Assembly: GCA_022826305.1 (NCBI GenBank)
Contig: JAJDVC010000153.1
Coordinates: 1-36,331 of the forward strand
DNA: 36,331 bases
Reading direction: 5' to 3'
Source of the DNA: Gammaproteobacteria bacterium
Lineage (GTDB): Bacteria > Pseudomonadota > Gammaproteobacteria > Arenicellales > Poriferihabitantaceae
The notes under the pieces were generated by a model, which saw only the letters and a program-made list of their open reading frames with translations, did no database searches and was not told where the DNA came from. Shown one piece after another: positions 1 through 36,331 of the stretch. Position 1 is the stretch's first letter; the number at the start of each line of letters is the position of its first letter. Made by a program: the position numbers and the translations under genes.

Positions 1-938
1 GAAACGAAAGTCCAGTTCCCGATAACGGTCGGGTGCGCCGGCTTGAGCATGTTGATGACCGTCAGCGACGCCAGGCTTTCGGCGCAGCCCTGGGCCAGCG
101 TGCCGGCCAGCGCAGCCGGGGCGGTCGCGCCAGCCTGCGGACCGGTCTGGCTGTGGACAGGCATGCCGATATCGACCGCGGCGCAGGCGACATCCAGGCT
201 GTCCGTTGAGAACGACATGGGCGAGACCACGGTGGTCGCATGCACCGTGCAGAACGGGCGTCTGGCGAAAGCGCCTGTCCCGCCAGCCGCCTCATCGAGC
301 AGGGGCAGTGCTGCATGGACATGATCACCCCGGGTGATGCTGGTCGCGATGTGCTTGCGGGTGCCGGCCATGCAGGCATAAAGCGTGTTGATGTCCAGCT
401 CATAGAGATCCCGGATGTCGGTTGCGACAACCGGGCGGGTGAACCACTGGATGTTTTCCAGGGCGTCGCACAGGCGGGACAGGTCGTAAAGGTCCCTGAG
501 CGTCGAGGGGCGGTATTTCCCCGAGTCGGGATCGAGCATGCTGATCGCCGCACCCCCGGTACAGAAATGGAGCGTATCATTCGAGACCTCGAAATCGAAC
601 CGCCTGTCTCGGGCATGCACGACGAACCGCCGCGCGGCGTCGGCCAGTCGGTCCTCCACCAGTGCTTTCGGGAAGATCAGTCTGCCGCGCGGGTCCAGAT
701 AGCATCCCTGCGACAGGGCGAGTTCGCGCACGCGGGCGGATGGGTTGCCCATGCCGACGGTCGCCAGCAGATCCAGCGCCGCATGATGGACTCTGACGAC
801 ATCTCCGTCAGACAGGGGTCTGAAGGCGCGGGCAAGACTGGTTCCGCCATGCATTGCGGCTGCGATATCCGCCTTGCCCCGCCGTCGGCGCATGCGCTGG
901 CGGGGTTTCACGTCGGCGCGCTGCTTCGTTCCGGTCAC
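1..938 (-). CDS. MttB-family (trimethylamine/betaine-type) corrinoid methyltransferase, partial
   Basis: An open frame without stops runs from a GTG at 938 off the left edge, giving about 312 residues of a family that usually has about 480-510. After a basic N-terminus it shows features I recognise from MttB/COG5598 proteins: RPLSDGDVVRVHHAALDLL near residue 40, GGAAISMLDPDSGKYRPST near 135, a VVATDI..LDINTLYA block near 170, and an alanine-rich QTGPQAGATAPAALAGTLAQ segment near 270. Family members move a methyl group from trimethylamine or glycine betaine-like quaternary amines to a corrinoid protein. The part of the protein where pyrrolysine sits in archaeal MttB probably lies just outside the window, so the pyrrolysine or non-pyrrolysine type cannot be decided; no TAG is in frame in the visible part. 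It is divergent from an IclR-type regulator. The frame is closed by a TGA at 971-969, so the start lies at or after GTG 938. The substrate is not known. Confidence 0.8.
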   Translation of the reverse strand, partial: MTGTKQRADVKPRQRMRRRRGKADIAAAMHGGTSLARAFRPLSDGDVVRVHHAALDLLATVGMGNPSARVRELALSQGCYLDPRGRLIFPKALVEDRLADAARRFVVHARDRRFDFEVSNDTLHFCTGGAAISMLDPDSGKYRPSTLRDLYDLSRLCDALENIQWFTRPVVATDIRDLYELDINTLYACMAGTRKHIATSITRGDHVHAALPLLDEAAGGTGAFARRPFCTVHATTVVSPMSFSTDSLDVACAAVDIGMPVHSQTGPQAGATAPAALAGTLAQGCAESLASLTVINMLKPAHPTVIGNWTFV

Positions 939-960
939 GGTGGCGGACGGATGACAACGA

Positions 961-983
961 GTTCCATATCATGGAACCATGAT
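961..983. promoter_or_regulatory. Overlapping inverted repeats, candidate IclR-family operator
   Basis: The 74-base gap between the MttB-family gene and the IclR-family gene holds two interlocked dyads. One is GTTCCAT-N3-ATGGAAC (961-977), the other ATCATGG-AA-CCATGAT (968-983). IclR-family regulators commonly bind short palindromes in divergent intergenic regions, so this is a natural candidate operator for both genes. The dyads are seen directly; binding is inferred. Confidence 0.5.
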
Positions 984-1012
984 CTTGTGATACAGTACGG
1001 AAAATGTAATGC

Positions 1013-1810
1013 ATGTCCAGGATGCCTGTCAATCCGAATCCGTCCGGTCAGTACAGCTCGATCATCAGCAAGTCCATGATCCTGCTGGATATTGTCTGCC
1101 GTCATCCGGGCCTGCTGGGTTTTGCCGATATCGTGGCGCGTTCCGGGCAGCCGAAAAGTTCCGTGCATCGGCTGCTGTCGGTCCTGAAGCGGGAAGAACT
1201 GGTCGAACTGGACCCTTTCAGTCGGCGTTACCTGCCCGGCAGCAGGATTCATGCCTGGTCGGACCGCATCCTGAATGTTCACGACCTGCCCGGTCTTGCC
1301 GAGGGTGAACTCAGGGCGCTGAGTGCCGCCACGTCGGCACATGCCTGTCTGGCGGTCCTGAGCGGCGGCGCGGTGCTGTACCTGAAAACCGTGGACGGCC
1401 AGGAGCCTTGCCGGTTTGCGCCGCGAACCGGGGAGTATTCACCCGTGCACTGCACTGCCGCGGGCAAGGCCATGGCGGCGTTTCTGGATCCGCAGAGGCG
1501 GGAACACCTGCTGGGCAGCCTGGACCTCGAGCAGTTCACGGACAGCACGATCACCAGCCGTACCGCCCTGGAGAGGGAGCTGGCGCGTGTCAGGAGCCGG
1601 GGTTATGCGCAGTGCAGCCAGGAAGAGTTCGTTTCCATCTGCGGGATATCCGCACCGGTTTTCAACGGTGTGCATGAAGTGGCCGGAGCTCTCGGCATCT
1701 GGAACACGGTCGACCGTCAGGATCTGGAAATGCTCGGACGCCACCAGTCGCGGCTGATGTCCGCTGCCGCCCGCCTGTCTTCCCGAATGGGCATGCGCAC
1801 GCTGCGGTAG
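1013..1810 (+). CDS. IclR-family transcriptional regulator
   Basis: This 265-residue protein has the IclR layout. An N-terminal winged helix-turn-helix covers about residues 18-80, with the family-like stretch GFADIVARSGQPKSSVHRLL and the wing following it. A C-terminal effector-binding GAF-like domain covers about residues 95-260, including the characteristic PVHCTAAGKAMAA near 145 and a GYAQCSQEEFVSICGISAPV block near 200. Such proteins are cytoplasmic regulators, usually of catabolic genes next to them. It is divergent from the MttB-family gene, so it most likely controls methylated-amine use, probably through the dyads in the shared gap. ATG 1013 is taken as start; ATG 1022 is possible, and neither has a strong ribosome binding site. 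The effector is unknown. Confidence 0.88.
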   Translation: MSRMPVNPNPSGQYSSIISKSMILLDIVCRHPGLLGFADIVARSGQPKSSVHRLLSVLKREELVELDPFSRRYLPGSRIHAWSDRILNVHDLPGLAEGELRALSAATSAHACLAVLSGGAVLYLKTVDGQEPCRFAPRTGEYSPVHCTAAGKAMAAFLDPQRREHLLGSLDLEQFTDSTITSRTALERELARVRSRGYAQCSQEEFVSICGISAPVFNGVHEVAGALGIWNTVDRQDLEMLGRHQSRLMSAAARLSSRMGMRTLR

Positions 1811-2044
1811 GCGCAGCTGCGCGCCCGCCCGGCAAGCCTGGCACGCGCATGAAAATCCCCGGTACCCGACCCGTCTCGTCCGGTTACCGGAAACCGTGGC
1901 AAGCTCAGGCGCTTCGGATGGCTTGCAGGATGTTTCCGGTCCGTTCCCGGGATTGGCGCGCACGGAGCATGCAGCGGATTTCTCCGGGTGCAAAGAATCT
2001 TTAAAAATCAATACTGTTTTAGTACCGAAAAAGCCGGATTGTTC
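1811..2044. other. Intergenic region between the IclR gene and the mraZ promoter
   Basis: No coding frame with recognisable features was found. The stretch contains small palindromes (the 12-base GCGCAGCTGCGC just after the IclR stop, and TCCGGT/ACCGGA at 1879-1891) but no hairpin with a T tract that would make a convincing terminator. The last 60 bases turn AT-rich (about 1995-2030), which fits an upstream promoter element for the dcw promoter that follows. Confidence 0.5.
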
Positions 2045-2073
2045 TTGACAGACTGAAATTCCGCTCATATAGT
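2045..2073 (+). promoter_or_regulatory. Sigma70-type promoter of the dcw cluster (Pmra)
   Basis: A perfect -35 hexamer TTGACA (2045-2050) is followed after exactly 17 bases by TATAGT (2068-2073). An AT-rich stretch lies just upstream. Transcription should start near 2080, about 45 bases before the mraZ start. It is the best promoter match I noticed in the window and is placed to drive the entire division and cell wall cluster. Confidence 0.8.
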
Positions 2074-2082
2074 GTCGAAATG

Positions 2083-2097
2083 TGGGAAAAAGTGGGT
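2083..2097 (+). promoter_or_regulatory. MraZ box: two TGGGN repeats at 10-base spacing
   Basis: TGGGA (2083-2087) and TGGGT (2093-2097) are direct repeats separated by 5 bases, the arrangement bound by MraZ in front of its own operon in E. coli and Mycoplasma. A degenerate third unit, TGTCG, lies one period upstream (2073-2077). The repeats sit at and just after the predicted transcription start, which suits autorepression of the cluster by MraZ. Confidence 0.7.
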
Positions 2098-2125
2098 ATT
2101 TCTTGCCTGTCCGGGATTTGAGATC

Positions 2126-2584
2126 GTGTTCAGAGGCGCAGCATCGTTGAGTCTTGACTCCAAGGGGAGACTGGCCATCCCCTCCAGGTACCGTGACGGC
2201 ATCCGGGACTGCTGTCAGGGAAAGCTGGTGGTTACGGTCAACAACACCCAGGAGCATTGCCTGTGGCTGTATCCGATCGACGAATGGGAACGGGTTGAGG
2301 AAAAGATCGTTTCCCTGCCCAGCTTCAATCCGCAGCACCAGAAGCTGAAAAGGTTCCTGCTGGGTCACGCGAGCGATGTCGAGATGGACGGTTCAGGCCG
2401 GATTCTTCTGCCTGCCCCGCTGCGCGATTTCGCCATGATGAAGAGGTCGGTCTTTCTGGTCGGCCAGGGGAACAAGTTTGAAATCTGGAGCGAGGACCTC
2501 TGGGAAGCCCGCCGGGCGCAGTGGCTCGAGGAAGACCTGGATACGGACAACCTGTCCCTGGAAATGGAGCAGCTCTCGCTGTAA
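2126..2584 (+). CDS. mraZ: Transcriptional regulator MraZ
   Basis: MraZ is a DNA-binding protein with two AbrB-like halves that regulates the dcw operon, and it is the first gene of the cluster. From GTG 2126 the product has 152 residues, the length of the E. coli protein, and begins VFRGAASLSLDSKGRLAIP, matching the family N-terminus. The first half carries DSKGRLAIPSRYRD (about residues 10-23), the second DGSGRILLPAPLRDFA (about 87-102). An open frame extends upstream to a GTG at 2072, but that codon overlaps the -10 hexamer and the extra 18 residues do not fit the family. The ribosome binding site is weak. The stop is followed after 6 bases by rsmH. Confidence 0.93.
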   Translation: MFRGAASLSLDSKGRLAIPSRYRDGIRDCCQGKLVVTVNNTQEHCLWLYPIDEWERVEEKIVSLPSFNPQHQKLKRFLLGHASDVEMDGSGRILLPAPLRDFAMMKRSVFLVGQGNKFEIWSEDLWEARRAQWLEEDLDTDNLSLEMEQLSL

Positions 2585-2590
2585 GCCGTC

Positions 2591-3535
2591 ATGGACACGA
2601 TTCCTCACGTGCCCGTATTGCTGGCGCCGGTGATGCAGGCCCTGGATCCCGCACGCTGCCGGATCGTGGTGGATGCCACCTATGGCAGGGGCGGGCACGC
2701 ATCAGCCATCATGAAGCTGCTGGACGAGCTTGCCGAACTGGTGCTGATCGACCGCGATGCCGAAGCGGTCGAGCATGCCCGCCTGCACTGGGGGCGGCTT
2801 GAGAACGTGCATGTCATCCACGGCCCGTTCTCGTGCATCGGGCGGGAACTCGAGAGACGGGGAATGCATGGCCGCGTGGATGCGATTCTCTTCGATTTCG
2901 GTCTTTCGTCGGCGCAGCTTGACCAGCCGCGGCGCGGCTTCAGCTTCAGACATGACGGGCCGCTTGACATGCGCATGGACAACGGCCGGGGACAGACCGC
3001 CCGCGAATGGATTGAAGAGGTCTGCGAATCGGAACTGGCCAGGGCGCTCAGGGAGTTCGGTGAGGAACGGTTTTCCCGGAGGATCGCCCGGGCGATCAAG
3101 CAGGAGATCCGGGAAGGCGGTCTGCACACCACCGGCGACCTGGCGAGGGTCGTCTGTGCATCGGTGCCCGGGACCGAGCGGCACAAGCATCCAGCCACCC
3201 GAACCTTCCAGGCGATACGCATTGCGGTCAACGGGGAGCTTGAGGAAATCGAGCGGGTACTGCCCATGGCGCTGGATGCCCTGGTACCCGGCGGCCGGCT
3301 GGCAGTGATCAGCTTTCACTCGCTCGAGGACCGTCTGGTCAAGCGGTTCTTCAGGTTCCAGGAGAAGGGGGACCCTTATCCGCCGGACCTGCCCGTTCCG
3401 GCAAGCATGCTGAAGCCGCGCCTGGAGCCGCTCGGCAGGCCGGTCAGGCCGGACGCGAGCGAGGTCGCGGTCAATCCGCGGGCACGTAGCGCCGTGCTCC
3501 GGGTGGCCCGCAAGGTTGCACGAGAGGCATCATGA
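2591..3535 (+). CDS. rsmH: 16S rRNA (cytosine(1402)-N4)-methyltransferase RsmH (MraW)
   Basis: RsmH methylates N4 of C1402 in the decoding centre of 16S rRNA using S-adenosylmethionine. The 314-residue product is of normal family length. It starts with the typical HVPVLLAPVMQAL and has the SAM-binding VDATYGRGGHASAIM near residue 25, the DFGLSSAQLDQPRRGFSF block near 100, and the C-terminal SFHSLEDRLVKRFF near 240. It lies between mraZ and ftsL, the usual order, and its stop overlaps the ftsL start by four bases (ATGA), which suggests translational coupling. Confidence 0.96.
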   Translation: MDTIPHVPVLLAPVMQALDPARCRIVVDATYGRGGHASAIMKLLDELAELVLIDRDAEAVEHARLHWGRLENVHVIHGPFSCIGRELERRGMHGRVDAILFDFGLSSAQLDQPRRGFSFRHDGPLDMRMDNGRGQTAREWIEEVCESELARALREFGEERFSRRIARAIKQEIREGGLHTTGDLARVVCASVPGTERHKHPATRTFQAIRIAVNGELEEIERVLPMALDALVPGGRLAVISFHSLEDRLVKRFFRFQEKGDPYPPDLPVPASMLKPRLEPLGRPVRPDASEVAVNPRARSAVLRVARKVAREAS

Positions 3536-3807
3536 GGCTTGGCCTGATCCTGCTGCTGCTGTTCCTGAATCTGGGAAGCGCCATCGCGGTCGTCACCGTG
3601 CGTCACGAAAACCGGCTGGCTTTTATCGAATGGCAGGAAAGACAGGACAGCAAGAACGTGTTGCAGGACGAGTGGGGGCGCCTGCTTCTGGAGCGGGCAA
3701 CCTGGAACGGCGAAAACAGCATCGCCGAGGAAGCGGGAAACCGGTTCGGGATGGCTGCGCCCGATGCATCGGAAATCGTGATGATTGATCTCGGGGAGAG
3801 AGACTGA
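3532..3807 (+). CDS. ftsL: Cell division protein FtsL
   Basis: FtsL is a small bitopic divisome protein that pairs with FtsB and FtsQ and signals to FtsW-FtsI. The 91-residue product has an N-terminal membrane helix (about residues 3-22, LGLILLLLFLNLGSAIAVV) followed by a short periplasmic helix-forming region ending near GMAAPDASEIVMIDLGERD. Sequence conservation in FtsL is low, so the call rests on size, topology and its place between rsmH and ftsI. It overlaps rsmH by four bases. Confidence 0.88.
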   Translation: MRLGLILLLLFLNLGSAIAVVTVRHENRLAFIEWQERQDSKNVLQDEWGRLLLERATWNGENSIAEEAGNRFGMAAPDASEIVMIDLGERD

Positions 3808-3844
3808 TGGATGGACCCGATTGCTGCTGCGGCGGGAGGTGCGC

Positions 3845-5566
3845 TTGCTGGAGCACGTGAAGCCAAAGCCGCCGCCAGTCTGGCGGCAGCATTTCGTGCT
3901 GGCTGGCATGATCGTGGTATTCCTGGTCCTGGCCCTGCGCGTGGTCCAGATCCAGACCCAGGAGGTGGCGATGCTCAGGGAGGAGGGTGACAAGCGCTAT
4001 CTCAGGGAAATCCGGATTGTCCCCGAACGCGGAAAGATCCTTGACCGCAACGGCCGGGTGCTGGCGCTCAGCACACCGGTCAGCTCCCTGTCGGCGGACC
4101 CGAAGGTGTTCTGCCGCGCCGCCGACAGCTGGGCTGGCCTTCCGCAGGAAGTCGGCATTCCCAGGCAGAAGCTGATCGAGCGCTGCGGAAGGTATGTGGA
4201 TGACCACTTCATGTACATCAGGAGAAGGCTGCCCCCGGCAGTGGTGGACAGGGTGCTCGCGCTGAATGTTCCGGGCCTGGAGGTTGACAGGGAATACATG
4301 CGCTACTATCCCGGCGGTCCGGTAGGCGGACAGTTGCTGGGACTGACGGATATCGACGAGAACGGGGTCGACGGCCTGGAACTGGCGTATGACGCGGTAT
4401 TGAAAGGCAGGGAGGGCAGGAAACAGGTGCTCAAGGATCGGGTGGGGCACATGGTCGAAGGGGTCCGGAGCATACAGCCGGTCGATCACGGGGATGACCT
4501 GACGATAAGCATAGACTACCGTGTCCAGTCACTGGCCAGCAGGTACCTGGAAACGGCAGTCCGCAAGCACGACGCGGCGGGTGGCAGCGTCGTCATACTG
4601 GGCGTGCCGAGTGGCGAGATCATCGCGATGGTCAATTCCCCCCAGTTCAACCCCAACGACCGGAAGTCCATATCGAGTCAGGTATTCAGGAACACGGCGG
4701 TCACGGATACGGTGGAGCCGGGTTCCACCGCGAAACCGTTTACCATTGCCATGGCGCTGGAAAGCGGCCGGGTGGATGCGGAAACGGTTGTCGATACGTC
4801 CCCCGGTCACATGTATCTGGCCGGGTACACGATAAGGGATGTGCACGACTACGGTCCCCTGTCGGTCCACGATGTCCTGGTCCGTTCCAGCAATATCGGC
4901 ACGGTGAAGGTTGCGCTGGAGCTGCCGTTCGCCAGCCTGTTCGACACCCTGAAGGATCTCGGGTTCGGTCGGGTGACCGGAGCCCTGCCCGGTGAGACGG
5001 GCGGCGTGCTGGAACACCGCGACAGGACCGTGGAGCATGCCACCATGTCGTACGGCTACGGCTTTTCCGTGACCCCGCTGCAGCTGGCCCAGGCCTATAC
5101 GGTTTTCGCTACCGACGGCAAGCTGCTGCCGATCAGCCTGGAAAGGAAGGCTGACGGTTACAGGGCCAGAGGAAAAAGGGTTTTCCGGCCACAGACGGTG
5201 GCTCTGGTTCGCCGCATGCTGAATCAGGCGGCTTCTTCCGCCGGAACGGCCAGCAAGGCGCCTATCCCCAGATATCACATAGGCGGCAAGACGGGCACCA
5301 CGCGCAAGCTGATGGACGGCAATTACCAGAAGGGTCGGTACGTTTCGCTGTTCGCCGGACTCGGCCCCCTTTCCGAGCCGAGGTTCGTTACCGTGGTATC
5401 GATCGATGATCCGAAGGGGAAGTGGTATTACGGCGGAGACGTGGCTGCGCCGGTTTTCTCGAAACTGATGTCCGATCTGATGCGCCTGTACAATATCCGG
5501 CCGGACAATGCCGAGCCGGCCAGGTTCGGCAGCAGTTCCGTGCGGGCCGACGGGGAACGGACGTGA
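3845..5566 (+). CDS. ftsI: Peptidoglycan D,D-transpeptidase FtsI (PBP3)
   Basis: FtsI crosslinks septal peptidoglycan together with the glycosyltransferase FtsW. The product has one N-terminal membrane helix (FVLAGMIVVFLVLALRVVQ), a pedestal region with VPERGKILDRNGRVLA, and a penicillin-binding transpeptidase domain. With the start used here, the active-site motif STAK begins at Ser294, SSN is at 348-350 and KTGT at 482-485; total length is 573 residues against 588 in E. coli. The start is uncertain. TTG 3845 has a good GGGAGG five bases upstream; TTG 3785 would overlap ftsL by 23 bases, and GTG 3839 and 3857 are also in frame. No ATG lies in frame near the start. The stop overlaps the murE start by four bases. 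Confidence 0.93.
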   Translation: MLEHVKPKPPPVWRQHFVLAGMIVVFLVLALRVVQIQTQEVAMLREEGDKRYLREIRIVPERGKILDRNGRVLALSTPVSSLSADPKVFCRAADSWAGLPQEVGIPRQKLIERCGRYVDDHFMYIRRRLPPAVVDRVLALNVPGLEVDREYMRYYPGGPVGGQLLGLTDIDENGVDGLELAYDAVLKGREGRKQVLKDRVGHMVEGVRSIQPVDHGDDLTISIDYRVQSLASRYLETAVRKHDAAGGSVVILGVPSGEIIAMVNSPQFNPNDRKSISSQVFRNTAVTDTVEPGSTAKPFTIAMALESGRVDAETVVDTSPGHMYLAGYTIRDVHDYGPLSVHDVLVRSSNIGTVKVALELPFASLFDTLKDLGFGRVTGALPGETGGVLEHRDRTVEHATMSYGYGFSVTPLQLAQAYTVFATDGKLLPISLERKADGYRARGKRVFRPQTVALVRRMLNQAASSAGTASKAPIPRYHIGGKTGTTRKLMDGNYQKGRYVSLFAGLGPLSEPRFVTVVSIDDPKGKWYYGGDVAAPVFSKLMSDLMRLYNIRPDNAEPARFGSSSVRADGERT

Positions 5567-7071
5567 ACGCGGTGGTGCCGGACATGCAGCAGTACCGTAC
5601 GCTGGATACGCTGCTTTGCGATATTTCCGGGCTCTCATCCTTCCCCGACCGACCGGTCGGTCGGCTCCGGACCGACAGCCGGGAAGTCGAGCCGGGAGAT
5701 GTGTTCTTCGCGTTGCCGGGCCGTACGGTGGACGGGCGGGACCATATCGACGATGCGCTCGCAAGGGGTGCTGGCGCTGTCCTTTACGAGCAGCAGGGAA
5801 CGCCCCGGTCCAGCGGGTTCGCCGGGGATGTTCCGGTGCTCGGCGTGCCGGGACTGCCCGGCGCCCTCGGCAGGGTCGCGGCCCGGTATTTCGGGTTCCC
5901 CTCGCAGTCGATGCATGTGGTCGGGGTGACCGGCACAAACGGCAAGACCACGACCGCATATCTCGTTGCCCAGGCGCTTGATCAGCTGGGCATGCGCTGC
6001 GGGTACAGCGGAACCGTCGGTTCGGCAATGGCGGGCGAGGCGCCAGAAGGCGCAGCGCTGACGACACCCGGCGTCATCGGCCTGCACCGGTTGCTGTCGC
6101 AGTACCGCGACAGGGGTGCGCAGGCGATGGCCCTGGAGGTGTCCTCCCACGGTCTGGACCAGGATCGTACGCAGGGTGTCGCGATCACCACGGGGGTGTT
6201 CACCAATCTGACCCGGGACCATCTTGACTATCACGGCTCGATGGAACGGTACCGGGCCGCCAAGCGCCGGCTTTTTGAAAACCCGGACCTGAAATATGCG
6301 GTGGTGAATGCCGACGATGCCTTCGGACAGGAAATCCGTCGATTCTGCGATACCCGGGAAAACGGGCCGGCCTGCATTGCCTTCGGGTTATCCGGCCAGG
6401 CCGACCTGCGCCCTGAAAACATCCGCTGCGATCATCTCGGCATCACGTTCGACATCAGTTGCCCGGATGGCAGGGTGGCTGTTCGCAGTGACCTGATCGG
6501 CCGGGTCAATGTGCTCAATCTTGCCGCCGTGGCCGGTGTCCTGTCGGCGATGGAGGTGCCTGTGCAGCGAATCGGGCGGGCGCTCGAGGGCCTGCGCCCG
6601 CCCCCCGGGCGCATGGAAATGTTCTGCGGCAGGCCGGCATCCCCCTGTATCGTGGTCGACTATGCCCATACCCCGGATGCCCTGGAGCAGGCGCTGGTTT
6701 CGCTCCGGGAAATCTGTCGGGGAAAACTGGTTGCGGTGTTCGGTTGCGGGGGAGACCGCGACCGCAGCAAGAGAGCGATGATGGGCAGCATCGCCGAACG
6801 ACACGCCGATGACGTAATCCTGACGGATGACAATCCGCGCTCCGAGTTCCCCCGTGCGATCACGGATGCGATCGCTGCCGGCATGCGGGCAGCGCCGCAG
6901 GTGATACACGATCGGGTCGAGGCCGCCCGGCATGCGATATCGGCATGCGGGGAAGCGGATATCATACTGCTGGCCGGCAAGGGGCATGAACAGACCCAGA
7001 CCACTGGAGGTGAAGTGCGTCGGCTGTGTGACAGGGAGTTCGTTCCCGAACTGCTTGGGGGCCCGGGATGA
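5563..7071 (+). CDS. murE: UDP-MurNAc-L-Ala-D-Glu:meso-diaminopimelate ligase MurE
   Basis: MurE adds the third stem-peptide residue to UDP-MurNAc-dipeptide in the cytoplasm using ATP. The 502-residue product has the three Mur ligase domains. An N-terminal UDP-binding part contains RTDSREVEPGDVFFALPG, the central ATPase part has GVTGTNGKTTT near residue 125, and the C-terminal domain carries DNPR at about 423-426. DNPR is the established mark of meso-diaminopimelate rather than lysine specificity. GTG 5563 is chosen because it overlaps the ftsI stop as GTGA; ATG 5584 is the alternative. The open frame continues upstream into ftsI, but that part is a shadow. Confidence 0.95.
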   Translation: MNAVVPDMQQYRTLDTLLCDISGLSSFPDRPVGRLRTDSREVEPGDVFFALPGRTVDGRDHIDDALARGAGAVLYEQQGTPRSSGFAGDVPVLGVPGLPGALGRVAARYFGFPSQSMHVVGVTGTNGKTTTAYLVAQALDQLGMRCGYSGTVGSAMAGEAPEGAALTTPGVIGLHRLLSQYRDRGAQAMALEVSSHGLDQDRTQGVAITTGVFTNLTRDHLDYHGSMERYRAAKRRLFENPDLKYAVVNADDAFGQEIRRFCDTRENGPACIAFGLSGQADLRPENIRCDHLGITFDISCPDGRVAVRSDLIGRVNVLNLAAVAGVLSAMEVPVQRIGRALEGLRPPPGRMEMFCGRPASPCIVVDYAHTPDALEQALVSLREICRGKLVAVFGCGGDRDRSKRAMMGSIAERHADDVILTDDNPRSEFPRAITDAIAAGMRAAPQVIHDRVEAARHAISACGEADIILLAGKGHEQTQTTGGEVRRLCDREFVPELLGGPG

Positions 7072-8465
7072 TGGTGCTTTCCGCCGTCGCACGGACCGTC
7101 CGTGGCCGACTGCATGGCCCGGACGGGGAATGCGGTTCGGTATCCATTGACACACGCCGCATGGCCAGGGGCGCCCTGTTTTTCGCCGTTGCCGGCAGCC
7201 ATGGGGATGGGCACGACCATGTCCCGAAGGCCCTGTGTGCGGGTGCGGCAGGCGCAGTGGTGTCGAGGGTTCAGGCGTGCTCGCTGCCGCAGATCTCGGT
7301 GGACGACACTACGCTTGCGCTGGGTCAGCTGGGCAGCGACTGGCGTACCCGGTTTTCCATCCCGGTTGCGGCCATAACCGGCAGCAACGGCAAGACCACG
7401 GTAACCGCCCTGGCCGGCTCGATACTGAACCGGCGGGGAAACTGCCTGGTGCCGGAAAAGAGCTTCAACAACCACTGGGGATTGCCGCTGACCCTTCTCG
7501 GGCTCGATGAAACCTGCCGGTTCGCCGTGCTTGAAATGGGTACCAGCGGCCACGGGGAAATCCGGTATCTCTCGTCCCTCGCCGAGCCGACCATCGTGCT
7601 GATCAACAATATCTCCATGGCTCATGCGGAGGGCCTGGGCGATCTTGAGCAGATCTGCCTCGCCAAGTCCGAGATATTCGAGGGCCTGCGCGCAGGCGGA
7701 ACAGCGGTGCTGAATGCCGATGACCCGTATTTCGAACCGCTGTGCGGATATCTCGCCGAAACCGGGAAGGACGCGCAGATCGTGACCTTCGGGACATCGC
7801 CCGGGGCGCACATGCGCTGCACCGATATCCTCCCTGGCGAGGCGTCCTGCACGTTCACCCTGTCGTTCGCCGGGCAGACCCGGCGCATCACGCTGCCTCT
7901 GGCCGGCACGCACAACGCCCTCAACGCCACTGCCGCCGCCGCCGTGGCGCACGCGGCGGGAGCAGGCCCGGATGATATCCGCATCGGTCTGGAATCGGCC
8001 CGGGGCGTGCCCGGCCGACTGCAGTACCGCGAAGGGACAAACCGGGCGACCGTAATTGATGACAGCTACAACGCCAACCCCCGTTCCGTCATGGCGGCCA
8101 TCGACGTGCTGGCCGCCCATCCCGGCAGGAAGGTTCTGGTGCTCGGGGAAATGGCGGAACTCGGACCCGGCGGACTGGCGGCCCACCGGGAGGTCGGCGC
8201 CTATGCCCGGGAACGGGCAATCGACCTGATGCGCTGTTTCTCGGATCGCTCCTCGGAACTGTCCGGCGGATATCGGTCCGGTTACGGGAAGGAGGCGAGG
8301 ATCATCGGCGACCTGACGGAGCTGGTTGCCGACCTGCACACGCAGATGGATTCCGGAACCACGGTGCTGGTAAAGGGTTCGCGCTCGTCCCGCATGGAGC
8401 GGGTCGTGGAAGGCATCATCGCCGGCACGGGCCAGCCGCCTGTACGGGAGGGGAACGGATGCTGA
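7068..8465 (+). CDS. murF: UDP-MurNAc-tripeptide:D-Ala-D-Ala ligase MurF
   Basis: MurF adds the D-Ala-D-Ala dipeptide, completing the UDP-MurNAc-pentapeptide. The 465-residue product (E. coli 452) shows [18 protein letters not shown] at the N-terminus, the P-loop [15 protein letters not shown] near residue 105, the [14 protein letters not shown] block near 135, and [17 protein letters not shown] near 330. Its substrate dipeptide normally comes from Ddl, whose gene is not in this cluster. ATG 7068 overlaps the murE stop; a second ATG follows at 7071. The 3' end overlaps mraY by seven bases. Confidence 0.95.
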
Positions 8466-9541
8466 CCTGGCTATTCGAACAGCTTGCGCGGGACTACACC
8501 TTCCTCAACGTTTTCCGGTACCTGACGTTCCGGGGTATCTGCGGTGTGCTGACCGCCATCGGCATCCTGTTCCTCTTCGGGCCGATGATGATCCGCAAGC
8601 TGAGCCAGTACCGGATCGGCCAGACCGTCCGGGAGGACGGTCCGCCTACCCACTTCAGCAAGGTGGGGACGCCTACCATGGGCGGATCACTGATCCTGGG
8701 TTCGATGGTGCTGGCAACCCTGCTCTGGGCCGATCTCGCCAACCGCTACATCTGGGCCATCCTGTTCACGACCGTGACCTTCGGAGCCATTGGCTGGGTC
8801 GATGACTACCGCAAGCTGGTCAACCATGATCCGCGTGGCATGGGGGCGCGCAACAAGTTCATGTGCCAGGGTCTTTCGGGTCTCGTCGTGGCGCTGTTCC
8901 TGTATCATACGGCGACCTCTCCTGCCGAGGTCGAACTCCTGGTGCCGCTGTTCAAGGATGTGGCCGTTCCCCTGGGCATGGGGTTTGTCGTCCTGACCTG
9001 GTTCGTCGTGGTCGGGACCAGCAATGCAGTGAACCTGACCGACGGTCTGGACGGCCTTGCGATCGTTCCTGCGGTCATGGTCGCCGGAGCGCTCGGCGTG
9101 TTCGCCTATGTCACGGGACATGTCAATTTCTCCGCCTATCTCGGGATTCCCTACATTGCCGGTGCCGGGGAAGTCCTGATCTTCTGTTCGGCGCTGGTTG
9201 GTGCCGGCCTCGGCTTCCTGTGGTTCAACACCTATCCGGCTCAGGTGTTCATGGGGGATATCGGCGCGCTGTCGCTGGGCGCGGCCATCGGTGTGGTTGC
9301 GGTGATCGTCAGGCAGGAGATCGTCCTGGCGGTCATGGGCGGGATTTTCGTCGTGGAGACCGTGTCGGTGATCCTGCAGGTGGCATCGTACAAGCTGGTC
9401 GGGCGCAGGATGTTCAGGATGGCGCCGCTACACCATCATTTCGAGCTCAAGGGATGGCCCGAGCCCAGGGTGATCGTGCGGTTCTGGATCATCAGCCTGA
9501 TCCTGATGCTGATCGGTCTCGCCACGCTGAAGATACGGTAG
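8459..9541 (+). CDS. mraY: Phospho-MurNAc-pentapeptide transferase MraY
   Basis: MraY is an integral membrane enzyme that transfers phospho-MurNAc-pentapeptide to undecaprenyl phosphate, making lipid I. The 360-residue product matches the E. coli length and has about ten hydrophobic segments. Family motifs visible are GTPTMGG near residue 75, DDYRKL near 120, [10 protein letters not shown] near 190, [12 protein letters not shown] near 265 and [14 protein letters not shown] near 325. It starts inside murF and ends four bases before the murD start, in the usual order. Confidence 0.97.
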
Positions 9542-9545
9542 GACC

Positions 9546-10892
9546 ATGCTGGCGATCAGGGGTCACCAACAACCGGAGAAAGCGACGCTGGTAGTGGGCC
9601 TGGGTCTTACCGGCTACTCGATCATCCGCCACCTCGCCGACAGTGGAATCCGACTCGTTGCCGCAGATACCCGCGAGCTGCCGCCCTACCTCGCCCGGGT
9701 GCGCAGCGAATACCCGTCTACCGAGATCGTGACGGGAGGTGTTCCGACGGACTGCCTGGAACGGTTTTCCGAGGTCGTGGTCAGCCCGGGAGTTTCCATC
9801 CCGGGCATCCGGCATGACGGCCGGATCAGTCTGGTGGGAGATGTCGAGCTGTTTGCCCGGCAGGCTGCTGCGCCGGTCATCGGCGTCACGGGCACGAACG
9901 GCAAGTCCACGGTGACCATGCTGGTGGAGAGGATGCTGAATGCAGCCGGCAGGACCGTACGGGCCGCTGGCAACATCGGCACGCCGGTTCTCGACATGCT
10001 TGCCCTGGAGGCTCCGGAGTTCTATGTGCTGGAGTTGTCCAGCTTCCAGCTTGAAACCACGCATTCCCTGGCCCCGGTCTGTGCAGCGTTTCTCAATGTC
10101 AGTGAGGATCACATGGACCGCTATGCCGGGATCGAGGAATATGCCCGGGTCAAGCTCCGCATCCTCGAGCGCGCCGAATCGAAGATCGTGAACCGGGATG
10201 ATGACTGGATCCGCGCAGCATCGGAGTCGCTTGCCGGTGTGACCGGTTTCGGTCTGCAGGCGCCGTCTGCAGACGGCGATTTCGGCCTGCTCGGGGAAGT
10301 CGGGCGCCGCAGGCTGGTAGCGGGCACGCGCGAACTGGCCCTGGAAACGGACATCCTGCTCAAGGGCGACCAGAACCTGGCCAACATCCTGGCCGCCCTG
10401 GCACTGGTCGAGGCCGCAGGGATTACGCTTTCCGCAACGGTAGTGGAGGCGGCGTGTACATTCGGAGGATTGCCCCATCGCTGTGAAACGGTAGCGGATC
10501 GGGGCGGTGTCCGGTGGATAAACGATTCCAAGGGTACCAATGTTGGCGCCACCAGCGCGGCGATCCGGGGAATCCGCGAACCGGTCATCCTGATTGCAGG
10601 CGGTCGGGGCAAGGGGGCGGATTTTCGTCCGCTGGCACGCCGGATTTCCGATTCCGTCAGCCATACAATACTGATCGGGGAGGATGCCGGGCGGATTTCC
10701 CGTGTGCTTCCCGCAGAAGCCGGGCGGACTCTGGTCGACTCTCTCGAAGAGGCTGTTGCCCTCGCACACAGGCTGTCGGAGCCCGGCCAGGTGGTGCTGT
10801 TTTCCCCCGCCTGTGCCAGCTTTGACATGTTCGACAGCTATGAACATCGGGGCGACGCATTTCGTCGGCTGGTTCAGGAAACGGTGACCTGA
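9546..10892 (+). CDS. murD: UDP-MurNAc-L-Ala:D-glutamate ligase MurD
   Basis: MurD adds D-glutamate, the second stem-peptide residue. The 448-residue product begins with a nucleotide-binding VVGLGLTGYSIIRHLADSG motif. It has the P-loop GVTGTNGKSTVTML near residue 115, the LELSSFQLETTHSL block near 160, WINDSKGTNVGATSAAI near 325, and a C-terminal SPACASFDMFDSYEHRG. All are typical of MurD. Its TGA is directly followed by the ftsW ATG without overlap. Confidence 0.95.
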   Translation: MLAIRGHQQPEKATLVVGLGLTGYSIIRHLADSGIRLVAADTRELPPYLARVRSEYPSTEIVTGGVPTDCLERFSEVVVSPGVSIPGIRHDGRISLVGDVELFARQAAAPVIGVTGTNGKSTVTMLVERMLNAAGRTVRAAGNIGTPVLDMLALEAPEFYVLELSSFQLETTHSLAPVCAAFLNVSEDHMDRYAGIEEYARVKLRILERAESKIVNRDDDWIRAASESLAGVTGFGLQAPSADGDFGLLGEVGRRRLVAGTRELALETDILLKGDQNLANILAALALVEAAGITLSATVVEAACTFGGLPHRCETVADRGGVRWINDSKGTNVGATSAAIRGIREPVILIAGGRGKGADFRPLARRISDSVSHTILIGEDAGRISRVLPAEAGRTLVDSLEEAVALAHRLSEPGQVVLFSPACASFDMFDSYEHRGDAFRRLVQETVT

Positions 10893-12059
10893 ATGGCTGC
10901 GCGCACCGGACACCAGGGCGTACAGGCATGCCACAGCAAGCCGGTGGGCAGGGTTGATCCGTTGCTGGTGATTTCGGTCGCTGCCCTGCTGTGTCTTGGT
11001 CTGGTGATGGTCTGCTCGATCACGATCCCGTCGGACAAGAATACCCTCAGCACCAGCTTCGAAAGCCTTGGCAGTCACGCCGTGCATATCGGCCTGGGGG
11101 CCGTGCTGATGTGCCTGCTGGCTCAGATCCGGATGGAACTGATACAGAGGATGAGCAGGACACTGTTCGTGTTCGGCGTGCTCGCTCTGGTGCTGGTGCT
11201 GATTCCCGGCATCGGCCTGGAGGTGAACGGCAGCATGCGATGGATCGGGCTGGGCGGCATGCAGTTCCAGCCCTCGGAGTTCGTCAAGGTCATCATGGTG
11301 GTGTACTGTGCAGATTACCTGGCGCGCAATCGCGAGGATCTGCACCTGTTCAGGGTCGGCATCCTCAAGATCGGGCTGGTGCTTGGCGTGGTCGGCTTTC
11401 TCCTGATCATGGAACCCGATTTCGGTACGCTGGTCATCATCACGGCGACGGTGGCCGTGATGATGTTCCTGGCTGGCGTGCGTTTCTGGCACTTCATCTG
11501 CAGCATCGGTTTTGGTGCTGTGCTGATCGGGACCATCCTGTGGATGGAGTCCTACCGCGTGACGCGGGTACTGACTTTCCGCGACCCGTGGGCGGATCCG
11601 TACGGGGCCGGCTTCCAACTGGTCCAGGCGCTGATCGCGATCGGACGGGGAGAGTGGTTCGGCACCGGGCTGGGCAACAGCATCCAGAAACTGTTCTACC
11701 TGCCGCATGCCGACAACGATTTCATGATCGCCATAATCGGCGAGGAACTCGGTGCGGTCGGCATCATCCTGGTGCTGATCCTGTTCTGCCTGTTCCTGGT
11801 GCGCGTCTTCGTCATCTCGAGACGGGCCTTCAACATGAACCAGCGATTCTGCGGTTTTCTGGCCCAGGGAATGGGGATCCTGATTGCCCTGCAGGCGTGC
11901 GTTCATGTCGGCGTCAATACGGGACTGCTGCCCACCAAGGGACTGACGCTGCCGCTGATGAGCCACGGCGGCAGCAGCATGCTGGCGTGCATGGGCATGG
12001 TCGGCCTGCTGCTGGCCATAGATCGGCAGTCGCGGCAAAGAAGCGGGGAGGTCCGGTGA
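10893..12059 (+). CDS. ftsW: Septal peptidoglycan glycosyltransferase FtsW (SEDS family)
   Basis: FtsW is the multi-pass SEDS polymerase of septal peptidoglycan and acts with FtsI. The 388-residue product starts with a cytoplasmic stretch of about 20 residues and then has roughly ten membrane helices. SEDS signatures visible are GSMRWIGLGGMQFQPSEFVK near residue 115, GTGLGNSIQKLFYLPHADND near 255, IGEELG, and the C-terminal LPLMSHGGSSMLA near 355. It ends overlapping the murG GTG start (GTGA). Confidence 0.95.
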   Translation: MAARTGHQGVQACHSKPVGRVDPLLVISVAALLCLGLVMVCSITIPSDKNTLSTSFESLGSHAVHIGLGAVLMCLLAQIRMELIQRMSRTLFVFGVLALVLVLIPGIGLEVNGSMRWIGLGGMQFQPSEFVKVIMVVYCADYLARNREDLHLFRVGILKIGLVLGVVGFLLIMEPDFGTLVIITATVAVMMFLAGVRFWHFICSIGFGAVLIGTILWMESYRVTRVLTFRDPWADPYGAGFQLVQALIAIGRGEWFGTGLGNSIQKLFYLPHADNDFMIAIIGEELGAVGIILVLILFCLFLVRVFVISRRAFNMNQRFCGFLAQGMGILIALQACVHVGVNTGLLPTKGLTLPLMSHGGSSMLACMGMVGLLLAIDRQSRQRSGEVR

Positions 12060-13126
12060 ATCGCCTGATGATTATGGCTGGCGGCACGGGTGGCCACGTT
12101 GTCCCGGCTCTTTCCGTGGCTCGGGAACTGACCCGGCGAAGTGTTGAAGTCAGTTGGGTCGGGTCGCGCGAGGGGCTCGAGGCGCGCCTGGTTCCCGGCG
12201 CCGGAATCCCCTTCGATACCATTGCCATCCGCGGACTGAGGCGTAGCGGCATTGTCAGGAAACTGCTCATGCCATTCATGCTGGGCCGGGCCATGCTGCA
12301 GGTGTGGCGGATCATACGCAGGAGAAAACCGGATGCGTTTCTCGGGATGGGCGGATTCGTTTCGGGCCCCGGAGGCCTGGTTGCCGTCCTGCTGGGGCTT
12401 CCGCTGATCCTGCATGAACAGAATTCTGTCGCGGGCCTGACCAACCGGATGCTTTCAAGATGGAGCCGGGTCGTGCTGGGCGGCTTTCCGAAGGTGCGGG
12501 GCATTCCCGGCGTGGTGTGGTCCGGGAACCCGGTCCGCCCGGGCATTATCGCGATAGACGAACCCGCAAAGCGCCTCTCGGGAGAGCGCGGGGGGATGCG
12601 CATACTGGTCATCGGGGGCAGCCAGGGAGCCCGGGTGTTCAACCGGCACCTGGCTGATCTGCTTGCCCCGGAGCAGGTTCCGGGCATCGAGGTATGGCAT
12701 CAGTGTGGCGCTGGCAATGCTGCCGATATCCAGGCCCGTTATGACGCGGCGGGAATCAGTTGCCGGGTGGAGGATTTCATCGAGGGCATGGATGAAGCCT
12801 ATGCCTGGAGCGATGTCGTCGTCTGCCGGGCCGGCGCCATGACGGTTTCGGAAATCTGCTGTGCCGGGGCGGTTGCGATTTTCGTTCCCTTTCCGGGCGC
12901 GGTCAACGACCACCAGGCGTCCAATGCGGGTTTCCTGGTCAATGAACAGGCTGCCTTGCTGGTCCGTCAGCCGGAATTTCTGGAGGGCGGGTGGATCCAG
13001 TCCCTGAAACGGCTTGCGGCGGACAGGGAGACACTGGTTCACATGGGACAGCGTGCCCGGGATCTGGCCAGGCCGGATGCCACCGGCCGCGTTGCGGACA
13101 CCTGCCTGGAGGTGCTGCATGCGTGA
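12056..13126 (+). CDS. murG: Lipid II synthase MurG (UDP-GlcNAc transferase)
   Basis: MurG is a peripheral membrane glycosyltransferase that adds GlcNAc to lipid I to give lipid II. The GTG at 12056 overlaps the ftsW stop and gives 356 residues (E. coli 355). Motifs seen are the donor-domain entry MAGGTGGHVVPAL near residue 7, LHEQNSVAGLTNR near 124, GGSQGARVFNRHL near 190, VVCRAGAMTVSEI near 260 and VNDHQASNA near 285. The same frame stays open far upstream inside ftsW, but that extension is a shadow. The last eight bases overlap murC. Confidence 0.95.
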   Translation: MNRLMIMAGGTGGHVVPALSVARELTRRSVEVSWVGSREGLEARLVPGAGIPFDTIAIRGLRRSGIVRKLLMPFMLGRAMLQVWRIIRRRKPDAFLGMGGFVSGPGGLVAVLLGLPLILHEQNSVAGLTNRMLSRWSRVVLGGFPKVRGIPGVVWSGNPVRPGIIAIDEPAKRLSGERGGMRILVIGGSQGARVFNRHLADLLAPEQVPGIEVWHQCGAGNAADIQARYDAAGISCRVEDFIEGMDEAYAWSDVVVCRAGAMTVSEICCAGAVAIFVPFPGAVNDHQASNAGFLVNEQAALLVRQPEFLEGGWIQSLKRLAADRETLVHMGQRARDLARPDATGRVADTCLEVLHA

Positions 13127-14519
13127 GTTCGTGAACCATGTCCACCTTGTCGGGGTCGGCGGCATCGGCATGAGCGGGATCGCGGAGGTGCTGCTGGATA
13201 TCGGTTTCCGGGTCTCCGGTTCCGATCTCAGGTCCACGCCGATCACGAAACGGCTGGTCTGCGCGGGAGCGGAGGTGTTCTGCGGTCACGACGCGCAGCA
13301 TGTCCGGAATGCCGATGTCGTGGTGTACTCGAGCGCCGTGGACGGGGACAATCCGGAAATCCGCTCCGCGAGGGAACATGGCATTCCCCTGGTGTCGCGG
13401 GCCGAGATGCTGGGTGAACTGATGCGTTTCCGCAAGGGGATCGCGATAACCGGAACCCATGGGAAAACCACCACGACGAGTCTGGTTGTCGCCATACTGG
13501 CGAGCGCCGGGATGGATCCGACATTCATCGTGGGGGGAATTATCAACAGCGCTGCATCCAATGCCCGGCTCGGCAAGGGAGAACTCATGGTGGCCGAAGC
13601 GGATGAGAGCGATGTCTCGTTCCTGCATCTCCAGCCGCAGATGGCCGTCGTCACCAATATCGACCGGGATCACATGTCGAGCTACGGAGGAGACTTTTCC
13701 CGGCTCAAGCAGGCATACGTGGATTTCCTGCACAACCTTCCGTTCTACGGGCTGGCCGTGCTGTGTTTCGATGACCCCGCGATCCGGGAGATATCGGATC
13801 GCCTGAACCGGCCTTTTGTGAGCTACGGCCTGTCCGACCATGCCGAATACCAGGCCGTCGATATACGGCAGCACGGAACGCAGTGCACGTTCGGGGTGAT
13901 CCGCGATGCACGATCCGTCGGTCGGTTCAGCCTGGCCTTGCCCGGGCACCACAACGTGCAGAACGCGCTGGCGGCGATTGCCATCGGATACAAGCTGGAA
14001 CTGTCGGTAGAGCCCATCCGTAACGCCCTTGGCGGTTTTGAGGGCATCGGCCGACGGTTCGAGCATTTCGGCCGGGTGCGGCTTGCCAGTCATGTCATCG
14101 AACTGGTGGATGACTATGCCCATCATCCCAGCGAAATCGCCGCGACCCTGCAGGCGGCCAGGGGTTGCTGGCCTGATCGTCGGCTGTGCGTGGTATTTCA
14201 GCCCCATCGCTACTCGAGGTTGCAGGATCTGTTCGAGGAGTTTGTCGATGTGCTCTCTGGGCTCGGGAACCTGATCGTCACCGAGGTGTATCCGGCCGGT
14301 GAGCACCGTATCGCGGGATGCGACGGGCGCGCGCTGTCGCGCGCCGTACGGAAGCGCGGCGGCGTGTCCCGATACGTCGAGCGGCTCGACGACCTGGAGG
14401 ACGAGATCGACGGCATCGTCGACGACGATGACATCGTCCTGACGCTGGGCGCCGGTGACATCGGCCGGTTCTCCGGCCTCCTGGGCGCCCGTGCCATCGA
14501 TCACGGAACGGCGAACTGA
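13119..14519 (+). CDS. murC: UDP-MurNAc:L-alanine ligase MurC
   Basis: MurC adds L-alanine, the first stem-peptide residue, to UDP-MurNAc. The 466-residue product opens with VHLVGVGGIGMSGIAEVLL, then has the P-loop ITGTHGKTTTTSL near residue 110, EADESDVSFLHL near 163, DDYAHHPSEIAATL near 330 and FQPHRYSRLQDLF near 360. ATG 13119 is chosen over an upstream in-frame codon at 13014 because it gives the family N-terminus and has a GGAGG six bases upstream. It overlaps murG by eight bases and is followed by murB after one base. Confidence 0.95.
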   Translation: MREFVNHVHLVGVGGIGMSGIAEVLLDIGFRVSGSDLRSTPITKRLVCAGAEVFCGHDAQHVRNADVVVYSSAVDGDNPEIRSAREHGIPLVSRAEMLGELMRFRKGIAITGTHGKTTTTSLVVAILASAGMDPTFIVGGIINSAASNARLGKGELMVAEADESDVSFLHLQPQMAVVTNIDRDHMSSYGGDFSRLKQAYVDFLHNLPFYGLAVLCFDDPAIREISDRLNRPFVSYGLSDHAEYQAVDIRQHGTQCTFGVIRDARSVGRFSLALPGHHNVQNALAAIAIGYKLELSVEPIRNALGGFEGIGRRFEHFGRVRLASHVIELVDDYAHHPSEIAATLQAARGCWPDRRLCVVFQPHRYSRLQDLFEEFVDVLSGLGNLIVTEVYPAGEHRIAGCDGRALSRAVRKRGGVSRYVERLDDLEDEIDGIVDDDDIVLTLGAGDIGRFSGLLGARAIDHGTAN

Positions 14520-14520
14520 C

Positions 14521-15438
14521 ATGCATTGCGCGACGACACTGCCTCCCGATGCCCTGGACGGACTGCGCGGTGAGATGCGGATGGACGAGCCCATGTCCCG
14601 GCATACCAGCTGGCGCACGGGTGGCGTGGCGGACTATTTTTTCGTGCCTCGGGACAGGGAGGATCTGCTGCATCTGCTTGCCCGGCTGCCGGGGCAGGTG
14701 CCGGTTACCTGTATCGGGCTGGGCAGCAACCTGCTGGTCCGGGACGGTGGGGTGCGGGGGGTGGTGATCGACACTTCCAGGGGGCTGAAGGGAATCGAGG
14801 TGCACGCAGCCGGTCGGCTGTATGCCGAATCCGGAGTATCCTGCGCCCGGCTCGCCCGGCGCGCCTCCGACAACCACCTGTCGGGCATCGAGTTCCTGGC
14901 GGGTGTGCCCGGTTCCGTGGGCGGTGCACTGGCCATGAACGCAGGAGCCTTCGGCGGCGAGATCTGGAACCGGGTGCACAGTGTCGAGTATGCGGACCGT
15001 AGCGGCATCTGCAGGGAGATTCCGGTCACCGAGGTTGTCTATGGCTACCGGTCCGTACAGCTGCCGCCCGAAAGCTGCATTCTTTCCGCGGTGATTTCGC
15101 TGCAACGCACCGACGACACCTACGACGGCAGGTCGAAAATCCGCGACCTGCTCAAGCGCCGCAAGGCGTCCCAGCCCATCCAGAGCGCCAGTGCCGGTTC
15201 GGTCTTCCGCAACCCGGAAGGGGATTTTGCGGCCAGACTGATCGAGCAGTGCGGCCTGAAGGGATTCTCCGTGGGCGATGCCGCGGTATCCGATGTCCAT
15301 GCCAATTTCATCATCAACAACAATGGCGCCACTGCGGCACAGATCGAGACGCTGATCCGGATGATCATCGAGAAGGTCCGGGACGGAACAGGCATCACCC
15401 TGGTTCCTGAAGTCCGCATCATGGGGGAGTATTCATGA
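14521..15438 (+). CDS. murB: UDP-N-acetylenolpyruvoylglucosamine reductase MurB
   Basis: MurB is a flavoprotein that reduces UDP-GlcNAc-enolpyruvate to UDP-MurNAc with NADPH. The 305-residue product fits the shorter type II MurB class. It has the FAD-binding HTSWRTGGVADYFF near residue 24, GLGSNLLVRDGGVRGVVI near 67, LAGVPGSVGGALAMNAGAFG near 125, SAGSVFRNP with the catalytic serine near 223, and HANFIINNNGATA near 260. ATG 14521 follows the murC stop by one base. The stop overlaps the ftsQ start (ATGA), leaving no room for the ddl gene often found here. Confidence 0.94.
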   Translation: MHCATTLPPDALDGLRGEMRMDEPMSRHTSWRTGGVADYFFVPRDREDLLHLLARLPGQVPVTCIGLGSNLLVRDGGVRGVVIDTSRGLKGIEVHAAGRLYAESGVSCARLARRASDNHLSGIEFLAGVPGSVGGALAMNAGAFGGEIWNRVHSVEYADRSGICREIPVTEVVYGYRSVQLPPESCILSAVISLQRTDDTYDGRSKIRDLLKRRKASQPIQSASAGSVFRNPEGDFAARLIEQCGLKGFSVGDAAVSDVHANFIINNNGATAAQIETLIRMIIEKVRDGTGITLVPEVRIMGEYS

Positions 15439-16316
15439 GCACGGCGGCCGGCGTCTTCAATATCGGTGGCAGGTCGTCCGCGGACACGGGCGGATCGTTC
15501 GGAAGACCTTCGGCGTGGGTGATCGGGACGGTCTCGGCGATACTGGTCATCCTGCTGATTGCGGACCGTCTGTACCATCCGGACAATTTCCGGATCCGGG
15601 ATATCGTGATTACCGGCGACCTGTCGCGGGCGGATGCAGATCGGGTCGGCGCGATCGTACAGGGGCATCTGGACGGCAACTACTTCACGGTCGGATTGCC
15701 GGAGCTGAACAGCCGGATCCGGGAAGTGCCGTGGATATTCTCGTCATCCATCCGTCGGCGCTGGCCTTCATCGCTGATCGTGGACCTCGAGGAAATCCAG
15801 CCGGTGGCCAGGTGGGGGGATACCGGGTGGCTGAATGTCACCGGCGATCCGGTAGCGGTGCCGGAGTCCGCCGATCAGCGGGACTTCCCGGGATTGCCGA
15901 GGCTGTCCGGCCCGTCGGGCGAAGAACGGCATGTCTGGAACACATTCAGGCAATGGTCGGACCGGTTCGCCCTGGTCGGGCTGTCGCTTGATGCGTTGAG
16001 ACTGGATGCCAGCCGGCTCTGGTATCTCGAACTCTCGCTGGGGGCACTGACCATGAACCGTGACCAGCAAGGCCGGAATTTGCCGGGGTCCTCTGCGCTC
16101 ATGGTTGTCGAGGAACAGGACTCCATGGCGCGCATCCAGCGATTCGTCAAGGTGCTGGACCAGCACCTGATCATGTATTTTGCGAGCATGCGGCACATTG
16201 ATCTCAGGTATCCGAACGGGTTCGCAATCCGCTGGGTGGACGGACAGCCCGAAGCCATATTCAGGGAGCGGGACGGCATGGTCGGACCGGGGCAGGACGA
16301 AAGCGGCATCAACTGA
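15435..16316 (+). CDS. ftsQ: Cell division protein FtsQ
   Basis: FtsQ is a bitopic divisome protein that recruits FtsL and FtsB. The 293-residue product has a cytoplasmic tail of about 28 residues, one membrane helix (about residues 29-46, VIGTVSAILVILLIADRLY), then a POTRA domain beginning near FRIRDIVITGDLSRADADRV. The beta region that follows includes VDLEEIQPVARWGDTGWLNV near 115, typical of FtsQ, and ends in YPNGFAIRW near 260. Position between murB and ftsA supports the call. Confidence 0.93.
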   Translation: MSTAAGVFNIGGRSSADTGGSFGRPSAWVIGTVSAILVILLIADRLYHPDNFRIRDIVITGDLSRADADRVGAIVQGHLDGNYFTVGLPELNSRIREVPWIFSSSIRRRWPSSLIVDLEEIQPVARWGDTGWLNVTGDPVAVPESADQRDFPGLPRLSGPSGEERHVWNTFRQWSDRFALVGLSLDALRLDASRLWYLELSLGALTMNRDQQGRNLPGSSALMVVEEQDSMARIQRFVKVLDQHLIMYFASMRHIDLRYPNGFAIRWVDGQPEAIFRERDGMVGPGQDESGIN

Positions 16317-16322
16317 ACTGAA

Positions 16323-17588
16323 ATGGGCAGAAAATCCAACAACAACCTGATCGTCGGACTCGATATAGGAACGTCGAAGGTGCTGGTGATCGTTGGGGAA
16401 ACCAGCGCTGAAGGAGAAACCGAAATCATCGGTGTCGGACACTGCCCCGCGCGCGGCCTGAACCAGGGAGAGATCGAGAACATGGAGGACGCCGTGGCGT
16501 CCATTCGCCACGCGGTCGAGGAGGCGGAACTGATGGCGAACTGCCAGATCTACTCGGTTTGCGCCGGAATTACGGGTTCGCATGTCGAGAGCCTGAATTC
16601 CCACGGCATGTCGGCCACCGAGAAGAACGAGGTTACGAAGCATGACATCAGCCGGTCGATACACAACGCCCGGGCGATGGCGATGCCCAGTGACCGGATC
16701 ATCCTGCACGCGCTGCCGCAGGATTTCATCATCGACAAGCGGGAGGGCATCCGCAACCCGCTCGGCATGTCGGGGGTGCGCCTTGATGCGCGGGTGCATA
16801 TCGTCACCTGTTCAGCCAGCGCGTTGAAGAACATCTGCAAGTGCATCCGGCGTTGCGGGCTGGAGGTAGACAACGTGATTCTGGACCCCCTGGCATCCTC
16901 GGAGGCCGTGCTGACCAAGGATGAAATGAACCAGGGAGTCTGCCTGGTGGATATCGGGGAGGGAACGACCGATATCGCCATCTACATCGGGGGCTCGCTC
17001 CGGCATACTGCCGTCATTCCCTATGCAGGCCAATATGTCACGCAGGACGTTTCCAAGGTCCTGAACCTCTCCATGCAGGATGCCGAGGATTACAAGAAGC
17101 GGTACGGGTGCGCCCTGGGCCAGATGGTTGAGCAGAACGAGGAACAGGTCGTGCTGGAGCGGGAACATCCGGACGATCAGGCAGCCGTCAGGGCTGGCTA
17201 TCGTCGCGAACCGATAACCCGCCATTTCCTGGCGACGGTGATCGAGTCGCGCCTGGAGGAGATCATGAAACTGGTTCGGAAAGAGGTCCAGTTCAGTGGG
17301 CTGGAGCATCGTATCGGCGCAGGGGTCGTGCTGACGGGTGGCACGGCGCAAACGGACGGGCTGCTGGTGCTGGTCGAGGAGGTGTTCCACCTGCCGGTCC
17401 GCCTGGGGCTGCCGGACTGCCGGAGCGGGTTAAGCAGCGTATTGATGAATCCGACATTCTCGACGGGAATAGGTCTGTCGCTTTACAGCCAGTCCAGGTC
17501 CCGTTTCGGGGATGTGGTCGACAGTAACGAAAAGGGTGGCAACACCCTGGTTTCATCCATCAGGAACTGGTTCAGGGACAGCTTTTGA
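16323..17588 (+). CDS. ftsA: Cell division protein FtsA
   Basis: FtsA is the actin-like protein that ties FtsZ filaments to the membrane. The 421-residue product has the actin-fold phosphate-1 motif LIVGLDIGTSKVLVIVG near residue 10, the extra 1C subdomain, DIGEGTTD near 210, and GAGVVLTGGTAQTDG near 335. It ends in a short amphipathic helix, LVSSIRNWFRDSF, the membrane-targeting sequence. The DIGEGTTD motif has Glu213 where E. coli FtsA has glycine (DIGGGT), at the nucleotide phosphate-binding loop. FtsA follows ftsQ after six bases and precedes ftsZ. Confidence 0.95.
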   Translation: MGRKSNNNLIVGLDIGTSKVLVIVGETSAEGETEIIGVGHCPARGLNQGEIENMEDAVASIRHAVEEAELMANCQIYSVCAGITGSHVESLNSHGMSATEKNEVTKHDISRSIHNARAMAMPSDRIILHALPQDFIIDKREGIRNPLGMSGVRLDARVHIVTCSASALKNICKCIRRCGLEVDNVILDPLASSEAVLTKDEMNQGVCLVDIGEGTTDIAIYIGGSLRHTAVIPYAGQYVTQDVSKVLNLSMQDAEDYKKRYGCALGQMVEQNEEQVVLEREHPDDQAAVRAGYRREPITRHFLATVIESRLEEIMKLVRKEVQFSGLEHRIGAGVVLTGGTAQTDGLLVLVEEVFHLPVRLGLPDCRSGLSSVLMNPTFSTGIGLSLYSQSRSRFGDVVDSNEKGGNTLVSSIRNWFRDSF

Positions 17589-17655
17589 GGGGAAACAATA
17601 TGAGCCGGAATAGTGATGTCCGGAATATCCAAGCTTCCAATAGAGGAGAAGAAAC
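17587..17655 (+). promoter_or_regulatory. ftsA-ftsZ leader with short upstream ORF and direct repeats
   Basis: A well-spaced ribosome binding site GAGGGG (17587-17592) lies seven bases before an ATG at 17600. That ATG opens a 23-codon frame (MSRNSDVRN to EETCLNL) ending at TAG 17669-17671, 14 bases inside ftsZ in another frame. The leader also has two copies of CCGGAATA (17605-17612 and 17620-17627). The ftsZ site itself, GAGGAG near 17643, precedes ATG 17656. A translated leader could couple or tune FtsZ synthesis; this is inference. Confidence 0.4.
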
Positions 17656-18816
17656 ATGTTTGAACTTGTAGAAACAGTGAGTCCACAGGCCAATATCAAG
17701 GTCATCGGGGTCGGTGGCGGCGGCGGCAACGCTGTCGAGCACATGCTCGGGGAGAGTCTGGGTGGGGTGGACTTCATCAATGCGAATACGGATGCACAGA
17801 TATTGTCGCGTTCCAAGGCACCGACCATCCTGCGGATGGGTCAGGAGGTGACGAAAGGGCTTGGCGCCGGCGCGGATCCCGAACTGGGGAAGCAGGCTGC
17901 CCATGAGGACCGGGAGCGGATAGAGTCGGTCCTGCAGGACTCGAACATGGTCTTCATCACGGCCGGCATGGGCGGCGGAACCGGAACCGGCGCCGCGCCG
18001 GTGGTTGCCGAGATTTCAAAGGAACTCGGTGCCCTGACGGTGGCGGTGGTGACGCGTCCCTTCCCCTTTGAGGGGAAGAAACGGCATAACATTGCGGATG
18101 CGGGGATCGAGGAACTCCAGTCCCGGGTGGATTCGCTGATCGTCATTCCCAACGAGAAGGTGCTGGCAGTCATGGGACACGAGGCGACCCTGCTGGAGGC
18201 GTTCAGCAAGGCCAACGAGGTATTGCTGAACGCCGTGCAAGGCATCTCGGAACTGATCACGCGGCCGGGACTGATCAACGTGGACTTCGCGGATGTGCGT
18301 ACGGTGATGTCGGAAATGGGCATGGCGATGATGGGCTCGGCATCCGCCAGCGGCGAAAACCGCGCCATGGAAGCTGCCGATCAGGCGATCAAGAGTCCGC
18401 TGCTGGAGGACATCAACCTGCACGGTGCGAAGGGATTGCTGGTCAACATCACGGCCGGTCCGGACATGACAATAGGTGAGTTCGAGGCGGTCGGGAAAGC
18501 CATTCACGAGTATGCGGATATCGAGGCCAACCTGGTCATCGGTACCGCGCTTGACGCAACCATGAAGGGAGACCTGCGCGTCACCATGGTGGCGACCGGC
18601 CTCACGGACCTGACGGCTCCGGCACAGATGGCTCCCAGGGTCGAACCGGTCGTGCTTGCGAAGGTTCACCCTCCGCTCCGTACCGAAGAAAACGCACAGA
18701 CGGGTACCGGTGTCGCCGCCGCTGTCCGAAGGCACGGCAGTGCGGCGACGAGTTTCTCACCCGACAGGAGCGACTACATGGAAATTCCGGCATTCCTGAG
18801 GCAGCAGGCTGATTGA
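17656..18816 (+). CDS. ftsZ: Cell division GTPase FtsZ
   Basis: FtsZ is the tubulin-like GTPase that forms the division ring. The 386-residue product has [18 protein letters not shown] near residue 15, the tubulin signature GGGTGTG at 106-112, and [11 protein letters not shown] near 207. A short linker (about 317-370) leads to the conserved C-terminal peptide [14 protein letters not shown], which binds FtsA and other tethers. A strong GAGGAGAAG ribosome binding site lies upstream, as expected for one of the most expressed genes of the cluster. Confidence 0.98.
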
Positions 18817-18970
18817 GTCGCGGGAAATCATGGCGCAGTTACTTGAGGGGGGTGGAGAAATAGCGGATCAGGGAGGCGGCAGGCTGAAAAAATCTGTTTT
18901 GTTTCAAACAGTTTTGATGTAGTATTCACTCGCAATATCGTTATTCCATCACGACATCAGGTTTCGCGGG
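18817..18970. other. ftsZ-lpxC intergenic region with an AT-rich hairpin
   Basis: The gap of 154 bases contains CTGTTT (18894-18899) and AAACAG (18906-18911) around a six-base loop, followed by TTTT. A run of A residues lies before it. This could be a weak intrinsic terminator or attenuator after ftsZ. The downstream AT-rich stretch to about 18945 could hold an lpxC promoter, but no hexamer pair is good enough to call. Confidence 0.35.
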
Positions 18971-19882
18971 ATGCTGACGCAACGAACATTGAAGAATTCG
19001 ATCAGGGCGACGGGTGTTGGGCTGCATACCGGAGAGAAGGTATTCCTCAGTCTGAACCCGGCTCCGGCGGGTACTGGTGTCGTCTTCCGACGGGTAGACC
19101 TGGACCCGGTGGTGGAGGTTCCGGCCCGGCCCGAGAACGTGAGCGATACCCGTCTTTCAACCACCCTGGAGAAGGATGGCGTCAGGATTTCCACCGTCGA
19201 GCATCTCATGTCGGCATTCGCCGGGCTCGGAATCGACAACGTGTACGTCGAACTGAGTGCTCCGGAGGTTCCCATCATGGACGGCAGCGCCGGCCCGTTC
19301 GTGTTCCTGCTCCAGTCAGCCGGGGTTCTGGAGCAGTCTGCTGCCAAGAAGTATATCCGGATCAGGAAGCCGCTGGTGGTCAGGGATCAGGACAAGTGGG
19401 TCAAGCTGGAGCCCTTCAACGGTTTCAAGGTGACCTTCAAGATAGATTTTGATCATCCGATCATGCAGAACTCGGTCCAGGAGGCCGTGGTTGACTTTTC
19501 CTCGACATCCTTCGTCAAGGAAGTGAGCAGGGCCAGGACATTCGGTTTCATGGAGGAACTGGAGTCCCTGCGCAACGTCGGACTGGCCCATGGCGGCAGC
19601 TTCGACAATGCGGTCGTCATGGACTCCTTTCATATCCTGAACAATGATGGCCTGCGCTACGAGGACGAATTCGTCAAGCACAAGGTGCTGGATGCGATCG
19701 GGGACCTCTACCTGCTCGGACATGCCCTGATCGGGGCATTCAGTGCCTACAAGTCGGGGCACTCCCTGAACAACCGGATTCTCTGTGACCTGATCGAGGA
19801 TACCGCTTCATGGGAACTGGTCACCTTTGAAGACGAGGCGGACGTGCCGATTGCCTTTTCCAGGACTGCCCCTGCGGTTTGA
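18971..19882 (+). CDS. lpxC: UDP-3-O-acyl-N-acetylglucosamine deacetylase LpxC
   Basis: LpxC is the zinc deacetylase that commits UDP-acyl-GlcNAc to lipid A synthesis. The 303-residue product (E. coli 305) starts [21 protein letters not shown]. The zinc-binding histidine lies in [15 protein letters not shown] near residue 78, followed by MDGSAGPF near 103. The second cluster, [17 protein letters not shown] near 235, supplies a histidine and an aspartate ligand, and SGHSLNN near 260 has the catalytic histidine. It sits directly after ftsZ, its usual place in gammaproteobacteria. Confidence 0.97.
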
Positions 19883-19927
19883 TGCGTCTTTTCCCTGACG
19901 CCGGCGCGCCCGCGCGCGACCGGAGAT

Positions 19928-20329
19928 TCAGCGCTCCTGCGCGCCCGGCTTGTCGGGATCGGTGCGGCGGTTGCTGCGTGATTCGGCCGGAAGAATGCTG
20001 ACCGACAGGTCGCTGACCGGAAAACCGGCTTGCCTGAACTGCGCCTTCAGGGAGGGCAGGCGGTTCCGGATCTGCGAGGACCAGGCGCCCGATTCGCAAT
20101 AGATGACCAGCCGTCCCGATCTGAAAAGCAGGGGAGTGGTGTACTGTGCAATGGTGCCCATGGTCTGGTTCCAGTGGGCGTCAAGGCGATTCTGGCTCGC
20201 CACGTCGACGGGCGGGTCCGGTGTCCTGTCCAGTACTCTCCGGACCAGGTCCGAGATGGGTTGTGTGTGTTTCAAGATGGTTTTTACCGGTTGTTGTCTG
20301 CCATAATCGCAACGCAACGATATCATCAC
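19928..20329 (-). CDS. dciA: DUF721 / DciA-like protein (replicative helicase loader family)
   Basis: This 133-residue protein has a DUF721-like pattern: a predicted N-terminal helix ([11 protein letters not shown]), [27 protein letters not shown], then [20 protein letters not shown]. It ends in a low-complexity charged tail. DUF721 includes DciA, the ancestral partner that helps load the DnaB helicase in bacteria lacking DnaC. A short DUF721 gene between lpxC and secA is a known gammaproteobacterial arrangement and supports the call. The start is uncertain: ATG 20329 or 20326, or a later TTG. Its 5' end is only seven bases from secA, head to head. The product acts in the cytoplasm if the family role holds. 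Confidence 0.75.
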
Positions 20330-20336
20330 CGATCAA

Positions 20337-23048
20337 ATGCTGCAAAAGGTACTGAACACGGTCATCGGGAGCCGGAACCAGCGGGTCCTCAGGAAGCTCG
20401 GGAAGTCCGTCGCCCGGATCAATTCCCTGGAGCCCGGGATGCAGTCCCTGTCCGACGACGAGCTTCGGGGAAAAACCGACGAGTTCCGTGGCCGCGCGCA
20501 GCAGGGGGAAAGCGCCAGGAACCTGCTCGTCGAGGCTTTCGCGGTTGTGCGCGAGGCTTCGGTCAGGACGATCGGCCTGCGGCATTTCGACGTGCAGCTG
20601 ATCGGTGGCATGGTGCTTCACGAGGGAAAGATCGCGGAAATGAAAACCGGTGAGGGGAAGACCCTCGTCGCTACCCTGCCGGCCTATCTGCACGCGGTCT
20701 GCGGCGACCCGGTTCACGTGGTCACGGTGAACGATTATCTGGCGAGTCGCGATGCGAAGTGGATGGGAGAGATATTCGGGTTTCTCGGGCTGGATGTCGG
20801 CGTGATCTGTTCCGGACAGGAGCAGGCGGCCAAGATGGAAGCGTACCGGTGCGACATCGTGTACGGCACCAATAACGAGTTCGGTTTCGACTACCTGCGG
20901 GACAACATGGCATTTTCCGCCCGGAACCGGTTCCAGAGGGGACTGGGTTTCGCGATCGTGGACGAAGTCGACTCGATCCTGATCGACGAGGCAAGGACGC
21001 CGCTGATCATATCCGGCCCTGCCGAGGAGAGCGTGGACCTGTACCCGAAAATCAATTCCATCGTTCCCAAGCTTGACCGCCAGAAGGAAGAGGATCAGCC
21101 GGGAGACTTCTCGGTCGACGAGAAGACCAGGCAGGTTTCATTGACCGAGTCGGGCTACGAGCACGCCGAGCAGTTGCTGCAGGAGATCGGGCTGCTGTCC
21201 CCGGAGAGCAGCCTCTACGAAATCGGCAACATCGCGCTGCTGCATCATCTTTATGCAGGCCTGCGCGCCTACCACCTGTTCAATCGCGATGTGGATTACA
21301 TCGTGCGCGACAACACGATCGTGATCATCGACGAGTTTACCGGCCGGATGATGCCCGGCCGCAGGTGGTCGGATGGCCTGCATCAGGCGATCGAGGCCAA
21401 GGAAGGGGTGACCGTGCACCAGGAAAACCAGACCCTTGCATCCATTACGTTTCAGAACTATTTCAGGCTCTATGACAAGCTCTCGGGCATGACCGGAACA
21501 GCGGATACCGAGGCGCCGGAGTTCGTGCAGATCTATGGTCTCGAGGTCGTCATCATTCCCACCAACCAACCCATGGTCAGGGCGGATCATGCCGATCTGG
21601 TGTACCGTACGGCGGCAGAGAAATATGCTGCCATCGTGGCTGGAATCGAAGACTGCCAGTCCCGCCACCAGCCGGTGCTGGTCGGTACGGCGTCCATCGA
21701 GTCGTCCGAGTATCTGTCCGGGATTCTCAGGAAGAAGAAGATTCGGCATCAGGTGCTGAATGCCAAGCATCACGGCAAGGAGGCGGAAATCATCGCCGAG
21801 GCCGGCCGCCCGGGCAAGGTCACGATCGCGACCAACATGGCGGGCCGCGGGACCGACATTGTGCTCGGAGGCAACCTGGAGCTTGAACTTGGCGGCCTCG
21901 AGGACGAAGCCCGCAGGACGGAAGCCGGAAGACAGTGGGAGGAACGGCACCAGAAGGTAATTGCCGCAGGGGGGCTGCATGTCCTCGGCACGGAGCGCAA
22001 TGAATCCCGACGCGTCGATAACCAGCTCAGGGGTCGCTGCGGTCGCCAGGGAGATCCGGGGTCAAGCCGTTTCTATCTTTCCCTTGAGGACAACCTGATG
22101 CGGATCTTCGGTTCCCAGAAGGTGTCCGGGCTGATGGAACGACTCGGCATGCAGGAAGGCGAGGCGATCGAGCATCCCTGGGTATCGCGCGCGATAGAGA
22201 ACGCCCAGAAGAAGGTCGAGGGACACAATTTCGATACGCGAAAGCAATTGCTCGAATATGACGATGTCGCCAACGAGCAGAGAAAGGTTATCTACGAGCA
22301 GCGCAACGACCTGATGAATGCGCAGAACATAAGCCGGTACATCTCCGAGATTCGCGAGGAGGTCGTCAACAACGTGATGGACCAGTCCATGGCACCACAG
22401 ACCCTGGAGGAGCAGTGGGATGTCGAGCAACTGGAAAAGGACATGGAAAAGGAGTTCGGAATGCAACTTGAAGTCGGGAAATGGCTCGCGGAGGACAGTA
22501 CGCTGCACGAGGAGTCACTGAGGCAGCGGATACTCGATGCAGTGGTTGAGCTGAACGAGTCCAAGGCAGACCGGTTCGGCCGCGACAACATGGAGAATTT
22601 CGAGAAGCAGATAATGCTCAAGGTGCTGGACGAGCAATGGAAGGAGCATCTTGCCAACATGGACTACCTGCGACAGGGCATCGGTCTGAGGGGCTATGCA
22701 CAGAAGAACCCGAAGCAGGAGTACAAGCGCGAGGCGTTCAACATGTTCACGTCCCTGCTGGAGTCGGTCAGGCACGAGGTCGTCACCCTGCTTGCCAGGG
22801 TGCATGTGCCGTCGGAGGAGGAATTGCTGGAGATGGAGCGCAGGCTGCGTATGCAGCAGACTCGCGAGCAGAACATGAGATTCATCCATGCTGATGCCGG
22901 CGCCCAGACATCCGGACCGTCAGCAGACCCGGCGCAGGGCAGGACCGATCAGCCCTACACGCGACCGGAGAGGAAGGTGGGCAGGAATGCGCCCTGTCCC
23001 TGCGGTTCCGGCAAGAAATACAAGCAGTGTCATGGCAGGTTGCGCTAG
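20337..23048 (+). CDS. secA: Preprotein translocase motor ATPase SecA
   Basis: SecA drives secretory proteins through SecYEG. The 903-residue product matches E. coli SecA (901) along its length: N-terminal [14 protein letters not shown], Walker A MKTGEGKT near residue 102, the [20 protein letters not shown]-box region near 210, [13 protein letters not shown] near 500, and [17 protein letters not shown] near 565. The C-terminus ends in the SEC-C zinc motif [14 protein letters not shown], used for SecB and lipid binding. There is no secM leader gene upstream; the dciA-like gene lies there on the other strand, so the secA promoter must overlap its 5' end. Confidence 0.98.
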
Positions 23049-23066
23049 CTTCTCCATACCCGGAGC

Positions 23067-24305
23067 ATGCCGATGCCCGTAAGCCCGCTGGCGCCGCCCG
23101 GAGGATTTCCCGGGCTCGGGGAAGTGGCAGGCGTTACGCTGGCAGCGCATGCCGCCGCGATAAGATATCCGGACCGGATGGACATGATGCTGGCAGCCTT
23201 CGCATCCGGCACGACCGCCGCCGGGGTGTTTACCCGGTCCCGTACGGCCGCGGCGCCGGTCCTGGTATGCCGGGAACACCTGCCTAATCCCGGGCCGCGC
23301 GCGCTTGTCGTGAACGCCGGCGTCGCCAATGCGTTTACCGGCCGTCGGACGGGCCTGAAACACTGCCGGGTGGTATGCGCGGCGGTAGCCGATGCGCTTG
23401 CCTGCGAACCGGGCCAGGTATTCCCGGCCTCCACCGGGGTCATCGGCGAACCCCTGCCCATCGAGCGGATCGTGAAGTCGATCCCGCATCTGGTTCGGGC
23501 ACAGCATGGCCGGGGATGGCTTGACGCCGCGCAATCCATCATGACAACTGATACTTTCCCCAAGGGCGCTTCGGCCAGAGCCGAGATTGACGGTGTCGAA
23601 GTAGTCCTTAACGGCATTGCGAAGGGGTCGGGCATGATCGAACCGGACATGGCGACCATGCTGGCGTTCTGCTTCACCGATGCGGCGATCCCCCGCGACA
23701 TCCTGCAGCAGGCCCTGGTCCAGGGCGCAAGCACCACGTTCAATGCCATCACGGTGGATGGCGATACTTCCACCAGTGATACCCTCATGCTGTTTGCGAC
23801 GGGTGCGGCCGGCAATCGCCGCCCGCGGTCCCTTGACGATCCCGTTCTGGATGCCTTCAGGCGGGCCCTGACCGGACTGCTCGGGGATCTTGCGGTACAG
23901 GTGGTGCGCGACGGGGAAGGCGCCTCCAAGCTGGTCGAGGTCAGGATCACGGGTGCCAGGGACGATGCCGCCGCCAGGGCCATAGCCGCTTCCATAGCCA
24001 ATTCCCCGCTGGTCAAGACGGCGATCGCAGGGGAGGATGCAAACTGGGGCAGAATCGTCATGGCGGTCGGCAAGGCCGGCCAGGAAATCGATCCGGATCG
24101 TCTGGAGATCGTGATCGGAGGGGTGCAGATTACCCGGGACGGGGAGCGGATCGGGAGCTACGATGAAAGTATCGTTTCGCAGCACCTGAAGCAGAAGGAA
24201 GTCCGGATTGATGTGGATGTGGGTGTCGGTCCCGGGGCATTCACGATGTGGACCTGCGACCTGACGCACGGCTATATCACGATCAATGCCGACTACCGTT
24301 CCTGA
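23067..24305 (+). CDS. argJ: Bifunctional ornithine acetyltransferase / N-acetylglutamate synthase ArgJ
   Basis: ArgJ recycles the acetyl group between N-acetylornithine and glutamate in arginine synthesis. The 412-residue precursor has MTTDTFPKGA near residue 159 and the self-cleavage site KGSGMIEPDMATMLAF, where the bond between Ala196 and Thr197 is cut to give alpha and beta chains with Thr197 as nucleophile. Further family blocks are NAITVDGDTSTSDT near 240 and AGEDANWGRIVMAVG near 323. It starts 18 bases after secA, so it may be co-transcribed. Its end overlaps mutT by 20 bases. Whether it is bifunctional or only transfers acetyl cannot be told from sequence. Confidence 0.95.
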   Translation: MPMPVSPLAPPGGFPGLGEVAGVTLAAHAAAIRYPDRMDMMLAAFASGTTAAGVFTRSRTAAAPVLVCREHLPNPGPRALVVNAGVANAFTGRRTGLKHCRVVCAAVADALACEPGQVFPASTGVIGEPLPIERIVKSIPHLVRAQHGRGWLDAAQSIMTTDTFPKGASARAEIDGVEVVLNGIAKGSGMIEPDMATMLAFCFTDAAIPRDILQQALVQGASTTFNAITVDGDTSTSDTLMLFATGAAGNRRPRSLDDPVLDAFRRALTGLLGDLAVQVVRDGEGASKLVEVRITGARDDAAARAIAASIANSPLVKTAIAGEDANWGRIVMAVGKAGQEIDPDRLEIVIGGVQITRDGERIGSYDESIVSQHLKQKEVRIDVDVGVGPGAFTMWTCDLTHGYITINADYRS

Positions 24306-24723
24306 GCCCCGTCAGAAGGTAGTGGTGGGGCTGCTTGTCAACAGTGCAGGCCAATACCTGGTCCAGCAGCGCCGTCCCGGAACGCCCTGCGCTGGTCAGT
24401 GGGAGTTTCCGGGCGGCAAGGTCGAAGACGGAGAATCCCCTGCGGCGGCGCTTGAGCGGGAATTTCTCGAGGAACTGGGAATCCGGATTACCGGATCATC
24501 CGCCTTTGCCGTGATCGAGAAGGACTACGCCCATGCCAGGGTGGAACTGGATGTCCACGCCATCACTGCATACAGCGGAACGCCCTTCGGTCGGGAGGAA
24601 CAGGTGATACGCTGGCTGAGTCCGGAACGTATCGCGGAACTGGATGTGCTGAAAGCGGTATACGACATTCTGGAGCGGATTGTCCGGCCGCCGGATCGGG
24701 CGGAACTCCAGTCCGTCCGATGA
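24286..24723 (+). CDS. mutT: Nudix hydrolase MutT (8-oxo-dGTP diphosphatase)
   Basis: MutT hydrolyses 8-oxo-dGTP and so prevents A to C transversions. The 145-residue product starts KVVVGLLVNSAGQYLVQQRR and has the full Nudix box GGKVEDGESPAAALEREFLEELGI, in good agreement with GX5EX7REUXEEXGU, near residues 43-66. The preceding PCAGQWEFPGGK is typical of MutT proper. It overlaps argJ by 20 bases. Gammaproteobacteria often have mutT close to secA, argJ and coaE, as here. Confidence 0.92.
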   Translation: MPTTVPEPRQKVVVGLLVNSAGQYLVQQRRPGTPCAGQWEFPGGKVEDGESPAAALEREFLEELGIRITGSSAFAVIEKDYAHARVELDVHAITAYSGTPFGREEQVIRWLSPERIAELDVLKAVYDILERIVRPPDRAELQSVR

Positions 24724-24992
24724 AATTCGCCGCGACGGATCGACAGGATCCGTCTTTCGGGGATGACCGATCAGTTCCGGTTTCGGGAAGGTATTCTTCG
24801 GGCACTGTCCCTGATGACACTGACCTTCATCCCCTGTTTCGGCAAGGGATTTGCTCAATACGTGAAAATTGCCTTCGGACCGCTCGTGACATGGGTCCGG
24901 CGCCGTGGTCGGTCCAGTAGCCTTGCGGGCGGCCAATCCGCACGATCCGGTCGGAAAGGACAGCAAGGTTCCCGGGCAGTGAACGATGCCGG
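24724..24992. other. Intergenic region between convergent mutT and coaE
   Basis: After the mutT hairpin this stretch holds a possible 77-codon frame on the plus strand (ATG 24763 to stop 24996) with one hydrophobic segment (ILRALSLMTLTFIPCFG). I recognise no family in it, it has no clear ribosome binding site, and it runs into the coaE end. The yacG and zapD (yacF) genes that often sit between coaE and mutT are not present. I treat the stretch as noncoding or decayed. Confidence 0.4.
24734..24757 (+). terminator. Hairpin terminator after mutT
   Basis: GACGGATC (24734-24741) and GATCCGTC (24747-24754) form a perfect eight-base stem around a five-base loop, followed by TTTC. It begins eleven bases after the mutT stop. 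The T tract is short, so termination efficiency is uncertain. Confidence 0.55.
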
Positions 24993-25595
24993 CTAACCGC
25001 GAAATTCCGACAGGTAGCGGTCATGCAGCTGCAGGACCCGGTGCTCCGGACAGTGCCTTTCCCGGTCATTGCTGATGATGTCGTCAGCATGGCGAATCCG
25101 TTCTTCATCGCTTGTCTGGCTCTTGACCATGTCCCGAAAGACCTCCGGGTCGAGCCCGCGATCCCGCTCGAGGCGTCTGCGCCGGATCTCGAGCGGACAG
25201 GTAACTGCGATGACCCGGTCCATTTCCCGCCACTGCCCTGTCTCGATCAGTAGCGGGATCTCCAGGATGCAATAGCATGCATCAAGCGCTGCCGAACGCT
25301 CATTCATGCAGTCACGTATCGGCGGATGGAGCAGGGATTCCAGGAATTCCCGGGTGGCGGGATCGGCGAATGCGCGCCTGGCGATGCCGGACCTGTCCAG
25401 GCTGTCGTCAGACCGGAGGATTGCCGGGCCGAAATGGGTGACGATCCGCTCATGATAGCGTGTTCCCGGGCGGGTGAGCTCCCGCGCGATGCTGTCCGCA
25501 TTGACAATCGGTACGCCCAGTTTCTCGAACAGTCCGCAAATCGTGGTCTTGCCGCTGCCGATGCCGCCGGTCAGCCCCACCCTGGCCGGCGTCAT
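24993..25595 (-). CDS. coaE: Dephospho-CoA kinase CoaE
   Basis: CoaE phosphorylates the ribose of dephospho-CoA, the last step of coenzyme A synthesis. The 200-residue product (E. coli 206) has the P-loop VGLTGGIGSGKTT at residues 6-18, VNADSIARELTRPG near 31, HPPIRDCMNER near 90, LEIPLLIETG near 111 and the lid region RLERDRGLDPEV near 141. ATG 25595 overlaps the pilD stop (ATGA); upstream codons in the same frame belong to a shadow of pilD. It is the last gene of the pilBCD-coaE block. Confidence 0.95.
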   Translation of the reverse strand: MTPARVGLTGGIGSGKTTICGLFEKLGVPIVNADSIARELTRPGTRYHERIVTHFGPAILRSDDSLDRSGIARRAFADPATREFLESLLHPPIRDCMNERSAALDACYCILEIPLLIETGQWREMDRVIAVTCPLEIRRRRLERDRGLDPEVFRDMVKSQTSDEERIRHADDIISNDRERHCPEHRVLQLHDRYLSEFRG

Positions 25596-26461
25596 GCAGG
25601 CAATTCCGGTAGCCGGAACAGCGGGAGCAGATCTCCCCACAGCAACGCGGCAAGTCCACCGAGGCACAGAAACGGGCCGAACGCCACCGGCGTGTTCCGG
25701 TCTTGTCCGTGTCGTACCATGTGCAGGCCTGTTATCAGGATGCCGGTTACCGAGGCTGTCAGGATGACCTGCGGCAACAGTTCCCAGCCGACCCAGGCGC
25801 CGATGCAGGCAAGCAGCTTGAAGTCTCCGTAGCCCATGCCTTCCCTGCCGGTCAGCAGACGGTGCAGGTGGTAGAGCGTCCAAAGCAGCAGGTAGCCCGA
25901 GATGGCGCCGATGACCGCCGAATCCAGGGAAGTGAAGATGTCGGCGGTATTGCATCCGAGTCCGATCCACAAGATCGGCAGGACAATGACATCGGGGAGA
26001 ATCTGGTGCTCCAGATCGACCAGTGTCAGGACGATAAAGCAATTGATCAGGATCAGGCCACATGCCAGGGCCCAGCCTGGTCCAAGTACCCACCCACTGA
26101 GCACCCAGAGCCCGGCGGTGGCCAGTTCCACCAGCATGTAACGCATGGAGAAGGGTGCGCTGCAAAGGCCGCATTTCCCGCGTAGCAGGAGATATCCCAG
26201 TATGGGGATGTTGTGATGCGCCCTGAGTGGCTGACTGCAGGTCATGCAGCGGGATGGCTGTCGCAGGATGCCCGGCGGCGATGGTTCATCCATCTCGATG
26301 CCGGCCTGTTCCGCGCATTGTCTGCGCCACAGGTAAAACAGGCGGTCCGGCAGCCGGATGGCCACCACGTTCAGGAAGCTGCCGGTACACGCGCCGATCA
26401 GGAACAGGCAGGTGTAAAGGAAGAACGGGGAGGTGTCGAGCAGGTGTACCAGCTGGATCAT
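25592..26461 (-). CDS. pilD: Type IV prepilin peptidase / N-methyltransferase PilD
   Basis: PilD is an inner-membrane aspartic protease that cleaves prepilin leaders and methylates the new N-terminus. The 289-residue product has about eight membrane helices. The cytoplasmic loop after helix 1 carries two zinc-binding pairs, CMTC near residue 73 and CGLC near 97. The catalytic aspartates lie in LVDLEHQILPD near 147 and GMGYGDFKLL near 213, as in the family. It is followed by coaE with a four-base overlap and preceded by pilC after 32 bases. Confidence 0.95.
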   Translation of the reverse strand: MIQLVHLLDTSPFFLYTCLFLIGACTGSFLNVVAIRLPDRLFYLWRRQCAEQAGIEMDEPSPPGILRQPSRCMTCSQPLRAHHNIPILGYLLLRGKCGLCSAPFSMRYMLVELATAGLWVLSGWVLGPGWALACGLILINCFIVLTLVDLEHQILPDVIVLPILWIGLGCNTADIFTSLDSAVIGAISGYLLLWTLYHLHRLLTGREGMGYGDFKLLACIGAWVGWELLPQVILTASVTGILITGLHMVRHGQDRNTPVAFGPFLCLGGLAALLWGDLLPLFRLPELPA

Positions 26462-26493
26462 GGTGCAGCCTTGCGGAAGATGAGTTGGGGCTG

Positions 26494-27696
26494 CTAGAAC
26501 ACCGTTCCCAGCTTGAAGATCGGGAGATACATGGCGATGACTATGGTCCCGACAATCAGCCCCAGAAAGACGATCAGAAATGGTTCGATGAGGCTGCTGA
26601 TGGTGGATATCGAGTTGTCGACGTCGGATTCGTAGAACTCCGCCATCTTGTTCAGCATGCGTTCCAGTTCACCGGATTCTTCGCCTGTGGTGACCATCTG
26701 CAGGACAAGACCGGGAAACAGGCTGGTACCCTGCATGGCTGCGGCCAGGCTGCGGCCAGTGGAGACCTCCGTTCTGACGTATTGCAGCCCATTGGTATAT
26801 ACCCGGTTTCCTGCGGCGATGGAGACAGTACCCAGAGCCTCCACCAGCGGGACCCCTGCGCCGAACATGGTGGCCAGGGTGCGTGAGACCCGTGCGATAG
26901 TGGCCTTGCGCAGGATCTCCCCGAATACGGGAAACCTGAGAATCATGCTGTCGCACAGGAGTTGCAGGCCTGCGGATCTCCTGTAGGCAAGAACCAGCAT
27001 TATTCCTGTTCCCGCCACGACGCCGAAGGTCAGATACCAGTATGTCTGAACGAAATGGGATAGTCCGACAATCCAGCGTGTCAGCGCGGGGAGTTCGGAA
27101 CCGTAACCGGTAAACAGCGCCTCGAATTCCGGTATGACGGCAACCAGCAGCACCACGATAATGACCGCGGAGACCACGATTACCAGCGCGGGGTAGAACA
27201 TCGCGGACTTTATCTTGCCCTTGATATACTCCATTTTCTCCAGATATGCGGCGATCTTCGACATCATGATGTCCAGTGTGCCTGACTCTTCGCCGACCGC
27301 AACCAGACTGGTGTACTGGGTGTTGAAGTGCTTGGGATGCTGCTTGAGGGCATTGCTCAGGGTAGTTCCCGTTTCGACGCTTTCCCGGATGGAACCAAGC
27401 AGACGCTTGGCCGACTCGTTTTCATATCCTATGATGATGCTTTGCAGGGACGAGGCAATGGGTACGCCCGCCTCCATCATCGTGGCAAGCTGCCGGGTGA
27501 AAAAGACGATATCCTCGATCTTGACCCGCTTTTCCATGCTGAACAGGGGTTTGCTGCGCCTGCGAACCTTCTGCACCCGAATCCCCCGGCGACGTAACTG
27601 CTGCCGCGCATCCTGGAGGCTTTCAGCTTCGAGTTCCCCGGCGGCCGGACGACCGTCCCGTCTTACGCCGTTCCACGTATAGGTCGAGGTTGCCAC
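26494..27696 (-). CDS. pilC: Type IV pilus inner-membrane platform protein PilC
   Basis: PilC belongs to the GspF/PilC family and forms the membrane platform on which the PilB ATPase acts. The 400-residue product starts with a short cytoplasmic part (YTWNGVRRDGRPAAGELEAE). It then has two copies of the T2SSF domain, at about residues 70-193 and 272-394: FFTRQLATMMEAGVPIASSL in the first and ISRTLATMFGAGVPLVEAL-like (VSRTLATMFGAGVPL) in the second. Three membrane helices are visible near 170, 220 and 375. The start lies three bases after the pilB stop. Confidence 0.94.
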   Translation of the reverse strand: MATSTYTWNGVRRDGRPAAGELEAESLQDARQQLRRRGIRVQKVRRRSKPLFSMEKRVKIEDIVFFTRQLATMMEAGVPIASSLQSIIIGYENESAKRLLGSIRESVETGTTLSNALKQHPKHFNTQYTSLVAVGEESGTLDIMMSKIAAYLEKMEYIKGKIKSAMFYPALVIVVSAVIIVVLLVAVIPEFEALFTGYGSELPALTRWIVGLSHFVQTYWYLTFGVVAGTGIMLVLAYRRSAGLQLLCDSMILRFPVFGEILRKATIARVSRTLATMFGAGVPLVEALGTVSIAAGNRVYTNGLQYVRTEVSTGRSLAAAMQGTSLFPGLVLQMVTTGEESGELERMLNKMAEFYESDVDNSISTISSLIEPFLIVFLGLIVGTIVIAMYLPIFKLGTVF

Positions 27697-27699
27697 GGT

Positions 27700-29427
27700 C
27701 TAGTCCTTGGTTACCCGTTCCACTTCTTCCAGTGAAGTGATGCCCCGGGCTACCTTGGCGAGTCCCGCGTCCCGCGTGCTCAATATGCCCTCTTCCTTGG
27801 CAGCCTGCTCGATTTCCAGCGTCGAGGCGCGCTTCATGACAAGTTCGGATATCCGGTTGCTCAGGGGCATGACCTCGAAGATCCCGGTTCTTCCCCGGTA
27901 GCCGAGTGTACAGGCGGCGCAGCCGGACGGTTCGTAGATTTCCAGGGAATCCAGGTCCTGTTCCCGGAATCCCGCCTGGAGCAGTACTTCCTCAGGATAC
28001 GAGGCGATGCGGCGGCAGGATTCGCAGAGCCGTCTCACAAGCCGCTGGGCGATGATCAGGTTGACCGATGAGACAATGTTGAAGGGTGCAACGCCCATGT
28101 TGATCAGCCGAGTCACGGTGCTGGGCGCATCGTTGGTATGAAGGGTGGAAAAAACCATATGACCGGTCTGGGCGGCCTTGATCGCGATTTCAGCGGTTTC
28201 AAGATCCCGGATCTCCCCCACCATGAGCACGTCCGGATCCTGCCGCAGAAATGCGCGCAGGGTCACGGCAAAGGTCAGCCCCGCCTTTTCATTGATGTTG
28301 ACCTGGTTGATCCCGCTGACATTGATTTCAACCGGATCCTCGACGCTGGAGATGTTCCGCTCCGGCGTATTGAGTATGCTCAGTGCCGAATACAGGGAGA
28401 TTGTCTTGCCGCTTCCCGTGGGACCGGTTACCAGTATCATGCCATGGGGTTGAAATGCGGCTTCCCGATACAGGGCGAGTTGCGAGTCGGTCATGCCGAT
28501 CATGTCTATCCCGAGGTTTGTGACAGAGGTGTCCAGTACCCTGATGACCATCTTTTCCCCGAACAGTGTCGGCATGGTATTGACGCGGAAGTCTATGGAG
28601 CGGTTGCGGGAGAATGTCAGTTTCATCCTGCCGTCCTGGGGCAGACGCCGTTCGGCGATATCCAGTTTCGACAGGATCTTCAGGCGCGCGATGATCTTGT
28701 GGATCAGGCCAAGCGGGGGATTGATTGCATCGTGCAGCACGCCATCGATCCTGAATCGTATCCGGGTCATGCGTTCATAGGGCTCGATGTGGATGTCGGA
28801 AGCCAGTTTGTGAATGGCGTCCTGAAGGATCTTGTTGACGAAACGCACGATGGGTGCATCGATCAGCAGATCCGCCGAGTCGATTCCCTGCTGTTCCTCC
28901 GTCTCCTCGGTCAGGTCGATGTCTCCGAGATTTCCCTCCTCGACGATGTCGCTCAGGGTAACGTCGGTGTCCGGCTCGATCATCGAGTCGATCATCGAGT
29001 CCAGTTTCTTCGGATCGACCAGAACAGGCTTGATGCGCAGCCCGGTGCTGAACTTGATTTCGTCGATTGCCGCCCTGTTGGACGGATCCGACACGCCCAC
29101 GAACAGTTTTTGTCCCCGCATGAACAGTGGCAGGACGCGATTCTTCTCGATGACCTTGTCGGACACCAGCTGTGTCGGAGCCAGCTGCATGTTGATGGAA
29201 TCCAGGTCGAGCAGCGGGAAACCGAATTCCGCCGCCGCAATCTGGCTGGCCTGGCTGACAGGAATGATGTTCTGGGTTATGGACTGGAGATAAAACGACC
29301 GGTTTTCGCTTCGAGCGTTCTTCAGCACGAGCATCGCATCCGATTCGGACAGGAACCCCCTTTCCACCATCTTGCGGGCGATTCCCGGCAGGGTCTCCTT
29401 TCCTTGCGCCTGTTCCGCTTCACTCAT
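27700..29427 (-). CDS. pilB: Type IV pilus assembly ATPase PilB
   Basis: PilB is the hexameric ATPase that powers pilus extension. The 575-residue product has a GspE N-terminal domain (to about residue 160), then an N2 domain with ASDIHIEPYERMTRIRFRID near 212. The ATPase core has Walker A GPTGSGKT near 335, the Asp box ISSVEDPVE near 360, Walker B DPDVLMVGEIRD near 398, and the His box FSTLHTNDAPST near 427. The C-terminal zinc site uses CESC near 470 and CAAC near 505. It is the first gene of the minus-strand pil block. No pilin gene adjoins it. Confidence 0.95.
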   Translation of the reverse strand: MSEAEQAQGKETLPGIARKMVERGFLSESDAMLVLKNARSENRSFYLQSITQNIIPVSQASQIAAAEFGFPLLDLDSINMQLAPTQLVSDKVIEKNRVLPLFMRGQKLFVGVSDPSNRAAIDEIKFSTGLRIKPVLVDPKKLDSMIDSMIEPDTDVTLSDIVEEGNLGDIDLTEETEEQQGIDSADLLIDAPIVRFVNKILQDAIHKLASDIHIEPYERMTRIRFRIDGVLHDAINPPLGLIHKIIARLKILSKLDIAERRLPQDGRMKLTFSRNRSIDFRVNTMPTLFGEKMVIRVLDTSVTNLGIDMIGMTDSQLALYREAAFQPHGMILVTGPTGSGKTISLYSALSILNTPERNISSVEDPVEINVSGINQVNINEKAGLTFAVTLRAFLRQDPDVLMVGEIRDLETAEIAIKAAQTGHMVFSTLHTNDAPSTVTRLINMGVAPFNIVSSVNLIIAQRLVRRLCESCRRIASYPEEVLLQAGFREQDLDSLEIYEPSGCAACTLGYRGRTGIFEVMPLSNRISELVMKRASTLEIEQAAKEEGILSTRDAGLAKVARGITSLEEVERVTKD

Positions 29428-29684
29428 GAGGGTTCCGCTCTCCCGTCATGGCGTATTGCACAATTGCCAATAACCGAGTAATATAGTTGGTTATTGACAA
29501 CGCCATAGTCATGTCCAGTCCGCGCCGATTGCAATGCACATACATTATTTACCATGCCAGCCTGTCAAATCAAGCCTGACGGCGTCGGCCGATCGGGACT
29601 GTGCAGCGTTCAGGTCCTTGCCTGGTCATCTGAAACCCCGCTCCGGAAGCCGTGGATCAGTGCGGACCATCGGGTGTCCGTGAC
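29428..29684. other. Divergent intergenic region between pilB and iscR
   Basis: This 257-base gap has an AT-rich core (about 29455-29560) and GC-rich flanks. It must hold the promoters of pilB on the minus strand and iscR on the plus strand, together with the IscR box listed separately. TTGCAC (29456-29461) and TAATAT (29479-29484) are 17 bases apart and could be a weak iscR promoter, but the match is too poor to call. No coding frame was recognised. Confidence 0.45.
29470..29494. promoter_or_regulatory. Candidate IscR type 1 binding site
   Basis: A 25-base dyad with outer half-sites ATAACC and GGTTAT and an inner GAGT...TAGT around an AT-rich centre. It agrees at 21 of 25 positions with the type 1 site consensus bound by [2Fe-2S]-IscR in E. 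coli, as I remember it (ATA-N-YYGACT-centre-AGTCRR-N-TAT). The site is 190 bases upstream of iscR and 43 bases upstream of pilB, so it could autoregulate the suf operon and also act on pilB. Site seen; binding inferred. Confidence 0.6.
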
Positions 29685-30149
29685 ATGAGATTGACAACAA
29701 AGGGCAGGTATGCAGTGACCGCGATGATCGATCTCTCGCTGAATCAGGGGCACGGCCCGGTGACGCTCAGGAGCATTTCGCAGAATCAGGGTATATCCCT
29801 GTCGTACCTTGAACAGCTGTTTGCGAAAATGCGCAAGTCCGGCCTGATCTCGGGTACCCGCGGACCCGGGGGCGGCTACATCCTGAACCGCGACGTGGAC
29901 CGGATCAGCATAGCGGATATCGTCGTGGCGGTTGACGAGCCGCTGGATATTACGGAATGTGCGGGAAGAGAGGATTGCCAGGATGGCAGGCGATGCCTGT
30001 CGCACGGCCTCTGGAGCGAACTGAGCGATCAGCTGTACGGGTTCCTGGCGGGAATCAGTCTTGGAGAACTGATGCGGCAAAGCGGCCTGACCCGCATCAG
30101 GGAGGAAAGCCGGCAGGTGGAAGTGCCTTCGCTGGCGGATACCGCATGA
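29685..30149 (+). CDS. iscR: Fe-S cluster-sensing regulator IscR (Rrf2 family)
   Basis: IscR senses Fe-S status by carrying a [2Fe-2S] cluster and regulates Fe-S assembly genes. The 154-residue product begins MRLTTKGRYAVTAMIDL, has the winged helix with ISLSYLEQLFAKMRKSGLI, and carries Cys92, Cys98, Cys104 and His107, the same spacing and numbers as the cluster ligands of E. coli IscR. The following LWSELSDQLYGFLAGISLGE also matches. ATG 29685 is preferred over an upstream in-frame codon at 29652, which would add 11 unrelated residues. It leads the suf operon, with sufB 30 bases downstream. This makes it more IscR-like than the SufR or generic Rrf2 proteins often found with suf. Confidence 0.93.
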   Translation: MRLTTKGRYAVTAMIDLSLNQGHGPVTLRSISQNQGISLSYLEQLFAKMRKSGLISGTRGPGGGYILNRDVDRISIADIVVAVDEPLDITECAGREDCQDGRRCLSHGLWSELSDQLYGFLAGISLGELMRQSGLTRIREESRQVEVPSLADTA

Positions 30150-30179
30150 CCTCTTGAGGCGCGCGAGGAGAACGAGAAC

Positions 30180-31631
30180 ATGCAAGGTACCGAAAAGGAT
30201 CTGACTGCCCTGGTACAGCGGGAGTACAAGGAGGGTTTCACGACCGACATCGAGGCTGATACCCTGCCGCCCGGGCTGGACGAGGAGGTGATCCGCACGA
30301 TCTCGGGCAAGAAAGCGGAACCGGACTTCCTCCTTGAGTGGCGCCTGATGGCCTATCGGCGCTGGCTTGAAATGAAGGAACCGGACTGGGCCCAGCTGCA
30401 TTACCCGAAAATCGACCTGCAGGACATCAGCTACTACTCCGCTCCGAAGCAGAAGAAGTTGCTGGACAGCCTTGACGAGGTCGACCCCAAGCTGCTGGAG
30501 ACCTACGAGAAACTCGGCATCCCCCTTGAGGAGCAGAAAATGCTGGCCGGGGTCAGGGTGGCCGTGGATGCGGTGTTCGACAGTGTCTCTGTGGCGACGA
30601 CCTTCAAGAAGACCCTGTCCGAGGCCGGGGTGATATTCTGCCCGCTGTCGGAGGCCGTGAAGGATTGTCCGGAACTGGTGCACAAATACCTGGGCTCGGT
30701 TGTCCCTGCCGGGGACAATTACTTCGCCGCACTGAATTCCGCCGTGTTCAGCGAAGGTTCGTTCGTGTACATTCCCCCGGGAGTACGCTGCCCCATGGAA
30801 CTGTCCACGTACTTCAGGATTAACGCCATGAATACCGGGCAGTTCGAGCGGACGCTGATCATCGCCGATGAGGACAGCCATGTCAGCTATCTCGAAGGGT
30901 GCACTGCGCCCATGCGCGACGAGAACCAGCTACATGCCGCCGTGGTGGAACTGGTTGCCCTCAAGGGCGCCGAGATCAAGTATTCCACCGTGCAGAACTG
31001 GTACCCCGGGGACGAGAACGGCCGGGGCGGCATATACAATTTCGTCACCAAGCGTGGCGCCTGCAAGGGGAAGCGCGCCAAGATTTCCTGGACCCAGGTC
31101 GAGACCGGTTCCGCCATCACGTGGAAGTATCCGAGCGTTGTGCTCGAGGGGGACGACTCCATCGGGGAGTTCTATTCGGTGGCCCTGACCAACAATTATC
31201 AGCAGGCGGACACCGGCACCAAGATGGTGCACATAGGCAAGAACGCCAGGAGCACCATCATTTCCAAGGGCATCTCCGCCGGCCACGGCCAGAACTCCTA
31301 TCGCGGACTGGTAAAGGTGCTCAAGGGGGCGGAGAAGGCCAGGAACTACTCACAGTGCGACTCCCTGCTGATGGGCAGCACCTGCGGCGCCCACACCTTC
31401 CCGTATGTCGAGGTAAGGAACCCGACCGCCGTGGTCGAGCACGAGGCGACGACTTCCCGCATCGGCGAAGACCAGCTGTTCTACTGCCGCCAGCGCGGAC
31501 TGTCGGAAGAAGAGGCGGTATCCATGATCGTCAACGGTTTCTGCAAGGAAGTGTTCAAGGAACTGCCCATGGAGTTCGCCGTGGAAGCCCAGAAGCTGCT
31601 CGGGATCAGCCTTGAAGGTTCGGTCGGGTAG
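30180..31631 (+). CDS. sufB: Fe-S cluster assembly scaffold protein SufB
   Basis: SufB is the main scaffold of the SufBC2D complex. The 483-residue product has the family blocks [20 protein letters not shown] near residue 16, [15 protein letters not shown] near 118, [20 protein letters not shown] near 195, [10 protein letters not shown] near 235, [20 protein letters not shown] near 270 and a C-terminal [18 protein letters not shown] with Cys436. A GAGGAG ribosome binding site lies about ten bases before ATG 30180. It is followed by sufC after 15 bases. Confidence 0.97.
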
Positions 31632-31646
31632 CCTCCCTGCATCTTC

Positions 31647-32417
31647 ATGCCCGGATCACTCATGCTCTCAGTCAGAAACCTGCATGCCGCAGTTGAAGGC
31701 AAGGCCATCCTCAACGGCATAAACCTGGAAATCGGTCCCGGACAGGTCCATGCCATCATGGGACCCAACGGTTCCGGCAAGAGCACGCTCGCCAATGTTC
31801 TGGCAGGTCGGGACCACTTCGAGGTTACGGCAGGAGAAGTGGAATTCCGGGGCTGGGACCTGCTTGAAATGGAGCCGGAAATACGGGCCCGCGAAGGACT
31901 TTTCCTCGCCTTCCAGTATCCGGTGGAAATACCGGGAGTCAGCAATCTGCACATGCTCAAGGCGGCCGTCAACGCCGTACGCAGGCACCGTGGCGAGGAG
32001 GAATTGAATGCCATGGAATTTCTCAAGCTGATCAAGCAGAAGGCTGCCCTGGTGGAGATGAGGCAGGAGTTCCTCTACCGCTCGGTCAACGAGGGTTTTT
32101 CCGGCGGCGAGAAGAAGCGCAACGAGATTCTGCAGATGGCGATGTTCGAACCGCGCCTGAGCGTCCTTGACGAAACGGATTCCGGCCTTGATATCGATGC
32201 GCTGAAGATCGTGGCGCAAGGCGTCAACAGCCTGAGGAGCAGTGACCGCTCGATTCTGCTGGTGACGCATTACCAGCGACTGCTGGATTACATCGTTCCC
32301 GATTTCGTGCATGTGCTCGCACACGGGAAGATCATCCGTTCCGGGGACAAGGATCTTGCCCTGGAACTTGAGCGTAAAGGGTACAGCTGGGTCGAGGATC
32401 ATGCAGGCGCTGCCTGA
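31647..32417 (+). CDS. sufC: Fe-S cluster assembly ATPase SufC
   Basis: SufC is the ABC-type ATPase of the SufBCD complex; it is soluble and not a transporter. The 256-residue product has Walker A IMGPNGSGKST near residue 38, the signature FSGGEKKRNEI near 151, and Walker B LSVLDETDSGLD near 170, all as in SufC. ATG 31647 is used; ATG 31662 (MLSVRNLHAAVEG) fits the family start better and may be the true one. It overlaps sufD by 17 bases. Confidence 0.96.
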   Translation: MPGSLMLSVRNLHAAVEGKAILNGINLEIGPGQVHAIMGPNGSGKSTLANVLAGRDHFEVTAGEVEFRGWDLLEMEPEIRAREGLFLAFQYPVEIPGVSNLHMLKAAVNAVRRHRGEEELNAMEFLKLIKQKAALVEMRQEFLYRSVNEGFSGGEKKRNEILQMAMFEPRLSVLDETDSGLDIDALKIVAQGVNSLRSSDRSILLVTHYQRLLDYIVPDFVHVLAHGKIIRSGDKDLALELERKGYSWVEDHAGAA

Positions 32418-33738
32418 CGCGTGCGCCGATCCCAGGACCCGTCCTTATCTGGAGCAGTTCAGGGACGTGCATGAGACGTTGTCTGGCGCCGGCGTGGAGT
32501 GGCTGGCGCGCTCACGGGTATCCAGCATGGCCCATCTTTGCAGCGGGGGATTTCCCACCCAGCGGGATGAGGACTGGAAATACACACCCCTGCGTTCCGT
32601 CATGGCGCACCCGTTCAGTCTCGCCGTCGGCGGGCATGTGCCGGACGACCCCGACCGTTACGGTGTTCCCGGGCTCGACAGTCTCAGGGTAGCATGCATT
32701 GACGGGATCCTCGATTCCCGGTGTGCGCCCTGCCCCGCCGCTGGCCTGAGCGTGCAGTCCTTTTCCGACATGCTGGCGCGGAATCCCGACCAGCTGAAGT
32801 CCTGCATGGGGAAGGTTTCCGGAGCCCGTTCCCACGGTTTCGTCCTGCTCAACGAGGCCCTGCACCGTGATGGTGTGGTGATTGAAATCGCGCCCCGTGT
32901 CCGGATAGACAGACCGGTGGAACTGCTGATGCTGTCCTGCGAAGATTCGGCACTGGTGTTGCCGAGGATCCTGATCATCGCCTCGGAAGGCTGTCGGGTG
33001 GAGATAGTCGAACATCAGGTTTCCGCGCACGCCGGCAGCGGGCTGTACTGCGGCATGACGGAAATGTACCTGGAACCGGGCGCGCATGTGAAGTACAGTG
33101 TCATCCAGAACCAGTCACGCTCCGCCTATCAGGTTTCCGGCGCCTGGGCGGAGCTTGCCGAAAACAGCCGCCTTGACTGCCGCACCGTTTCGGTGGGAGG
33201 CGCCCTGACGCGCAATGACCTGGCTGTCAACCTGACTGGTCCCGGCGCCCACTGCGATATGCTTGGCGCCTACTGCCTGTCGGGCCGGCAGCACGTGGAC
33301 AACCATACCACCGTGGTGCATGGTGCGGAAAACTGTACCAGCAACGAGTTGTACAAGGGGGTTCTGGACGACCGGTCACGGGGCGTGTTCCACGGCCGGA
33401 TCAGGGTCGAGGAGGGCGCCCGGAAAACCGATGCCCAGCAGGCGAACAATACCCTGCTCCTGTCAAGAGGCGCAGAGATCGATACCAAGCCGCAGCTGGA
33501 AATCTATGCCGATGACGTCAAGTGTTCCCACGGCGCGACGGTCGGACAGCTGGATGACAAGGCCCTGTTCTACCTGCAGACCCGCGGGATAGACCCGGCG
33601 GCCGCGCGCTCCATGCTGATATCCGCATTCGTGGGGGAAGTGCTGCAGTCCGTCGAACCGCAGCCGCTTCACGATTACCTGTGCGCGTTGCTGGACGAGC
33701 AGCTTTCGGACCCGGGTACCGGGGAGCCTGGGCCATGA
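32401..33738 (+). CDS. sufD: Fe-S cluster assembly protein SufD
   Basis: SufD is the SufB paralogue that completes the SufBC2D scaffold and is linked to iron entry. The 445-residue product has GFPTQRDEDWKYTPLRSV near residue 51, a divergent middle, and the C-terminal beta-helix part with the SufB/SufD-type DNHTTVVHGAENCTSNELYK near 300, FHGRIRVEEGARKTDAQQAN near 330 and DDVKCSHGATVGQLD near 370, which holds the conserved histidine. ATG 32401 lies inside the end of sufC; codons further upstream are a shadow. Its stop overlaps the sufT start (ATGA). Confidence 0.94.
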   Translation: MQALPDACADPRTRPYLEQFRDVHETLSGAGVEWLARSRVSSMAHLCSGGFPTQRDEDWKYTPLRSVMAHPFSLAVGGHVPDDPDRYGVPGLDSLRVACIDGILDSRCAPCPAAGLSVQSFSDMLARNPDQLKSCMGKVSGARSHGFVLLNEALHRDGVVIEIAPRVRIDRPVELLMLSCEDSALVLPRILIIASEGCRVEIVEHQVSAHAGSGLYCGMTEMYLEPGAHVKYSVIQNQSRSAYQVSGAWAELAENSRLDCRTVSVGGALTRNDLAVNLTGPGAHCDMLGAYCLSGRQHVDNHTTVVHGAENCTSNELYKGVLDDRSRGVFHGRIRVEEGARKTDAQQANNTLLLSRGAEIDTKPQLEIYADDVKCSHGATVGQLDDKALFYLQTRGIDPAAARSMLISAFVGEVLQSVEPQPLHDYLCALLDEQLSDPGTGEPGP

Positions 33739-34172
33739 AAAGAGTGAACTTCGATCCCGATCTTGAACTGAAGAAGGCGCGTATCATGGAGGAATTCAAC
33801 CAGAGCGAGAACCGGGAACTGCCCGCTCGCGCGGGTGCTGCAGACCAGGAGATGGTTGCGGATGTGCCGGAATCGGATCTCAAGGAGCAGATCATCGATG
33901 CGCTCAGGACGGTGTATGACCCGGAAATTCCGGTCAACATCTATGACCTGGGCCTGATCTACGACGTGCGGATAGACAATGGATTCGTGGAAATCGACAT
34001 GACCCTGACGGCGCCCGGCTGCCCGGTTGCGCATACCTTTCCGGGAATCGTGGAACGCTCGGTATGCCTGGTGCCGGGCGTGGCCGCGGCAACCGTCGAG
34101 ATCGTCTGGGATCCGCCCTGGACCCCCGAGCTGATCAGCGAGGCGGCCCGCCTGGAACTCGGCCTGATCTGA
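33735..34172 (+). CDS. sufT: SufT, MIP18/DUF59-family Fe-S maturation protein
   Basis: SufT-type DUF59 proteins help mature Fe-S proteins and are often the last gene of suf operons. The 145-residue product has an N-terminal variable part of about 50 residues and then the DUF59 domain: DALRTVYDPEIPVNIYDLGL near residue 57, followed by IYDV, LTAPGCPVAHTFPG near 94 and VEIVWDPPWTPELIS near 119. ATG 33735 overlaps the sufD stop. The same domain occurs in PaaD and in apo-protein carrier fusions, but the context points to SufT. No sufS, sufE or sufU follows; the next gene is on the other strand 25 bases away. Confidence 0.88.
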   Translation: MKRVNFDPDLELKKARIMEEFNQSENRELPARAGAADQEMVADVPESDLKEQIIDALRTVYDPEIPVNIYDLGLIYDVRIDNGFVEIDMTLTAPGCPVAHTFPGIVERSVCLVPGVAAATVEIVWDPPWTPELISEAARLELGLI

Positions 34173-34197
34173 GTCGGCTGCAGCCCGTTACCGAGCG

Positions 34198-35091
34198 TCA
34201 ATCGCCGGCATCGCCCGACTTCCCCTGCCCGAGCCTGTCCTGCGTGCGCAGCCGGAAATCCGATGCGTCGTGCCGTTCGTGAAGCTGGTCTTCAGGTGGT
34301 CCGCTGATCCGGTTGACCTTGCGACCCCGGATGACTGCGTCACGCGCCGCAATCTCCTCGTGCCAGCGCACGACGTTGGTGTAGGTGTGCGCCTCGAGGA
34401 ACTCGGCGGCATCGTAAATCCTGCCGGTCGTCAGCACGCCGTACCATGGCCAGATCGCCATGTCGGCGATCGTATAGGCGTCGCCTGCCACGTAGCGCGA
34501 TCCCGCCAACTGCTTGTCCAGCACGTCAAGCTGGCGTTTCACCTCCATGGCAAAGCGGTTGATCGGGTATTCCAGCTTGCAGTCTGCATAGGCATAGAAA
34601 TGCCCGAAACCACCACCGAGATAGGGGGTGGAGCCCATCTGCCAGAACAGCCATGACAGGCACTCGGCCCGTCCGCCCGGATCGCCGGGGATGAAATCGC
34701 CGAACTTGTCGGCAAGGTAGAGCAGTATGGAGCCGGACTCGAAGACGCGCGTCGGGTCGGACATCGAGCAGTCTACCAGGACCGGTATCTTCGAGTTCGG
34801 ATTGACGGCCACGAAACCGGAACCGAACTGCTCGCCCTTTTCGATGTCGATGACGTATGCGTCGTATTCCGCGCCTTCATGACCAGCCGCCAGAAGTTCT
34901 TCGAGCATCACGGTTACCTTGACGCCATTGGGAGTTGCCAGCGAGTAAAGCTGCAGCGGATGCCTGCCGCGCGGCAGTTCCGCATCGTGTGTCGCGCCGG
35001 AGACCGGACGATTGATGGAAGCGAACCGTCCGCCGTTGTCATGTTCCCACTTCCAGATCTTCGGGGGTTTGTAGCCGGGGGAATTGCTCAT
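34198..35091 (-). CDS. yghU: YghU-like disulfide-bond reductase / nu-class glutathione transferase
   Basis: YghU-type proteins are glutathione transferase homologues with disulfide reductase activity towards small disulfides. The 297-residue product (E. coli YghU 288) begins with PPKIWKWEHDNGGRFASINR and has LYSLATPNGVKVTVMLEELL near residue 48. It continues with FVAVNPNSKIPVLVD near 92, VFESGSILLYLADKFG near 115, YLGGGFGHFYAYA near 155, AGDAYTIADMAIWPWYG near 203 and QLHERHDASDF near the end. ATG 35091 has GAGCGAG upstream. The frame stays open far upstream (to 35976), but that part has no homology to the family. It is convergent with sufT. Confidence 0.93.
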   Translation of the reverse strand: MSNSPGYKPPKIWKWEHDNGGRFASINRPVSGATHDAELPRGRHPLQLYSLATPNGVKVTVMLEELLAAGHEGAEYDAYVIDIEKGEQFGSGFVAVNPNSKIPVLVDCSMSDPTRVFESGSILLYLADKFGDFIPGDPGGRAECLSWLFWQMGSTPYLGGGFGHFYAYADCKLEYPINRFAMEVKRQLDVLDKQLAGSRYVAGDAYTIADMAIWPWYGVLTTGRIYDAAEFLEAHTYTNVVRWHEEIAARDAVIRGRKVNRISGPPEDQLHERHDASDFRLRTQDRLGQGKSGDAGD

Positions 35092-35640
35092 GATATCTCG
35101 CTCTTCGCAGGTTGGTAGAATTGCTTTCCGGGCGTCTGCCGAGCGGGCGGGCAGGATCAGGCACCGGTCAATCCCGGTCTGGGCAAAACGAACCCCGTGC
35201 CGGAAGCAGAACCCGCGGCTGCACAGGATTTTCAGCGACCACTGATTGGAGTCCAGCCGGGCGCACGGGCAGTATACCGCACAAATTCCCTGCGGCCCAG
35301 GACGATGTGTGTTTGCGAGTGTCCGATTCGCTGTCCCGGACAGGTGGGGTTGCGTCATCGCAATTCCGGTACTCTCGCGAAGCTGTGCCGTCCGGTATTG
35401 GACCGTGCCGTGGACTGCGGACGCACAGGGACAGGGTCTTGGAGAAGCGCCCCCGTCAGTCGTTGGTAGCGGACATCCGGACATGCTCTCTGGTCGGGTG
35501 CAGCTTCCCATCCGCGAGACAGGCAAGACCGCAATGCAGTCCGGGTGGGGCCCAGGCAGTCCACCCTTGCCCCAGCCGCAGCTGGCCGGGATTCCATGAA
35601 CGAGCCGTATAGCGTTCCTGATCACCGACTCCCTGCCGGC
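35092..35640. other. Gene-poor stretch upstream of yghU
   Basis: No frame on either strand shows recognisable protein features. Near 35245-35266 the plus strand has TTGGAGTCCAGCCGGGCGCA followed by C, which resembles the T-loop and acceptor end of a tRNA-Arg with one change in the loop, but no 5' half is present. An inverted repeat TTCCTGAT / ATCAGGAA (35615-35622 and 35642-35649, 19-base loop) lies at the right end. A TATACT lies at about 35276-35271 on the minus strand without a good -35. The stretch looks like rearranged or decayed DNA. Confidence 0.35.
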
Positions 35641-35726
35641 TATCAGGAATAGTGCCTGATCAGAGACTTGACTGGGGCCTGTTGACACAGCTGCAGTAAT
35701 TCGAAGATGAGTGCGCAGGTAACAAG

Positions 35727-36008
35727 GCCGGGGAAGAGCGCAAGGGCAGCGGCTGTCCGGGCATCTGCGGCAACCACATGAAGTCTGATGTTCCAGCCGC
35801 CCCGGGACCTGCCGATGGATTGTGGACCGTTTTCTTTCGCGCCCCGTGCCGTCGGGATGCACCTTGATGCCGGTACTGTCCAGTCCGCATGCCTCGACCC
35901 GGATGTGCACCATCCGCTCCCGTTGCAGTTGTTCGAACACCCGCTCGAGCACACCACTTCTCGACCACCGGCTCATGCGCGTGCAGGGAGTGTACCGTCC
36001 TGCAAATA
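35727..36008 (-). pseudogene. IS5-family transposase fragment, truncated and frameshifted
   Basis: Two minus-strand frames together spell part of an IS5-type DDE transposase. The first gives RMSRWSRSGVLERVFEQLQR and then ACGLDSTGIKVHPDGTG, with the first catalytic aspartate in LDST. One extra base at about 35841 shifts the reading to a second frame, which continues AKENGPQSIGRSRGGW and VVAADARTAAALALFPG. Homology stops near 35727, so the second and third catalytic residues are gone, and the N-terminus is missing beyond about 36008. It is a dead remnant. A programmed +1 shift is unlikely in such a truncated copy. Confidence 0.7.
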
Positions 36009-36017
36009 GATGACATG

Positions 36018-36031
36018 ATGATGGACATCAT
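36018..36031. repeat. Short inverted repeat before the IS630-type gene
   Basis: ATGATG (36018-36023) and CATCAT (36026-36031) form a perfect six-base dyad with a two-base centre, 22 bases before the transposase start. It may be part of the left end or an operator of the insertion sequence; the element boundary itself could not be fixed. Confidence 0.3.
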
Positions 36032-36052
36032 TCATCCTCAAGGAGTACGCCC

Positions 36053-36331
36053 ATGCCACGCGGTCGCCCGAGTCAACCCACCCCTTCGCTGACGCTCGAC
36101 GAGCACGAGAAGAACCAGTTGTCCGGCATTGCCAGCTCCCGCACACTGCCCCATGGCGTCGTGCGGCGGGCGCGCATCGTCCTGGCCTGCGCCGAAGGTG
36201 AAACCCAGGCCGCCATCGCCAGACGCCTGGGCGTCAGCAACTTCACGGTCGGCAAATGGCGGCGCCGGTATCTCGAACAGGGCCTCGATGGTCTGCACGA
36301 CGAACAGCGCCCCGGACGCCCGCGCACCCAC
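36053..36331 (+). CDS. IS630-family transposase, N-terminal part (runs off window)
   Basis: ATG 36053 is preceded by AAGGAG at good spacing and opens 93 codons without a stop to the window end. The product begins MPRGRPSQPTPSLTLDEHEK and continues with RRARIVLACAEGETQAAIA, a helix-turn-helix RRLGVSNFTVGKWRRRYLEQ, and GLDGLHDEQRPGRPRTH. This is the typical N-terminal DNA-binding region of IS630/Tc1-mariner type transposases; the DDE domain lies outside. The reading frame is intact as far as seen. It lies directly next to the IS5 remnant, which suggests insertion into or beside older mobile DNA. Confidence 0.88.
   Translation, partial: MPRGRPSQPTPSLTLDEHEKNQLSGIASSRTLPHGVVRRARIVLACAEGETQAAIARRLGVSNFTVGKWRRRYLEQGLDGLHDEQRPGRPRTH

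Follow-up and report, generated by a model that had tools for sequence, protein, structure and literature searches.

A probable IscR type 1-like operator between divergent pilB and iscR-suf genes keeps company with iscR across the Poriferihabitantaceae

Introduction

Contig JAJDVC010000153.1 of a gammaproteobacterial assembly (GCA_022826305.1) carries, in the gap between the divergent genes pilB and iscR, an inverted repeat that resembles the type 1 operators of the Fe-S regulator IscR. Which of the two genes does this repeat serve? A sequence-only reading of the stretch analysed here (36,331 nucleotides, hereafter the window) expected autoregulation of iscR, and proposed that the same box might also place a type IV pilus ATPase gene under the control of Fe-S status.

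Results

Genes on the two sides of the gap

The genome comprises 3.03 Mb in 263 contigs and is 90.8 percent complete. To the left of the gap, on the reverse strand, lie pilB, encoding the type IV pilus assembly ATPase (27700-29427, TIGR02538 over its cut-off), and a gene for a PilC-like inner membrane protein (26494-27696), whose matches to PilC and GspF families all fall below cut-off. To the right, on the forward strand, iscR (29685-30149) has TIGR02010 as its top model (E 3.1e-57), with a score of 192.2 bits that lies below the equivalog cut-off of 207.55 and above the Rrf2 superfamily cut-off. Its product belongs to the Rrf2 proteins (PF02082, E 9.9e-38) and aligns to E. coli IscR structures over residues 1 to 134 or 135. 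The Fe-S cluster ligands of IscR are C92, C98, C104 and H107. All four are kept when the protein is aligned with 4hf0 and 4hf1, chains that themselves have Ala at the three Cys places, and so is E43, a residue that reads DNA (PMC8561392). The genome has one iscR match.

Downstream on the same strand follow sufB (30180-31631, TIGR01980 and NF008773 over cut-off), sufC (31647-32417, TIGR01978 over cut-off), sufD (longest reading frame 32311-33738, TIGR01981 over cut-off; from its translation, the gene probably begins further in, at an ATG near 32401), and a gene for a SUF-associated FeS_assembly_P protein, SufT-like (33681-34172, 141 bits against a cut-off of 143.4 for TIGR02945, PF01883 over cut-off). 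The stretch from 30180 to 34172 holds no sufS, and the one SufS over cut-off is encoded on a separate contig, C152. A search of the genome for IscU found no match; given this, and the single SufS elsewhere, Fe-S assembly probably relies mainly on SUF. No structured RNA or tRNA was found in the window.

A type 1-like dyad in the gap

The box occupies 29470-29494, without strand assignment, and reads ATAACCGAGTAATATAGTTGGTTAT. It is identical to the type 1 consensus ATASYYGACTRWWWYAGTCRRSTAT, as given in PMC6599224, at 21 of 25 positions (84 percent); type 1 sites footprinted in Pseudomonas aeruginosa match the consensus at 64 to 76 percent (PMC6599224). No other place in the window does better than 18 positions, and among 100 random windows drawn from a first-order Markov model the top score was 20, seen in four, with 21 never reached. 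The box is separated by 42 bases from the pilB start at 29427 and by 190 from the iscR start at 29685. The dyad and its position between the two genes thus stand as the sequence-only reading had described them. The inverted repeat extends beyond the box, as TTGCCAATAACC and GGTTATTGACAA, with 11 of 12 positions paired.

The half-sites of the box are CCGAG and CCAAC, both of the CC kind. E. coli type I sites have an asymmetric pair, TTGAC with CCGAC (PMC8561392), which the box here, unlike those sites, does not contain. The symmetric arrangement is shared within the family, as 16 of 18 family boxes have CC on the left and GG on the right. When the regions upstream of iscR in 19 family genomes were compared with the E. 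coli consensus, the present box proved the best fit, and only eight of the 19 reached at least 19 of 25. A matrix built from 17 family boxes, this genome excluded, gave the box 29.8 bits, with 5.1 for the runner-up in the window. We also searched the whole genome, allowing up to three mismatches. A clade pattern, composed after inspection of the boxes, found a single match, the box itself, with one match for the backward control; the E. coli consensus found none, because the box carries four mismatches to it.

The box accompanies iscR through the family

The family is represented by 24 genomes, of which 20 have an iscR match; in G002 the iscR start is cut off, leaving 19 readable. A box was called where, within 500 bases of iscR, a place matched at least 19 of 25 positions of a seed written from the first boxes seen. 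By this measure 18 of the 19 genomes have a box upstream of iscR, and the second-best place never exceeds 16 of 25. It is kept in all eight genomes in which pilB is the divergent neighbour (loci L001, L002, L006, L008, L009, L010, L011 and L015), and in 10 of the 11 in which pilB is not beside iscR; at L004, L012 and L016 no more than 350 bases remain before the end of the contig, and no pilB match at 1e-100 was found in those three genomes. The check for conservation in relatives that the sequence-only reading had suggested thus finds the box upstream of iscR whether or not pilB stands alongside. Scored against the matrix with each left out in turn, the 17 family boxes range from 23.3 to 38.3 bits.

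The sole exception, L005 in G001, has a seed score of 17. About 150 bases before iscR, this locus retains the half-sites ACCTACT and AGTAGGT around a GC-rich centre, with flanking runs of A and T; the repeat could be a box whose -10 has been lost, or else a terminator. The box of L011 stands 468 bases ahead of iscR and that of L015 498 bases, and use of that promoter would therefore give iscR a very long leader. At L085, from a relative named Candidatus Spongiihabitans thiooxidans, the IscR is 73 percent identical; the name suggests a sponge-associated lineage.

With up to two mismatches, the clade pattern finds one place in each of 16 of the 24 family genomes, without exception upstream of iscR; the backward control gives one match, in G005. 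The pattern was derived from iscR boxes, so the informative part of this result is the absence of places elsewhere. With every place at iscR, a regulon of many such boxes was rejected.

No comparable box at pilB away from iscR

Outside this genome, pilB is found near seven of 80 named iscR loci, apparently those of the seven family relatives (four of the 80 have less than 1500 bases of upstream sequence). We scanned up to 600 bases upstream of pilB at the best 30 of a longer list of pilB matches, eight of them beside iscR and 22 not. The eight score 29.8 to 38.5 bits, with seven of their boxes being part of the matrix. The other 22, of which only L046 (G012) belongs to the family and 21 come from other families, score -4.8 to 10.7 bits, with no comparable box; in G012 itself, iscR has a box 19 bases from its start. 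At L042, L054 and L060, where the N-terminus is absent from the pilB match, the start position is an extrapolation; at L048 and L043 the upstream sequence extends for only 214 and 456 bases.

At least 10 bits was reached by one of the 22 pilB upstream regions (L043), against 18 of 31 iscR upstream regions at the level of the order, and at least 20 of 25 to the E. coli consensus by none of the 22, against 14 of the 31. The L043 score of 10.7 bits was equalled in none of 100 shuffles, and its consensus match of 16 of 25 in 43 of 60. As 13 of the 31 order-level iscR regions themselves score below 10 bits with the clade matrix, its silence at pilB of other families is weaker evidence. A box belonging to pilB was rejected, given that none comparable occurs at the 22 loci away from iscR. 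In the six other genomes of the genus (G001-G006, 75 to 94 percent complete) no pilB match was found at 1e-100, in contrast to its retention in this genome; the genus may have lost its pilus machinery.

Where the two genes are adjacent, the distance from box to pilB, with pilB starts set by rule, drifts through 42, 72, 134, 140, 152, 159, 298 and 300 bases, the shortest being that of this genome. The box is thus kept neither with pilB nor at a fixed distance from it.

Promoter signals around the box

Towards iscR, a putative -35 element (TTGCAC, 29456-29461, forward strand, 3 of 6) and a putative -10 element (TAATAT, 29479-29484, forward strand, 4 of 6) are spaced by 17 bases, the latter falling at box positions 10-15. 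The pair is weak, at 7 of 12, and is missing from the list returned by the promoter scan; an alternative -35, TGCACA, one base further on with a spacer of 16, matches at 4 of 6. In the 18 family boxes, positions 10-15 read TAAAAT in 14, TATAAT in two, TAGACT in one and TAATAT in this genome. A TTG stands exactly 17 bases upstream of the hexamer in eight of 18 boxes in the direction of iscR and in none in the divergent direction. Averaged over the boxes, however, the -35 match at 17 bases differs little between the two directions, with 2.1 of 6 towards iscR and 1.4 of 6 the opposite way. Seven of the eight boxes with the TTG come from genomes with pilB beside iscR, a concentration that may reflect kinship. 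In L002, L014 and L016, moreover, a TTG hexamer matching at 4 of 6 heads the divergent -35 candidates listed for spacings of 16 or 18 bases, and L015 has a stronger candidate on the iscR side, 10 of 12, outside the box.

Towards pilB, no candidate of at least 8 of 12 lies between box and gene in this genome. L006 and L008 have 10 of 12 candidates in that interval, nearer to pilB than the box, and L011 has one of 10 of 12 inside the iscR leader. Candidates of 8 of 12 that overlap the box occur in L002, L008 and L011, three of the seven other shared gaps. The candidates of the eight gaps, for which no chance level was set, differ in place, and no pilB promoter common to all was found.

Interpretation of the box

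Taken together, the conservation and promoter evidence makes it likely that the box is the ordinary autoregulatory operator of iscR, sufBCD and the SufT-like gene, with any effect on pilB incidental. Throughout the family the box stays with iscR, and it lies within a predicted promoter of that gene, so that comparison lends good support to the autoregulation that had been expected. Most likely it is a variant operator with CC in both half-sites, set over a presumed iscR-suf operon, and straddles the iscR -10 in the manner of the P. aeruginosa iscR promoter, which has two type 1 sites, A and B, the latter placed between -35 and -10 and acting in repression (PMC6599224). With the -10 hexamer of TTGCAC-17-TAATAT, the likely promoter, inside the box, [2Fe-2S]-IscR occupying this site would obstruct RNA polymerase and keep suf expression low as long as Fe-S clusters are abundant; once IscR lost its cluster, the repression of suf would be lifted. 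For pilB, the divergent neighbour, any consequence would be incidental.

The proposed control of pilB from the same box finds no support in the comparison. The box persists at iscR without pilB, pilB loci elsewhere are without it, the distance drifts, and two relatives have good candidates for a separate pilB promoter. Since relatives keep the box without an adjacent pilB, shared control is at most a possibility in this one genome, where the short distance and a nearly symmetric -10 core would allow it.

Such control could take the form of a bidirectional promoter. The core of the box, TAATATA, has the form TANNNTA, in which -11A and -7T pair reciprocally and starts fall 18 bases apart; this is the commonest bidirectional layout, and the core here, with its predicted starts at that spacing, is in this respect like the bidirectional promoters of E. 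coli and Salmonella (PMC10268837, PMC12825309). It differs from those promoters in being also part of an IscR operator, and in being known from sequence alone. A single pseudo-symmetric -10 would serve iscR-suf rightward, from a start near 29491, and pilB leftward, from one near 29473, and one IscR dimer would shut both. The candidate divergent -10 (TATATT, 29480-29485, reverse strand) matches TATAAT at 5 of 6, against at most 4 of 6 for the reverse hexamer in 16 of the 17 other family boxes; the lack of another candidate in the shortest of the eight gaps, and the box-overlapping candidates of L002, L008 and L011, point the same way. However, the best -35 at 16 to 18 bases in the reverse direction matches at just 1 of 6, and TANNNTA occurs in 17 of the 18 family boxes, nine of which lack pilB beside iscR. 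Occurring with or without pilB, the form is therefore a feature of the operator. The distances of up to 300 bases in relatives and the nearer candidates of L006 and L008 also tell against a bidirectional promoter, and we regard it as unlikely. We are more doubtful still of the wider proposition that in this lineage the IscR operator doubles as a bidirectional promoter, a single dimer governing Fe-S assembly together with the extension of type IV pili, with the coupling absent where the box is far from pilB.

Alternatively, pilB might be read from within the iscR leader, where a weak promoter-like site (TTGATT-18-AATAAT, 29544-29573, reverse strand, 9 of 12) faces pilB through the box, and IscR bound to the box would act as a roadblock to the transcript. 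This would account for a gap with no candidate between box and pilB. The site is the one found in 29300-29800, where 0.3 are expected by shuffling, and a roadblock formed by a single bound dimer is often partial, and we consider such an arrangement very unlikely. Still more improbable is that the dyad binds another regulator or is a chance palindrome, as might be argued from a match of just 21 of 25 to the E. coli consensus, the CC in both half-sites and an IscR below its equivalog cut-off: the box is kept upstream of iscR in the family and nowhere else at the same stringency, and the genome has a single iscR match.

Discussion

The arrangement favoured here, an autoregulatory operator of iscR-suf, resembles the P. 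aeruginosa iscR promoter in its type 1 site at iscR's own -35/-10 region and its predicted negative feedback, and differs in that one site was found rather than two, in having suf rather than isc genes after iscR, and in its divergent pilB (PMC6599224). Repression by holo-IscR, as would occur at this box, is also seen at the type I sites of the E. coli iscR operon, whereas at E. coli suf IscR acts as an activator, through a type II site (PMC8561392); here a type 1-like box precedes iscR and suf together.

The sequence-only reading had called a link between Fe-S status and a pilus gene unusual. For surface fibres at large it has precedent, in that IscR controls type 3 fimbriae through mrkHI in Klebsiella (PMC5650617) and type 1 fimbriae through fimE in E. 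coli (cited in PMC8777976). Control of pilB would likewise tie Fe-S status to a surface fibre; unlike those cases, which concern other fimbria types acting through regulator genes, it would fall on the ATPase gene of a type IV pilus. Among the portions of the literature available to us that name both IscR and pilB, none was found to link them; pilus genes are described as down in an smpB mutant (PMC6517841).

This locus illustrates that comparison across relatives can assign the owner of an operator lying between two divergent genes. It also adds to the range of IscR feedback a lineage that probably depends chiefly on SUF to build its Fe-S clusters. Should the bidirectional promoter prove true, the type 1 core, TRWWWYA, would amount to a ready-made divergent promoter, and a gene that lands beside iscR could come under Fe-S control.
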